In this document: positions 1 through 64,000 of the stretch, piece by piece
How the letters are laid out: each line of letters begins with the position of its first letter
How positions within the stretch are numbered: the first letter of the stretch is position 1
Assembly (NCBI RefSeq): GCF_000633635.1
Contig: NZ_AYPQ01000001.1
Location: forward strand, 530,820 to 594,819
Origin: Enterococcus crotali
Lineage (GTDB): Bacteria; Bacillota; Bacilli; Lactobacillales; Enterococcaceae
DNA: 64,000 bases
Direction: 5' to 3'
Made by a program: the position numbers and the translations under genes
The notes under the pieces: generated by a model
The model's database searches: none
Told to the model about the DNA's origin: nothing
Seen by the model: only the letters and a program-made list of their open reading frames with translations

Positions 1-1428
1 TCCAGTTGAAGGAACGATCATCACTGTTATTCGAACGTGGGCAGAGGCACTTAATGAAGGAAAGCAAGTGCATGGTTTAGAACGACTATTACCAAAAGCA
101 CTAACTGAAGCAGAGCAAGCGCTAAAACAGACAACAAAGCAATTGAAGATTTTACAAAGACATCAAGTAGTCGATGCAGGGGCAAAAGGGTTTTATATCT
201 TCATAAAAGGATTTACACAAGCATTTGTCAATAAACAAACAGCTGCTAAAACAATGATCGACTATGATGACTCAATCAAAATAGACGTTTCTAAATCCTT
301 GCACTCGAATACTTTAGAACCTAAATACAGGTATTGTACCGAAGTTTTATTAGAAGAAGTGACACAGACCAAAGAAGAAATTCAAGAAAAATTAAGCCCA
401 TATGGCGATTCATTGATCGTTGCTATGAATCGTAAGAAAGCTAGAATTCATATCCATTCCAATCAGCCAGAACAAGTGTTGCGTTACTTAAGTCAGATCG
501 GCCAACCTATTCAGCAAAAAGCAGATGATATGTTATTACAATATCGAGTGAATACAGATAAAAAAACACCGATTGCTTGGTGACAGATTCAATCGCTGAT
601 TTACCAGCTGAATATGTGTTGAATAACCAAATCCATGTATTGCCAATGAACATCTTGATTGGCAATACTAGCTATATCGATAAAATAACCATTCAGAGTC
701 AACAGTTTTTCGAACTGAATAAAAACCAAAATGAAAGAGCAACTAGCGCTCAACCAACATTAAAAACCATAGAGAATCTTTTTTCATTTTTAGAAACAAA
801 GTATGAAGCAATACTAGTTATCACAGTTGCTGGAAAATTGAGCGGAACATTTCATACAGTTAGGGAAGTAGCCAAACGAATGGCATCATCCAGCACAAAA
901 ATCAAAGTGATTGACTCCAAACAAAATTCTGCTGCTCAAGGTTTGCTCGTAATGAGAGCGAATGAATGGATTCAATCTGGTTTACCATTTGATCAATTAG
1001 TGCAACGAGTGGAAAAAGAACGGACTCAGTTTAAAATCCTCGTTAGCGTAGATTGCTTAGATCCAATGATCGATTCTGGTAGAATACCTCAATCTTTAGG
1101 CAAAATAGCTAAAATGGTTCATTTGAAACCGATTGTTAGCTTAAATGAAGAAGGAGAAGGAAAGCTAAGTGATTTTGCATTTAGTTTGGAAAAAAATGAA
1201 AGAAAGGTATTTCGGCAATTGAAAAAACTAAAAGAAAAAAATAAAATAAAACGCTATGCAATCATTCATGCGAATGCTGAAGAAAGAGCATGGCACTGGC
1301 AAAGTAAGTTGATAGAACAGTTTGGCTTTCAGCCAAGCTATCTGATGGATATTTCGACAGTAATCGCGATGAGCGCTGGGCAAGGCAGCGTGGCTGTAGC
1401 AGTTGAAATAGAAGAAAGTGGGGATTAG
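1..1428 (+). pseudogene. DhaL (DAK2)-DegV fusion protein, 5'-partial and frameshifted
   Basis: The reading frame enters from the left edge (codons from base 2). The first part reads as the end of a DhaL/DAK2 domain (PVEGTIITVIRTWAEAL) plus a linker; the second part from about 577 is a DegV domain (VTDSIADLP, then SAQPT and a GRIPQSLGK segment). DegV proteins bind fatty acids and, with DhaL-type partners, take part in fatty-acid phosphorylation or carriage; this role is family knowledge. Frame 2 ends at TGA 581-583 just after TPIA, and the DegV frame resumes at TTG 577. Adding one T at 577-578 restores TPIALVTDSIADLP, so a single T seems missing. The downstream gene begins two bases after the DegV stop. 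Confidence 0.8.
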
Positions 1429-1429
1429 T

Positions 1430-2203
1430 ATGAGCATTTGGATCATTAGTGGGGTCATTTTTGTTTATTTTACGTTGTTATTCTTCCTAGCTCAATATCT
1501 GCATAACAATTCTATTGTGGATTTAGCTTGGGGAATCGGCTTTGTTCTTGTAGCCGTTACTGGTTATTTGATCATGCCGGAGAAGACGACAGTCAGCACA
1601 ATTATTCTTGTGCTAGTGACCATATGGGGAGTGCGCCTATTTCTCCATTTGGCTAAACGAAATATCGGAAAGCCGGAAGATTATCGGTATGTGAACATGA
1701 GAAAACGTTGGGGGAATCACTTGGCAAGGCTAAAGGCATATCTAAATGTATTTGTTTTACAAGGTGTCCTTTTATTAATTGTATCAATGCCGATTCTGCT
1801 GGTTATGACACGTCCAGTAAATGACTTTTATTGGTGGAATGGATTAGGCGTTGTGGTTTGGATTGTAGGATTTGGTTATGAAACAGTTGGTGATTACGAG
1901 TTAACGAAATTTAAACAAATAAGTAGCAATCAAGGAAAACTTTTGACAACCGGTTTGTGGTCTACGACAAGACACCCGAATTATTTTGGCGAAGCACTCA
2001 GTTGGTGGGGGATTTTTCTCATAAGTTTGAATGACACACGAAATATTTGGGGAATTATCGGGCCAGTAGTAATTACCTTATTACTGTTATTTGTATCAGG
2101 TGTCCCTCTATTAGAAAAGAAATACAAGGACCGCCCAGATTTTGTTGCTTATGCAAATAAAACGCCAAAATTTGTTCCATTTATTGGAAAAAAAGGACTG
2201 TAA
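1430..2203 (+). CDS. DUF1295 family membrane protein (steroid 5-alpha-reductase/ICMT-like fold)
   Basis: 257 residues, strongly hydrophobic, with about six membrane segments. The C-terminal half carries [16 protein letters not shown], the hallmark of the DUF1295 and isoprenylcysteine methyltransferase-like superfamily, a region that binds NADPH or S-adenosylmethionine in relatives. The substrate cannot be told from sequence. ATG 1430 is preferred over GTG 1418 because a purine-rich GTGGGG run sits just upstream and the GTG lies inside the preceding gene. The gene begins two bases after the DegV frame and is followed within 13 bases by the TspO-like gene, which suggests one transcript. Confidence 0.8.
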
Positions 2204-2216
2204 AGGAGGAATTATA

Positions 2217-3023
2217 ATGAATAAAAAAGAATTTCTAGCCTCAAAATGGCTCGTGACCATCACTTATTTTATAATGATTGCTACGAATGCAGCAGCAATT
2301 TTATTGCCTTTAAACGGGATGACAACACAAGAAGTCTCTGATACGTATCCCAATTTATTCGCTCCAGCAGGATTGACCTTTGCGATTTGGTCAGTAATTT
2401 ATTTGTTATTGGCTGGATTTGTGGTGTATCAATGGTTTCGACCAACGATTCAATCTATTTTAGCAAAGCCTAAAGTTAGTGTTAAATTGAGGAACATGTT
2501 TATTCTTTCCTCTATATTAAATAGTGTCTGGCTCTTAGCATGGCAATATCTTCAAATTGATCTGTCTGTAGTAATCATGTTGGCGTTGCTGCTTGTGTTG
2601 ATCTATGTAAATCGTATTTTGGCAAATGCAGTACTGACTAAAAAAGACTACCTTTTTGTGAGATTACCTTTTAGTATTTACTTTGGTTGGATCACAATTG
2701 CTACGATTGCCAACATCACTGCCTTTTTTGTTGATAAGAATCTAGCTTTTCTTCAAAATAATCAAGTCGTTTGGACAGTGATTATTTTGATTATTGGAGT
2801 AATAATCATTAGTGCAACGATCCTTCGTAATCGAGATATCGCTTATGGTCTAGCAACATTGTGGGCTTATTATGGGATTTTGAATAAGCATCAAGCAACG
2901 GATGGCTGGGATAAAGCCTATCCAATCATCATCACTACGGTCATGATTAGCTTAACTATTTTAGGGGTTGTCTGCATTTATGAACTCGTTTTATTATTTA
3001 AAAAGAAAAAGAGTGTTATCTAG
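2217..3023 (+). CDS. TspO/MBR-like tryptophan-rich sensory protein family membrane protein
   Basis: 268 residues with several predicted membrane helices. The segment PAGLTFAIWSVIYLLLAGFVVYQ matches the pattern of tryptophan-rich TspO-related proteins, and further helices follow to a short lysine-rich tail (FKKKKSV). It is longer than classical TspO (about 160 residues), like the family commonly annotated tryptophan-rich sensory protein in Firmicutes. The start at 2217 follows an AAAGGAGGA ribosome binding site; an upstream in-frame ATG at 2142 lies inside the DUF1295 gene and is rejected. The TetR gene 60 bases downstream could be its regulator (inference from position only). Confidence 0.7.
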   Translation: MNKKEFLASKWLVTITYFIMIATNAAAILLPLNGMTTQEVSDTYPNLFAPAGLTFAIWSVIYLLLAGFVVYQWFRPTIQSILAKPKVSVKLRNMFILSSILNSVWLLAWQYLQIDLSVVIMLALLLVLIYVNRILANAVLTKKDYLFVRLPFSIYFGWITIATIANITAFFVDKNLAFLQNNQVVWTVIILIIGVIIISATILRNRDIAYGLATLWAYYGILNKHQATDGWDKAYPIIITTVMISLTILGVVCIYELVLLFKKKKSVI

Positions 3024-3085
3024 TATATGTTTCTTTGCCGGCTTCTGTTAAAATGGGAATGAAATCAACTATAGGTGGCTAAGGT

Positions 3086-3655
3086 ATGGATAAAGAAACG
3101 AACAATACAAGAGCGAAAATCATTCAAGTTGCAACACGATTATTTATGGATAATGGTTATCAAAGCACGTCCACTAGGCAAATCGCTCAGTTAGCAGAAG
3201 TGACTCAACCTAATCTGTATCACCATTTTAGAAATAAAGAGGAAGTTTATGTTGGTGTTATTGAAAATCTACTCGGAGATGTAAATGAAGAGTTAGTGGA
3301 AATTGTCGAAAATCAAACGCTTGATACGATCAATAAATTACAGAAATTTGCTGAATGTCTAAAAACAAAACATCCGTTTGATTTTGATTTAATGATGCAT
3401 GATTTTAGAACTAAGTTGACAAAAGAGACGCAGCTTAAACTATTTTCATTATGGAATCAATCCTATAAAAAACCTTTATTAGATCTTTTTGAAAACAGTG
3501 ACTTTGCTATTCGTACAGGTTTGTCAGCAGAAATTGCAACAACGCATTTTCTAAATACGTTATCTCCTTATATCAAAACTGCGCAAAGCAGCTCAGCGCT
3601 AAGCATTGCTCAAGTTGTGGATCTCTTTGTTTTTGGGGTTTCAGAAAATAAATAA
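3086..3655 (+). CDS. TetR/AcrR family transcriptional regulator
   Basis: 189 residues. The N-terminal 55 residues form a TetR helix-turn-helix: ARAKIIQVATRLFMDNGYQ followed by the recognition stretch TSTRQIAQLAEVTQPNLYHHF. The C-terminal ligand domain is not assignable to a known effector. A GGTGG element sits about eight bases before the ATG. The stop codon is embedded in the left arm of a terminator shared with convergent yidC. The likeliest targets are its own promoter and the DUF1295/TspO-like genes upstream; no clear palindromic operator was found in the short gap before it. Confidence 0.85.
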   Translation: MDKETNNTRAKIIQVATRLFMDNGYQSTSTRQIAQLAEVTQPNLYHHFRNKEEVYVGVIENLLGDVNEELVEIVENQTLDTINKLQKFAECLKTKHPFDFDLMMHDFRTKLTKETQLKLFSLWNQSYKKPLLDLFENSDFAIRTGLSAEIATTHFLNTLSPYIKTAQSSSALSIAQVVDLFVFGVSENK

Positions 3656-3699
3656 AACCAGAACCAATGCAGTTAATCCTTTGCACTGGTTCTGGTTTT
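3654..3699. terminator. Bidirectional terminator between tetR and yidC
   Basis: 18-base arms 3654-3671 (AAAACCAGAACCAATGCA) and 3682-3699 are complementary except for one A/G position, giving one wobble pair, around a 10-base loop, with T-rich sequence on either strand. It serves the convergent tetR and yidC genes. Confidence 0.9.
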
Positions 3700-3701
3700 A
3701 T

Positions 3702-4631
3702 TTATTTTCTGTTTTGTTTTCCAGCATTTCTACCTGTTTTAGAAATATTTTGTTGAGATGCTGTCTTTTGAACTGTTTTTTCTTGTGTTGGTGTTACATC
3801 TTTACGAGGTGTAACCACTTGTTTTGGTGGATTTTGTTTTAATTCTTCTGCTACTTGAGCTTTGATTCTTGGTTTTAAGAATTGATTTGTGATCAATGTT
3901 TGGATACTACTAAAGATTCCGCCGACTACCCAGTATAACGTGACACCAGCTGGAGAGCTGATTGACATGAATACGATCATTAATGGTGACACGATCAACA
4001 TTGATTTCATTGTTTTCTTTTGTTCTTCTGGAATACCGATAGTTGAAAGGTATCCTTGAAGTAAGTAGGCAACACCTGCTAAGACAACGAATACGATACT
4101 TGGTTGACCTAGATTAACACCAAAGAATGATGCATCGCCGATTCCTTTTGTATAACGAGCGGCAAAGAATAAGGCAGAGAAGATTGGCATTTGGATTAAT
4201 AAAGGTAAACAACCGATACCGCCCATCATGCTCATGTTGTTTTCTTTGTAAACTTGCTGCATTTCTGCTTGGGCTTGCATTTGTTCTTCACGAGTCGTTG
4301 CTTCTTTAACTTTCGCTTGAGCAGCATCGATTTGCGGTTTGATTGCTTGCATTTTTTCTGTTTGGATCATGCTTTTTTTCGATTGATTTAAGCCTAATGG
4401 CATGATGATCAGTCGAACGATGATTGTGATAAAAATGATTGCCCAGCCATAGTTCCAATCAAAATTATCAACAAGGTATGTAATGGCACTACTCATTGGT
4501 TTTACTAAAAAATTATAGATGATTCCTTCACCAGTTGGTTGACCATCAGATCCTGTTTTCACACATCCAGATAAAAATAGGACTAGAGCGAATAGACCGG
4601 AACTCAGTAGCCACTTATTTAATTTTCTCAT
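3702..4631 (-). CDS. yidC: Membrane protein insertase YidC (Oxa1 family lipoprotein)
   Basis: 309 residues. It inserts and folds membrane proteins in the cytoplasmic membrane, alone or with SecYEG. The N-terminus has a lipoprotein signal with lipobox LSGC, followed by the Oxa1/YidC core with five membrane segments (for example WNYGWAIIFITIIVRLIIMPL and GGIGCLPLLIQMPIFSALF) and a basic C-terminal tail rich in K, Q and R. Start at 4631 is chosen for the GGAAAG ribosome site and the signal peptide; the extension to 4664 has no ribosome site. Enterococci usually carry two YidC paralogues; which one this is cannot be settled here. Confidence 0.93.
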   Translation of the reverse strand: MRKLNKWLLSSGLFALVLFLSGCVKTGSDGQPTGEGIIYNFLVKPMSSAITYLVDNFDWNYGWAIIFITIIVRLIIMPLGLNQSKKSMIQTEKMQAIKPQIDAAQAKVKEATTREEQMQAQAEMQQVYKENNMSMMGGIGCLPLLIQMPIFSALFFAARYTKGIGDASFFGVNLGQPSIVFVVLAGVAYLLQGYLSTIGIPEEQKKTMKSMLIVSPLMIVFMSISSPAGVTLYWVVGGIFSSIQTLITNQFLKPRIKAQVAEELKQNPPKQVVTPRKDVTPTQEKTVQKTASQQNISKTGRNAGKQNRK

Positions 4632-4706
4632 TTTATTCTTTCCTTTTCTAAAAAATTTGCACAAGACTAACTATACTTGAAAACGCGTTTTTTTTCAATA
4701 AAAATA

Positions 4707-4744
4707 AGAAGAATCCGCCTCAAGACGGAGGGAGATTCTTCTTA
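4707..4744. terminator. Terminator downstream of acylphosphatase
   Basis: Arms AAGAAGAATC (4707-4716) and GATTCTTCTT (4735-4744) pair, with an inner CCTC/GAGG stem. On the minus strand the stem is followed by a T-rich run, so it terminates acyP before yidC. Confidence 0.75.
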
Positions 4745-4750
4745 TTTGAA

Positions 4751-5026
4751 TTAATTTGTAACTTTGAAGCTAGTATATTCTTCCATAAGTGGATCTTCTT
4801 GTATATCAACATATGTGACGCGACCTGCTGGACTGGGAGAATCTTTGATTTTTTGAATAAATTGCTTCATTGCCTCATCATCGCCTAAAGACTCGATTGA
4901 GACTGATCCATCATCTTCATTTCGCACAGTACCGTAAATGTTCAATTCATCAGCTACCATTTTAGTCATGTAGCGGAAGCCAACGCCTTGAACTCTTCCT
5001 TGTACATTCATCCGTACTTTTCTCAT
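4751..5026 (-). CDS. acyP: Acylphosphatase
   Basis: 91 residues, the usual length for this enzyme, which hydrolyses carboxyl-phosphate bonds of acyl phosphates. The active-site signature GRVQGVGFRYMT places the phosphate-binding arginine at residue 18, and the catalytic asparagine is N36 in the segment TVRNEDDGSV. It is divergently transcribed from the SpoU-type methylase with about 120 bases between them, an arrangement widely conserved in low-GC Gram-positives. The ribosome site GAGGTG lies about nine bases upstream of the ATG. Confidence 0.93.
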   Translation of the reverse strand: MRKVRMNVQGRVQGVGFRYMTKMVADELNIYGTVRNEDDGSVSIESLGDDEAMKQFIQKIKDSPSPAGRVTYVDIQEDPLMEEYTSFKVTN

Positions 5027-5117
5027 AGCTGTACACCTCGCTCTTTGTTAAATCAATGATAGCGATTTTTTAAGCGTATGGCAAGTGAAATAGTGACTGT
5101 TTGATTGAAAAAAATCA

Positions 5118-5126
5118 TGGTATAAT
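5118..5126 (+). promoter_or_regulatory. Extended -10 promoter of the SpoU methylase gene
   Basis: TGGTATAAT matches the extended -10 consensus TGnTATAAT and lies 20 bases before the ATG. The -35 region 17 bases upstream is poor, as expected for this promoter class. Confidence 0.6.
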
Positions 5127-5145
5127 AGTCAAGTGAGGTGTAATA

Positions 5146-5919
5146 ATGAAAGAAATTTTATCGACAAAGAATGCAACAATCAAAGAATTTAAAAAATTAC
5201 ATAAAAAAAAATATCGAGAAGAAAAGCAACAATATATAATCGAAGGGTTTCATTTGATTGAAGAAGCTGCTAAAGCGGGCACCGATATTGATTGGATTCT
5301 TTTTAATCAGCGTGGGAAGGCAGAGTGGTCTGATTGGTTAGGACAACAGCCTGGTGAGTGTTTGATTTATGTTTCTGATGAAGTGCTTGTGTCCTTATCA
5401 GAGCTACCAACACCGCAAGGGATGCTAGCGATTGTAAAGATGCCTGATGATGAGAAAAAAATCAGTTTTTCAGGCGGCTGGCTACTTTTAGATAATGTAC
5501 AAGACCCTGGAAATGTCGGAACGATGATTCGAACGGCAGATGCTGCTGGACTTTCTGGTGTGATACTTGGTGAAGGCAGTTCAGATATTTATAGTACTAA
5601 AGTCTTGCGAGCGATGCAAGGAAGTAATTATCATCTACCAGTCGTACGAAAACCATTAGAAGAAGTTATTGACGGATTCAAGGAAGCCAAGGTTCCCGTT
5701 TATGGCACAGAATTAAATCCAGATGCTATTTCTTATCGAGAAATAACCAATAGTCAAAATTATGCTTTGATAATGGGAAATGAAGGCCAAGGTGTTGCGC
5801 CTGAATTTTTAGAAAAAACGGATAAAAACCTATATATTCCAATTAAAGGTGCGGCTGAATCTTTAAATGTCGCAATTGCGGCGGGCATTTTAATGTACCA
5901 TTTAGAAAATAATAATTAA
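5146..5919 (+). CDS. TrmH/SpoU family RNA 2'-O-ribose methyltransferase
   Basis: 257 residues. The N-terminal substrate-binding domain (about 1-95) is followed by a SPOUT domain with the three family motifs: NVQDPGNVGTMIRTADA, LIMGNEGQGV and the C-terminal SLNVAIAAGILMYH knot. It transfers a methyl group from S-adenosylmethionine to a ribose 2'-OH in rRNA or tRNA. The target nucleotide cannot be read from sequence; the B. subtilis YsgA type is the closest general match. GAGGTG precedes the ATG by about six bases. Confidence 0.88.
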   Translation: MKEILSTKNATIKEFKKLHKKKYREEKQQYIIEGFHLIEEAAKAGTDIDWILFNQRGKAEWSDWLGQQPGECLIYVSDEVLVSLSELPTPQGMLAIVKMPDDEKKISFSGGWLLLDNVQDPGNVGTMIRTADAAGLSGVILGEGSSDIYSTKVLRAMQGSNYHLPVVRKPLEEVIDGFKEAKVPVYGTELNPDAISYREITNSQNYALIMGNEGQGVAPEFLEKTDKNLYIPIKGAAESLNVAIAAGILMYHLENNN

Positions 5920-6042
5920 TTAAAAAAATTTCAAGAGATTCATGACCAAAACAATAGAAATGCTCAATCACTAAATTATCAAGTTATTTCGGAACACGAT
6001 GAATAAGCAAACAAAAGATAACAAAAAAAGTAGTTAATTGTG

Positions 6043-6071
6043 TTGAAATCTTTTAAATAATATTGTATACT
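6043..6071 (+). promoter_or_regulatory. rpsB promoter
   Basis: TTGAAA (6043-6048), 17-base spacer, TATACT (6066-6071). It lies about 130 bases before rpsB and so creates a long untranslated leader. The stretch 5920-6042 before it is AT-rich and shows no gene. Confidence 0.75.
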
Positions 6072-6112
6072 AGACAACGGTGTGAAAACACTAAATCCAC
6101 ATCCGGCTTCGA

Positions 6113-6150
6113 TTTGTAAGGCGGTGCTACTTTTAGTAGTTCCTTACAAA
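6113..6150 (+). promoter_or_regulatory. Stem-loop in the rpsB leader
   Basis: Outer stem TTTGTAAGG (6113-6121) pairs with CCTTACAAA (6142-6150), and an inner stem CTAC/GTAG closes a small loop. No T-run follows, so it is not a terminator. Its place in the leader of ribosomal protein S2 suggests an autoregulatory binding site (inference). Confidence 0.5.
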
Positions 6151-6201
6151 AATGAGAACTGGAGAGGGAACAAATAAAAACCAAATTGGAGGAAACAACC
6201 C

Positions 6202-6990
6202 ATGGCAGTAATTTCTATGAAACAATTACTAGAAGCCGGCGTACACTTTGGACACCAAACTCGTCGCTGGAACCCAAAAATGAAGAAATACATCTTCACA
6301 GAAAGAAACGGAATCTACATCATTGACTTACAAAAAACAGTTAAATTAGTAGATGCTGCTTACGATTACATGAAAAATGTTGCTGAAGATGGCGGCGTTG
6401 CATTATTCGTAGGAACTAAAAAACAAGCACAAGAAGCGATTAAAGACGAAGCGATTCGTTCAGGTCAATACTTTGTTAATCACCGTTGGTTAGGTGGAAC
6501 TTTAACTAACTGGGATACTATCCAAAAACGTATCAAACGTTTGAAAGATATCAATAAAATGGAAGAAGACGGAACATTCGAAGTTCTTCCTAAAAAAGAA
6601 GTTGTTGGTTTAAACAAACAACGTGAACGTCTTGAAAAATTCTTAGGTGGTATCCAAGATATGCCTAGAATTCCAGATGTAATGTACATCGTTGATCCTC
6701 GTAAAGAACGTATCGCTGTTCAAGAAGCTCAAAAATTGAACATCCCAATCGTTGCGATGGTTGATACTAACTGTGATCCAGATGAAATCGATGTAGTAAT
6801 CCCATCAAATGATGATGCGATTCGTGCGGTTAAATTGATCACTGCTAAAATGGCTGACGCTTTCATCGAAGGAAACCAAGGTGAAGATCAAGCTGTAGAA
6901 GAAATCTTTGTTGAAGAAGCACCAGAAGCTGCAACTTCAATCGAAGAAATCGTTGATGTTGTTGAAGGCACAAACGATTCAGCAGAATAA
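6202..6990 (+). CDS. rpsB: 30S ribosomal protein S2
   Basis: 262 residues, full length. It starts with the S2 signature [20 protein letters not shown] and has [12 protein letters not shown], the central coiled-coil region and the second signature stretch [19 protein letters not shown]. An acidic C-terminal tail ([17 protein letters not shown]) is typical of enterococcal S2. S2 joins late in small-subunit assembly. The ribosome site TTGGAGG lies about ten bases upstream. It forms the classic rpsB-tsf pair, here separated by a terminator and two structured repeats, so tsf expression depends on read-through or on a promoter inside the gap. Confidence 0.98.
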
Positions 6991-7003
6991 TTTAAAATAA
7001 CGG

Positions 7004-7059
7004 AGCTGTCTCGAAGGCTAGGCGAAAAAAGCCTGATTCTCCTTTGAGATAGCTTTTTT
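7004..7059 (+). terminator. Terminator after rpsB
   Basis: AGCTGTCTCGAAGG (7004-7017) pairs with CCTTTGAGATAGCT (7041-7054), with an inner AGGC/GCCT stem and a run of six T's. Because tsf lacks an obvious strong promoter, it may be a partial terminator that sets the rpsB to tsf ratio. Confidence 0.8.
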
Positions 7060-7070
7060 AAAACGAATTT

Positions 7071-7192
7071 TAAAATTATCTAGCTTCGTGGGCTAGCTTC
7101 TCGGAAAAAAGATAAAATATACCTGTGACAAAAAGCGTCACAAATATATTTTCCTGTTTTTCAGTCGAAGCTGGACGAGCCCATTACGCTTT
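7071..7192 (+). repeat. Family A structured intergenic element, copy A1
   Basis: First of two tandem 122-base units in the rpsB-tsf gap. It folds as one long imperfect hairpin: GTGGGCT (7088-7094) with AGCCCAT (7178-7184), then AAAATATA with TATATTTT, and the tip GTGAC/GTCAC around AAAAAGC. Conserved unpaired or partly paired blocks are TCGGAAAAAAGATA and TTTTTCAGTC. Compared with the other copies the stems change by paired substitutions. Confidence 0.8.
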
Positions 7193-7314
7193 TAAAATTA
7201 TCTAGCTTCGTAGGCTAGCCTTTCGGAAAAAAGATAAAACGTGATTGTGGCAAAAAAGCACCACACTCAAGTTTTCCTATTTTTCAATCAAGGCAGAATG
7301 AGCCTACTACGCTT
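7193..7314 (+). repeat. Family A structured intergenic element, copy A2
   Basis: Second tandem unit; its right end (ACGCTTTTAAAA) runs directly into the tsf ribosome site TTAGGAGGA. Stems are GTAGGCT/AGCCTAC and tip TGTGG/CCACA, which differ from copy A1 but still pair. The shared block CGGAAAAAAGATAAAA is intact. Confidence 0.8.
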
Positions 7315-7337
7315 TTAAAACTTAGGAGGAACAAAAA

Positions 7338-8219
7338 ATGGCAGATATTTCAGCAAAATTAGTTAAAGAACTACGCGACATGACTGGTGTCGGTATGATG
7401 GACGCAAAAAGAGCGTTAGTAGAAGTAGAAGGTAATATGGATGCAGCTGTTGATTACCTACGTGAAAAAGGAATGGCTAAAGCCGCTAAGAAAAATGACC
7501 GTGTTGCAGCTGAAGGTTTAGCGAACGTTGCTTCAAATGGTAACTTTGCAGCAATCGTTGAAGTAAACTCAGAAACTGACTTCGTTTCTAAAAACGAAAT
7601 GTTCCAAGATTTAGTTAAAAAAATCGCAACTGAAATTGCTACTAATAAACCAGCAAACATGGAAGAAGCTTTAGCTCTTAAAACAGATAAAGGTACTTTA
7701 GAAACTGAACTGATTGAAGCGACAACTGTTATCGGTGAAAAAATCAGCTTCCGTCGTTTTGAATTAGTAGAAAAAGATGACAATGCTGCATTTGGTGCTT
7801 ATTTACACATGGGCGGACGCATTGCAGTATTAACTGTATTAGAAGGAACAACTGACGAAGAAGTTGCCAAAGACGTAGCAATGCACGTTGCTGCTATCAA
7901 CCCTCGTTATGTGAACGAATCACAAATTCCTCAAGAAGAATTAGAGCACGAAAAAGCAATTCTTTCTGAACAAGCATTAAACGAAGGAAAACCAGCAAAT
8001 ATCGTTGATAAAATGGTTGTTGGTCGTCTAAACAAATTTAAAGCTGAAATTTCATTAGTAGATCAACCATTCGTTAAAGATCCTGATATGACAGTTGAAA
8101 AATATGTTGCATCTAAAGGCGCAACAGTTAAATCATTCATCCGCTTTGAAGTTGGCGAAGGAATCGAAAAACGTGAAGATAACTTTGCAGACGAAGTAAT
8201 GAGCCAAATCAAAAAATAA
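7338..8219 (+). CDS. tsf: Elongation factor Ts
   Basis: 293 residues, the usual length. EF-Ts is the guanine-nucleotide exchange factor for EF-Tu. The first EF-Ts signature [18 protein letters not shown] lies at residues 12-29 in the UBA-like N-terminal domain, and the second, [15 protein letters not shown], at about 75-90; the dimerisation domain follows. The ribosome site TTAGGAGGA is seven bases from the ATG and abuts the end of repeat A2. Codon use is highly biased, as expected for a translation factor. Confidence 0.98.
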
Positions 8220-8241
8220 ATCTGTTACGTTTGTAGCAGTT

Positions 8242-8270
8242 GGGAACGCATTGAGATGCGCTCCCTTTTT
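8242..8270 (+). terminator. Terminator after tsf
   Basis: GGGAACGCA (8242-8250) pairs with TGCGCTCCC (8256-8264) around TTGAG(A), with a run of T's. Confidence 0.8.
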
Positions 8271-8329
8271 TAGGCAAATCAAAAGAAATAGACTGGCAGA
8301 ATGCCTAGAGTATGTTAAAATGTTCTTAG

Positions 8330-9076
<747 letters not shown>

Positions 9077-9080
9077 AAAA

Positions 9081-9638
9081 ATGAGTGGAACTGTATTAGC
9101 AACCGCAAAAGAAAAAATGAGCAAAGCAGAACAAAGTTTACAACGTGAGCTTGGTCAAATTCGTGCAGGACGCGCTAACGCAAGTCTTTTAGACCGAATC
9201 CAAGTAGATTATTACGGTGCAATGACACCTGTGAACCAACTTGCTGGAATCAACATTCCAGAAGCACGCGTATTAATGATTACGCCATTTGACAAAAATT
9301 CACTTGAAGATATCGAAAAAGCAATTCAAGCGAGCGATATTGGAATCAGCCCAACAAATGATGGAACTGTGATTCGCTTAGTGATTCCACAATTAACGGA
9401 AGAACGTCGTAAAGAATTAGCAAAAGATGTAAAAAAAGCAGCTGAAAATGCAAAAATCGCTGTTCGTAACATTCGTCGTGATGCAATCGATGAATTGAAA
9501 AAACAACAAAAAAGCAATGACATCACTGAAGATGAGTTACGTAGCTTGGAAAAAGAAGCTCAAAAGTTAACAGATGATAGTGTGAAAAATATCGATACTA
9601 TTACTTCAGAAAAAGAAAAAGAATTGTTAGAAGTTTAA
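9081..9638 (+). CDS. frr: Ribosome recycling factor
   Basis: 185 residues, full length. With EF-G it splits post-termination ribosomes. The three-helix-bundle sequence is clear: [23 protein letters not shown] in the N-terminal half and [30 protein letters not shown] in the C-terminal half. Its ribosome site (AAGGGGGAA) lies inside the last codons of pyrH, so the two genes are tightly coupled. Confidence 0.98.
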
Positions 9639-9650
9639 TTCATTCAATTA

Positions 9651-9699
9651 AAAAGACAAGAAATCTCACTGGATGTTGGTGTGATTTCCTGTCTTTTTT
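9651..9699 (+). terminator. Terminator after frr
   Basis: AAAAGACA..GAAATC..CAC pairs with GTG..GATTTCCTGTCTTTT, followed by T's. It closes the pyrH-frr unit. Confidence 0.85.
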
Positions 9700-9867
9700 G
9701 TTTTTTTAAAGATAATTGTTATTTTAATGGTATATAAAAAGTGATTATAAAATTATAATCTATAGAAATTGTAAGTTTAAACGAGAGTACTAAAAAACAA
9801 CTTGTTAAACTGCAATTGTTATGGAATAATGGAATCAGCTATATTTTTTTTAAAGGGAGATGAGAAA

Positions 9868-11336
9868 ATGAATTTTATGAAGCGTGCGTTGTGCAGTGTG
9901 ACTAGAAAAAAAGGGAAATCACTCATTTTATTTGCAGTGATATTTGTATTGGGAAATGTTATTGCTGGGTCAATTGCAATCCAACAGTCTACCCAAAATG
10001 TTGAAAAAAGTGTCAAAAAACAACTGGGTGGTTTGGCTACGATTCAATTGGATTATGAAAATAACCAAGAAGAATTTGCTAAAGAAGATTTAAAAATCGA
10101 ACCACTTAAGGTTGATTTGATGAAAAAATAGGGCAGTCTTCCTATGTAAAATATTATGATTATAATGCTGGAACGATGGTGCAAACAAAAGATCTAAAAA
10201 GCGCTACATTAGATTCAGATCAATCTGGTGCAATGATGGAAGGACTTAGCTTGAAAGGGTCAAACTATCATAAAATTTTAGATGTTGAAGAAAACAGAAT
10301 AAAAATTGTTGAAGGAAAAGTTTTCACTCAAGAAGACATCGATAATGGAAAAAATGTTGGGCTGATTTCTTCAAAAGTTGCAGAAGAAAATGGATTATCT
10401 GTTGGCGACCAAATGGTTATGGATAGTCGTGGCTATGACTACAGTGATGAAGGTGGTCAAAAAGAAATATTTAAAATAGATATACCAATCCAAATCATCG
10501 GGATTTTTGAACCAACGACTGTCGAGATGAAAGATAAAGAAGAGAAAAAAGAGAAAAAAGAGCAAGATATGAATCAGCAATACATGTCATTGCAGCAGAT
10601 TAATACAGTTTATGTACCGAACAAAACAGTCTTGGAGATCAATAAAGACTATTTAGAGAAATTAAAAAAGGTTGACCCAGAAAGTCCGTTTATATCAGAT
10701 GATGATGAGGGAGAATATTACACACCTGTTTACGTACTAAATAATCCAGATGATGTAGAGGCCTTTAAGCAAGAGACACAACCACTTTTACCAAAATTAT
10801 ATACAGTAAATGCCTCAACGGATCAATACGAGCAAATTGGCGGCAGTATGAAAAAAATGTCTCAAATTTCAGGCTATGTTGTTTTGATTGCAGTCATTGC
10901 AACGTTGCTGATTATTTCATTAGTCGTATTATTATTTATGCGTGATCGTAAACACGAGCTAGGCATCTATCTATCTTTAGGTGATAAGCGTAGCCACGTT
11001 ATGGGACAAATTATTATAGAAATGCTGATCATCAGTGGAATTGCTTTGATTCTTTCATTGATCACAGGGAATTTCTTAGGGAAAATGGTCTCAGAATCTT
11101 TATTGAATAGTGATATTTTAAGTAGTACGAATGATCAAATGAATATGTTTATAGGCCTTGATGGGTTAGGTTCGACTGAACTTACAACTGACGATATTAT
11201 GAATGCTTACGAAGTGAAATTTTCATTAGGATATATCATCACGTATTTAGTTGTTGGATTAGGTACGGTATTATTGGCAGCAATTTTACCATTGTTGTAT
11301 ATTGTTCGCTTAAATCCAAAGAAAATCATGATGTAG
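9868..11336 (+). pseudogene. ABC transporter permease (MacB_PCD/FtsX type), frameshifted
   Basis: The first frame (9868-10131) holds the N-terminal membrane segment (KGKSLILFAVIFVLGNVIAGS) and the start of the extracytoplasmic domain; the second (from about 10131 to 11336) holds the rest and three C-terminal helices of an FtsX domain (LIAVIATLLIISLVVLLFM and others). At 10123-10128 there are six A's; a seventh would join LMKK to IGQSSYVKYYDYNAG without a break. MacB-type permeases drive mechanotransmission or export rather than classic import. The ATPase gene follows 12 bases later. No BceS-like sensor kinase is adjacent. It has an AAAGGGAGA ribosome site. Confidence 0.85.
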
Positions 11337-11348
11337 GGGGGATGGAAA

Positions 11349-12023
11349 ATGGCGATTCTAGAAACAAAAAATCTTAGTTATTTTTATCAAGATGGCGATC
11401 AGCGTCGGTTCATTTTAAAAGATACCAATGTTTCATTTGAGCAAGGGAAATTTTATAGTATTTTAGGACAATCAGGTTCTGGAAAAACAACATTTCTTTC
11501 ATTGATCAGTGCATTAGACACGCCTAAGGAAGGGCAAGTGTTATTAAATGGAAAAGATATTAAATCAATCGGCTATGAAAAATATCGTCGTGATGCTATT
11601 AGTATTATTTTTCAGAGTTATAATTTAGTCCCTTACCTAACAGCTGTGGAAAATGTCTTGGTGGCCATGTCGATTACGGACAATGAATTGCCGCCGAATC
11701 AGAAAGAAGTCGCGTATAATCTTTTGGATTATATTGGTATCACAAGTGAAAAAGCAGATCGATTAGTGAATCAGCTTTCTGGTGGTGAGCAGCAGCGTGT
11801 TGCGATTGCTAGAGCCTTAGCTACGAATGTAGATATCATTTTAGCAGATGAACCAACGGGGAATTTAGATGAAGGAATGGAACAGGAGATTGTAGATATT
11901 TTTCAAAATCTTGCTAAAGTTCATAATAAGTGTGTGATTGTCGTGACGCACTCGAATGACATTGCAGATCAATCTGACGAGACCTATTACCTGAAAAAAG
12001 GTGTGTTAAACAAATATGAGTGA
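11349..12023 (+). CDS. ABC transporter ATP-binding protein (LolD/MacB class)
   Basis: 224 residues. Walker A is LGQSGSGKTT (about 38-47), the signature motif LSGGEQQRVAIARAL lies near 137-151 and Walker B with DEPTGNLD near 160-170, with the H-loop in VVTHS. This is the class that pairs with FtsX-domain permeases, here the gene just upstream. The 3' end overlaps the PASTA gene by eight bases, which points to translational coupling. The substrate is unknown. Confidence 0.92.
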   Translation: MAILETKNLSYFYQDGDQRRFILKDTNVSFEQGKFYSILGQSGSGKTTFLSLISALDTPKEGQVLLNGKDIKSIGYEKYRRDAISIIFQSYNLVPYLTAVENVLVAMSITDNELPPNQKEVAYNLLDYIGITSEKADRLVNQLSGGEQQRVAIARALATNVDIILADEPTGNLDEGMEQEIVDIFQNLAKVHNKCVIVVTHSNDIADQSDETYYLKKGVLNKYE

Positions 12024-13599
12024 TTTTTTATCAAATTTCAGCGGAGAAAATTATAATAAAACCCGCCAGAAAAAAAACGAATTAAAAGATAAAGCGATAG
12101 AGCAGGAACAAAAAAAGAAAACAAGGTCAGAAAAAGCACCAATAGATAAGAATGAAGTGATTGAAGAACCAAAGGAAATCAGTTCAGAGGTTTTAGTTGG
12201 ACCGCAAAATAATCCAGAAAATGCCCAAAAAAACACGACTCAAAATGAAGCGAATCTTGAGACTGCTGTTAAAGCAGAGCATCCCGAAGAAATGATCTAT
12301 ACGAAAAAACGAACAAAAAAGAAAAAGTACGAACCTAAAAAAGAATCAGCCAAACCTTCGGCGCCAGTAGCAGTAGAGCGATCCAGAAATCCAGAAGAAG
12401 TGATTGAAACTGATCCAACATATAGAAATAAGAAAATCAGAAAATATATCTATATCGGCTTAGGCAGTTTGATAGTTGTGTCCTTGTTGTATTTTGGGTA
12501 TTATCAAATGACTCATGTACAAGTACCCGATTTTGAAGGAAAGGAATTATCTGAAGTTCGTGAGTGGACTGCTGAAAATGGGGTGAAACTTCAAGTAGAG
12601 CAAAAATATGATTTTGATAAAGAAGCCAACTTGATCATTCATCAGACGGTTAAAAACAAAAAGATCCAGAAAGGTAAGGAGTTAACGGTAGATGCTAGTT
12701 TAGGAGCAGATCCGGAAGAAGCGGTGGCTCTACCTGACTTTAAACCGATGAAACTCAAAGATGCCAAAAGCTGGATCAGTGAACACAAGGCAGACAATCT
12801 AGCAATCATCGAAGAATATAGTGATAAGGTACCAGCAGGAGACTATCTGAAATTTGAAATAACGAATAAAGACGTCAAACTTGAAGCGTATAAACGCAAA
12901 GACAAGGCTAAACTGTATTTTTCTAAAGGAAAAGAAGTTTTTGAAAAGGACATTTCAATGCCTGATTTTGATGGTAAAACCAAAGAAGAAGCAACAGAAT
13001 GGGCTAAGAAAAATGATATTACATTAAAGGTTGATGAAGCAGATTCGGATACTGTCGAAAATGGCAAAGTAATTTCCCAAAGCATTGGAAAAGACACGAA
13101 AGTTGCTAAAAAAGATACCATGTCAATTACTGTTTCGACAGGCAAAGCATTAGTAGTGCCAGATTTTTCACAATTTACTGCAGAAGAAGCTGAATCAAAA
13201 GCAAATGGTTTACAAGTCCAAGTGAAACAACTATTTAACGATGAAGTCCCATACGGTAGATTTATCAGTCAATCTGTGGAAATCGGTAAAAAGTTTACTG
13301 AAAAAGATGTGAAACCAGTGATCCAAGTGGTTTATTCATTCGGAAAGCCGTATATGAAAGATTTACGTGATAATACGTTAGAAGGTGATCTTCAAAAGAT
13401 TTTTTATGAAGAATATCAATCAAAAGGTGCTAATATCACCTATCAAGTTTATTATGTGGATTCTACTGTGACAAAAGGAACAGTCGTTAAGATGAGTAAC
13501 TATAATGAATTTATCCCGATCAATTCGGTTATCCAAATTGGCGTAAGTAAGGGGAATTTGAAGCCCGAAGAAAATAAGCCTGCTGATAAAGTAGAATAA
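12016..13599 (+). CDS. Membrane-anchored PASTA-domain protein without a kinase domain
   Basis: 527 residues. Residues 1-142 are cytoplasmic, very hydrophilic and Lys/Glu-rich; one membrane helix lies at about 144-163 (YIYIGLGSLIVVSLLYFGYY). Outside are four clear PASTA-like repeats beginning VPDFEGKELSEV, LPDFKPMKLKDA, MPDFDGKTKEEA and VPDFSQFTAEEA, then a diverged fifth unit. PASTA domains bind muropeptides or beta-lactams in PrkC/IreK kinases and penicillin-binding proteins (family knowledge). No kinase, transpeptidase or other enzyme domain is present. It overlaps the ABC ATPase gene, so the transporter and this wall-sensing protein probably act together (inference). Confidence 0.85.
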   Translation: MSDFLSNFSGENYNKTRQKKNELKDKAIEQEQKKKTRSEKAPIDKNEVIEEPKEISSEVLVGPQNNPENAQKNTTQNEANLETAVKAEHPEEMIYTKKRTKKKKYEPKKESAKPSAPVAVERSRNPEEVIETDPTYRNKKIRKYIYIGLGSLIVVSLLYFGYYQMTHVQVPDFEGKELSEVREWTAENGVKLQVEQKYDFDKEANLIIHQTVKNKKIQKGKELTVDASLGADPEEAVALPDFKPMKLKDAKSWISEHKADNLAIIEEYSDKVPAGDYLKFEITNKDVKLEAYKRKDKAKLYFSKGKEVFEKDISMPDFDGKTKEEATEWAKKNDITLKVDEADSDTVENGKVISQSIGKDTKVAKKDTMSITVSTGKALVVPDFSQFTAEEAESKANGLQVQVKQLFNDEVPYGRFISQSVEIGKKFTEKDVKPVIQVVYSFGKPYMKDLRDNTLEGDLQKIFYEEYQSKGANITYQVYYVDSTVTKGTVVKMSNYNEFIPINSVIQIGVSKGNLKPEENKPADKVE

Positions 13600-13641
13600 T
13601 CAAATGACTAAGATGATTCAGAGTGGCACTTAAGTTTAGAA

Positions 13642-13683
13642 AGTGAGGCAAAACGCTGTTTACGTTTTGCTTCACTCTTTTTT
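13642..13683 (+). terminator. Terminator after the ABC-PASTA operon
   Basis: AGTGAGGCAAAACG (13642-13655) pairs with CGTTTTGCTTCACT (13663-13676) around a seven-base loop, followed by eight T's. Confidence 0.9.
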
Positions 13684-13818
13684 TGATTGTTATGGTTGAA
13701 AAATTGTTGAAGTGAGCGTTGGATTGACAAAAAAAGCTGAAAATTAAAGTAATTCCGCCATAAAATTATTAAATAATGTCGAAAGTTTTTCATTTGCATA
13801 GGCTTTTCTGAAAGATAT

Positions 13819-13827
13819 TGCTATAAT
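13819..13827 (+). promoter_or_regulatory. Extended -10 promoter of uppS
   Basis: TGCTATAAT is a perfect extended -10, about 35 bases before the uppS ATG. No good -35 lies at 17 bases. Confidence 0.6.
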
Positions 13828-13861
13828 AGTCTAGATAGATTTTTTGAATGGAGGGGAAAAT

Positions 13862-14665
13862 ATGTTACGTTTTTTTCCACAAAAGAATAAATACATACAA
13901 AAAGAGAGTTCATTTACCTTTGATAGCGAAGGCGCAATTCCTAAACATGTTGCGGTAATTATGGATGGTAACGGACGATGGGCGCAAAATCGTCGGCTGC
14001 CAAGAATTGCTGGACATAAAGAGGGAATGAATACAGTAAAGAAAATCACGAAACACGCTAGTAAATTAGGCATCAAAGTCCTAACCTTATATGCATTTTC
14101 TACTGAAAACTGGAAACGTCCAACCGATGAGGTCAGCTTTTTGATGCAACTGCCAGTTGATTTTTTTGATACATTTGTACCAGAGTTGATCAAAGAAAAT
14201 GTAAAGGTGCATGTGATGGGCTACAAGGAATATTTACCAGCTCACACCCAAGATGCAGTGGAAAGAGCCATTGAACAAACCAGAAATAATACTGGCATGG
14301 TGTTAAATTTTGCATTGAATTATGGGTCAAGAGCAGAGATTATCACAGCTGTCAAAGAAATTGCTGAAAAAGCGGCTAACAGTGAGCTTTCACCAGCAGA
14401 TATTACGGATGAAACGATTGCAGATCATTTGATGACAGGTTTTTTGGCTGAGGAGTTAAGAGACCCAGAATTATTGATTCGTACCAGTGGTGAAGAACGC
14501 ATCAGCAACTTTTTGTTATGGCAGATTGCGTATAGTGAATTGTTTTTTACGGATGCCTTATGGCCTGATTTTAATGATGAATTATTAGAACATGCTTTAG
14601 CGTCCTTTCAAAATAGGAATCGTCGTTTTGGCGGTTTAAAAGAAACTAAGGAGGAAGATAAATGA
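13862..14665 (+). CDS. uppS: Undecaprenyl (isoprenyl) diphosphate synthase
   Basis: 267 residues. It condenses isopentenyl diphosphate onto farnesyl diphosphate in cis to make the C55 carrier for wall polymers. Motifs seen: HVAVIMDGNGRWAQ with the catalytic Asp, GHKEG, TLYAFSTENWKRP, and RTSGEERISNFLLWQIAYSE. ATG 13862 follows GGAGGGG by six bases; the in-frame ATG at 13844 lies upstream of that ribosome site and is rejected. It overlaps cdsA by four bases (ATGA), starting the uppS-cdsA-dxr-rseP-proS-polC run. Confidence 0.97.
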   Translation: MLRFFPQKNKYIQKESSFTFDSEGAIPKHVAVIMDGNGRWAQNRRLPRIAGHKEGMNTVKKITKHASKLGIKVLTLYAFSTENWKRPTDEVSFLMQLPVDFFDTFVPELIKENVKVHVMGYKEYLPAHTQDAVERAIEQTRNNTGMVLNFALNYGSRAEIITAVKEIAEKAANSELSPADITDETIADHLMTGFLAEELRDPELLIRTSGEERISNFLLWQIAYSELFFTDALWPDFNDELLEHALASFQNRNRRFGGLKETKEEDK

Positions 14666-15462
14666 GACAGCGTGTTATTACAGCAGCCGTAGCCTTGGTT
14701 GTTTTTATACCGATTATTTGGTATGGCGGTTTTGTGATCGAGTTAGCAGCAGCGGTGCTAGCTGTAGTCGGGGTTTACGAACTATTTAGAATGAAGGGGC
14801 TAGAAATTGCCAGTTTTGAAGGTGTCCTTTCAGCATTAGGAGCAGTTTTTCTTGTTTTACCAAAAGATCGTTGGTTTTTCTTTTTACCAGAAAAAGCTGA
14901 TAATTTTATTTTATTTTATTTAACCGTGATGGTATTACTAGGTGGATTAGTTGCTTCTAAAAATATGTATACTATCTCTCAAGCAGGGTTCCCTGTTATT
15001 ACAAGTTTATATGTCGGTGTCGGTTTTCAAAACTTTGTAAGTGCTAGAGATGCTGGTTTTGTTGTACTGCTTTATGCATTATTTGTTGTTTGGGCAACCG
15101 ATATTGGTGCATATTTTGTTGGGAAACGATTTGGTAAAAGAAAATTATGGCCAGAAGTATCACCTAACAAAACAATCGAAGGTTCATTAGGCGGTATTCT
15201 TTGTGCAGTTGTTGTGGCACTCTTATTTTTATTATTGACGCCAAATAAAGAGTTATTCATATATAATTTACCGATCATGTTAGTGATCACTGTAATTTTT
15301 TCAATCGTAGGACAATTTGGTGATTTAGTGGAATCATCGATCAAACGACATTATGATGTAAAAGATTCCGGAACTATTTTGCCAGGACACGGCGGCATAT
15401 TAGATCGTTTTGACAGCTTACTTTTTGTTTTTCCAATCATGCATTTATTCGGACTATTTTAA
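14662..15462 (+). CDS. cdsA: Phosphatidate cytidylyltransferase (CDP-diglyceride synthase)
   Basis: 266 residues with about eight membrane helices. It makes CDP-diacylglycerol from CTP and phosphatidic acid. The family signature is at the C-terminus: SSIKRHYDVKDSGTILPGHG followed by GILDRFDSLL. The metal-binding Asp residues of VWATDIGAYFVGKRFGKRKL and SPNKTIEGSLGG are also visible. Start ATG overlaps the uppS stop, with the ribosome site AAGGAGG inside uppS. Confidence 0.97.
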   Translation: MRQRVITAAVALVVFIPIIWYGGFVIELAAAVLAVVGVYELFRMKGLEIASFEGVLSALGAVFLVLPKDRWFFFLPEKADNFILFYLTVMVLLGGLVASKNMYTISQAGFPVITSLYVGVGFQNFVSARDAGFVVLLYALFVVWATDIGAYFVGKRFGKRKLWPEVSPNKTIEGSLGGILCAVVVALLFLLLTPNKELFIYNLPIMLVITVIFSIVGQFGDLVESSIKRHYDVKDSGTILPGHGGILDRFDSLLFVFPIMHLFGLF

Positions 15463-15485
15463 TTTCTAAACAAGAAGGGAAGGTG

Positions 15486-15515
15486 AAAAACTCTGAATGT
15501 TCAGGGTTTTTCTTT
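15486..15515 (+). terminator. Terminator-like hairpin between the ribosome site and ATG of dxr
   Basis: AAAACTCTGAA (15486-15496) pairs with TTCAGGGTTTT (15499-15509), then a TTTTTCTTTTT tract. The only good Shine-Dalgarno (GGGAAGGTG, 15477-15485) lies before the hairpin and the family-type dxr ATG (15521) just after it. It could be an attenuator or partial terminator for dxr onwards. Confidence 0.55.
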
Positions 15516-15520
15516 TTAAT

Positions 15521-16681
15521 ATGAAAAAAATCGCATTATTAGGAGCTACAGGCTCGATTGGAACAAATACAGTGGATGTAGTCATGGCTTATCCTGAACT
15601 CTTTCAAATTGTTTCACTAACATTTCATTCAAACCTTGAAAAAGGAGTAGAACTGATTGAACAATTGAAACCACAGTTCGTTGGTGTTGGTTCTCAGGAA
15701 ATGAAAAGCGATTTGAGCAGTCGTTTTCCAGAAGTTGAGTTTGGTGTAGGTGAAAGAGGACTTGTAAAAGCCGCTACACTTGAAGCGGTTGATGTTGTAT
15801 TGACGGCCGTTACAGGAAGTGTGGGGCTAAACCCGACGATGGCAGCGATTGAGGCGGGAAAAGATATTGCTTTAGCAAATAAGGAAACGTTGGTCATGGC
15901 AGGTCAATGGATCATGGCAGCCGCTTTAAAGAATGGCGTAACTATATTGCCAGTCGACAGTGAACACTCAGCAATTTTTCAATGTTTACAAGGACAAAAA
16001 GCGGGCAATTTAAAAAATTTAGTGATTACAGCATCTGGTGGTAGTTTTAGAGATTGGACCCGTGAAGAGCTGGAATCTGTTACTTTAGAGCAAGCACTGA
16101 AACATCCAAATTGGTCAATGGGAAAAAAAATCACGATAGATTCTTCAACAATGATGAATAAAGGGTTAGAAGTTATTGAAGCCCATTGGTTATTTGGGAC
16201 AGACTATGATAAAATAAAAGTTGTTTTACATAAAGAAAGCATTGTTCATTCAATGATCGTTTTAAAAGACGGTGCGTATTTAGCACAATTAGGTCCAAGC
16301 GACATGCGAGAGCCAATTCAATATGCATTGACGTATCCCACTCGTTTACCAATCAAAAATGAAAAAAAATTTGATTTGACGCAAATCGGCCAATTAAATT
16401 TCGAACCGATGGATTTTGACCGTTTTCCAATGTTAGCCTTGGCTTTTAATGTCGGGAAAAAAGGCGGCGCCTATCCGACCGTGTATAATGCGGCAAATGA
16501 AATTGCGGCGAACTCATTTATTGAAGGGGAAATTTCGTATTTACAAATTGAACAGCTTGTTCAAAGAGCAGTGGATAACTACAATGAAACGACAGAAGTC
16601 ACATTATCAGATGTGATTGAAATCGATAAGCAAACAAGAACTATCGTAGAAAGATGGATAAAGGAAGAAGGTCAGTTATGA
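15521..16681 (+). CDS. dxr: 1-deoxy-D-xylulose 5-phosphate reductoisomerase
   Basis: 386 residues from ATG 15521. It converts DXP to MEP using NADPH, the committed step of the MEP isoprenoid pathway. Motifs: KIALLGATGSIGTNT (dinucleotide binding), LANKETLVMAG, DSEHSAIFQCLQG and SMGKKITIDSSTMMNKGLE with the metal and substrate residues. An alternative ATG at 15497 adds MFRVFLFN and has the better-spaced ribosome site, but it begins inside the hairpin at 15486-15509. The choice of start is therefore open. It overlaps rseP by four bases. Placed between cdsA and the Eep protease, as in other enterococci. Confidence 0.95.
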   Translation: MKKIALLGATGSIGTNTVDVVMAYPELFQIVSLTFHSNLEKGVELIEQLKPQFVGVGSQEMKSDLSSRFPEVEFGVGERGLVKAATLEAVDVVLTAVTGSVGLNPTMAAIEAGKDIALANKETLVMAGQWIMAAALKNGVTILPVDSEHSAIFQCLQGQKAGNLKNLVITASGGSFRDWTREELESVTLEQALKHPNWSMGKKITIDSSTMMNKGLEVIEAHWLFGTDYDKIKVVLHKESIVHSMIVLKDGAYLAQLGPSDMREPIQYALTYPTRLPIKNEKKFDLTQIGQLNFEPMDFDRFPMLALAFNVGKKGGAYPTVYNAANEIAANSFIEGEISYLQIEQLVQRAVDNYNETTEVTLSDVIEIDKQTRTIVERWIKEEGQL

Positions 16682-17946
16682 AAACAATCATTACATTTAT
16701 TATCGTCTTTGGGATTCTTGTCTTAGTACATGAATTTGGCCATTTTTTCTTCGCAAAGCGTTCAGGCATCTTAGTGCGTGAATTTGCGATTGGAATGGGA
16801 CCAAAGATTTTTGCTCATCAAGGAAAAGACGGGACGGCTTATACAATTCGGATTCTACCTATCGGTGGCTATGTACGTATGGCAGGACAAGGGGAAGAAG
16901 ACACTGAGTTGCCACCTGGCATGACGTTGTCTATTGAGCTAAATGAACAAGAAGAAGTCATAAAAATCAATACCAGTAAAAAAGTCCAGCTCACTAACAG
17001 TATTCCAATGGAAATGTTGGAAGCGGATCTTGAAAAAGAGTTATTTATAAAAGGCTATGTCAATGGTGATGAATCAGAAGAAATCATGTACAAAGTAAAT
17101 CATGATGCAACGATCATTGAACAAGACGGAACAGAAGTTAGAATTGCACCAATTGATGTCCAATTCCAATCCGCTAAGTTGTGGCAGCGGATGTTGACGA
17201 ATTTTGCTGGTCCGATGAATAACTTTATTCTGGCTTTTATACTGTTTACAGTATATGTCTTCATGCAAGGTGGAGTGACGTATACGAATACCAATTTGAT
17301 TGGCGAAGTCCAAGCGAATAGCCCAGCAGCCAAAGCTAACTTAAAAGCAGAGGATAAAATTTTGTCAATTGATGGAGAATCTGTTTCTGATTGGAACGAT
17401 GTTACAACGATCATTCAAGCTAGTCCAGGGAAAGAATTAAATTTACTGGTCGAATCAAATGGCAAAACGCGAGAGGTCGATATAACACCTAAAAGAGAGA
17501 AATCTGGGAAACAGGAAATCGGTTTGATTGGAATCGGTCCTCCTATGAAAACTGGATTATCAGACAAACTGCTGGGTGGCTTTCAAGCAACTATAGACAA
17601 TTCTATGCAGATTTTTAAAGCTCTTAAATCATTATTTACTGGATTTAGTTTAGACAAATTGGGTGGTCCGGTAATGATGTTCCAAATGTCTTCTGAGGCT
17701 TCAAAAGCAGGATTGAATACAGTGATTTGGTTGATGGCTATGTTGTCGGTCAATCTTGGTATTATCAACTTATTACCGATTCCAGCTTTAGATGGTGGTA
17801 AAATCGTGTTGAATATTTTTGAAGGACTTAGAGGAAAACCTTTAAGTCAAGAAAAAGAAGGCATACTAACACTTATTGGTTTTGGGTTTATCATGTTATT
17901 GATGGTGTTAGTGACATGGAATGATATTCAACGTTTTTTCTTTTAA
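16678..17946 (+). CDS. rseP: Site-2 zinc metalloprotease RseP/Eep
   Basis: 422 residues, the length of E. faecalis Eep. It is an intramembrane protease that trims anti-sigma factors and lipoprotein signal peptides, including those that yield sex pheromones (established for Eep). The zinc motif HEFGH is at residues 17-21 of the first helix, a PDZ domain lies around 205-285 (ANSPAAKANLKAEDKILSIDG), and the third zinc ligand is in the LPIPALDGGKIV segment near the C-terminus. Start is the ATG overlapping the dxr stop; an in-frame start at 16654 lies in dxr and is not needed. Confidence 0.96.
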   Translation: MKTIITFIIVFGILVLVHEFGHFFFAKRSGILVREFAIGMGPKIFAHQGKDGTAYTIRILPIGGYVRMAGQGEEDTELPPGMTLSIELNEQEEVIKINTSKKVQLTNSIPMEMLEADLEKELFIKGYVNGDESEEIMYKVNHDATIIEQDGTEVRIAPIDVQFQSAKLWQRMLTNFAGPMNNFILAFILFTVYVFMQGGVTYTNTNLIGEVQANSPAAKANLKAEDKILSIDGESVSDWNDVTTIIQASPGKELNLLVESNGKTREVDITPKREKSGKQEIGLIGIGPPMKTGLSDKLLGGFQATIDNSMQIFKALKSLFTGFSLDKLGGPVMMFQMSSEASKAGLNTVIWLMAMLSVNLGIINLLPIPALDGGKIVLNIFEGLRGKPLSQEKEGILTLIGFGFIMLLMVLVTWNDIQRFFF

Positions 17947-17979
17947 ATAACTAATTGGATTTTATGACGAATCACTTGA

Positions 17980-19731
<1,752 letters not shown>

Positions 19732-19741
19732 ATCTAAAATG

Positions 19742-19785
19742 TTTACGGAATCGATCCTTAATTTGATTCCGTAAATATTTTTTTA
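19742..19785 (+). terminator. Terminator after proS
   Basis: TTTACGGAATC (19742-19752) pairs with GATTCCGTAAA (19765-19775), then a T-rich run (ATTTTTTTT). Confidence 0.9.
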
Positions 19786-19787
19786 AG

Positions 19788-20050
19788 TTATCTAGCTGGA
19801 AAATACATTTGAATCAGAGTGCGGAAGTTTGGTTTACATTGTATTTCAGTAGGAAAAATAGTATACTTAACTGTGGCGAGGCACTTGGCAGAAATGTCTA
19901 AGGGCCTCTTTCTCATCAAGTTATCCAGCTAAGAGCTGGTGGGTTTAAATAGAGTAAGTTTTTAGGCAAATATTTTGAAAAAGAGTAAAAATAGGGGAGA
20001 ACATCGTTATCCTATTTTTACAGTCAAGGCAGAACGAGCCTGTTCCGCTT
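19788..20050 (+). repeat. Degenerate family A copies before polC
   Basis: The 581-base proS-polC gap has no gene. Two decayed units precede two full ones. The first begins TTATCTAGCTGG and includes a GAGGC...GCCTC hairpin with inner CTTGG/CTAAG. The second begins TTATCCAGCT, keeps a TAAAAATAGG/CCTATTTTTA stem (19986-20020) and ends with CAGTCAAGGCAGAACGAGCC and GTTCCGCTTTTA, matching full copies. Confidence 0.6.
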
Positions 20051-20170
20051 TTATCTATCTAGCTGCATGAGCTAGTTCTTCGGAAAAAAGATAAAAATTA
20101 AAAATGGCAAGAAACGCCACAGTTAATTTTTCCTATTTTTCAATCAGAACTAAACAAGCTCATTCCGCTT
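20051..20170 (+). repeat. Family A structured intergenic element, copy A3
   Basis: 120-base unit starting TTATCTATCTAGCTGCAT. Stems ATGAGCT/AGCTCAT, AAAAATTA/TTAATTTTT-type middle stem, and tip TGGC/GCCA. The conserved block TTCGGAAAAAAGATAAAA is present. Confidence 0.8.
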
Positions 20171-20292
20171 TTATCTATCTAGCTATACAGGCTAGCCTTT
20201 TGGAAAAAAGATAAAATATAAATGAGACAAAAAGCGTCTCAGTGATATTTTCCTATTTTTCAGTCAAGGCAGAACGAGCCTGTTCCGCTTTT
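20171..20292 (+). repeat. Family A structured intergenic element, copy A4
   Basis: Tandem to A3 and ends GTTCCGCTTTTAAAATA immediately before the polC ribosome site AAGGAGG. Stems ACAGGCT/AGCCTGT, AAAATAT/ATATTTT and tip GAGAC/GTCTC around AAAAAGC. Confidence 0.8.
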
Positions 20293-20312
20293 AAAATAAG
20301 GAGGTTCATTTA

Positions 20313-23300
20313 GTGGCAGACAAGGCACAAGAGTTATTTGCAAAGTTGGTTGATCAAATTCAATTAAATGAACAAGAGCGGCAGCATCCGCTCATTCAAC
20401 AAGGAAGAATTGACAAAGTTGTCGTTCATCAACAAAGCCGCTTATGGGAATTCCATTTAGGATTCACTGAAATATTACCGGTAATGCTGTATCAATCGTT
20501 TATGCAGCAACTGGAACTTGCTTTTCAGCAAATTGCAGGAGTATCTGTGAAAATTTCAGCTGATAAAAATGATTTTACAGAGGAACAATTGACGGATTAT
20601 TGGCAACTAGCATTATTGAACAGTCAATGTGATACGCCTTTAGTTCAGCGTGTAATCAAAACACAAACCCCGGTCATCGAAGATAAAAAAATTATTTTAC
20701 CCGTTGATAATGACGCTGTTATTCCTTATTTAAAACAACAATATTTACCGATCATTGAAGAGCTTTATAGCAACTATGGGTTTCAAAAATTTCATATCGA
20801 ACCTAAAATGGATGAGCAGCAAGCAAAACGCGTGTTAGCATTATTTGAAGAACGCAAGCAAGAACAAGATGCTGCATTCCAACAACAAGCAGCTGAATCG
20901 CTTATTAAGCATGAACAAAAGAAGAAACAACAACAGCAGCAAGGTCCAGCACTTGAAGGACCGATTCGTCTTGGTCGAAATATACCAAACGATGAACCGA
21001 TCATCCGATGGGCAATATCTTAGAAGAAGAGCGTCGGGTAACGATCGAAGGTTTTGTTTTTGATGTAGAAGTGCGGGAATTACGTTCTAAACGGAAAATC
21101 TTGATCTTAAAAATTACCGACTATACATCATCATTCATCGTTAAGAAATTCTCGAATGGTGAAAAAGATGAACAAATTTTTGATGCGATTCAAAAACATA
21201 GCTGGGTTCGGGTTCGCGGAAGTATTCAAGAAGATACTTTTATGCGAGATCTAGTGATGAACTGTCAAGATTTGATGGAAGTCAAACATGCGCCGCGTAA
21301 AGACTATGCACCAGAAGGCGATAAACGTGTGGAACTTCATTTACACAGCAATATGAGTACAATGGATGCAACAAACAATGTTGCTGATTACGTCGCTCAA
21401 GCAGGTAAATGGGGACACAAAGCCATTGCAATCACCGATCATGGTGGAGCACAAGGCTTTCCAGATGCTCACAGTGCAGGGAAAAAAGCTGGCGTTAAAA
21501 TTTTGTATGGTGTTGAAGCTAATGTTGTAGATGATGGTGTGCCAATCGCTTATAATGAAGCGCACATTGAATTAAGTGATGCAACCTATGTCGTGTTTGA
21601 CGTGGAAACAACTGGGTTATCTGCTGTCTATGATACGATTATTGAGCTTGCAGCAGTTAAAATGCATAAAGGAAATATCATCGATACATTTGAACAATTT
21701 ATCGATCCAGGACACCCATTATCTCAAACCACAATCAATTTAACTGGGATCACAGATGAAATGGTACGTGGTTCAAAATCAGAAGAAGAAGTTCTGCGTT
21801 TGTTTAGAGAATTTTCAAAAGATACGATTCTAGTGGCTCACAATGCCTCATTTGATATGGGTTTCTTAAACACCAGTTATGGCAAATATGATATCCCAGA
21901 AGCTGAAAATCCAGTTATCGATACCTTGGAATTATCTCGTTATTTAAATCCGACATTTAAAAGTCATCGCTTGAATACATTATCTAAAAAATTCGGTGTC
22001 AATCTAGAACAACATCACCGGGCGATTTACGATTCCGAATCAACTGGTCATTTATGTTGGATCTTTTTGAAAGATGCTAAAGAAAACCATAATATGAATT
22101 ATCATGACGAATTGAATATGCACATTGGAGAAGGGGATTCTTATAAACGGGCCAGACCATTTCATGCAACGATTTTGGCAACAACTCAAGCTGGCTTGAA
22201 AAATCTCTTTAAATTGATTTCGATGTCCAATATCAATTATTTTTTCAGAATTCCACGAATTCCTCGCTCTCAGCTGAGTAAATTACGGGAAGGCTTGATC
22301 ATCGGTTCAGCATGTTCCAATGGTGAAATCTTTGAAGCAATGATGCAAAAAGGGGTAGAAGAAGCCAAAAACCGAGCTAAATTCTATGATTATATCGAAG
22401 TCATGCCAAAAGCTGTCTATGCGCCATTGTTAGAACAAGAATTAGTGAAAAGTGAAGCTGATTTAGAAGAAATCATTACAAACTTGGTGAAAATTGGAGA
22501 TGAATTAGAGAAGCCAGTTGTTGCAACTGGAAATGTTCATTATTTAAATGAAGAAGATAGTATTTATCGAAAAATTTTAGTAGGTTCAATGGGAGGGGCT
22601 AATCCATTGAATCGTCATAGCTTACCTGCTGTTCATTTTAGAACAACAGATGAAATGCTGACAGCATTCCAATTTTTAGGCGAAGAGACTGCCCATCGAA
22701 TCGTTGTAGAAAATCCTAATGCAATTGCGGATATGTGTGATGAGATCACCCCGGTTAAAGATGATTTATATACACCAAAAATTCCAGGTTCAGAAGATGA
22801 GATCAGAAACTTAAGTTATACTCGTGCAAAAGAGCTTTATGGCGATCCATTACCTGATATTGTTGAAAAACGATTAAAAAAAGAATTAGATAGTATTATT
22901 GGAAATGGGTTTTCGGTTATCTATTTGATTTCACAAAAATTAGTGCATAAAAGTATGGAAGATGGCTATCTAGTTGGTTCCCGTGGATCTGTGGGTTCTA
23001 GTTTTGTAGCAACGATGACAGGGATTACAGAGGTCAATCCTTTGGCACCTCATTATCATTGTACCAACTGTAAGCATTCTGAATTTTTTGAAGACGGATC
23101 ATATGGTTCTGGTTTTGATATGCCGGAGAAAAATTGTCCAAATTGCGGGCAACGATTGTTTAAAGATGGTCATGATATTCCGTTTGAAACCTTTTTAGGG
23201 TTCCATGGGGATAAAGTACCCGATATCGATTTGAACTTCTCAGGAGATTATCAAGCTGAAGCGCACAACTATACAAAGGTATTGTTTGGTGAGGAATATG

Positions 23301-24664
23301 TGTATCGTGCTGGAACGATCGGTACAGTTGCAGACAAGACCGCTTACGGATTTGTGAAAGGCTATGAGCGAGACCATAATCTTCATTTTAGAGGAGCTGA
23401 AGTGGATCGTTTGGCCAAAGGATCCACCGGTGTGAAACGAACGACTGGACAGCATCCAGGGGGGATCATCGTTATCCCTGATTATATGGATGTTTATGAT
23501 TTTACACCAATTCAATATCCTGCCGACGATCAAAATTCTGAATGGAAAACGACTCACTTTGATTTCCATTCAATTCATGATAATATTTTGAAACTCGATA
23601 TTCTAGGACATGATGATCCGACTGTTATTCGAATGTTGCAAGACTTATCAGGAATCGATCCTAAAACAATTCCGACAGATGATCCGGAAATGATGCGGAT
23701 TTTTGCTGGACCAGAAGTCCTTGGCGTGACACCTGAGCAAATTTATTCTAAAACAGGTACTCTGGGAATCCCAGAGTTTGGTACTCGTTTTGTACGGGGC
23801 ATGTTGGAAGAGACACATCCGTCAACTTTTGCTGAGTTACTACAGATATCTGGATTATCTCATGGTACCGATGTTTGGTTAGGAAATGCGGAAGAATTGA
23901 TTCGACGTGGTGAAGCAACGCTAGCGGAAGTTATTGGTTGTCGGGATGATATCATGGTTTATTTGATTCATGCAGGATTAGATAGTGGTATGGCCTTTAA
24001 AATCATGGAGACCGTACGTAAAGGGCTCTGGAATAAAATTCCTGATGAATTAAGAGAAGAATACTTGACTGCGATGAAAGAAAATAATGTCCCAGATTGG
24101 TATATTGATTCTTGTTCGAAAATCAAGTATATGTTCCCGAAAGCCCATGCGGCAGCCTACGTGTTGATGGCATTGCGTGTTGCGTACTTCAAAGTATACT
24201 TTCCAATTTTATACTATTGTGCCTATTTCTCTGTTCGGGCAGACGATTTTGATTTAGTCGCGATGTCACAAGGGAAAGAAGCGGTGAAGGCCCGAATGAA
24301 AGAGATTCAAGATAAAGGGCTGGAAGCCTCTACAAAAGAAAAAAATCTATTGACCGTTTTAGAACTTGCTAACGAGATGATTGAGCGTGGCTTTAAATTC
24401 GGTATGATCGATTTGTATAAATCTGATGCTGAAAATTTTGTGATCGATGGTGATACACTGATTGCACCGTTTAGAGCCGTTCCAAGTTTGGGACTAAACG
24501 TAGCGAAATCGATTGTAGAAGCAAGAGAGGAACCATTCTTATCAAAAGAAGATCTTGCGAGTCGAGGGAAAGTATCAAAAACGTTGATCGAGTATATGAC
24601 TGAAAATGGTGTATTGAAAGATTTGCCGGATGAAAATCAATTATCATTATTTGATATGTTATAA
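20313..24664 (+). pseudogene. polC: DNA polymerase III alpha subunit PolC, frameshifted
   Basis: GTG start at 20313 after AAGGAGG. The first frame (to 21023) is the N-terminal domain and Q-rich linker. The second (in frame from 21008 to 24664) holds the OB fold ([19 protein letters not shown]), PHP domain ([16 protein letters not shown]), proofreading exonuclease ([31 protein letters not shown]), a CTNC...CPNC zinc site and the family C polymerase core ([13 protein letters not shown]). Adding one C at 21005-21006 gives [15 protein letters not shown], so one base seems missing. PolC is the main replicative polymerase and essential in low-GC Gram-positives, hence a sequence error is more likely than real loss. 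Confidence 0.93.
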
Positions 24665-24682
24665 AAATAGACGCTTTTGCTT

Positions 24683-24742
24683 CCACCGTTTATTCGGATT
24701 TTTTGAGGAGGGAATGTGACTCGTAGAGTTATGTCCATCCTC
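24683..24742 (+). terminator. Family B terminator element after polC (B1)
   Basis: The conserved block CCACCGTTTATTCGGATT (24683-24700) is followed by a hairpin GAGGAGGGA (24705-24713) with TCCATCCTC (24734-24742). The loop contains GACTCGTAGAGTTATG, shared with copy B2 though the stem sequence differs. Confidence 0.65.
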
Positions 24743-24820
24743 TTGAACTAGGTAAAAAGAGAAACAGTGAGTATGCTAAGGTTTAGCAGAATGTTAGCCT
24801 AGACGATACTAATTAAGATA

Positions 24821-24860
24821 GAATGGATTCAAGGATATGTTTTTGAATCCATTCTTTTTT
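24821..24860 (+). terminator. Second terminator in the polC-PrsW gap
   Basis: GAATGGATTCAA (24821-24832) pairs with TTGAATCCATTC (24843-24854), followed by six T's. The 80 bases between the two terminators hold no ORF. Confidence 0.8.
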
Positions 24861-24905
24861 AATGGAATTTGGGTAACCAATGATTTTTAACTGAGGAGGA
24901 ATAAG

Positions 24906-25733
24906 ATGGTAAAGAAAATCAGTTTGTTCGTATTTATTTTGCTTGCTTCTATTGGAATTAGTTATGAATTAGACAGTATTGGTTTATCAAATTTGAATAA
25001 TGCTGCCTATCTAGTATTATTTTTAACGCTATTGCTATTATGTCTGTATATTGTACCAGGAACCCTGTTATTAAAGAAATTTGCTAGTTACTTTAATATT
25101 TCGATCAATATAATCGTACTGGCTGTTTTTGGTGGAGCTTTTATTCCTGGGTGGTTGTCTGCTTTTGGTAATGAGATTGGGGCCAGTATGATCAGTAATC
25201 TATTCGGAAATTCTTCATCTTTCGCAAGCTGGATGGATTCTTTGACTGCTCCGATTGTTGAGGAAACAACTAAATTTTTATGCGTGTTATTGATTATCTA
25301 TTTATTAAAAATAAAGAAATTACCCGAAGTTTTCGGAGTAGGTATAAGCGTGGGCCTAGGTTTTCAGATCATGGAAGATATTTCTTATGTAGTAAATGCA
25401 GCAAGTGAATCGATCCAAGATGTTGTTCCGCAAGTGATTATTAGAATATCGGGTTCAATCAGCTCTCATTGGTCCTATACTGGAATCCTTTCATTAGGTA
25501 TTATCTGTCTAGTGACAAAAAATAAAAGTATAAGCAAACGAGATGGATTTCTTTGGTTTTTTTCACCAATCGTATTGCATTTTTTATGGAATTCTCCAAT
25601 AAACGAGGTTGAATTTCATGGGATTTACATTGTCTCAGCAATTTTGACCACAATAACGATTGTTATTGTAATCCAAATAATCAATCAATTAAAATTATTG
25701 AATAATAATATCTTAAGTAAGGATTTATGCTAA
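24906..25733 (+). CDS. PrsW-family intramembrane metalloprotease
   Basis: 275 residues, with about eight membrane helices. The PrsW-type motifs are present: APIVEETTKFL (glutamate pair, about residue 116-126), GLGFQIMEDISYV (about 150-162) and conserved histidines in SHWSYTGI and VLHFLWNSP. PrsW cleaves the anti-sigma factor RsiW in B. subtilis; the substrate here is unknown and no sigma or anti-sigma gene is adjacent. The gene has a GAGGAGGAA ribosome site and stands alone between terminators, so it looks like an independent unit inserted between polC and zapA. Confidence 0.8.
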   Translation: MVKKISLFVFILLASIGISYELDSIGLSNLNNAAYLVLFLTLLLLCLYIVPGTLLLKKFASYFNISINIIVLAVFGGAFIPGWLSAFGNEIGASMISNLFGNSSSFASWMDSLTAPIVEETTKFLCVLLIIYLLKIKKLPEVFGVGISVGLGFQIMEDISYVVNAASESIQDVVPQVIIRISGSISSHWSYTGILSLGIICLVTKNKSISKRDGFLWFFSPIVLHFLWNSPINEVEFHGIYIVSAILTTITIVIVIQIINQLKLLNNNILSKDLC

Positions 25734-26156
25734 ATTTTACTTGGATAAAAATTTTTTTCAATTAAATAGAAAAGCCTAGAGTAAACTTCCTCTAGGCGCA
25801 CAATGATAAGTCCAAATTTACACAATAAACCACAAGTAAACTACAACGTTGTTTTTGCTACAATAGATTTAAAGCAATTGACAGTAGGAGCAATCGCTCG
25901 TGCTTATTTTTTTACTTAAATTACAACAGCTTGTAATGGAATGTCTAAAGTAAAATTCATGTATTATATTTGTTTATACTCTAACATCATGTTTTGGTTT
26001 GAACATTTTTTCAAAATTTTATGATTTGAGTTCAGAAAAGTATTTCAGGTAAAAATCTAATAAAAGTTGTAATAATAACACTAGACCTTTAATTTTTCTG
26101 TTTAGTAGCATATAATAAGAAAGGGTTTATTTGAGAACACACAATGATAACTTTCA
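25734..26156. other. Gene-free AT-rich stretch upstream of zapA
   Basis: No ORF with a ribosome site. It holds a GCCTAGA...TCTAGGC hairpin (about 25771-25797) after the PrsW gene, which lacks a good T-run, and a TGCTACAAT extended -10-like box (25857-25865) followed 50 bases later by a GAGC/GCTC hairpin with a T-run, a possible small RNA (see findings). Confidence 0.5.
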
Positions 26157-26165
26157 TGGTACAAT
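26157..26165 (+). promoter_or_regulatory. Extended -10 promoter of zapA
   Basis: TGGTACAAT, 37 bases before the zapA ATG; the -35 region is poor. Confidence 0.5.
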
Positions 26166-26201
26166 AGCATGTAATGGATCACTACAGGAGGGAACACCAT
26201 C

Positions 26202-26645
26202 ATGGTTAAAGAAAAGACAAGATATAAAGCTGTGATTGCCGATCATACGTATACGATTATCGGACAAGAAAGCAAACAACATATGGATTTAGTGACAAAA
26301 TTAGTCAATGAACAACTCGCTGAATTAAAACATATTTCACCACAAACAAATGATGAACAAGCATCAGTATTATTAGCAATCAACGCTATTTCTGATCAGC
26401 TGAAAAAACAAGAAAAAGTGCTTAATTTAGAACAAGAAGTGGCTGATTTGAAAAAACGGACAATTAGATTAGCAGAACTGGAAAACCGTATCAAGCGCAT
26501 TGAAGCAATCGAAGAGGAAGCAAGAGATGTGTTGAAAAAGAACGGCCAGGAAGACGTGGAAATTCATAACCACATGGAAGCTCAGCAAATCTTAAATGAA
26601 AACCGTAAACAACAGATTCAGAGTAAAAGTACTCAAGACCAATAA
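26202..26645 (+). CDS. zapA: Cell division protein ZapA
   Basis: 147 residues. The N-terminal 75 residues match ZapA (TRYKAVIADHTYTIIGQES then HMDLVTKLVNEQLAELKH and ASVLLAINAISDQLKK), which bundles FtsZ filaments at the division ring. The rest is a long coiled coil rich in E, K and Q, so the protein is longer than B. subtilis ZapA (about 85 residues); enterococcal forms are similarly extended. GGAGGG precedes the ATG. It is followed by cvpA and mutS2, the order conserved in Firmicutes. Confidence 0.9.
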   Translation: MVKEKTRYKAVIADHTYTIIGQESKQHMDLVTKLVNEQLAELKHISPQTNDEQASVLLAINAISDQLKKQEKVLNLEQEVADLKKRTIRLAELENRIKRIEAIEEEARDVLKKNGQEDVEIHNHMEAQQILNENRKQQIQSKSTQDQ

Positions 26646-26662
26646 TCTGAGAGGATGACAGG

Positions 26663-27211
26663 ATGTTAACATTACTCATTTTACTACTATTAGCCATTGG
26701 CTTTTATACCGGCGCTAGACGCGGACTAATTTTACAAGTTTTATATACATTTGGTTATTTTTGCACCTATTTTATAGCTAGAACGTATTATAAGAGTTTG
26801 GCTTCTCATTTGGAGATGTACATTCCGTATCCTTCACCGACAGCTGATACTAAATTGGTCTTTTTCAATCAAGAGCTTACACTTGATTTAGATCAAGCTT
26901 TTTATGGTGCTGCAGCATTTTTACTTATTTTAGTAGTTGGATGGTTAGCGGTCCGGTTTTTGGCGATTTTTGCTCATGGCTTAGTATTTGTACCTGTCTT
27001 AAAACAGGCAAATTGGTTAGTTGGCGGATTGATCAGCTTGATAGTGATGTATATAGGAATCTTTCTAGTATTAAGCACACTATCCATGTTGCCAGTTGAT
27101 GCCGTTCAAAATCAATTTAAAAATAGTGGCTTAGCGACTTATATTATTAAAGATACACCTATTTTTTCAAAACAAATCTATCATTTGTGGATTGAACAGA
27201 TGATTAAATAA
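26663..27211 (+). CDS. cvpA: CvpA family membrane protein
   Basis: 182 residues with four to five membrane helices, beginning LTLLILLLLAIGFYTGARRGLILQVL, the CvpA pattern. CvpA proteins are linked to colicin V production in E. coli and to envelope maintenance more widely; the exact activity is not known. It lies 17 bases after zapA, with a GAGAGGA-type ribosome site, and precedes a tiny ORF and mutS2. Confidence 0.88.
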   Translation: MLTLLILLLLAIGFYTGARRGLILQVLYTFGYFCTYFIARTYYKSLASHLEMYIPYPSPTADTKLVFFNQELTLDLDQAFYGAAAFLLILVVGWLAVRFLAIFAHGLVFVPVLKQANWLVGGLISLIVMYIGIFLVLSTLSMLPVDAVQNQFKNSGLATYIIKDTPIFSKQIYHLWIEQMIK

Positions 27212-27228
27212 AACGAGAGGAATCAACG

Positions 27229-27321
27229 ATGGAATCAGATGCAACTTCTTCGGAAATAAACTTCTATTCCAGCCTCTTATATTTCTATCAAGTATTACAA
27301 GAACAGAAGGTGAAAAAATGA
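27229..27321 (+). CDS. Small ORF (30 residues) coupled to mutS2
   Basis: ATG 27229 has a GAGAGG site seven bases upstream and encodes MESDATSSEINFYSSLLYFY followed by ten more residues ending QKVKK. Its TGA overlaps the mutS2 ATG (ATGA, 27318-27321). It fills almost all of the cvpA-mutS2 gap. No family recognised. It may be a real small protein or a device for translational coupling of mutS2. Confidence 0.5.
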   Translation: MESDATSSEINFYSSLLYFYQVLQEQKVKK

Positions 27322-29684
27322 ATACACGAATTTTAACAACGCTAGGCTTTGACAAAGTCAAACAGTTGATTTCTCAATATGTGGTTACAGCACAAGGTTT
27401 GGAAGAAATCGAACACTTAGTCCCAGTAAATGATGCAACAAGTATCCAAGCATGGCTGGAAGAGACAGAGGACGGTTTGAAGATTCAACGTTTACGTGGT
27501 GGAATCCCTATTCCAAAATTAGAGAATATTCGTCCACACATGAAAAGAATTGAAATCGGTGCCGACTTAAATGGTGTTGAATTAGCGCACGTAGGACGTG
27601 TACTGTCGACAACATCTGAAATCATTCGCTTTTTTAATGATCTACAAGATAGCGAAATCGAGCTATTAAGATTGTATTCTTGGATCGATCAATTAATTGT
27701 GTTACCAGAATTGAGTCGTCGGCTGAAAGAATCGATTGATGAAGATGGACGGGTGACAGACGAAGCCTCACCGGAGTTGAAGATCATCCGCAATAATATT
27801 CGTAGAAGTGAACAAACGATTCGTGAACAATTAGATGGCATCGTCAGAGGAAAAAACGCTAAATATTTAAGCGATGCAATCGTGACGATGAGAAACGAAC
27901 GATATGTTATCCCCGTTAAACAAGAATACAAGAGTGTCTTTGGCGGAGTAGTACATGATCAAAGTTCTTCAGGTCAAACATTATTTGTTGAACCAAAACA
28001 AATCGTTGAGTTAAACAATCGGTTACGTCAGCATCAAATTGCTGAGCGCAATGAAATTGAGCGGATCTTGTCTGAACTATCAGCTGAATTGGTTCCTCAC
28101 CGAAACGATATCATGCATAATGCCTATGTCATAGGTAAATTAGATTTCATCAATGCTAAAGCGCGTTTTGGTAAAGAATTGAAAGCTGTAGTTCCGCAAA
28201 TCAGTGAAGAGAATCATATTTACTTCAAACAAGCGAGACATCCGTTACTGGATCAAGATAAGGCAGTTCCAAATGACATCACGATCGGAAAAGATTATCA
28301 GGCCCTTGTGATCACAGGGCCAAATACTGGTGGTAAGACGATTACACTGAAAACATTAGGCTTACTTCAATTGATGGGGCAATCGGGTTTACCAATTCCA
28401 GCTGGCGAAGAAAGCCAAATGGGCATTTTTGACGAAGTTTTTGCTGATATTGGTGATGAACAGTCTATCGAGCAAAGTTTAAGTACCTTCTCTTCTCATA
28501 TGACGAATATCGTTGATGTGTTGAAAAAAGTGGACAGTCATAGTCTAGTATTATTTGATGAGTTAGGCGCAGGAACTGATCCTCAAGAAGGAGCTGCCCT
28601 AGCAATTTCGATCTTAGATGCATTAGGTAGTAAAAGTGCTTATGTAATGGCTACGACCCACTATCCTGAGTTGAAAGTCTACGGGTATAATCGTGCCGGT
28701 ACTATTAATGCAAGTATGGAATTTGACGTAGACACCTTGAGTCCAACCTATCGCTTATTGATTGGTGTTCCAGGACGCAGTAATGCTTTTGAAATCTCCA
28801 AACGTTTAGGATTAGATTCAACAATTATTGATGAAGCCAAACACATCATGGACGGTGAAAGTCAAGACTTGAATGAAATGATTGCTGATTTGGAAAATCG
28901 ACGTAAAATGGCTGAAACAGAATATTTAGAAGTTCGTCATTATGTAGAGGAAGCAGAACGACTTCATAAAGAATTGAAAGACGCTTATGGATACTTTTTT
29001 GATGAACGAGAAAAAGAAATGGCAAAAGCAAGACAAAAAGCAAATGAACTTGTTTCCCAAGCGGAAGAACAAGCTAGTGGCATTATCTCTGACATTCGTA
29101 AAATGCAACTGACAGGTGGAAATCAAGGTGGTATAAAAGAGCATCAGTTGATCGATGCTAAGACAAAACTTTCCAACCTTCATCAAGAAGAAGCACATTT
29201 GGAAAAAAATAAAGTCTTGAAAAAAGCCAAAGAACAAAAGCAACTAAAATCAGGTGATGAAGTCATCGTCAATACCTTTGGGCAACGCGGAACCTTGATT
29301 CGTAAATCCAGTGATCATGAATGGCAAGTTCAGTTGGGGATTTTAAAAATGTCAGTTGATGAAAGTGATATGACACCCGTTGCGCCAGAAAAAGAACCGA
29401 CACAAAGAGTAACAGCTGTTCGGTCAAGTGAAAGTAGCCATGTTGCCAATCAATTAGATTTACGTGGAAAACGTTACGAAGAGGCTTTGGCAGAAGTTGA
29501 TCAATATTTAGATGCTGCAATCTTAGCTGGTTATCCTCAGGTGACGATCGTCCATGGTAAGGGGACTGGGGCTTTACGCACAGGTATTACCGATTATTTA
29601 AAGAATCATCGTAGTGTGAGCAGTTATGAATTTGCTCCAGGAAATCAGGGTGGTAACGGAGCAACGATCGTAAAATTCAAATAG
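27318..29684 (+). CDS. mutS2: Endonuclease MutS2 (ribosome collision/recombination factor)
   Basis: 788 residues, full length. It lacks the mismatch-recognition domain of MutS and has a core clamp, the ATPase (Walker A ITGPNTGGKTITLKTLGLL, Walker B LFDELGAGTDPQEGA), a long coiled coil and a C-terminal Smr nuclease domain (LDLRGKRYEEA and VTIVHGKGTGALR). Family knowledge: it suppresses recombination in some species and rescues collided ribosomes in B. subtilis. AAGGTG lies seven bases before the ATG. Confidence 0.96.
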   Translation: MNTRILTTLGFDKVKQLISQYVVTAQGLEEIEHLVPVNDATSIQAWLEETEDGLKIQRLRGGIPIPKLENIRPHMKRIEIGADLNGVELAHVGRVLSTTSEIIRFFNDLQDSEIELLRLYSWIDQLIVLPELSRRLKESIDEDGRVTDEASPELKIIRNNIRRSEQTIREQLDGIVRGKNAKYLSDAIVTMRNERYVIPVKQEYKSVFGGVVHDQSSSGQTLFVEPKQIVELNNRLRQHQIAERNEIERILSELSAELVPHRNDIMHNAYVIGKLDFINAKARFGKELKAVVPQISEENHIYFKQARHPLLDQDKAVPNDITIGKDYQALVITGPNTGGKTITLKTLGLLQLMGQSGLPIPAGEESQMGIFDEVFADIGDEQSIEQSLSTFSSHMTNIVDVLKKVDSHSLVLFDELGAGTDPQEGAALAISILDALGSKSAYVMATTHYPELKVYGYNRAGTINASMEFDVDTLSPTYRLLIGVPGRSNAFEISKRLGLDSTIIDEAKHIMDGESQDLNEMIADLENRRKMAETEYLEVRHYVEEAERLHKELKDAYGYFFDEREKEMAKARQKANELVSQAEEQASGIISDIRKMQLTGGNQGGIKEHQLIDAKTKLSNLHQEEAHLEKNKVLKKAKEQKQLKSGDEVIVNTFGQRGTLIRKSSDHEWQVQLGILKMSVDESDMTPVAPEKEPTQRVTAVRSSESSHVANQLDLRGKRYEEALAEVDQYLDAAILAGYPQVTIVHGKGTGALRTGITDYLKNHRSVSSYEFAPGNQGGNGATIVKFK

Positions 29685-29731
29685 GATGCTTACCTTTAGT
29701 AAGCAGAAAACTAGTCGAATGAACAACTGAG

Positions 29732-29740
29732 TGCTATAAT
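29732..29740 (+). promoter_or_regulatory. Extended -10 promoter of trxA
   Basis: TGCTATAAT, about 150 bases before trxA. Because it lies upstream of repeat copy A5, the repeat would be part of the trxA leader RNA. Confidence 0.6.
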
Positions 29741-29754
29741 CAGTTTATGAATCA

Positions 29755-29876
29755 TTATCCAGCTTTACAGGCTAACCTTTTTAGGCAAAAGATGAACATG
29801 GAGTGAGACAAAAGATGCCTCAATCAATTACCATTATTTTTCTGTCAAGGCTAGTGGGCCTGTTTAGCTTTAATAA
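29755..29876 (+). repeat. Family A structured element, diverged copy A5
   Basis: Starts TTATCCAGCTTTACAGGCTA and ends TTTAGCTTTAATAAGTAGGAGG at the trxA ribosome site. Outer stem ACAGGC/GCCTGT and tip TGAG/CTCA pair; the middle is diverged and GGCAAAAGATGAA replaces GGAAAAAAGATAAA. Confidence 0.65.
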
Positions 29877-29892
29877 GTAGGAGGGCTATAAA

Positions 29893-30207
29893 ATGACACA
29901 AGTAATTACTGATAAAGATTTTTCAACTGAAACAGATAACGGTCTTGTATTGATCGATTTTTGGGCAACATGGTGTGGTCCTTGTCGTATGCAATCACCA
30001 ATTTTAGAACAATTAAGTGAAGAATATGATGAAAGTGAAGTAAAAATTGCGAAGATGGATGTAGATGAAAATCCAGAAACGCCAGCTTCATTTGGAATCA
30101 TGAGTATTCCAACATTACTATTGAAAAAAGACGGAGAAGTCGTAGAAAAAGCAGTAGGTGTTCATTCAAAAGAACAATTACGTGCAATGATCGATAAATA
30201 TCTGTAG
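29893..30207 (+). CDS. trxA: Thioredoxin
   Basis: 104 residues, standard size. The active site is WCGPC with cysteines 28 and 31 (DFWATWCGPCRM), and the cis-proline loop is in MSIPTLLLKKDG. It reduces protein disulfides and serves ribonucleotide reductase and peroxiredoxins. The ribosome site TAGGAGGG abuts the end of repeat A5. It is followed by a family B terminator and uvrC, the mutS2-trxA-uvrC order common in Firmicutes. Confidence 0.97.
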   Translation: MTQVITDKDFSTETDNGLVLIDFWATWCGPCRMQSPILEQLSEEYDESEVKIAKMDVDENPETPASFGIMSIPTLLLKKDGEVVEKAVGVHSKEQLRAMIDKYL

Positions 30208-30230
30208 TATTAAACGCAAAAGGGTGCTTT

Positions 30231-30307
30231 TGCTCCCGTCGTTTATTTGAATGTCAAGTGACTGGGTTGTAACTCGTAGAGTTATGTCCCAGTCACTTGC
30301 TTTTTTA
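30231..30307 (+). terminator. Family B terminator element after trxA (B2)
   Basis: Block GCTCCCGTCGTTTATTTGAA (30232-30251) then a perfect 12-bp stem CAAGTGACTGGG/CCCAGTCACTTG (30255-30266, 30288-30299) and a T-run. The loop has AACTCGTAGAGTTATGTC, as in B1. Confidence 0.85.
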
Positions 30308-30326
30308 TGTCTATACCCAAAGAAAA

Positions 30327-30335
30327 TGGTATAAT
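30327..30335 (+). promoter_or_regulatory. Extended -10 promoter of uvrC
   Basis: TGGTATAAT, a perfect extended -10, 33 bases before the uvrC ATG. Confidence 0.6.
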
Positions 30336-30367
30336 ATAGTTTATCAATGGAGTAGAAAGGAAGTATT

Positions 30368-32170
30368 ATGAACGAAAGAATCAAAAATAAATTAGCATTG
30401 CTTCCTGATCAACCAGGTTGTTACCTGATGAAGGATAAAAACGGTACAATCATTTACGTTGGGAAAGCAAAAGTGTTAAAAAACCGTGTACGCTCTTATT
30501 TTACCGGCAGCCATGATACCAAAACAGAACGGCTAGTCAGCGAGATAGAAGATTTTGAATATATAGTAACAGAATCCAACATTGAAGCACTACTTTTGGA
30601 AATCAATTTGATACATAAAAATGATCCCAAGTATAATATCATGTTGAAAGACGATAAAAGTTATCCGTTTATCAAAATCACAAATGAAGAGTATCCACGA
30701 TTATTGATCACAAGAAAAGTTTCAAAAGACAAAGCGCTCTATTTTGGACCGTATCCAGATGTTGGAGCAGCCAATGAAACAAAACGATTGCTAGATCGCC
30801 TGTTTCCTTTAAGAAAATGTCGAGTGCTACCTAAAGAAGTTTGCCTATATTATCATATGGGGCAATGTTTAGCGCCTTGCGTTTTTGATATTCCCAAAAT
30901 AACCTATACAAAAATGGTTGCAGAAATTAAAAGCTTTTTAAATGGCGGACATCCGGTAATTCAAGAAGAAATACAAAGAAAAATGAACGAAGCCGCAGAA
31001 AATATGGAATTTGAAAAAGCGGCAGAATATCGTGACCAAATCAAGGCAATCGAAACAGTGATGACAAGACAAAAAATGACAAATGCAGACTTAGTTGATC
31101 GGGACGTTTTTGGTTATGCAGTTGATAAAGGGTGGATGTGTGTCCAAGTATTTTTTATAAGACAAGGCAAATTGATCGAACGAGATGTTTCGATTTTTCC
31201 CTTTTATAATGAAGAAGAAGAAGATTTTCTAACGTTTATCGGACAGTTTTATCAAGAAAATGAACATTTTATTCCTAAAGAAGTCTTGGTTCCAGATAAT
31301 ATCGATGTTGCTAGTGTCGAAGCAATGCTTTCAACTAAAGTATTACAACCACAGCGCGGAGAAAAGAAGAAACTAGTCAAATTAGCAGGGAAAAATGCAA
31401 CTGTGGCACTACAAGAAAAATTTGATCTGATCGTACGCAAACAAGAGCGAACCATTGGAGCGGTAGAGAAGTTGGGCAATGCGATGAACATCCCAACACC
31501 CATAAGAATCGAAGCCTTTGATAACTCTAATATTATGGGAACGGATCCCGTTTCTGCGATGGTTGTTTTTATCGATGGGCGCCCAGATAAGAAGGAATAC
31601 CGTAAGTACAAAATCAAGACAGTTAAAGGCCCAGATGATTACGCCTCAATGCGTGAAGTGATCTATCGCCGCTATTCCCGAGTATTGAAGGAGAATCTGC
31701 CATTTCCTGATTTGATTGTGATCGATGGTGGTAAAGGGCAAATAGATGCAGCTAAAGAAGTTTTGGACAATCAATTAGGCTTAGATATCCCAATAGCAGG
31801 ACTTGCTAAAAATGATAAGCATAAAACGAGCGAACTTCTTTTTGGTCCTGATTTGGCTGTTGTTCCTTTAGAAAGAAACTCGCAAGAATTCTTTTTGTTA
31901 CAGCGGATTCAAGATGAGGTCCATCGCTTTGCAATTACTTTCCATCGACAATTACGAAGCAAAAATAGTTTTGCCTCACGTTTAGATGACATAGAAGGAT
32001 TAGGCCCTAAACGAAAAAAAGAATTACTAAAGAAATTCAAATCTTTAAAAAACATTACGGCTGCTTCGGTGGACGAATTGAATGCTTCAGGTTTACCGAA
32101 AAATGTCGCTAAAAATGTGTATGATCATTTACACCAAGAAGAATCTGACTCAGGAGAAAGTTCTTTATAA
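30368..32170 (+). CDS. uvrC: Excinuclease ABC subunit C
   Basis: 600 residues, full length. The N-terminal GIY-YIG nuclease domain ([20 protein letters not shown]) makes the 3' incision, the UVR motif for UvrB contact is at about 205-225 ([17 protein letters not shown]), the RNase H-like domain for the 5' incision follows ([31 protein letters not shown]), and the tandem helix-hairpin-helix ends the protein ([16 protein letters not shown]). It acts in nucleotide excision repair. AAAGGAAG precedes the ATG. Confidence 0.97.
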
Positions 32171-32189
32171 TTAAATAAATCTAAAAAAA

Positions 32190-32357
32190 AGGTTAGGTCA
32201 GAAGTATTTAACCCCGAGAAGTAAGAAGAGATTCACGAAAATTGCCCTTCAAATTTTTGTGAATCTCAGCTTATTTCCGAAAGGGTTGCTTCTGATCTTA
32301 CCGTTTATCCGGATATAGAGCCCGAAACAAAGCTGATTTTGTCCCGGGCTTTTTTTA
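32190..32357 (+). terminator. Structured region and family B terminator after uvrC (B3)
   Basis: A long hairpin (GAGATTCACGAAAATT 32228-32243 with 32252-32267) is followed by the family B block TACCGTTTATCCGGATAT (32299-32316) and the terminator AGCCCG..AAACAAA with TTTTGT..CGGGCT and a T-run. The first hairpin may be a separate element, since it lacks a T-run. Confidence 0.75.
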
Positions 32358-32417
32358 TTATGTATTGTCTGTTCTACTTATTTTGTCAAGAAAAAAGGCT
32401 TGAATTAGAAAAAAAGT

Positions 32418-32446
32418 TTGACACGGCTATTAACTCACGATACTAT
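32418..32446 (+). promoter_or_regulatory. padR operon promoter
   Basis: TTGACA (32418-32423), 17-base spacer, TACTAT (32441-32446). The -35 contains a TTG that opens an ORF, which argues against that TTG as the gene start. Confidence 0.65.
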
Positions 32447-32465
32447 ATCATTAGATGATATATCA
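32445..32465 (+). promoter_or_regulatory. Probable PadR operator
   Basis: ATATCAT-TAG-ATGATAT (32445-32461) is a perfect inverted repeat overlapping the -10, and TGATATATCA (32456-32465) is a second overlapping palindrome. Placed at the transcription start of the padR gene, it is the natural autoregulatory site (inference). Confidence 0.6.
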
Positions 32466-32492
32466 CCAACTGATATAAAGGGGCAAGATATC

Positions 32493-32807
32493 TTGGAAGA
32501 TACACTGACGGATTCCACTTATTTGATTTTACTAGCCTTACTAAAACCGCAACATGGCTACGCTATCATGAAAGAAGTGAATAGTTTAACAAACGGGCAG
32601 GTAGATATCGGTCCTGCAAGTATGTATACGATCTTAAAAAAGCTACAGAAAAATGAATTGATTACATTAGAGGAAAGCAATGAACGAAAGAAGACCTATT
32701 TAATTACAGAGAAGGGTCTTGAAAACTTAAAACAAGATATCAAGCGCCGTAAACTTCTTTATCAAGCTGGAAATCGTCTGTTAGCTGAAAAAGGGAGAAA
32801 TGAATGA
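32493..32807 (+). CDS. PadR family transcriptional regulator
   Basis: 104 residues from TTG 32493. The PadR winged helix is complete: STYLILLALLKPQHGYAIMKE, GPASMYTILKKLQKNELI and the wing YLITEKGLENL. Start chosen from AAGGGG nine bases upstream and the usual family start (M)EDTLTDSTYLIL; the open frame back to 32418 runs through the promoter and operator. It overlaps the DUF2812 gene by four bases. This layout (PadR, DUF2812, ABC exporter) is a familiar regulated-transport arrangement. Confidence 0.88.
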   Translation: MEDTLTDSTYLILLALLKPQHGYAIMKEVNSLTNGQVDIGPASMYTILKKLQKNELITLEESNERKKTYLITEKGLENLKQDIKRRKLLYQAGNRLLAEKGRNE

Positions 32808-33493
32808 AGATGTTTAAGGGGAAAAAATATATTTATTCTAGAGGGATCGCATTTTATCCGGAGAAAGAAATGCAACTTTTAAAAAAACAAGCAGAAAAAG
32901 GTTGGCACTTTAAAAAAATGAATCAAGCAGGTTTTCTTGTCTTTGAAAAAGGCAGATCGGAAGAAAAAGAGTTCTCGGTAGATTTTTTTGATGGTTCATC
33001 GGAAGAATTATCTGAATATTTAGTAATTTATGAGCAGGCTGGTTGGGAGTATATAACGAATTATAAAGACAAATATTTTTATTTTAAAGCTGATTGTGAC
33101 ACACCAACGATTTATTCCGATTCTGAAAGCTACTGGATTCGTATGAAGAAGGAATGGCTATGGCTATTGGTTCGAACACTGATCTACTTACCCGTTGGAA
33201 TTGGCTTACTTGTCTTGCTTTGGTTAACCAAAGCAAGTGAAAATAGTTTAATGTCGAACATAGCTGTTCGTGGAGGGTTGTTTTTTTCAGGAACCCTATT
33301 TACAGTGTTACCAATCGGCGTGGTAATTAGTATTATTTTTTCATTAGTTATCTATAGTGATCGTACAAAATACTATAATCAGCCGGAGCGCTTTGCAAAA
33401 AGACAAAAAATTTTTAGAGATGCTATAGTTTTAGCGATGATCGGTTTTGTCGTAGGTGCATTACTCAGTATGTTCTTAAAGAATTCTATATAA
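32804..33493 (+). CDS. DUF2812 domain membrane protein
   Basis: 229 residues. The N-terminal half is the DUF2812 region (KMFKGKKYIYSRGIAFYPEKE, EKGWHFKKMNQAGFLVFEKG, YEQAGWEYITNYKDKYFYF); the C-terminal half has three membrane helices. Such proteins are encoded next to PadR regulators in Firmicutes, and are thought to act with them; the biochemical role is unknown. Start ATG overlaps the padR stop (ATGA). Confidence 0.82.
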   Translation: MKMFKGKKYIYSRGIAFYPEKEMQLLKKQAEKGWHFKKMNQAGFLVFEKGRSEEKEFSVDFFDGSSEELSEYLVIYEQAGWEYITNYKDKYFYFKADCDTPTIYSDSESYWIRMKKEWLWLLVRTLIYLPVGIGLLVLLWLTKASENSLMSNIAVRGGLFFSGTLFTVLPIGVVISIIFSLVIYSDRTKYYNQPERFAKRQKIFRDAIVLAMIGFVVGALLSMFLKNSI

Positions 33494-33524
33494 AAACTAT
33501 TGAGGTTGGATAAAATTTATGTAG

Positions 33525-33544
33525 GGTCAAAGACATCTTTGACC
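33525..33544 (+). other. Hairpin between DUF2812 gene and ABC ATPase gene
   Basis: GGTCAAAG (33525-33532) pairs with CTTTGACC (33537-33544) around ACAT. It is followed by AT-rich sequence, not a clean T-run, so it may be a partial terminator or RNA-processing site. Confidence 0.4.
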
Positions 33545-33609
33545 AATAAAATGGATAATTTACTTTTTTTATTAAGAGTTGATTTAAATTGAATACAGGA
33601 GGATGAAAA

Positions 33610-34509
33610 ATGTTAGAAGTAAAGAATTTGGTAAAAACATTTGGTGACTATACGGCAGTAAATAATATGTCTTTTGAAATACCAGATGGAAAAATCCTGG
33701 GACTGATTGGGCAAAATGGTGCGGGTAAGACGACGACTTTTCGTTTGATCTTGGATTTTTTAACTCAAGATAGTGGTGTCGTACTTTGGAATGGGCACCA
33801 ATTAAGCGGGAAGGATTACAATGATATTGGTTATTTACCTGAAGAACGTGGTTTATATCCAAAAGTCTCGATCCAAGAGCAATTGATCTACTTTGCTGAA
33901 TTAAGAGGGAAAACTAAAAAGGAAATCGAACCTAAAATCGATGAATGGATGGAAAAGTTCAAAGTTAAAGGCAAAAAAACAGATAAAGTAAAATCATTGT
34001 CTAAAGGAAATCAGCAAAAGGTTCAACTTATTGCTACACTGATTCATGAACCAAAACTGGTCATTTTAGATGAACCGTTTAGTGGATTGGATCCAGTTAA
34101 TGCAGAGCTTTTAAAAGATGGTATTATCGCATTGAAAGAAAAAGGTTCATGCGTTATTTTCTCTAGTCATAATATGGATAATGTAGAAAAAATCTGTGAC
34201 CATCTGGTAATGTTAAGAAGTGGTGAAATGGTGCTCAATGGGAAAGTTCATGAAATTCGTGAAAGTTTTGGACGCACAAAAGTATTCTTGGAATCTCCTT
34301 TGACCCCAGAAGATGTTCTAGCAATTGACGGCGTAAAAACAGCAATAAAACGCGCTGATGGTGTCGTTGAAGTAACATTGAATGATCCAAAAGCAGGTCA
34401 AGAAATTTTTGCCCGTGCAACTCAATTTGGGTACATTCCAATGTTTAACCAACAACCACCGACCTTAGAAGAAATATTCAAAATGAAAGCAGGTGAACCA
34501 AATGAGTAA
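33610..34509 (+). CDS. ABC transporter ATP-binding protein (NatA-like)
   Basis: 299 residues. Walker A GQNGAGKTTTFRLIL (about 37-50), signature SLSKGNQQKVQLIATL, Walker B LVILDEPFSGLDP and H-loop FSSHNMDNVE. The C-terminal extension (from about 210) is the DUF4162-type domain common in NatA-like exporters. It overlaps the permease gene by eight bases. AGGAGG lies seven bases before the ATG. Together the pair resembles the Na+-export NatAB type; the real substrate is not known. Confidence 0.9.
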   Translation: MLEVKNLVKTFGDYTAVNNMSFEIPDGKILGLIGQNGAGKTTTFRLILDFLTQDSGVVLWNGHQLSGKDYNDIGYLPEERGLYPKVSIQEQLIYFAELRGKTKKEIEPKIDEWMEKFKVKGKKTDKVKSLSKGNQQKVQLIATLIHEPKLVILDEPFSGLDPVNAELLKDGIIALKEKGSCVIFSSHNMDNVEKICDHLVMLRSGEMVLNGKVHEIRESFGRTKVFLESPLTPEDVLAIDGVKTAIKRADGVVEVTLNDPKAGQEIFARATQFGYIPMFNQQPPTLEEIFKMKAGEPNE

Positions 34510-35761
34510 ATTTTGGATCATAGCAAGTGATGTTTATAAAAAAAATGTTAAAACGATTTCCTTTGCTATTATGATACTGGTACCTTTTGTTGTTATGGGA
34601 ATTATTTATGTTGCAGGTTCACTGGCAGATGGATTTTCTGAGGATACAAAAGTTGGGCTTGTTTCAGACAATCAAGAGTTAGCGCAACAGTTAGCTAAGT
34701 CAAAAACAGATGAGTATACATTTAAAGTTGTTCCCTCGCAAAAAGATGCTGAAAAACAGTTAAAGGATAAAGATATCGAAGCATTTCTAGTATTGGATAC
34801 TGCAAAGCAACAAATTCAAGGGAAATTATATACAGAATCTTCTTTAGGTACAACGACGGAATTGATGATGAGCCAAATGCTCAATGGACTTCAGTCAACA
34901 TTGAATGCAAGTAAATTGAATTTAACACCGGAGCAATTGGAGAGCTTGAGTCAATCGGCAAACTTTGAAAAGACTAAAGTTAGTTTCGATGATAAAGGGA
35001 AAATGACGACTGGCCAAGATAACACGGCCATTCAATCAGCTTTATCATTTATCATTACGATTATTCTATGGATAATCATCATGACCTATGCTTCGATTAT
35101 CGCACAAGAAATCGCCTCTGAAAAAGGCACTCGAATCATGGAGGTCATTTTATCAAGTACTAAAGCTCAAACGCATTTTTATGGAAAATTGACAGGTGTT
35201 ATCCTAGTCGCGCTTACGCAGATCGTGATTTATGCTGGAGCATTCGGGATCGGCTACACGCAACTAAAAGATTTGGATATGGTGAAAGGTTTACTAGAAG
35301 GACTTTCTTCAACGAATCTGCTCGGCAGTTTTGTAATATACACGTTGATATTCTTTGGATTAGGTGTCTTTGTCTATTCTGTATTAGCTGCATTATGCGG
35401 TTCTTTGGTGTCAAAACCAGAAGATACAGCGAAGGCAGTTCAGCCCATCATATACATTGCAATGATTGGTTATTTCATCGGGATTTCATTAGGAATGGGC
35501 GATCCACAAAATATTGTAATCAAAGTTACTTCCTATATCCCATTGATCTCATCTTTTATTATGCCAATTCGTTTAGCAAATGAAACGGTAACAAATACCG
35601 GAGCGATGATTTCTGTCTTGATTCTTTTCGTTTTCGGCGTACTATTGACTCTATTTTCAGCGAAACTCTATAAATCAAATGTGTTGGTCTACAGTGAAGG
35701 CGGCGTATTGAAATCTCTAAAACAGTCCATTTCGATTTTAAGAAATGAACGTAAAAAATAA
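34502..35761 (+). CDS. ABC-2 type transporter permease (NatB-like)
   Basis: 419 residues. Layout is typical of ABC-2 exporters: one N-terminal helix (VKTISFAIMILVPFVVMGIIY), a soluble extracytoplasmic domain of about 150 residues, then five C-terminal helices with SEKGTRIMEVILSSTKAQTHF between the first two. ATG 34502 is chosen over 34493 since an AGGTGA element precedes it. It ends the PadR group before a strong convergent terminator. Confidence 0.88.
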   Translation: MSKFWIIASDVYKKNVKTISFAIMILVPFVVMGIIYVAGSLADGFSEDTKVGLVSDNQELAQQLAKSKTDEYTFKVVPSQKDAEKQLKDKDIEAFLVLDTAKQQIQGKLYTESSLGTTTELMMSQMLNGLQSTLNASKLNLTPEQLESLSQSANFEKTKVSFDDKGKMTTGQDNTAIQSALSFIITIILWIIIMTYASIIAQEIASEKGTRIMEVILSSTKAQTHFYGKLTGVILVALTQIVIYAGAFGIGYTQLKDLDMVKGLLEGLSSTNLLGSFVIYTLIFFGLGVFVYSVLAALCGSLVSKPEDTAKAVQPIIYIAMIGYFIGISLGMGDPQNIVIKVTSYIPLISSFIMPIRLANETVTNTGAMISVLILFVFGVLLTLFSAKLYKSNVLVYSEGGVLKSLKQSISILRNERKK

Positions 35762-35774
35762 GTAGAAAACAAAA

Positions 35775-35820
35775 AAGCAGGAAGCAAAACGAATCATTCG
35801 TTTTGCTTCCTGCTTTGAAT
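35775..35820. terminator. Bidirectional terminator between ABC permease and lacI-type gene
   Basis: Perfect 19-bp arms AAGCAGGAAGCAAAACGAA (35775-35793) and its complement (35797-35815) around TCA. Confidence 0.92.
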
Positions 35821-35873
35821 TTGAGTTAATGGTTAGGGAAAAGGGATTTATATTTCAAGACTAACGTCTTTGT

Positions 35874-36863
35874 CTATGTTTCTTGTTTTTTTAATGGTAC
35901 AGTTTTCCTTTCAATCAGTTGAACACGCATTTCTTGTTCTGGGATCGTTGCTTTGTTCAGCTGATTGTGAATATAAATGAATGAATTTTCAGCTTGGCGT
36001 TTAATTGAATAGTCAACTGTTGTAATATGCATCAAGCGACTAATTTCACTATTATCAAAGCCAATAACAGCAACATCTTCAGGTGGCGAGTAACCTAATG
36101 TTTGTAACTCAGAAATAAATCCTGCTGCAACTGAATCTGTATAAAAAGCCATAGCATCTGTTTTATTAGTCATCTCATGCCATATTTGAGCGATATTTTG
36201 TCCGTTATCGATTCTAGATTTATCGTGAAAAATCCATTCATCTTTGATAGGAATATTGTTTTTCTTGTGGAAATCCTCAATCGCTTTTAGCCGTGCTTTG
36301 GTATTCAGATTTTCAAAATTTCCTAGAACATGACCAATTGACCGATAGCCGCGCTGATACAGATAATCCAGTGATCTTAAGTAACCAGAATAATGATCGA
36401 CATATGAAGAATAAATCCGTTCAGAATCAATTCGATGCCAAGTGGCAATGGGGCCATAAATACTGTATGGCTCGATAACTTCCCACTTATTTGCTCGAGT
36501 TAAAATAAATACACCGTCAAGCTGTTTGTACTTCATTTGATTTAATGCTTCAATTTCTTTTTTCTTATCCCCATCAGTAAAATATAATGTTACATAGTAA
36601 TTATATTTCTTGGCAATTGAGATGAAACTTTGCAGGAAAATACCTAGAGGATCCATATAACCCTGAGCTAGAAATCCGATTGTTTTGGTTTCTCCGCTTT
36701 GCAGATTTCGTGCAATTAAGTTAGGAGAGTAGGATAACGCTTCCATAGCTTCTAACACTTTTTCACGGCTCTCTTGACTAACGTAGCCATTTCCTGAAAT
36801 CACTCTGGAAACAGTAGACTTCGATACTTGTGCTTTTTTTGCGACATCGATAATTGTGGTCAT
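35874..36863 (-). CDS. LacI family transcriptional regulator
   Basis: 329 residues. The N-terminal helix-turn-helix and hinge are typical: TIIDVAKKAQVSKSTVSRVISGNGYVSQ and SPNLIARNLQSGETKTIGFL. A periplasmic-binding-like sensor domain follows (VAVIGFDNSEISRL near the C-terminus). Three possible starts (GTG 36869, ATG 36866, ATG 36863) are in a row; the last has the best spacing to GAGGTG. It is divergent from the GH4 gene, whose promoter carries a perfect LacI-type palindrome, so it very likely represses that gene and responds to its phospho-sugar. Confidence 0.92.
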   Translation of the reverse strand: MTTIIDVAKKAQVSKSTVSRVISGNGYVSQESREKVLEAMEALSYSPNLIARNLQSGETKTIGFLAQGYMDPLGIFLQSFISIAKKYNYYVTLYFTDGDKKKEIEALNQMKYKQLDGVFILTRANKWEVIEPYSIYGPIATWHRIDSERIYSSYVDHYSGYLRSLDYLYQRGYRSIGHVLGNFENLNTKARLKAIEDFHKKNNIPIKDEWIFHDKSRIDNGQNIAQIWHEMTNKTDAMAFYTDSVAAGFISELQTLGYSPPEDVAVIGFDNSEISRLMHITTVDYSIKRQAENSFIYIHNQLNKATIPEQEMRVQLIERKTVPLKKQET

Positions 36864-36940
36864 CATCACACCTCGTTCATTGAATAATTACAGATAGATC
36901 TTACTTTTTAAGTATAACATAAATTAATTTAAAAAAGGCC

Positions 36941-36971
36941 TTGACATGGGAACATTCCCACACATTATGAT
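36941..36971 (+). promoter_or_regulatory. GH4 gene promoter with LacI-type operator in the spacer
   Basis: TTGACA (36941-36946) and TATGAT (36966-36971), spacer 19. The spacer contains TGGGAACATTCCCA (36947-36960), a perfect 14-base palindrome of LacI-operator type, directly beside the -35. Confidence 0.8.
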
Positions 36972-36976
36972 GTAAA

Positions 36977-36990
36977 TGTAAACGATGTCA
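36977..36990 (+). promoter_or_regulatory. cre site (CcpA)
   Basis: TGTAAACGATGTCA fits the cre consensus TGWNANCGNTNWCA at every fixed position. Located just after the -10, where CcpA binding represses transcription. Confidence 0.8.
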
Positions 36991-37026
36991 GAACGTATTC
37001 TGAACAAAAAATCAGGAGGGAAACAC

Positions 37027-38421
37027 ATGACAAGAGATGCCTTAAAAATCGCAACAATCGGTGGAGGTTCAAGTTATACACCGGAATTAATCGAAGGATA
37101 TATTAAAAGAAAAGATGAATTACCAATCAAAGAAATTTGGTTAGTCGATATTGAAGCAGGAAAAGAAAAATTAGAAACCGTTGGTGCTATGGCGAAACGC
37201 ATGGTCAAAGCAGCAGGCTTAGATTGGGAAGTTCATTTAACCTTAGATCGTCGTGCAGCCTTAAAAGACGCTGACTTTGTTTCAACACAATTTCGTGTAG
37301 GGTTACTAGATGCACGTATCAAAGATGAGCGTATTCCATTATCACATGGCGTTTTAGGACAAGAAACAAATGGAGCAGGTGGTATGTTTAAAGCGTTCCG
37401 TACGATACCTGTTATTCTCGGCATTATTGAAGATATGAAAGAACTATGTCCAGATGCATGGCTAGTTAACTTCACTAATCCAGCCGGTATGGTTACGGAA
37501 GCAGCAATTAAACATGGCGGTTGGAAAAAGACTGCTGGATTGTGTAATGTACCGATTGGTCATAGAAAACAAGCCGCGGAAAAATTAGGTATTCCTGAAG
37601 AAGATTTGTTCTTTAAATTTGCTGGTATCAATCACTTCCACTGGCACCGCGTCTGGGACAAACAAGGAAATGAGCGGACACAAGAATTGATCGACTTGAT
37701 TTATGGACCGCAAGAAGATTCTGAAAGTCACTTGAAAAACATCCATAACGCACCATTCCACTATGAACAAATCAAAGACTTAGGGATGTTGCCTTGTGGT
37801 TATCACCGTTATTATTATATTGAAGACGAAATGTTGAAACATTCAATTGAAGAATTTGAAAAAGGTGAAACAAGAGCACAAGTCGTAAAAGAAACAGAAG
37901 CTCGTTTGTTTGAACTTTACAAAGATCCAAACTTAGATTACAAACCAAAAGAATTAGAACAACGTGGTGGAACACACTATAGTGATGCGGCATGTGAATT
38001 GATTGCATCGATCCACAACGATAAACGCACAGATATGGTTGTTTCAACTGAAAATAACGGGACAATCACTGATTTACCATATGATTGTGTTGTAGAAGTT
38101 TCAGGTCCTGTAACTGCTCATGGGCACGAACCTTATAACTGGGGAGCGTTCCCACCAGCAGCACGTGGAATTATCCAAGTGATGAAAGGGATGGAAGAAA
38201 CGGTGATTCGTGCTGCGATTGATGGAGATTATGGTGCAGCATTGCATGCATTTACAATCAACCCATTAGTTCCAGGTGGAGCAATGGCGAAAACGTTATT
38301 AGATGAGCTATTGATTGCTCATAAAGATCATTTACCAAACTTCTCTGAAGCAATCACTAAAATTGAAAAAGAACAACCAGATACAGTTGCTTATGTAACT
38401 GAATTAATGAAAAGCAATTAA
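37027..38421 (+). CDS. 6-phospho-beta-glucosidase, glycoside hydrolase family 4
   Basis: 464 residues. The N-terminal NAD+-binding motif is KIATIGGGSSYTPELIEGY; VNFTNPAGMVTEA, GLCNVPIGH (metal and substrate cysteine region) and AGINHFHWHRV follow. GH4 enzymes use NAD+ and Mn2+ to cleave 6-phospho-glycosides made by PTS uptake; the beta-glucoside type (LicH/CelF) is the nearest. ATG 37027 follows CAGGAGGG; the upstream ATG at 36985 lies in the cre site. No PTS gene is adjacent, so the transporter must be elsewhere. Controlled by the divergent LacI protein and by CcpA (from sites). Confidence 0.93.
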   Translation: MTRDALKIATIGGGSSYTPELIEGYIKRKDELPIKEIWLVDIEAGKEKLETVGAMAKRMVKAAGLDWEVHLTLDRRAALKDADFVSTQFRVGLLDARIKDERIPLSHGVLGQETNGAGGMFKAFRTIPVILGIIEDMKELCPDAWLVNFTNPAGMVTEAAIKHGGWKKTAGLCNVPIGHRKQAAEKLGIPEEDLFFKFAGINHFHWHRVWDKQGNERTQELIDLIYGPQEDSESHLKNIHNAPFHYEQIKDLGMLPCGYHRYYYIEDEMLKHSIEEFEKGETRAQVVKETEARLFELYKDPNLDYKPKELEQRGGTHYSDAACELIASIHNDKRTDMVVSTENNGTITDLPYDCVVEVSGPVTAHGHEPYNWGAFPPAARGIIQVMKGMEETVIRAAIDGDYGAALHAFTINPLVPGGAMAKTLLDELLIAHKDHLPNFSEAITKIEKEQPDTVAYVTELMKSN

Positions 38422-38476
38422 AATGTAAAAACAACTATAAATGAAAGTAGTTGTTACTTAAAGAGCAAGACTTTTT

Positions 38477-38503
38477 CGGAGTAGAGAAATCTACTCCGTT
38501 TTT
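38477..38503 (+). terminator. Terminator after the GH4 gene
   Basis: CGGAGTAGA (38477-38485) pairs with TCTACTCCG (38490-38498) around GAAA, then TTTTTG. Confidence 0.88.
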
Positions 38504-38583
38504 GTCGTTTCCAAACGAAAAATTAAGCGGATTTCTATCTTGATTTTTGGTTTGAGTTTAAACCTATCTTTTGCTACGAAAAT

Positions 38584-38631
38584 ACCGACTTGTAAGAGTT
38601 AGAAGGAAAAATCTTTCTCTTGCAAGTCGGT
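38584..38631. terminator. Terminator for the mga-like gene (minus strand)
   Basis: ACCGACTTGTAAGAG (38584-38598) pairs with CTCTTGCAAGTCGGT (38617-38631), one wobble. It lies just beyond the stop of the minus-strand regulator. Confidence 0.75.
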
Positions 38632-38663
38632 CTATTCGTTTTTCTAGAATATGTACATAGTGA

Positions 38664-40146
38664 TTAATTTAGTTTTTTCTTATTAGCTAAAATAATTTTT
38701 TGAATAAATATAATCAATTCCAACCACATTTTTTCATCAAGAAAGTCGTTGACAAAGAAAAATTCCTGCCTTTTTGTTTCACTATGCATCTCAACGTTAT
38801 CAATGATAGCAATATCCGCTTCTTCAATATGGGTAGTAAAAGTGATTGTGTCTGGATTAAAAAGGGTTAGAAGTCTATTTTTTATAAAGACTGATCCAAA
38901 ATTATTACTACTATATTGAATATAAATACTTACAGTCGGAAGTGAAAACATGTCTGTCAAGAATGTTAAAAGCATACAGATTGTATAATTAAAAGAAGAA
39001 TCAAGAATCATTTCAGGATGTCTTTTTCTGAATTTTTTGTAAAAATTATAATTCTTTGGATGTCTTTTTACATATTTTTTTAAATAATCATTCTGATCTT
39101 GCATAGTGCTCATTATTTGCTTGAAAAAATAGAGTGGATTGACTTCAAAGTAAATAGAATGAATCACACCAAGAAGGGTATAGTAGAAAATATTTGCCTT
39201 TATTCTTGGGGTCATAGGAATTGATAAATAGAAATCCTTTTCATATTCGTCAATCAATAACTCACTAGAATAAACTAAACGCGAGGAGCGCGATAATGAG
39301 TTGAAGAGAAGCGTTTTTTCTTCAGGAGAATCAATGTCTGAGATGAATGTTCGAATCATCAAGTTAAAAAATAGAAACTCATCTTCTGTTATAAAGTATT
39401 TTTCTATAACAGAAGAAATTTCTTTTGAGAGTTCGAATGATCTCATAACATTCCTTATTTCTTCTGGTAAATGAATTTGCGATTTATGTTGTCGTAATGT
39501 TGAGATACGCAAAATTAATTCTATCCGTTTAATGACAGATTCGGAATAACGTTTTTGGAGACAGTGTACGGCATCGGGATAACTTAAATCACAACCCAAT
39601 CCTGTTTTGAATGGGACCGTAATTCCTCTATAAGTATTCCAATAAAAGTAAAAAACAAACATTCTTAAATGCTTTTCCTCACCAAATAAATTTCATCTGA
39701 ATTAAAAACTAATTTCAGATGAAATTTTTAAGCTGTTCATTTAGAGCATTGATCTGTTTGTATAAATACGGAATGCTGACAAAGAGTTCATCTGCTAATT
39801 CATCAGCTGTCGAATAATTTTTAGCAAAAATGTTTGAAATTATCTTGAATTTTAAAGACTCATTTAAGTAATAGAATCTTAAGTGAACAACAAAATAGTC
39901 AATCTGAAAATCTGAGTCATTGTTTAGTTGAAAGCTACCAGTATTTCTTTCAAATATTAACATGTTCAGATTTTCGTTATGTTGAATATCTGCTTCCAAC
40001 TCATTAAAATATCTCTTTAATGTACTTAAAGAAATATCTAAGTAATGTTGAAGGTAAGCAAAGGATACTTTATTACCTTCTCTAAAGATTAGTTCTTTAA
40101 AAAGTTCTAATTTTTTATTATTTTTATCATTTAAAAAAAATTCCAT
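38664..40146 (-). pseudogene. Mga helix-turn-helix family regulator, frameshifted twice
   Basis: The N-terminal frame (39715-40146) has an HTH (SFAYLQHYLDISLSTLKRYF) and a second Mga HTH (STADELADELFVSIPYLYKQ). The C-terminal frame (38664 to about 39682) begins in the Mga middle domain (GEEKHLRMFVFYFYWNTYRG if extended) and ends with a PTS EIIB-like fold typical of Mga regulators. Adding one T at 39722-39724 and one G opposite 39682-39683 gives KNFHLKLVFNSDEIYLGEEK, a continuous protein of about 490 residues. Two missing bases within 45 nt flank a near-perfect inverted repeat. Divergent from the WxL operon, which it probably regulates. Confidence 0.8.
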
Positions 40147-40180
40147 TTATATACGTCCTTTATTAGTTAACTAAGGTGGA

Positions 40181-40209
40181 ATTATAGAGTAGGCAGAAAA
40201 GAAAGTCAA
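40181..40209 (-). promoter_or_regulatory. Promoter of the mga-like gene
   Basis: On the minus strand TTGACT (40209-40204), 17-base spacer, TATAAT (40186-40181), 35 bases before the ATG: a strong vegetative promoter. Confidence 0.8.
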
Positions 40210-40488
40210 TATAGCGAGTGGACAATCAGACAAATATTTCTTATATATTTGTTATTTTTATGTAATTATAATCATTGTTTTTGCTAATCTTAATTATAAA
40301 AACTGTTATTTTATCTAAAGGAGAGTCAAAATGTGTTCAGTTTTGGATTTTAAAAAGAAAAAAATATGTTTTATGATGATAACGTAACAAGCGGATGAAA
40401 AAATAATTGAATTTAATTTAAATTAATCTGAAATATAACGATTAAATATTTGATTATTTTTTATTGAACAAGGTAAAAAGGAGGTATT
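40210..40488 (+). other. AT-rich divergent promoter region and leader of the WxL operon
   Basis: About 340 bases separate the mga-like gene from the LPXTG gene. On the plus strand TGGACA (40219-40224) and TATATA (40242-40247) are 17 bases apart, and a second TATAAT is at 40267. An 18-codon ORF with AAAGGAGAG site lies at 40331-40387. Confidence 0.45.
40331..40387 (+). CDS. Possible 18-residue leader peptide upstream of the WxL operon
   Basis: ATG 40331 is preceded by AAAGGAGAG at six bases. The peptide MCSVLDFKKKKICFMMIT ends at TAA 40385-40387. Good ribosome site, but very short and no known family; could be chance. Confidence 0.3.
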   Translation: MCSVLDFKKKKICFMMIT

Positions 40489-40839
40489 ATGAAACCTAAA
40501 GTTTTTTTGCTTAGTTTAGTCCTGATCACTATGTCTTTGTTTGTTTTTTCAAAAGAAACGGTAGCTGTAAGCTATGATACTGAAATTGGATTGACGTTTA
40601 CTAATGATGTAGCTGGCAGTGATCAAAGTACGGTGACAGAAAGCAGTGGCAGTTTATCAACAGGACAAGAGCAAAAGTCAGAAAAAGCAAACGACAAAAC
40701 AAGCAAAGCAAGTATTAAAAGTTTGCTACCAAGGACTGGTTCTAAAGACACTGAGTTGTTTAGATGGATCGGGGCACTACTTCTATTCATGGGTTTCATC
40801 TGGTTACTTTTTAAAGACAAGTATCGCTTAAAACAATAA
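40489..40839 (+). CDS. Small LPXTG-anchored surface protein of the WxL cluster
   Basis: 116 residues. Signal peptide of about 26 residues, a short Ser/Thr/Lys-rich stalk, then the sortase motif LPRTG at 80-84, a hydrophobic helix (WIGALLLFMGFIWLLF) and a KDKYRLKQ tail. Small LPXTG proteins of this type head the WxL clusters of enterococci and lactobacilli (CscD-like). It is covalently fixed to peptidoglycan by sortase A and is presumed to dock the WxL complex. AAAGGAGG lies before the ATG. Confidence 0.88.
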   Translation: MKPKVFLLSLVLITMSLFVFSKETVAVSYDTEIGLTFTNDVAGSDQSTVTESSGSLSTGQEQKSEKANDKTSKASIKSLLPRTGSKDTELFRWIGALLLFMGFIWLLFKDKYRLKQ

Positions 40840-40863
40840 TCAGAAAATGAAAGGAGAAGAGCA

Positions 40864-41595
40864 ATGAAGAAAATTAGGAGAAAATTTATTGTTTTTCTTA
40901 CTCTGTTACTAGGTGGAACTAGTACAGATACAACACTTGTTTTTGCAGAAGATTTGATAGGAAATAAATCTGAAGCTGAAATTTCTTATAGTGAGAATAC
41001 CGATGTAACGCCACCGATTGATCCATCTAAACCTGGACAGACGATAACAGTCGTTTCCACGATACCAATAAAGCCTGGGACAACAGGTCCACTAAGTGTT
41101 GATTTTGCCCCGCATGTTATTTTTGGACCTCAAGATGCATCGCAAAAGAATACGATTTACTATGCTAAACTGACCAAAATATTACGGTCAGGGAATTTGC
41201 AAGAAGAGGTGGGGAATTTTCTCCAATTAACAGACAATCGAGGGAAAAATTCCGGTTGGCGTTTGACTGTTAAACAAAATGGACAGCTTAGAAATGGCAC
41301 ACACACTTTAAAAGGAGCACAACTATCGTTAAATAATCTGACGTTGTTTTCGCCCAATAATGGTGATAAACCGATCGCAAGTAAGAGTGTTCGCTTGGAT
41401 CCTGAAAGTGGTGAACCAACAGAAGTGTCTCATTCTACAGAAAAATCCGGTAAAGGAACCTGGTTAATTATGTTTGGAAAAGACAAAGAGGAGAGTAAAA
41501 CAAGCATACAAGTCAGTGTTCCAGGAACATCGGAAAAAAAACAAGGTAACTATACAACTTCCCTAACTTGGGAGTTGAGTGATACACCAATTTAA
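40864..41595 (+). CDS. WxL domain surface protein 1
   Basis: 243 residues. Signal peptide to about residue 28 (TLVFA/ED). The WxL domain spans most of the protein: first motif SGWRLTV near residue 130 and the second, LTWELSDTPI, at the C-terminus. A Pro-rich linker (PPIDPSKPGQ) follows the mature N-terminus. WxL domains bind peptidoglycan non-covalently. The start follows AAGGAGAAG; the gene follows the LPXTG gene by 24 bases. Confidence 0.92.
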   Translation: MKKIRRKFIVFLTLLLGGTSTDTTLVFAEDLIGNKSEAEISYSENTDVTPPIDPSKPGQTITVVSTIPIKPGTTGPLSVDFAPHVIFGPQDASQKNTIYYAKLTKILRSGNLQEEVGNFLQLTDNRGKNSGWRLTVKQNGQLRNGTHTLKGAQLSLNNLTLFSPNNGDKPIASKSVRLDPESGEPTEVSHSTEKSGKGTWLIMFGKDKEESKTSIQVSVPGTSEKKQGNYTTSLTWELSDTPI

Positions 41596-41614
41596 AATCA
41601 AGGGAGAAAAAAAC

Positions 41615-42430
41615 ATGAAACTGAAAAAACAAGTAACAGCAACAACTGCAGGAATGGTAACGTTTGCTAGTCTATTCTTAGGGGCACCAGCTATCTTTGC
41701 TGAAGAAGCAGGCGATGGCGGAGTAGCTAAACCGGCAATGACTATTAACGATCCTGTTAAATCAGAAGCTGAAATTTCATTTTCTCAAAATGAAACAGAA
41801 CCAACAAAACCAACTGGACCTGGTGGAGAAGAAATTGAATCACCAAGTGAAGGTGAAACGGGTATGGTTGGACCGTTAACAATTGATTATATTACAAAAA
41901 TCAACTTTGGAAACCAAAAAGTTTCTGGTAACGATGCTACTTATTTTGCTGAGTTAGCAAAAGTGAAATTAGTTGGTCTAGATGAACCAAAGGAAACACC
42001 TAACTATGTTCAAATTACAGATAGCCGCGGTTCAAATGCTGGCTGGCAGTTACAAGTAAAACAAGATGCTCAATTTCAAGCGGAAGATGCTGAAGGAAAA
42101 ATTTCTGAACTTAAAGGAGCTCAATTGAAATTTGCCAATCCTTCTTTAAAATCGAGTCAAAAGGGTTCAGAGTTTGCACCACTTGGGTTTGGTCACTCAT
42201 TTGCACCAGGAGCAGATGCTGTCACTGTGGTTAATGCAACTGCAGGTAAAGGGATGGGGACTTGGCACTACACTTTAGGTGATACAGATGAACAAGGGAA
42301 AAATAGTGTATCGTTATCGATTCCTGGTGATACAGCCAAAGTACCAAATGCAGCTTATAAAACTGTTTTAACTTGGACGTTGATCGACAGTCCTGACAGT
42401 TCAGAAATCACTCCGGAACAGGCACCATAA
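41615..42430 (+). CDS. WxL domain surface protein 2
   Basis: 271 residues. ATG 41615 follows AAGGGAGA; the in-frame ATG at 41579 lies in the preceding gene. Signal peptide ends near AIFA/EEA. Repeated module SEAEISFSQNETEPTKPTGP, then the WxL domain with GWQLQVKQ (about residue 143) and LTWTLIDSPDSSE near the end. The EVA-type start (KSEAEISFSQN) closely resembles protein 1 (KSEAEISYSEN), so the genes are paralogues. Confidence 0.93.
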   Translation: MKLKKQVTATTAGMVTFASLFLGAPAIFAEEAGDGGVAKPAMTINDPVKSEAEISFSQNETEPTKPTGPGGEEIESPSEGETGMVGPLTIDYITKINFGNQKVSGNDATYFAELAKVKLVGLDEPKETPNYVQITDSRGSNAGWQLQVKQDAQFQAEDAEGKISELKGAQLKFANPSLKSSQKGSEFAPLGFGHSFAPGADAVTVVNATAGKGMGTWHYTLGDTDEQGKNSVSLSIPGDTAKVPNAAYKTVLTWTLIDSPDSSEITPEQAP

Positions 42431-42479
42431 AAATACAATAATCAATATATATTAGGATCAAGGGAAGAGGAAATCAATC

Positions 42480-43283
42480 ATGAAAAAATCAACAATCGTT
42501 TCTGCATTGCTAGTAAGCACATTTATGTTAGGGGCTACACCAACAACTGTGTTGGCTGATCAAGTAGCAGCATCTAAAACAGATGCCACTGTAAAATTTC
42601 AATCAGAATCAACAGAAGCGGATGGCGGTGGAACAACATTAGATCCAACAAATCCAGAAGGAGAGGGGATTAAGCCTGATCCAGGTGAAGGCTCAGAAAG
42701 TACAAAAGGTCCTCTACGAATTGATTTTGCTCCAAACTTTAAGTTCGGCACAGTCACAATGTCAGGGAACGCAGCCGATTACAATCCATTATATCCAAAA
42801 GTTAGTCTATTAGATAAAAATGGTGAATTAACCGATCCGCTTCAAGAAAAATATGTGCCTCATTATGTACAAGTAACAGATAATAGAGGAACAAATGAGG
42901 GATGGGAACTTGCGGTTTCAGCTACACCATTTAATGGAACAATCAATCCAGACGCTGACTTAAAAGCTACTTTAACTGTTTCAAATGCTCAATTGACAAC
43001 TTCAGTGAAACCAGTTGATGGTAAAGATTTTAAACCTGCTACACTTAATAGAAATATAACGTTGTCTTCAGAACCAGAAGTGCTTATCAAAGCGGATGCA
43101 GATCAAGGGATGGGTTCTTGGGTAGCGATGTTTACTGAGAACCCAAATGAAGAGTTAACTGTTACAGATAGAAATCCTAATATTACTCTTCATGTACCGG
43201 CAGATTCTAAAAAAGATGCAGCAGAAGAATACAAGTCTACAATTACTTGGACGCTTTCTTCTACACCGACATCAACAAACTAA
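42480..43283 (+). CDS. WxL domain surface protein 3
   Basis: 267 residues. Signal peptide to about TTVLA/DQ. A Gly/Pro/Glu linker (TLDPTNPEGEGIKPDPGEGS) is followed by the WxL domain: GPLRIDFAPNFKFG, TDNRGTNEGWELAV (about residue 141) and ITWTLSSTPTSTN at the C-terminus. The three WxL paralogues in a row share the order TDxRG..GWxL and the GMGxW segment before the end. The ribosome site is GGGAAGAGG. Confidence 0.93.
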   Translation: MKKSTIVSALLVSTFMLGATPTTVLADQVAASKTDATVKFQSESTEADGGGTTLDPTNPEGEGIKPDPGEGSESTKGPLRIDFAPNFKFGTVTMSGNAADYNPLYPKVSLLDKNGELTDPLQEKYVPHYVQVTDNRGTNEGWELAVSATPFNGTINPDADLKATLTVSNAQLTTSVKPVDGKDFKPATLNRNITLSSEPEVLIKADADQGMGSWVAMFTENPNEELTVTDRNPNITLHVPADSKKDAAEEYKSTITWTLSSTPTSTN

Positions 43284-43299
43284 AAACGTAGTATTACCT

Positions 43300-43339
43300 A
43301 TCATTGCAGTATCAGGAAACGTGCTGATACTGCAATGAT
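43300..43339 (+). other. Perfect 16-bp hairpin inside the WxL operon
   Basis: ATCATTGCAGTATCAG (43300-43315) pairs fully with 43324-43339 around GAAACGTG. No T-run follows. It separates the three WxL genes from the DUF916 gene and may be a processing site, an RNA 3' end stabiliser or a partial terminator. Confidence 0.65.
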
Positions 43340-43393
43340 TCGTACATAAACAGTATTAAAAACAACCATATGCAAGTTGGGAGACATAGTGAA

Positions 43394-44509
43394 ATGAAGA
43401 GACGAATAATTGTACTATTATTTTTGATAATGATGATTGGAGGAATGCCTTTACCTGCTTTGGCTCAAGACGGGACTATGAACTTTTCTGTTACGGCAGT
43501 TATTCCCGAAAATCAAATAGATAAAACAAAGACCTATTTTGATTTAAAGATGAATCCTGGACAAGTTCAGGTGTTAGAAGTTCTCATGAATAATCCTTTA
43601 GACAAAGAAGTCATTGTTGAAAATCATGCGAACACAGCGGTGACCAATGATAATGGGATTGTTGATTACAGTAATTCAGCGCCGAAGCTAGATAAGACGC
43701 TAAAAGCTCCTTTTTCGACTATTACAGAAGTGGAAAAAGAAACGAAGATTCCGCCTAAAAGTTCAAAAACACTAAAGGTTAAAGTAACAATGCCAGAACA
43801 AGCGCTAGATGGTGTAATCCTGGGTGGCTTGCATTTTACTGAAAAAGAAGATCTAGCAAAAGAATCGCAAGACAAATCAGGGGTCCAGATCAAAAATCGT
43901 TTTGCTTTTGCGATCGGTGTCTTAATCAGAGAGAATGATAAGGTCGTTAAACCAGAATTAAAGCTAGGGGAAATACAACCTTCACAAGTCAACTATCGAA
44001 ATGTGTTGAAAGCTAATCTTCAAAATACTCAGCCTGTGATCATCCAAGATTTGGAAGTTGACGCGCGTATAACTAAAAAATCTAGCAAAACCCCATTGTT
44101 TGAGCAAAAAAGAACTGGCCTTAGGATGGCGCCTAACTCGAATTTTAATTTTGGGATTAGTTGGGAAAACCAAGAGTTTAAAGCAGGGCAATATACCTTG
44201 CATATGAATGTTTCTAGCGGAGAAGAGAAGTGGAAATGGTCGAAAGATTTTGAAATCAGCACTAAAAAAGCTCGTGAGTTAAATGAAAAAGCAGTTGAAT
44301 TAAAAGTTGATAACACCAAGTGGTATATTGTTGGAGGAGTAGCGTTGGTGATCGTACTAATGATCCTAACTTTCTTATTTAGTCAATACATTAGTAAAAA
44401 GAAACGACTCAAAAAGAAAAGGTTGAAAGCTCAAGCAGCAAAAAGAAGAAAGCAAAAAATAAATGGCAAAAATAAGAATAGTGCCAATGGTGGCAAAGTA
44501 AATAAATAA
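43394..44509 (+). CDS. DUF916/DUF3324 WxL-interacting membrane protein
   Basis: 371 residues from ATG 43394 (GGGAGA ribosome site). Signal peptide ends near ALA/QD. DUF916 domain: FSVTAVIPENQIDKTKTYFDL, then KMNPGQVQVLEVLMNN. DUF3324 follows from about 165 (ENDKVVKPELKLGEIQPSQV). One membrane helix (WYIVGGVALVIVLMILTFLF) near 325-345 leads to a basic cytoplasmic tail (KKKRLKKKRLKAQAAKRRKQ). Family knowledge: this protein anchors and binds WxL proteins at the cell surface. Confidence 0.93.
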   Translation: MKRRIIVLLFLIMMIGGMPLPALAQDGTMNFSVTAVIPENQIDKTKTYFDLKMNPGQVQVLEVLMNNPLDKEVIVENHANTAVTNDNGIVDYSNSAPKLDKTLKAPFSTITEVEKETKIPPKSSKTLKVKVTMPEQALDGVILGGLHFTEKEDLAKESQDKSGVQIKNRFAFAIGVLIRENDKVVKPELKLGEIQPSQVNYRNVLKANLQNTQPVIIQDLEVDARITKKSSKTPLFEQKRTGLRMAPNSNFNFGISWENQEFKAGQYTLHMNVSSGEEKWKWSKDFEISTKKARELNEKAVELKVDNTKWYIVGGVALVIVLMILTFLFSQYISKKKRLKKKRLKAQAAKRRKQKINGKNKNSANGGKVNK

Positions 44510-44556
44510 TGAGTTTATTGAGTGATGATAAACTTAAAATATGGGAGAGTTGTACT

Positions 44557-45252
44557 ATGTATAATATAGGGTATTTCTCACGGAGAACTCCTCAAAATAA
44601 CTATTATCAAACCTTGAAATCAAACCCACAATACTCAATTGAATTAATAAATGATTTTTCTGTAGAGCAAATAACAATGCTAGATGTGTTTGTTCTAGAA
44701 GAAAGCAAGGAACTCAATTTTACGAGTATCTGTGAGTGCTTGATAGAGATAAGAAAAAAATCTGATATTCATATTTTGATTCTTGTTGATCGAGAGCAAA
44801 TAGTACTCACTTCACGCATGGTGTATTTAACGTTGGGGGCAGATGGTATCTATTCAGAAGAAGCTGATGAGTTCGATCTAATCATCAAAAATATTTTGAA
44901 AAGAATAAAGAAAGAAACGATCACAGGTACGTTAAAAAAAGCCTCTTTCAAAATGATTCCTGAAAAATCATGTATACGAGTGAACGGCAACCAAGAAATT
45001 GGGATGACAAGACAAGAATATTTGATTATGAAAATTTTGTATGATAATCAAGGTGAAACGGTCACTTATGAAGATATTTACAAAAATATTTGGTCCGAAA
45101 AAAAGGGGAGTGTTCAAAAGAATCGAGTATGTAACATAGTCTCCCATTTAAGGAAGAAACTTGCTGCGGTAAAAGATTCGCCAATGCAGCTTAAAACGAT
45201 TCGCTCAATTGGGTATATTTTAGAATCATCTTTACCAGAAACAGAACTATAA
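44557..45252 (+). CDS. Winged-helix (OmpR-type) regulator with degenerate receiver domain
   Basis: 231 residues from ATG 44557, which has GGGAGAG at ten bases; the longer frame from 44509 (overlapping the DUF916 stop) would add 16 residues and has no ribosome site. Residues 1-110 look like a receiver-type fold, but the acidic triad and phosphoacceptor Asp of response regulators are not evident. The C-terminal DNA-binding domain is clear (MTRQEYLIMKILYDNQGETVTYEDIYKNIW, NRVCNIVSHLRKKL, LKTIRSIGYIL). It closes the WxL operon and probably controls it; no histidine kinase is adjacent. Confidence 0.82.
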   Translation: MYNIGYFSRRTPQNNYYQTLKSNPQYSIELINDFSVEQITMLDVFVLEESKELNFTSICECLIEIRKKSDIHILILVDREQIVLTSRMVYLTLGADGIYSEEADEFDLIIKNILKRIKKETITGTLKKASFKMIPEKSCIRVNGNQEIGMTRQEYLIMKILYDNQGETVTYEDIYKNIWSEKKGSVQKNRVCNIVSHLRKKLAAVKDSPMQLKTIRSIGYILESSLPETEL

Positions 45253-45360
45253 TTCGAAGCTGATTTCTATACAATAGTCTGTGTCCTATTATTTAGCTTG
45301 TTTCGTACGTAGAAGTTAATGAAATCGTAAGGTCGTGTCGTGTAGTAGTTACTTATGCGT

Positions 45361-45426
45361 CCACCATTTATTCAGACTTAGAGCCCACAACAAAACTAGT
45401 CTTTTAGTTTTGTTGTGGGCTCTTTC
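45361..45426 (+). terminator. Family B terminator element after the WxL operon (B4)
   Basis: Block CCACCATTTATTCAGACT (45361-45378), then a perfect 18-bp stem GAGCCCACAACAAAACTA (45381-45398) with 45405-45422, and TTTC. Confidence 0.85.
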
Positions 45427-45479
45427 AATCAATTGACATGAAACACTAATAACCTAAAAAGTAAATGTAGTGTGCTCCA

Positions 45480-45935
45480 CTACTTGATTGTTAGAATATT
45501 TTCTTGTTTGTAATTTTCAATTCCACAATGGTCTGTTACTGACTTTTGTTCAGGTTCAATATGGAAGGTATAGGAATGATATCGAAAGATTAGATTTAGG
45601 CTTAGTAAAGCGGATAACTCAGTTGCTAAAAAGATTTTTAAAGAATCAATAAAAAGGCTAAATAACGAAATTGTTAAAAATAGAAGAATAAATAAATAGA
45701 ATAAATTCTGAATTCGATTAGTATTTGTTATGGTAATTTCTTTTGTTTCAGATGTTATATTGATTTTTTGTGACATGTAAAAAAGTCCTTCTCTAAACTC
45801 TAAAATATCTCCGGGTTCTACTTCTAAGTTAATAGGGATATTATTAAATAATTTTCCCTTGGCAACTCCATTTTTATAGATTCTAAAATGGCGAACACAG
45901 CCCCAGCTTGTTTGTCGTTTTAAAAGAATATTCAT
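45480..45935 (-). CDS. Hypothetical membrane protein (FHA-like N-terminus uncertain)
   Basis: 151 residues. Not recognised. Residues 1-75 are hydrophilic and beta-rich, with SWGCVRHFRIYKNGVAKGKLF and VEPGDILEFREGLFYMSQ; residues 85-125 form one or two membrane helices (LFYLFILLFLTISLFSLF, FLATELSALLSLNLIF); a short polar tail follows. ATG 45935 is chosen since GGAGGTG sits 8 bases upstream and overlaps the GTG at 45947. Alone, opposite in strand to the WxL operon, which ends before a terminator. No close family can be named. Confidence 0.6.
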   Translation of the reverse strand: MNILLKRQTSWGCVRHFRIYKNGVAKGKLFNNIPINLEVEPGDILEFREGLFYMSQKINITSETKEITITNTNRIQNLFYLFILLFLTISLFSLFIDSLKIFLATELSALLSLNLIFRYHSYTFHIEPEQKSVTDHCGIENYKQENILTIK

Positions 45936-46107
45936 ACTAATACTCACCTCCGTATAATCCTATTTTCACACAAATTAGATGAAAACAAATCAAACAAAAG
46001 ACTGATTTGTTTTTAGAAAATTGTCCATCTAAAGTCGTAGTTACAGCAATAAGAGGGAGTTCATCAAATTTTTAAATATATTTGTTTTATCTAATTCTTG
46101 ATAGTAA

Positions 46108-47391
46108 TTAATCTAGTTCAGGTAAATAAGTATATTCCGCAATAGCAGCAGCATGTGTTCCAGCGACATAGCCTGTAACAAAAGCCGCAGTCACATTATA
46201 ACCGCCAGTATAACCATTGATGTCCAATAGTTCACCAGCGAAAAATAAGCCATTAACTAGTTTACTCTCCATCGTTTTTGGTTGGATTTCTTTTAACGAG
46301 ATGCCGCCGCCTGTAACAAAAGATTTTTCGATGGGAAGCGTTTTTTCAGCATGTATCTCAAAAAACTTAAAGGAGTGAGCCAGTTTTTCAATTTGTGATT
46401 CTGAGCATAACTTTGCTTGAACCTCAGATAATCCTGTTTGATCCAATATAAAATGAAGAAGTCGCTCAGGTACAAGATTTTTCAATGCATTTTTTAATGA
46501 TTTGTCAGGTTGTTCTGTCAGCATTTTGTTTATTTTTTGCATCAATTCTGTAGTGGTTAATTCTGGAAAAATGTCTAATTGCAATAAAACTGGCTTGTCT
46601 TCGTCTTTAGCTAATTCTTGATTGACAAAGCTAGAGCATCTTAAGGCAGCTGGACCAGAAAGACCGAAATGGGTAAATAAGAGATCCATTTGGTGTGCTA
46701 CAATGACTTTCCCTTTACTGTTTAAAACAGACAAAGAAACATCCTGCAAAGAAAGTCCTTGTAAAGTTTTTTCTTTAATAAAAAAGTCCTCTGAAATAAT
46801 GGGTGATTCAGTTGCATATAAAGGACTAATTGAATGCCCTAATCTTTTTGCTATTTTATAGCCATCTCCAGTAGAGCCCGTAGAAGGATAGGTTCGACCT
46901 CCTGTGGTCAAGATAACGCAAGGGGCATAGACTTTTTCATGTTCCAAAGCAACGCCAATCACCTGTCCGTCTTTTCGTAACACTTTTTCAACTTTTGCCT
47001 CTGTGTAAATTGTCACACCTAGCAATTCTAGCTGGTTAAAGAGGGTTTCTACAATTGTTTTTGAGCGATCTGTAACGGGAAACATCCGCCCATGATCTTC
47101 TTCTTTCAAGGCTGTCCCATTTTCTTCAAAAAAGCTCATAATATCGTAATTATTAAACTGCGAAAAGGCACTATATAAAAATTTCCCGTTTCCAGGAATA
47201 TGAGCAATAATTTCATCCGCTGGCCGGTTATTAGTCACATTACAGCGACCGCCACCAGTTAATAAGAGTTTTTTTCCCACACGTTTGTTTTTTTCTATTA
47301 GTAAAGTGTTGCTGCCGGCTTTGGCTGCTGCGATCGCGGCCATCATACCACTAGTACCAGCTCCGACGACAATAACGTCAAATGATTTCAT
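46108..47391 (-). CDS. FAD-dependent NAD(P) oxidoreductase, HI0933/YhiN family
   Basis: 427 residues. Dinucleotide motif DVIVVGAGTSGMMAAIAAAKAG at the N-terminus and the family segments KLLLTGGGRCNVTNNRP, TGGRTYPSTGSTGDGYKIA, FTHFGLSGPAALRCSS and the C-terminal GLFFAGELLDINGYTGGYNVT. This group is annotated aminoacetone oxidase or BaiN/RdsA-like; the physiological substrate is uncertain. GGAGGAG precedes the ATG. It is divergent from gdhA, 138 bases apart. Confidence 0.9.
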   Translation of the reverse strand: MKSFDVIVVGAGTSGMMAAIAAAKAGSNTLLIEKNKRVGKKLLLTGGGRCNVTNNRPADEIIAHIPGNGKFLYSAFSQFNNYDIMSFFEENGTALKEEDHGRMFPVTDRSKTIVETLFNQLELLGVTIYTEAKVEKVLRKDGQVIGVALEHEKVYAPCVILTTGGRTYPSTGSTGDGYKIAKRLGHSISPLYATESPIISEDFFIKEKTLQGLSLQDVSLSVLNSKGKVIVAHQMDLLFTHFGLSGPAALRCSSFVNQELAKDEDKPVLLQLDIFPELTTTELMQKINKMLTEQPDKSLKNALKNLVPERLLHFILDQTGLSEVQAKLCSESQIEKLAHSFKFFEIHAEKTLPIEKSFVTGGGISLKEIQPKTMESKLVNGLFFAGELLDINGYTGGYNVTAAFVTGYVAGTHAAAIAEYTYLPELD

Positions 47392-47529
47392 AAATTCTCC
47401 TCCAGTTCAATGGTAGTTTAACACAATTTTCAAGTTTTTTTCTAAATTTTTTTCAATTTACAATAAAAAGTTGTGGAAATTTTCTGAATTTAGGTTAAAA
47501 TAGGATTATAACGATGAGAGGGTGATTAG

Positions 47530-48875
<1,346 letters not shown>

Positions 48876-48894
48876 TTTTTAGGTTTTTGATTAA

Positions 48895-48937
48895 AAATAC
48901 TACTAAGTTGTCGTAAGACAGTGCTTAGTAGTATTTT
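48895..48937 (+). terminator. Terminator after gdhA
   Basis: AAATACTACTAAG pairs with CTTAGTAGTATTT around a 16-base loop, then a T-run. Confidence 0.9.
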
Positions 48938-49039
48938 TTATTCTTTTTAGGTATTAAAACTGTTCAGTATTGGAGAAGCACTTCCTTTTTTACATTAGTA
49001 TAATAGTTATTATAAATAAAGTATAAAGAGGTGTGAAAA

Positions 49040-51370
49040 ATAAAAAAGAAAAAAAGAAACGTTGTTATTTTTTCGGGTCTTGTTTTAGTTATAGTTTTAT
49101 TGGGTGCTTTCCTTCAAACGAAAAACAGTTCTCAGTTAAAAGCGGCAGAGCCAGAAGAAGCTGTACAAGAGAATATATTAAAGCCGGATCAATGGGGAGC
49201 CTATTATCATACAGGTGGAAGTGTAAACTATGCTGGGTTCAATTTCGATGAGGTATTGAGATCTATTAGATATTCTGGCTATGGACGTGCAACGAAGGAT
49301 TTGGTGTATATCCAAAGAAGCGGCTCGTCAGATACTATTCTTGCAAACGAGCCGATGTATGCGACACAAAGTTTTACTCTAGATCCCAAAAGATATTATG
49401 AATTTCGAGCAGGACTTGGTTCCTCTTGGTCATCGTCTTCAGCAGGTGGTGGTATCACTAGCTATATATTCTTTAGAAAAAAAGATGGAACTCTTGCTAA
49501 AAGTACTGAATTCAGAATGAATAATCAAGGAGCAAATCCTAAAAACATTAGAGTCAATTTTTTAGCTAGCACGATCAATGAAATTAGTTTGCGAGTGGAT
49601 CAGTATGCCAATGTTTCATCTCGGTTTTGGGGCGGGATTCAATTAAATAATCCAATGCTTGTAGATATCACAGATCAAGTCCTTAACATTAGTCCTGAAA
49701 TTGATGCGTTATTTACAAATGAAACTCGAACACAGCTTAAATTAAGTGTTACTCAAAAAGAAATCGATCAACTAAAAGAAAGACTTACTAGCTATAAAGG
49801 GTTATTGGAAGCTACTCTCATGACAACCTTAGAGGGGAATCTAAAAAAAGCTCAAGATCTAATGAATGCTGTAGTACTTGATTTAGTAGTAGAAGATTTA
49901 GTGAATGACCCAGATGATGAGCATAACCGCTCGATTATCGGTGTTACTCATCCCAATGCGTTTTTACAGTTTTCAGGACATTCGGCAATTCCAGACGGTG
50001 AATTAAGCTCAGGTGTTGCATCAGATACACGTAACTATCAAATTCGCGCCGCAGCCGATGGTACGTTTACTTACACCTTGCCGGAAAATAAGACGTTCGC
50101 ATTTGGTGAAGAAATCAAAATCATTAGTTCGTTACATGGCAAAGAAGATATAAAAATCAAAACAGTCTTAGATACCATTGCGCCAGAGCAGCCAACTTTA
50201 AATCGGTTGAAGGATATAGCAGATTCAATGAGTGGTACTGCGGAGGCTAAAACAAGTGTTCACATTTATGATGCTGCCAATGATCAATTGTTTTTAGAAG
50301 GGAAGTCAGATGATGACGGTAAGTTTACGTTCTTGCTTCCAACTGAAAAACGACCGCTGCGACCGTATAAAAAATACTATGCTACAGCGACTGATGTTTC
50401 TGGAAATGTCAGTCAAAAATCAGACCTACAAGAGGTAAGTGATACACAAGCACCAAAAGCGGAACCAGTTACTCAATACTTAACTTTAGGTGAGCGACTA
50501 CCTGATCTTGCTACATTGTATAAGAATTTATCCGACAATGCTGGAGCTGCTGGGATCAACATTTCATTAACAAAGGAACCTTATCTTTCAAAAGTAGGCT
50601 TTACCACAGTAGAGATCACTTTTGCAGATAAAGCAGAAAACCAGACGGTCATTACCGTTCCTATTTTTATTAAAGATGAGACGATCATTGAAGATGGAAA
50701 ACATATGCTATTTGCTAAGGACTTTTCTGCTTTAACGATTGATTTACCTACAGATCCTGAAAAACGTAAAGACTTCTTATTAAAAAATAGTCAAGCTGGT
50801 GTGTGGGATCTAGTAACAGGGGAAAGTAAAGAAACAGAGCTGATTTTTGATGACAGTAATCTAAAACGACAGCCTGGAACCTATGAAGTGGGCGTTCGTT
50901 TTGGAAATCTATACAAACCATTTAAGATCACACTGCTTCCTGGTAGCTTGTCTTTTGAAAAAGTAGCGGAAGAAATTTCTTATGGGACACCAATGATTCG
51001 TTCTAAAGAGCAAACGATAGCGCCAGAAACAAAGATTGAGTTTCTAATCAATGATTCTCGATTTATCACGCAGCAATGGCGCTTGATGGCGCAATTGAAA
51101 AAGCCTTTACAGCTTAAAAATGGCGAGAAAACTGCCAGCAATCTATTCTTCTCTAAACAGAATGAGCTGGGCGAGTGGATCAAAGAACCGTTAACTGATC
51201 AAATGACAACAGAATTATATAGTCATAAAGATGCCAAAAACGGGACATTTTCTGTCAACTTTGATAATGCGGACGATCAAGCTATCCTTTTAGATGTATT
51301 ACCAGGAAGTATACGATCGGATGAAAACTATGAAACAGAAATTGTTTTAACACTGGAAGATGGCCCTTAA
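49040..51370 (+). CDS. Large secreted WxL-like protein with Ig-like domains, apparent ATA start
   Basis: 776 residues if initiation is at ATA 49040. The frame starts (I/M)KKKKRNVVIFSGLVLVIVLL, an ordinary signal peptide, with GAGGTG six bases before the ATA. No ATG, GTG or TTG lies in frame until TTG 49100, inside the hydrophobic core. After an N-terminal beta-rich domain (to about 200) come Ig-like modules (DTIAPEQPTL..., DTQAPKAEPV...) and a C-terminal WxL-type domain with QQWRLMAQL and ETEIVLTLEDGP; the second Trp is replaced. It is probably wall-bound without LPXTG. It lies 4 kb from the main WxL operon. Confidence 0.8.
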   Translation: MKKKKRNVVIFSGLVLVIVLLGAFLQTKNSSQLKAAEPEEAVQENILKPDQWGAYYHTGGSVNYAGFNFDEVLRSIRYSGYGRATKDLVYIQRSGSSDTILANEPMYATQSFTLDPKRYYEFRAGLGSSWSSSSAGGGITSYIFFRKKDGTLAKSTEFRMNNQGANPKNIRVNFLASTINEISLRVDQYANVSSRFWGGIQLNNPMLVDITDQVLNISPEIDALFTNETRTQLKLSVTQKEIDQLKERLTSYKGLLEATLMTTLEGNLKKAQDLMNAVVLDLVVEDLVNDPDDEHNRSIIGVTHPNAFLQFSGHSAIPDGELSSGVASDTRNYQIRAAADGTFTYTLPENKTFAFGEEIKIISSLHGKEDIKIKTVLDTIAPEQPTLNRLKDIADSMSGTAEAKTSVHIYDAANDQLFLEGKSDDDGKFTFLLPTEKRPLRPYKKYYATATDVSGNVSQKSDLQEVSDTQAPKAEPVTQYLTLGERLPDLATLYKNLSDNAGAAGINISLTKEPYLSKVGFTTVEITFADKAENQTVITVPIFIKDETIIEDGKHMLFAKDFSALTIDLPTDPEKRKDFLLKNSQAGVWDLVTGESKETELIFDDSNLKRQPGTYEVGVRFGNLYKPFKITLLPGSLSFEKVAEEISYGTPMIRSKEQTIAPETKIEFLINDSRFITQQWRLMAQLKKPLQLKNGEKTASNLFFSKQNELGEWIKEPLTDQMTTELYSHKDAKNGTFSVNFDNADDQAILLDVLPGSIRSDENYETEIVLTLEDGP

Positions 51371-51386
51371 TAAACTAAATGGACAT

Positions 51387-51425
51387 AGACATGACCCTTA
51401 CAAAAAGAGGGTCATGTCTTATTTT
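51387..51425 (+). terminator. Terminator after the large WxL-like gene
   Basis: AGACATGACCCT (51387-51398) pairs with AGGGTCATGTCT (51408-51419) then TATTTTTCTT. Confidence 0.9.
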
Positions 51426-51600
51426 TCTTAAAAGAAGTCTACTATATAATGATTTGGTATAGCTCACATGTAAAGATCTTTTTATTCTTCTAAGGAAATA
51501 ACTAGATAATTGGTACAGACAGCCATAATTTACTTGAAAAATACTTGAAAAAAACGTAAAGTAGATACTGTAGTAAGTTTTATTTCAAGGAGGAGAAGGA

Positions 51601-52950
51601 ATGTCACATATTAAATTTGATTATTCTAATTTAACACCGTTTATTGCTGATCATGAATTGGACTACATGCAAGCACAAGTAACAGCAGTAGACAAAGCAC
51701 TAAGAGAAGGAACTGGAGCTGGAAGTGATTTTACTGGTTGGATCGATCTACCAGAAAATTATGATAAAGATGAATTCGCCCGCATCAAAAAATCGGCTGA
51801 AAAAATTCAATCTGATTCTGAAGTTTTAGTTGTTATTGGTATTGGTGGTTCTTATTTAGGTGCAAGAGCAGCGATTGAATTTTTACATCATTCATTTAAT
51901 AATTTATTACCAACAGATGAAAGAAAAGCACCACAGGTTTTCTTTGCTGGAAACAGTATCAGTTCAACTTATTTAGCTGATTTGATCAATGTTATTGGTG
52001 ATCGTGACTTCTCAGTAAATGTGATTTCTAAATCTGGTACAACAACAGAGCCTGCAATCGCATTTAGAGTATTTAAAGAATTATTGATCAAAAAATATGG
52101 TAAAGAAGAAGCAAACAAACGTATTTATGCAACAACTGACCGCGCAAAAGGTGCTGTTAAGGTTGAGGCTGATGCTGAGGGTTGGGAAACGTTTGTAATT
52201 CCTGATGATGTTGGTGGACGTTTCACTGTGTTGACTCCAGTTGGTTTATTACCGATCGCAGTTAGCGGTGGCGACATCGATGCCATGATGACAGGTGCTA
52301 ATGATGCTCGTAAGGAGTATGCAGCAACGACTGATTTAAGTAAAAATGAAGCATATCAATATGCAGCATTAAGAAATATTTTATACCGTAAAGGTAAAAC
52401 AACAGAAATGTTGATCAACTATGAGCCAGGAATGCATTACTTCTCTGAATGGTGGAAACAATTATTCGGTGAGTCAGAAGGAAAAGATCAAAAAGGTATT
52501 TTCCCAGCAGCGGCTGATTTTTCTACGGACTTACATTCAATGGGGCAATATGTTCAAGACGGTATGCGTAACTTATTTGAAACAGTTGTTAAAGTGGATA
52601 CGCCTCGTCATGTTGTGTCTATCCCTGAATTAGAAGAAGATTTAGACGGTTTAGGCTATTTACAAGGAAAAGAAATTGACTTTGTTAATACAAAAGCGTT
52701 TGAAGGTACGTTATTAGCCCATACAGATGGCGGCGTACCAAATATGATCGTTAAAATTCCTGCAATGGATGCTTATTCATTAGGTTATGTGATGTACTTC
52801 TTTGAAATAGCTGTTGGAATTTCCGGTTACTTGAATGGCGTAAATCCATTTGACCAAGAAGGTGTTGAAGCGTATAAGAAAAATATGTTCGCTCTACTTG
52901 GCAAACCAGGTTTTGAAGACTTAGCAAAAGAATTGAATGCACGTCTATAA
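51601..52950 (+). CDS. pgi: Glucose-6-phosphate isomerase
   Basis: 449 residues, the Firmicute length. It interconverts glucose 6-phosphate and fructose 6-phosphate in glycolysis. Motifs: [57 protein letters not shown] and [20 protein letters not shown] lies before the ATG. Monocistronic, between two terminators. Highly biased codon use fits an abundant enzyme. Confidence 0.98.
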
Positions 52951-53067
52951 TATCCTTTTATTTCACAGCTTTGACGGTTGGACAGAAGCACTGAACTAGG
53001 TAATGTGCAGCCTGATTGCTTGAGGAATAAATGATATTAAAGGTGAAATTGGGTACTCTATACTATA

Positions 53068-53105
53068 AAAATGGTGCAAACTCACTAGTGAGTTTGCACC
53101 ATTTT
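53068..53105. terminator. Bidirectional terminator between pgi and a small membrane gene
   Basis: A perfect 38-base palindrome centred on CTCACTAGTGAG, with A-run and T-run at its ends (AAAATGGTGC...GCACCATTTT). Confidence 0.92.
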
Positions 53106-53107
53106 GC

Positions 53108-53449
53108 TTATTTGAAGTCATCATCTTTTGGATAAGGAAGAACATGCAATGAGTAATCGTCCTCAACAGATTCCTCGGAATTTGCGTTTTGGTAATAATG
53201 CCCTTCCGTGTCAAATTCCTGTCTAAAATCGTTATGATAATTCGGGTCATTCTGATTTAAGTCATTCGATTGGTTTGTCATCATATCATTGTTCTGAGCT
53301 AACCGTTCTTTAGCAGCTTTTTCCCCTTGAAGAATATTTTTATGGCGTGACTTTTTATTTCCTCCTGTAAAGGTCAAATAAATAATCAACGCAATCATAA
53401 TAATTGTTACTATAATCAAACCAATAAACATGCCAAATGAGATAAACAT
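53108..53449 (-). CDS. Small membrane protein with acidic, disordered C-terminus
   Basis: 113 residues. One N-terminal membrane helix (FIGLIIVTIIMIALIIYLTF, about 8-27), a basic patch (GGNKKSRHKN), then a low-complexity Asn/Asp/Glu/Gln tail (NDLNQNDPNYHNDF, EESVEDDYSLH). No family recognised. AGGAGG precedes the ATG by about eight bases. It is monocistronic. Confidence 0.7.
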   Translation of the reverse strand: MFISFGMFIGLIIVTIIMIALIIYLTFTGGNKKSRHKNILQGEKAAKERLAQNNDMMTNQSNDLNQNDPNYHNDFRQEFDTEGHYYQNANSEESVEDDYSLHVLPYPKDDDFK

Positions 53450-53594
53450 GATGGTGTTCCTCCTTTTTAATCCTATTCTTCTTCAGTTTATCAAATGTTG
53501 CGTATACAGTCATCTATTTTTCTTGTATATTAGTAATTAAGTTTGAAATTAATCAAAATCAAACGGTTTTTTAGGGAAAAATGGAGGGAAATGT

Positions 53595-54332
53595 ATGAAT
53601 ACATTGGACGCAATGAACTATTTGAAAGAAAAACAGTGGATTGACTTAAGTCATGCGATTCATGAGCAGATTCCACGCTTTAGTGCATTTAATGGATCAC
53701 AGGAAAAAACATTATTTAACATCAAAGAAGACGGCTTTTTTGCAAAAGAGTACACATTTCCAACGCAATATAGTACGCACATCGATGCGCCAATTCATTT
53801 TGCGCAAGGAAAACGTTATCTACATGATTTAGCATTAAAAGAGCTGGTTTTACCACTATATGTTATCCATAAGGAAAAAGAAGTTAAAGAAAATCATGAC
53901 TATTGCGTGTCACTCCAAGATATTTTAGATTTTGAGGCAACGTTTGGCATACTTCCTGAAGATGCCTTTGTGGCTTTTGCAAGCGGTTGGTCGAATCGCT
54001 GGGAGTCTACGAAAGAATATTATAATGTTGATTCAGAGGGGAATGCTCATACACCAGGGTGGAGCTTGGAAGCTTTGAAGTATCTTAGTGAAGTACGCAA
54101 TGTTACAGCAATTGGTCACGAGACGCTAGACACGGACTGTGCGGTGGATTTTAGAAAAAATAATGGCTTACTGGCTGAATATTATTGGTTAAAGCAAAAT
54201 AAATATCAAGTTGAAGTGATGTGTAATTTAGAACAGGTTCCATCGATTGGTAGTGTTATTCTAACCAGTTTTCCAAATGTCATGAATGCACCAGGATTTC
54301 CTGTTCGTTCATTTGCAATATTACCGGATTAA
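53595..54332 (+). CDS. Cyclase family protein (kynurenine formamidase-like)
   Basis: 245 residues. The metal-binding motif of the cyclase/formamidase family is STHIDAPIHFA (about 56-66), preceded by WIDLSHAIHEQIPRF and followed by the HETLDTDCAVDF and LPEDAFVAFASGWSNRW segments. Members hydrolyse formamides or act in ring closure; the substrate here cannot be inferred, and no tryptophan catabolic gene is adjacent. GGAGGG lies eight bases before the ATG. The next genes on the strand are the lut cluster, 234 bases on. Confidence 0.85.
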   Translation: MNTLDAMNYLKEKQWIDLSHAIHEQIPRFSAFNGSQEKTLFNIKEDGFFAKEYTFPTQYSTHIDAPIHFAQGKRYLHDLALKELVLPLYVIHKEKEVKENHDYCVSLQDILDFEATFGILPEDAFVAFASGWSNRWESTKEYYNVDSEGNAHTPGWSLEALKYLSEVRNVTAIGHETLDTDCAVDFRKNNGLLAEYYWLKQNKYQVEVMCNLEQVPSIGSVILTSFPNVMNAPGFPVRSFAILPD

Positions 54333-54402
54333 ATAAGAGTATGCGAAAAAGCATATAGAAATTGATTGCTAATCAGTCTTATCATTGCTAAAATTATTGT
54401 TG

Positions 54403-54418
54403 TGTAATAATTATTACA
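54403..54418 (+). promoter_or_regulatory. Palindromic operator candidate upstream of lutA
   Basis: TGTAATAATTATTACA is a perfect 16-base inverted repeat about 150 bases before lutA, in a gap (54333-54566) without genes. The size and position fit a GntR- or Crp-type regulator; which one is not known. Confidence 0.5.
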
Positions 54419-54566
54419 AAATGATTTTGATTCTAAGTTGTATGATAACGGGACTAGTGATCGTTTTTTACTCTGGTAAAAGCGAATGTATATGCCAATG
54501 TTATTTTTGACTATATAGATAACTGATTTGTCCTTTTCGTACAACTTTACGAGGAGGGCATTTTTT

Positions 54567-55328
54567 TTGAAAGTCAGTATTTTTTCTACATGTGTTGTTG
54601 ATTTATTATTTCCAAATGTGGGACAGGCGATGGTTGAAGTTTTGGAGCGTCTAGGCTGTGAAACGTCGTTACCGGATAAGCAAACCTGTTGTGGTCAACC
54701 GACTTATAATAGCGGTTATGTTGAAGAAAGTTATGCTACATTAAAAAATCAAATCGATTGCTTTGAGGATGCAGAATACGTTGTTGGACCAGCGGGTTCT
54801 TGTGTCGGGATGTTAAGAGAGTATCGGCATTTCTTAAAAGATGATCCTATCTATGGACCGAAGGCCGAAGCGTTAGCGGCAAAATCGTTTGAATTTAGTC
54901 AGTTTCTGTATCGTGTGCTAGGGGTAACAGATGTTGGTGCTACGTTAAGTGCTAAAGCAACCTATCATCGTTCATGTCACATGACGAGGATTTTGAAAGA
55001 ACGAGAAGCGCCGTTTATTCTATTAGATCATGTTGAAGGACTAGAGATGGTGCCATTAAATCATATCGAAAACTGTTGCGGATTTGGCGGAACATTTTCA
55101 GTAAAAATGCCGGAAATATCTGAACAAATGGTTACAGAAAAAATGAATGATGTGATTGATACTGGGGCAGAGATTTTGATCAGCGCAGATATGGGCTGTT
55201 TGATGAATATTGGCGGTAAATTCAATCGAGATGGTAAACCAATCAAAATTATGCACATTGCAGAAGTGCTAAATCAACAAGTGAATAATGAACGCATCGA
55301 CCAACCAAAATGGATGACAGTTATTTAG
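54567..55328 (+). CDS. lutA: LutA-type Fe-S oxidoreductase (lactate utilisation)
   Basis: 253 residues from TTG 54567, with GAGGAGGG at eight bases. Two CCG-type cysteine motifs are seen: KQTCCGQPTYNSGY (about 39-52) and NCCGFGGTFSVKMPEIS (about 170-186). The protein is a subunit of the LutABC iron-sulfur complex that oxidises L-lactate to pyruvate in B. subtilis. The longer ORF from 54528 has no ribosome site. It is followed by lutB after 11 bases. Confidence 0.9.
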   Translation: MKVSIFSTCVVDLLFPNVGQAMVEVLERLGCETSLPDKQTCCGQPTYNSGYVEESYATLKNQIDCFEDAEYVVGPAGSCVGMLREYRHFLKDDPIYGPKAEALAAKSFEFSQFLYRVLGVTDVGATLSAKATYHRSCHMTRILKEREAPFILLDHVEGLEMVPLNHIENCCGFGGTFSVKMPEISEQMVTEKMNDVIDTGAEILISADMGCLMNIGGKFNRDGKPIKIMHIAEVLNQQVNNERIDQPKWMTVI

Positions 55329-55339
55329 GGGGAAAAATT

Positions 55340-56812
55340 GTGGGATTAACAACTAGCTCAAAAACATTCAAGGAACGATTAGAAGATAGTAAGAAAGATG
55401 TTTTCATGCAAAAAGCTGTGGCTAAAGCGCAAGATGATCAATGGGTAAAACGTGAAGGTGCTAGAGAAGAGCTTGGTCATTGGGAACAGTGGCGTGAATT
55501 AGGTGAACAAATTAGACAGCATACTATCTCTTACTTACCAGACTATCTAGAACAGTTTAGTGATAAGGTTGCTGAACAAGGAGGAAAAGTCTTTTTTGCT
55601 CAAACCGCAGAAGAAGCAACTGAATATGTAAAACAAGTCGTTTTAGCAAAAAATGCCAAGAAAGTCGTTAAATCAAAATCAATGGTGACCACAGAAGTCG
55701 ATATTGACCCAATGTTATTGGCATTAAACGGCGTGAGTGTTATGGAAACAGATTTAGCTGAATTTATTTTACAGATGGATGATTGGGATGAGCCTTCTCA
55801 TATCGTTTTCCCTAGTATTCATAAAAATCGAGAACAAATTCGTCAAGTATTTGAGGAAAAACTTGGTTATAAGGGAGATAACGATCCTGTTAATTTAGCA
55901 AGATGTGCCAGAGAGGTTATGCGAAAATTTTTCTTAGAAGCAGAAGTTGGCATTACAGGTTGTAACTTTGCGATTGCTGACAGTGGTATGATCAATTTAA
56001 ATACGAACGAAGGCAACGCAGATTTAACAATCAGTATTCCAAAAACACAAATTGTTTTAATGGGAATGGAGCGCATTGTCCCCAGCATGAAGGAAGCAGA
56101 AGTATTAGACAATCTATTGGCACGAAGCGCAGTAGGGCAGAGTCTAACGACTTATGTGACGTTTGCTGGAATCAAACATGAAGACGAGTCTGACGGACCA
56201 GAAGAGTTTCATGTTGTAATCTTAGATAATGGACGTTCTAATGCATTAGGAACGGCTTTTGAACCTGTATTGCAGTGTATTCGTTGTGGTTCTTGCCTAA
56301 ATGTATGTCCAGTTTATCGTCATATCGGTGGTCACGGTTATGGTTCTATATATCCTGGACCAATTGGTGCTGTTTTATCTCCTGTTTTAGGTGGATATAA
56401 ACAATTTGGAGAGCTACCATATGCTTCTAGTCTTTGCGGAGCGTGCACGGATACTTGTCCAGTGAAAATACCGTTACATGAGCTGTTGATCGAACATCGA
56501 AGAGTGATGACAGACGAATTGAAGATGCAGCATGGGTTTGATGATTTCCAAATGAGAGTTGTAGGCAAAGCAACTGCTACTCCTAGTTTATTTAAAATGG
56601 CTATGAAAGTTGATCATGCAGGCTTAGCACCGTTAAGTAAGAAAAAAGAGATTACAGTAGATAATATGTTTCAATATGGTGGCTATGTAGCAAAAGGGCC
56701 TGGTCTTGTTAAAGGTTGGACTGATGTGAGAGATCTGCCGCGTCCGCCAAAAAATTCTGAGAATTTTAGAAGTTGGTATAAAAAGCATAAAGCGGGTGAA
56801 GAAAATGACTGA
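55340..56812 (+). CDS. lutB: LutB-type iron-sulfur protein
   Basis: 490 residues from GTG 55340 (AGGGGGA upstream). It has an N-terminal LUD domain (KKVVKSKSMVTTEVDIDPML, NLARCAREVMRKFF) and two [4Fe-4S] motifs, CIRCGSCLNVCP (about 313-324) and CGACTDTCPVKIP (about 370-382). Electron-transfer subunit of the lactate oxidation complex. The 3' end overlaps lutC by eight bases, which couples their translation. Confidence 0.93.
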   Translation: MGLTTSSKTFKERLEDSKKDVFMQKAVAKAQDDQWVKREGAREELGHWEQWRELGEQIRQHTISYLPDYLEQFSDKVAEQGGKVFFAQTAEEATEYVKQVVLAKNAKKVVKSKSMVTTEVDIDPMLLALNGVSVMETDLAEFILQMDDWDEPSHIVFPSIHKNREQIRQVFEEKLGYKGDNDPVNLARCAREVMRKFFLEAEVGITGCNFAIADSGMINLNTNEGNADLTISIPKTQIVLMGMERIVPSMKEAEVLDNLLARSAVGQSLTTYVTFAGIKHEDESDGPEEFHVVILDNGRSNALGTAFEPVLQCIRCGSCLNVCPVYRHIGGHGYGSIYPGPIGAVLSPVLGGYKQFGELPYASSLCGACTDTCPVKIPLHELLIEHRRVMTDELKMQHGFDDFQMRVVGKATATPSLFKMAMKVDHAGLAPLSKKKEITVDNMFQYGGYVAKGPGLVKGWTDVRDLPRPPKNSENFRSWYKKHKAGEEND

Positions 56813-57536
56813 TGGCAATATTCAAAATAGAGCGGCTTTTTTAAATAATTTAACAACAAAATTAGGTACAGAACGACAAAGTGTCACAGATTATCCCTTT
56901 CATCCAATCAATGATTTGCCTGAAACAACACTCGCAGATAAATCATCGGAAGAATTGTTAGAAATCGCTAAAAAGCGCGTAGAAAAAATCAATACTAAAC
57001 TGATAGAGACAACTAAAGCTCAACTAGAAGATACAATCAATCAGCTAATCATAGATTTTGGTCAAGGGGAAATTTTGTTGCCTATCGATGAGCGCTTTTC
57101 AACATACGGATTAGAAAAATTTACTCAAAAACAAGGTAGAGAAGAGAATGATAAACAATTAATGTTTTGGCAAGAAGGCTCAGAACACAGAGAAGTGAAT
57201 ATAGCAAATGCACAACGGGCTAATATTGCCATAGCATTCGCTGAATTTTTATTGGCAGAATCGGGATCAGTGGTGGTTGAAACAAACGCTGGTCAAGGCC
57301 GCTCGTTACATTTCTTGCCACAACACTATATTTCCATTATCCCAATGAGCAAAATCGTCCCACGCTCTACACAAGCAGCAGCCTATTACGCAGAGAAACA
57401 AGCGAATGGTGAAAAAGTTGGCTCAGCGATCCATTTCATTTCTGGACCGTCTAATTCAGGAGACATTGAAATGCAATTGGTAGTGGGACTCCATGGGCCG
57501 TTAGCTGTATATTATGTTGTCGTAAAAGATATGTAG
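56805..57536 (+). CDS. lutC: LutC-type LUD domain protein
   Basis: 243 residues. The LUD domain includes AFAEFLLAESGSVVVETNAGQGR and the C-terminal signature HFISGPSNSGDIEMQLVVGLHGP. ATG 56805 overlaps lutB; the in-frame ATG at 56796 adds three residues and is less well placed. Completes the lutABC set. No lactate permease is visible in the window. Confidence 0.92.
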   Translation: MTDGNIQNRAAFLNNLTTKLGTERQSVTDYPFHPINDLPETTLADKSSEELLEIAKKRVEKINTKLIETTKAQLEDTINQLIIDFGQGEILLPIDERFSTYGLEKFTQKQGREENDKQLMFWQEGSEHREVNIANAQRANIAIAFAEFLLAESGSVVVETNAGQGRSLHFLPQHYISIIPMSKIVPRSTQAAAYYAEKQANGEKVGSAIHFISGPSNSGDIEMQLVVGLHGPLAVYYVVVKDM

Positions 57537-57544
57537 GTTAGTTT

Positions 57545-57591
57545 GAAACTGAGAGCAGCTTTTTAGCTATTCCTCTCAGTTTCAATTTTTA
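57545..57591 (+). terminator. Terminator after lutC
   Basis: GAAACTGAGAG (57545-57555) pairs with CTCTCAGTTTC (57573-57583), then AATTTTT. Confidence 0.88.
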
Positions 57592-57683
57592 GTTATATGT
57601 AACAAAAAATTGAATTAATTATTAAGAGAAGATTTAAAAGTTTCCTCAAAAAGAAAAGAATCCTGTAGGAATTTGTTTGTTTG

Positions 57684-57692
57684 TGGTAAACT
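57684..57692 (+). promoter_or_regulatory. Extended -10 promoter of lepB
   Basis: TGGTAAACT, 31 bases before the TTG start. Confidence 0.5.
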
Positions 57693-57722
57693 AGAGAAAG
57701 CAAGTTTTTGGAGGAATGAAAT

Positions 57723-58262
57723 TTGAAATCTAAAGAGTTAGTACATACAATCTTATTTTTTGTTGGTTTAGCGGCGCTATTGTTTTTATTAAGACAATTC
57801 GTGTTTACGCCAGTCGTAGTTAAAGGTCATTCTATGGACCCTACACTAGCGGATGGTGAACGAGTGATTGCATTAAAAAATACGGAAATCAAACGTTTTG
57901 ATATCGTCACATTTCCAGCACCAGATGAACCGAAAAAAAATTATATTAAACGTGTGATTGGTTTACCAGGCGATACGATTGAGTACAAAGACGATATTTT
58001 ATATATCAATGATAAAGAAGTAAAAGAGCCTTACCTTGATGAATTTAAAGCGGAAGTCACTGACGGGCTGCCGTTGACCATTGATTTTACCTTAAGCGAA
58101 GTCACTGGTGAAAAGAAAGTTCCAGAAGGCGAATATTTTGTGATGGGCGATAACCGTCGAAATTCAAAAGACGGCCGAATGATTGGATTTATCAGCAAAG
58201 ACAAAATAATGGGTGATGTGAAATTTGTTTTATGGCCATTGGATCGTTTTGGTACGATTTAA
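57723..58262 (+). CDS. lepB: Signal peptidase I
   Basis: 179 residues. One N-terminal membrane helix (about 8-24), then the S26 catalytic domain: Ser37 in GHSMDPTL and Lys76 in YIKRVIGLPGD form the dyad, and box E is MGDNRRNSKDGR. It removes signal peptides from secreted proteins, which would include the WxL proteins here. TTG start with GGAGG nine bases upstream; no ATG fits. Short, Gram-positive type. Confidence 0.95.
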   Translation: MKSKELVHTILFFVGLAALLFLLRQFVFTPVVVKGHSMDPTLADGERVIALKNTEIKRFDIVTFPAPDEPKKNYIKRVIGLPGDTIEYKDDILYINDKEVKEPYLDEFKAEVTDGLPLTIDFTLSEVTGEKKVPEGEYFVMGDNRRNSKDGRMIGFISKDKIMGDVKFVLWPLDRFGTI

Positions 58263-58290
58263 AAAGCGTTAAAGTACCCGAATAAACAGA

Positions 58291-58320
58291 AAAGTTCTCT
58301 TTTAACTAAGAGGCTTTTTT
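58291..58320 (+). terminator. Terminator after lepB
   Basis: CTCTT/AAGAG stem with T-run (GGCTTTTTTTG). The bases just before (ACCCGAATAAAC, 58276-58287) are the reverse complement of the core of family B (see rejected). Confidence 0.7.
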
Positions 58321-58399
58321 TGTTAGGAACTAAAAGCCGTTTTTAAGACCGATTTATGATAAACTAAAGTCAGGAAACATTTATAAAGGATGTGACAGA

Positions 58400-61300
58400 A
58401 TGAGTCTACAATTTATCCGCGGAACCGCTGAAATGGATCTGGAAGAAGCGCTTTTACAGGCATCTGTTAAGTGGCTATCTGAAGATGAGACACATGAAGT
58501 TTTTTATATAGTACCCAATCATATGAAATTTGAGCAAGAAATCAATGCACTCAAGCGAATCAAAACGATTCAAGCAAATCAGAGTGACTCGATTGCCACA
58601 ATGCGTTTTCAAGTGTTTAGCTTCTATCGCTTGGCCTGGTATTATTTACAACATACACAGTACTATAGTTCTGAAGTTCTTTCTGAAGCTGGAGCTGCGA
58701 TGGTTTTTAGAAAAATATTATCTGAAAATGAAGAGACACTGAATGTCTTTCGAGGAGAAGTCAATAAATCAGGATTTATCCAACAATTATTTGATTTATA
58801 TCAGGAAATAAAAGAAGGTAATATTGATTTAGACGATTTATTTGGTCACTTAACCGGAGCTGATTCAGATAGTAAAGAACAGGACTTACAACGAAAAGTT
58901 CAAGATATTAAATTAGTTTTTTCAAAATTTGAAGAAACAATGAGTCAATATGGCGTCAAATCAGCTGAGATTATCCAGTATTTAACGGATTATTTAGAAA
59001 CAAAAGATCTTGGCAACGTGTTATTTGTGATCAACGGCTATCATCAATTTTCCGCTAGGGAACTAAAACTGATCGACACATTGATGCGTCGTGGTGGAGA
59101 AGTCAAGATTTCGTTAGTGCTGGACAAGATGTATCCTAATGAATTGCCGTCAATGATGAATCTATTTTATGAGACAGGAACGACTTATCATAAGCTTTAT
59201 CAGCTGGCTAGACAGTCAAAGGTAGCTATTTTACCTGATCATGTAGAAAAAAATAATGTTTTGGTTTTAGATGACACTCTTCAAAACCTTGAAAAATATT
59301 GGGTGCAAGCACAGGAAAATCATCCACAAAAGAAAAAAGCACAAGTTACTGGTAATCACCTACAATTTTGGTGTGCAGAAAATCCTAAAGAAGAGATCAA
59401 TCAAATTGCAAAAGAAATCCGTAGGCTGGTTGTTGAAGAAAATTATCGCTATAAAGATATTCAACTGCTCACACGAGAATTGGACAGCTATGAAACGATG
59501 ATCGAGCCGTTATTTTCTATGCATGAGATTCCAGTCTATCTAGATCGTGATATGGCGATGGAGCAACATCCATTAGTGGAATTTATTCAGTCATTGTTTG
59601 CAATCAACAGGTATCACTATCGGTATCGGGATGTATTACGTTTTTTACGCACAGAATTATTTTTCCAAATCGAAGATCAGCTTTCAATTGAACAATGGTT
59701 GAATGAACGAAATGAATGGCGTCGTAAGGTGGACGTGACTGAAAATGTGGTGCTTGCTTATGGATATGAAGGCTATCATTGGGAAAAGCCCAAAGAGTGG
59801 CATTTTATCCGCTACGATTTTGAAGCAGATCAACAAGATGATACTGAGCTGATCGAAAAAGACTCAAATGCGGTTAGAGATCAAATTCAAAAAACAGTGC
59901 CAAAATTCTTTAACACACTTCTAAAAGCGAAGTCTGGTATCGAAGCAGCAGATTATTTCTACCGTTTTTTGGTCGATAATGGCGTAGAAAAGCAGTTGAT
60001 GATGTGGCGTAATCAAGCATCCAAACTGGACAATTAGAAGCTGCTAGAAATCACGAGCAAACCTGGGAAGCTCTAATGACCTTGCTGGATGAGTATGTGA
60101 CGATTTATGGAAATGATTCGTTTGATTTGACTTTATTTGAAGAAATATTTTCCAGTGGATTGGAAGGACTACGTTATAACAAAGTACCGACCGCAATCGA
60201 CCAAGTACAAGTTCGAGCAATCGATCTAGCTCGACCAGGACAAGCTAAAATTGTTTTTGCTATTGGTTTGACAGATCAAGTTTTACCACAAAAATTCGAG
60301 AATAAGACGTTACTTTCAGATGAAGAGCGCCAATTTGTCAATGATCATTTAGAGGATGGACAATTCTTGTTGAATGACACTAGAAAAAGCATTGCTAAAG
60401 AACCATTTAACGCTTATATTATGTTTGCATCTGCAACTGAGCGTTTATATTTCTCTTATCCAAGTGTGAAAGATACAGCAAAAGATGTAAAACCTTCCAC
60501 ATATATAACGAATATCCAAACGGATTTAGGCTTGCCAATACAACAAAGAACTACCCTTACCATCTTAGATGATGAGCAGATCAGTATCCAGCATGTGGGA
60601 ACTTATCGGACATTGATCAGCGATTTGACCAATCTAAAACGTCAGAAAAAAGAAACCCAAGTCGGGTTATCTGCATTTTGGTTAGAATTGGAACGAGCGT
60701 TGATGAAGCACGCTCAAGCACCACTAGCCAAGCATGTTTTTGAAAGTCTAGGTCATCAAAATTTACCGGAAAATTTACAAGAGCACTTAGCAGATGAACT
60801 ATACAGCAAACAAATTTATACATCTGTTTCAAGGATGGAAAGTTTTTATCGTTGTCAGTATCAATACTTCTCTCGTTTCGGTTTAGGGTTAAAAGAACGC
60901 GATGTTTTTGGCTTGTCACCAGCTGCAACAGGTGATTTTTTCCATGAAGCTTTGGATCAGTTCTTTAAACTATTGATCACGCAAAATAAACAATTATCGG
61001 AACTAACAGATCGGGATGTTAGTGAATTTACTGAACAAATATTGAATGCTGTTTTCAGTGAAATCAAGTTTTCAATTCTTGATTCATCCAGCCGTATGAA
61101 TTATATTCGTTATCAGTTGGGACAAACAATCAAAAAAGTGAGCTGGGCATTAAAGCGTCAAAGTGAACGCAGTGGAATGACAACTGTTCAAACGGAAGTT
61201 TTATTTGGGCAGATCGCCAGTCAAAAAGGGATCAAAGGGTTGGAATTGCCACTGCAAAATGGTGGAAATATCAGCGTTAGAGGAAAAATCGATCGTTTGG

Positions 61301-61977
61301 ATCAATTAGTAACACCAGATTCCTTATATTTAGGTGTTGTCGATTATAAATCTAGTCATAAAAAATTTAATATCACTGAAGCCTATTATGGATTAGCAAT
61401 GCAAATGTTGACTTATTTAGATGTTGCACTGATGGATGCTGTAAATCTAGTCGGACGTACAGCAAAACCCGCAGGTTCATTTTATTTACATGTTCATAAT
61501 CCAATTCTACCTTATGAAACCGAAGATAAAAAAGAGCAGCAGCTTTTGAAGAAATTTCAATTTGATGGATTATTATTGAATGATCCGCTCTTGCTTGAAA
61601 ACTTAGATAAAAGTTTGCAAGCAAAACAAAGCTCATTGATTTACCCGATCGAAGAGTCGGCTAAAGAAATTATTAAGCCAGGGCGTCGTCAAGAAGATAA
61701 ATTTGTAACAGAGCCGGAATTAGATGCTTTATTGACCCATAATCGCAGTAAATTTATTGAAGCGGGAAACAAAGTCACAAGTGGTGAAATCGAGTTAAAT
61801 CCTGCCTATCAAGGAAAAGAACGGATTGCTTGTCGTTTTTGTCCATTTAGAAGCGTCTGCAATTTCGATGTGATGTTAAAAGAAAATAATTACAACCGAA
61901 TTGAGACACTTTCTAAAAAAGAAGTAATGGATCGATTGATCGAAAACGAGCAAAAAGGAGGAGCTAATGATGAGTAA
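58400..61977 (+). pseudogene. rexB: RexB/AddB nuclease subunit, frameshifted
   Basis: About 1192 residues if repaired. RexAB (AddAB) resects double-strand breaks. The first frame (58400-60037) is the inactive helicase-like part; its N-terminus (FIRGTAEMDLEEALLQ) lacks the GKT of Walker A seen in Bacillus AddB. The second (from about 60019) has FYRCQYQYFSRFGLGL, the nuclease motif LGVVDYKSSHKK and CRFCPFRSVC, the four-cysteine iron-sulfur staple. Adding one A at 60018-60019 joins RNQA to IQTGQLEAARNHEQTWEAL. It overlaps addA, with GGAGGAG as its ribosome site. Confidence 0.93.
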
Positions 61978-64000
61978 GACGATTCCTTTACGTCCCGAAA
62001 ATGAACAATTTACTGATAATCAGTGGCAAGCCGTTTTCGATGGGGATGAAAATATTTTGGTTTCTGCTTCAGCAGGTTCTGGAAAGACTACGGTTCTAGT
62101 TCGCCGAGTAATTGAAAAGCTTAAAAGCGGCGTGGAGATCGATCGTTTACTGATTGTGACGTATACAGAAGCTGCTGCTAAAGAGATGAAAGAAAGAATT
62201 CAGATCGCTTTACAAAAGGCTATTTCAAATGAAAGTGAACAAGAGCGTAAACAGCATTTTATCAGACAATTATCGCTACTTCCTACAGCAAATATCAGTA
62301 CTTTGCACGCTTTTTGTTTAACTGTGATTCGCCGTTTTTATTATTTGATCGAAATGGATCCGGTTTTTCGTTTATTAACAGATGAAACTGAAATGCTACT
62401 TTTGAAAGAGGATGTTTGGGATGCGCTTAGAGAGCAGTTTTATGCGGAAGATCAAGAATCTTTTTATCAATTGACAGGTAATTTTTCAAATGATCGTAGT
62501 GATGATGGACTGACTCGATTGATTTTTTCTCTTTATGAATTTGCTCGAGCTAACCCTGATCCAGATGAATGGCTGTTGCATTTAGCGGACAGCTATCGTG
62601 TAACAGGGCAACTGGGTGATTCGAATTTATTTCAAGAATACTTGAAGCCCCAACTAATGGAAAGCTTGTTACGTTGTGTGGAGAGATATGAAGAAATGAT
62701 CCGACTGACCGAAGGGGAAGAAAAACTAGAAAAAATTACAGTTCTTGCCAGAAATGAAAAAGAATTTGTTGAAACTTTCAGTAGTCAACTGGCAGATAAT
62801 GATTTGGAATCTGGATTCGAAATATCAAAAACGGCTACATTTGAACGCTATCCCACAGTCCGTGCAGAAGATTTAAAAGAAACAGCTGCCCAAGCGAAAT
62901 ATTTGCGCGAACAAAATAAGAAAGCAATAAATGATATTTTAACAAATCTATTTACTTTATCGCCACAGCAAATGAAAGACATTTTAGCGCAATCCTTACC
63001 AGTCGTTGAAGAAATGGCTAGAGTTGGAAAAGCCTTCATCGAACGTTATAGCGAACAAAAGCTTAGAAAAGGCTTAGTTGATTTCAACGATTTAGAACAT
63101 TTTACGTTAGCCATATTAGCGCATAAAGAAGCAGGAGAATGGGTTGCTACGGAAGCATCAAAATATTATCGAAACAAATTCGATGAAGTATTAGTAGACG
63201 AATATCAAGATATCAATCGCTTGCAGGAGACGATCCTGTATTGGCTTAGAAGGCCATCAGCCGAGGAAGGCAATTTATTTATGGTTGGGGATGTCAAACA
63301 ATCTATTTATTCTTTCCGTTTAGCTGATCCAACGTTATTTATTGAAAAATACAATCAATATGGTCAAAACAAAGAAGGAAAGCGAATCGTTTTAGCTGAG
63401 AACTTCCGCTCTAGAAAGAATGTATTAGATTTTACCAATTTGATTTTTGAGCAGTTGATGGATGAACGAGTAGGGCAAATCGATTATGATGACGCTGCTA
63501 AGCTGGTTCATGGATTCGATCAGTTTCCAGACGCTGAAAACTATGATACCGAGCTGTTGATCTATGAAAAAAAATCAGAACAACTGGAAGAAAAGCTTCA
63601 AGTTGATGAATCTCAATTAATCTTAGAAGATAAAACCGAAGGCGAATTGCATATGACTGCGTTGAAAATCAGAGAATTGATCGACCAACAGTTTTTGATT
63701 TACGATAAGACTACGAAAGAAAATCGACCGCTCACCTATAGGGATATCGTTTTATTGACTCCTACTAAAAAAAATAATTTGACGATTTTGGAAATATTCA
63801 AATTAGCTGGGATCCCGATTCAAGTCAACGATGCACAAAATTATTTTCAAGCTACAGAGGTTCAGACGATGGTGGCTCTTTTACAAATCATCGATAATCC
63901 GTATCAGGATATACCACTCGCAGCTGTATTACGCTCCCCAATCGTGGGACTGAAAGAAAATGAATTAGTGATGATTCGTTTAGCTGACAAAAAAAGTTCT
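61970..64000 (+). CDS. addA: ATP-dependent helicase/nuclease subunit A (AddA/RexA), 3'-partial
   Basis: 677 codons without a stop, running off the right edge; the full protein is about 1250 residues. UvrD-type motifs: Q motif FTDNQWQAVFDG, Walker A SASAGSGKTTVLVRRV, motif Ia LLIVTYTEAAAKEMKERI, motif II VLVDEYQDIN and motif III FMVGDVKQSIYSFRLADP. It is the lead helicase of the break-resection complex and has a C-terminal nuclease domain beyond the window. Two adjacent ATGs (61967, 61970) are possible; the second has better spacing to AAGGAGGAG. Coupled to rexB by overlap. Confidence 0.96.
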   Translation, partial: MSKTIPLRPENEQFTDNQWQAVFDGDENILVSASAGSGKTTVLVRRVIEKLKSGVEIDRLLIVTYTEAAAKEMKERIQIALQKAISNESEQERKQHFIRQLSLLPTANISTLHAFCLTVIRRFYYLIEMDPVFRLLTDETEMLLLKEDVWDALREQFYAEDQESFYQLTGNFSNDRSDDGLTRLIFSLYEFARANPDPDEWLLHLADSYRVTGQLGDSNLFQEYLKPQLMESLLRCVERYEEMIRLTEGEEKLEKITVLARNEKEFVETFSSQLADNDLESGFEISKTATFERYPTVRAEDLKETAAQAKYLREQNKKAINDILTNLFTLSPQQMKDILAQSLPVVEEMARVGKAFIERYSEQKLRKGLVDFNDLEHFTLAILAHKEAGEWVATEASKYYRNKFDEVLVDEYQDINRLQETILYWLRRPSAEEGNLFMVGDVKQSIYSFRLADPTLFIEKYNQYGQNKEGKRIVLAENFRSRKNVLDFTNLIFEQLMDERVGQIDYDDAAKLVHGFDQFPDAENYDTELLIYEKKSEQLEEKLQVDESQLILEDKTEGELHMTALKIRELIDQQFLIYDKTTKENRPLTYRDIVLLTPTKKNNLTILEIFKLAGIPIQVNDAQNYFQATEVQTMVALLQIIDNPYQDIPLAAVLRSPIVGLKENELVMIRLADKKSS

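Follow-up and report, generated by a model that had tools for sequence, protein, structure and literature searches.

Two repeats described in the same genus offer the nearest comparison for the element reported here. Efa-1 of Enterococcus faecalis is described as an intergenic stem-loop repeat of 163 nt, present in 65 copies and made up of two adjacent stem-loops (Cozzuto et al. 2008, PMC2267715), and EFAR elements in Enterococci are listed among the MITEs in the passage of PMC3733652 that cites De Gregorio et al. 2009 (FEMS Microbiol Lett 292:7-12). The length of REPs is given there as 20-40 bp, and the pneumococcal elements BOX, RUP and SPRITE are reported, where PMC3049150 treats their placement, to be over-represented between convergently transcribed genes.

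The window analysed here, by which we mean the whole stretch of 64,000 nucleotides from Enterococcus crotali, carries a repeat that is located mostly directly before ribosome-binding sites and that may insert itself at that signal. The preliminary description of this DNA had reported a tandem RNA element of a family it did not recognise. With respect to Rfam this holds, as the 64-kb window gave 0 matches at the gathering threshold and the six hits at the tsf array were all sub-threshold and looked like chance; it has to be amended insofar as the enterococcal palindromic repeats EFAR and Efa-1 were already in print. A repeat anchored to the Shine-Dalgarno sequence (SD) is not reported in the literature searched, most subscription papers lying outside the search, and the terms EFAR, enterococc, Shine-Dalgarno and ribosome binding are absent from the MITE review PMC10969869.

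Repeat Arrays in the Window

The window contains three arrays (Table 1): two units before tsf, one partial and two full units before polC, and one unit before trxA. The Pfam identities of the genes behind them are EF-Ts, PolC N-terminal domains and thioredoxin; the second of these rules out the gene at 20313 as rnc and the next ORF as smc. The gap between rpsB and tsf is taken up by a hairpin (~7000-7058) and, as previously described, by two tandem units of ~120 nt with a period of 122 nt, behind which tsf starts at 7338. Judged by their stem letters, the five copies (A1-A5) compared in the preliminary description are the two tsf units, the two full polC units and the trxA unit, to which the partial polC unit is now added.

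Table 1. Units and Shine-Dalgarno sequences of the three arrays, in window coordinates.
Feature	Position	Strand	Evidence and remarks
Unit 1, tsf array	7077..7194	+	nhmmer 108.8 bits; fold z -4.74
Unit 2, tsf array	7199..7317	+	nhmmer 106.3 bits; fold z -3.86
tsf Shine-Dalgarno AGGAGG	7324..7329	+	6 nt between unit end and SD; read in sequence
polC array, partial unit	19964..20053	+	nhmmer 37.2 bits
polC array, unit	20056..20173	+	nhmmer 90.8 bits; fold z -5.08
polC array, last unit	20176..20293	+	nhmmer 111.7 bits; fold z -4.50
polC Shine-Dalgarno AGGAGG	20299..20304	+	read in sequence; offset 5 from unit end
trxA single unit, between promoter-like TGnTATAAT box and SD	29756..29873	+	nhmmer 65.3 bits; filled and empty sites aligned
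trxA Shine-Dalgarno AGGAGG	29879..29884	+	offset 5; also there in empty sites

The surroundings of these arrays hold further features. The hairpin between rpsB and tsf (6999-7058, GGAGCTGTCTC...GAGATAGCTTTTTT) is terminator-like and recurs in most of the Enterococcus rpsB-tsf gaps compared; because these include gaps devoid of the repeat, the hairpin looks older than the latter. The polC gene (20313-24664) reads in two frames, whereas 21 of 21 relatives have both parts in a single frame, and the frame break is probably a sequencing or assembly error. Between polC and a prolyl-tRNA-synthetase-like ORF (Pfam) lies a nearly invariant stretch (19854-19920), in which a TATACT box is followed by GGCGAGGCACTTGGCAG...GGGCCTCTTTCTT. 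Counting that of the window, 17 gaps were read; the core GGCACTTGGCAG is present in 16 of them, and the remainder of the stretch diverges. The stretch may represent a leader or a small RNA that has no name yet; it folds into a hairpin followed by T-rich sequence, with a fold z of only -1.5, and has no Rfam match at threshold. A second repeat occurs in two copies (24673-24736 and 30226-30289) that are 75% alike and end in ACTCGTAGAGTTATGTCC; a similar stretch is found in the proS-polC gap of locus L159.

Fold and Covariation of the Unit

Each tsf unit forms a single long hairpin, with minimum free energies of -37.1 (unit 1) and -32.1 kcal/mol (unit 2), and the folds of the tsf and polC units beat all 200 dinucleotide shuffles; the z-scores in Table 1 bear out the earlier claim of one long hairpin per unit. 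Covariation was evaluated in two sets of units, both of which consist mostly of paralogues aligned together, their cells not being independent events. For 75 near-complete units from a first set of loci in the source genome, partial and low-scoring ones being excluded, RNAalifold yields 23 pairs, 15 of which have changed on both sides; 95.2% of the cells pair, and 278 double-change cells compare with 97.9 after shuffling and with 3-29 when the partner is slid. For 48 units of two sister species, whose alignment was fitted to the model and is hence biased toward structure, double changes occur in 17 of 23 pairs, 95.8% of the cells pair, and 209 double-change cells compare with 70.2 shuffled and 10-39 slid. 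The covariation claimed from the five copies is real and persists in these larger alignments, far above the controls of either set. The conservation attributed to CGGAAAAAAGATA largely stands as well, with the qualification that one A is often G. Since the letters of the inner arm are conserved too, part of the constraint is on sequence.

Selection on the mRNA strand would be expected to leave G-U well above A-C. Excluding an internal-loop G-U pair that is invariant in 75 of 75 and 48 of 48 units, we counted 22 G-U and 53 A-C cells in the first set, 11 of the A-C cells falling in one pair (cluster bootstrap P(GU>=AC) = 0.006). The second set, which comprises high-scoring hits from two genomes and may favour paired units, holds 23 G-U and 21 A-C cells (cluster bootstrap 0.97). 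The A-C excess of the first set is thus not repeated, and the counts of both sets show no mRNA-strand preference. Of the earlier verdict, a selected RNA structure and not a mere DNA repeat, the conserved pairing remains; the remainder gives way to a dispersed DNA repeat in which G-U has no preference over A-C.

Copy Number and Range

The source genome contains 138 units in 84 arrays (nhmmer at 25 bits or more, around R1 and BLAST matches), of which 46 are single, 26 double and 10 triple, with one array of four units and one of six. The covariance model R1 itself yields 140 matches there from 150 candidates scored. Applied to enterococcal genomes, a check the preliminary description had suggested, R1 matched 22 of 22 genus genomes, with 3 to at least 150 matches each.

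A survey of 34 genomes reached via named tsf loci (34 of 80 loci chosen; E 0.001) gave matches in 22. Between 76 and at least 107 matches were obtained for E. quebecensis, E. ureilyticus, E. sp. DIV0212c, E. plantarum, E. moraviensis, E. ureasiticus, E. caccae and E. termitis; smaller counts for E. sp. BWR-S5 (47), E. canintestini (42), E. larvae (39), E. sp. 5H (28), E. dispar (27), E. sp. BWB1-3 (11), E. sp. 669A (8), E. avium (4), E. rivorum (3), E. raffinosus (2), E. columbae (2) and E. malodoratus (1); and 61 for sp. PF1-24. A genome titled E. faecalis 13-SD-W-01 has one weak match (E 1.2e-6). Twelve of the 34 genomes, including E. lactis, E. casseliflavus, E. mundtii, E. cecorum, Vagococcus fluvialis and Tetragenococcus muriaticus, are without a match at E 0.001. 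A family survey under stricter filters (E 1e-8) found matches in 39 of 105 genomes and 5 of 17 genera. The tsf array had no match at E 0.001 among 72,556 plasmid and 50,697 phage records, which speaks against plasmid or phage carriage.

Anchoring to the Shine-Dalgarno Sequence

An SD-like sequence starts within 14 nt of the 3' end of the last unit in 67 of the 84 arrays and at +4 to +6 in 64 of them (offset 5 in 43 arrays, 4 in 16 and 6 in 5; offsets 2, 8 and 9 once each), compared with null rates of 1.7% and 0.49%, respectively, at intergenic positions of the window. At the opposite array end, reading outward, an SD is found in 0 of 84. One of the 17 arrays without an SD within 14 nt is cut by a contig end, and at L091, L092, L103, L139, L145 and L151 an SD-like stretch is present but lies slightly more distant, stands behind a broken copy or has a form outside the search pattern. 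The sister species G006 and G013 show anchoring at +4 to +6 in 21 of the 22 arrays obtained from their high-scoring hits; a tree of a polC part places the two genomes close together, so neither the 22 arrays nor the 20 genes count as independent observations. The tree leaves 9 of 19 inner branches open and has saturated lengths, so that gains and losses stay undated. In six distant genomes, an SD is found at 2 of 20 arrays (likewise from high-scoring hits).

In the source genome, the anchoring goes with the last letter of the unit: An SD is present at 67 of 73 arrays whose last unit ends in A and at 0 of 10 with other last letters (P 3.3e-9). Units of the main subtype end in A, mostly as GCTTTTA, and this A-ending subtype sits in the 5' leader or intergenic gap directly before a strong SD, in a single orientation. 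This association is looser in the distant genomes, where the last letter A goes with an SD in 2 of 5 arrays, the letters C or T in 0 of 15. Both SD-anchored distant arrays end in TTTTA and precede a ParA-like gene (Pfam of one); of the three A-ending arrays off an SD, two end in TTTTA and one otherwise in A. The distant arrays without an SD sit between genes, the one at L220 having no called upstream ORF in its stretch. The end of the element and its target may be linked, since units with another last base lie elsewhere.

A perfect AGGAGG is found for 35 of 43 array genes and 37 of 209 other genes, and a T two bases 5' of the SD for 84% versus 21%, as determined for ORFs of at least 150 codons in the fetched stretches; for array genes and other genes alike, the start was set by the best SD. 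The explanation is either a preference of the element for sites of this kind or a partial contribution of the sequence by the element itself. The trxA site argues for preference, because six of nine genomes lack the element there and keep the SD, while dapA leaves room for the element bringing sequence, because most filled sites read AATTAGGAGG and empty sites do not. AAATTAGGAGG may be either the target or a part of the element.

Filled, Empty and Decayed Sites

The same sites differ in occupancy among the 22 related genomes. At trxA, nine of 22 genomes were read, with six sites empty and their SD intact, two filled and one internally deleted. dapA (Pfam DHDPS) is preceded by 1-4 units in 16 of 22 genomes, the array ending 18-23 nt before the start; it lacks units in the other six, in five of which the apparent stop of the upstream gene lies within ~10 nt of the SD. 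For the gene next to dapA, model matches are found upstream in 7 of the 20 genomes read (of 22), one of them weak (21.9 bits) and another, in G013, with the nearest unit 97 nt from the start. Of the 17 polC gaps read among the 22 genomes, eight have units of at least 25 bits, three have weak remnants and six have none. Among 80 named tsf loci, the nearest include seven with 1-4 full units, one with a fragment and one (L009) with a remnant recognised by eye, so that full units at tsf vary from 0 to 4 among the nearest named species. In G006 and G013, 11 of 20 SD-linked genes (9 distinct) match SD-linked genes of the source genome. Beyond the window, Pfam places dapA, dnaA, codY, an HslV-like protease subunit, serS, a ClpC-like ATPase and a FabD-like acyltransferase behind arrays; together with tsf, polC and trxA, these make up the ten genes looked up among 66 that are SD-linked.

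Junction spacers between units measure 0-5 nt in 50 of 54 cases and are often alike within an array. For target duplications, we compared 40 arrays, derived from the 54 of 84 with complete ends by excluding 14 with remnant 5' flanks: The shared flank length at the array ends averages 3.65, compared with 3.39 when permuted (P 0.022), and a clear target-site duplication was not found in these 40 arrays. Y1_Tnp (PF01797) has 0 matches in the source genome and matches in 5 of 14 control genomes; its absence rules out mobilisation by a Y1/RAYT transposase of the own genome.

Several units are found in unusual company. A linker module of at least 56 nt, with a 56-nt core and longer in some cases, occurs at eight places (including L109 2617-2672 and 2813-2868) and lies directly 5' of a unit in seven of the eight; where a unit precedes the linker (three places), this unit ends in TTG. 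The module suggests that the element is modular and composite. Two assembly contigs (C5 at its start, C7 at its end) break inside near-identical units (L103 1-220, L111 2483-2668) and may be neighbours. In the viral contig IMGVR_UViG_2579778621_000001 (L260), the unit core is matched exactly at three places.

Origin and Possible Effects of the Repeat

We consider it probable, at roughly 0.6, that the unit is a dispersed palindromic, MITE-like enterococcal DNA repeat, the main subtype of which takes its place 5' of strong SDs and grows there into tandem arrays. One of the options named in the preliminary description, a mobile palindromic element, fits best with the high copy number, the patchy presence at orthologous sites, the remnants and the varying number of units. 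Such a repeat would be inserted site-specifically beside AGGAGG by a putative enzyme in a manner that keeps the SD usable, and units would then be gained and lost through tandem duplication and recombination. The hairpin might persist as a requirement of mobility, or it might be renewed by DNA-level templating. Once transcribed, the unit would form a leader hairpin with its base, according to the offsets, ~20-26 nt before the start codon, a position on the 5' side of the ribosome at initiation, from which the hairpin could affect the stability of the mRNA. A hairpin base at ~20-26 nt is roughly outside the ribosome footprint. Counted against this explanation are the distant genomes, with only those 2 of 20 arrays at an SD and three A-ending arrays off it, the failure to find a clear target-site duplication in the 40 arrays compared, the A-C excess that did not recur in the second set, and the lack of a mobilising enzyme in a search that covered the Y1_Tnp family only.

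Within this reading, we propose tentatively, and at less than even odds, that the A-ending subtype is mobile and inserts site-specifically, the SD itself being its target, with the hairpin base ~10 bases from AGGAGG and in one orientation; the odds are lowered because three of the five A-ending distant arrays lie off an SD. If this is true, an SD-targeting element equips genes with preformed 5' leader hairpins that can be expanded, while the gene itself stays intact, and dozens of leaders have been altered in this way, including those of tsf, polC, dapA and dnaA.

The fairly conserved occupancy, in 11 of 20 genes of the sister species and at dapA in 16 of 22 genomes, would be explained as well by a selected function. 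According to this alternative, the units are cis-acting RNA regulators, that is, selected leader hairpins that set translation or mRNA stability, and adjacency to the SD reflects function, not insertion targeting. The strong covariation in both sets, the fixed geometry and orientation relative to the SD, and the genes behind the arrays (tsf, polC, trxA, dapA, dnaA, codY, serS and others of the ten looked up) are all in its favour. We nevertheless regard it as unlikely: At polC, at trxA and at the neighbouring gene of dapA, relatives have a decayed array or none, and the number of full units at tsf varies from 0 to 4; the looked-up genes are without an obvious common pathway; G-U is not favoured over A-C (22:53 and 23:21); and most arrays of distant genomes are off an SD.

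It is less probable still that the covariation arose from DNA-level templating, by hairpin-mediated template switching or by conversion among copies, without any selection acting on structure. The few wobble and mismatch states (22 G-U, 53 A-C) beside 278 double-change cells would agree with such a process, as would units whose arms match different neighbours, which suggest recombination between units (L085, by eye), but templating leaves unexplained both the adjacency to the SD and the invariant internal-loop G-U. A terminator or attenuator on either strand, whose core of A-tract, hairpin and T-tract would halt transcription, for example antisense from the downstream gene, is the least probable of all: Five terminator-like calls fall in 6960-7360 versus 0.4 in shuffles, four of them inside units (three on the minus strand, one of these with a six-T run, and one on the plus strand), but the stems beside the T-tracts are AT-rich with three G-C pairs each, the dapA array sits between two closely spaced genes, and a sense-strand terminator in up to four copies before tsf, polC and dapA should be costly.

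A frequent explanation of small bacterial repeats is clutter that is tolerated between genes. A repeat held at the SD, in one orientation and for the most part to within one or two bases, would be either insertion machinery that recognises a translation signal at the DNA level or a means by which the leaders of many genes, those of core genes included, are rebuilt throughout the genus. Both readings are testable now, because the same orthologous sites are filled, empty, decayed or expanded among the 22 related genomes.

Comparison with Known Repeats

The mobile repeat that we favour shares features with several known classes. Like MITEs, it is short, palindromic and present in many copies. Like REPs and BIMEs, it is a palindromic repeat of a kind thought to be mobile; these are accompanied by a REP-associated Y1 transposase, whereas the source genome has no Y1 transposase. 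BOX, RUP and SPRITE are likewise short folded repeats of Gram-positive bacteria, many in copy and, as PMC3049150 describes them, largely lineage-restricted; their excess between convergent genes contrasts with the location of the present repeat mostly at SDs and in one orientation. With EFAR and Efa-1 it has in common that it is high-copy, intergenic, palindromic and enterococcal. Efa-1 in particular resembles it by description as an intergenic stem-loop repeat of Enterococcus, but has 163 nt and two stem-loops as characterised in PMC2267715, compared with 118-122 nt and one long stem-loop here. The single weak match in the genome titled E. faecalis 13-SD-W-01 speaks against such kinship if the species label is right, which is doubtful, the EF-Ts of this genome being only 83% identical to that of the source genome. 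Set beside EFAR and Efa-1 by their descriptions, the repeat at the Shine-Dalgarno sequences of E. crotali is probably their kin.
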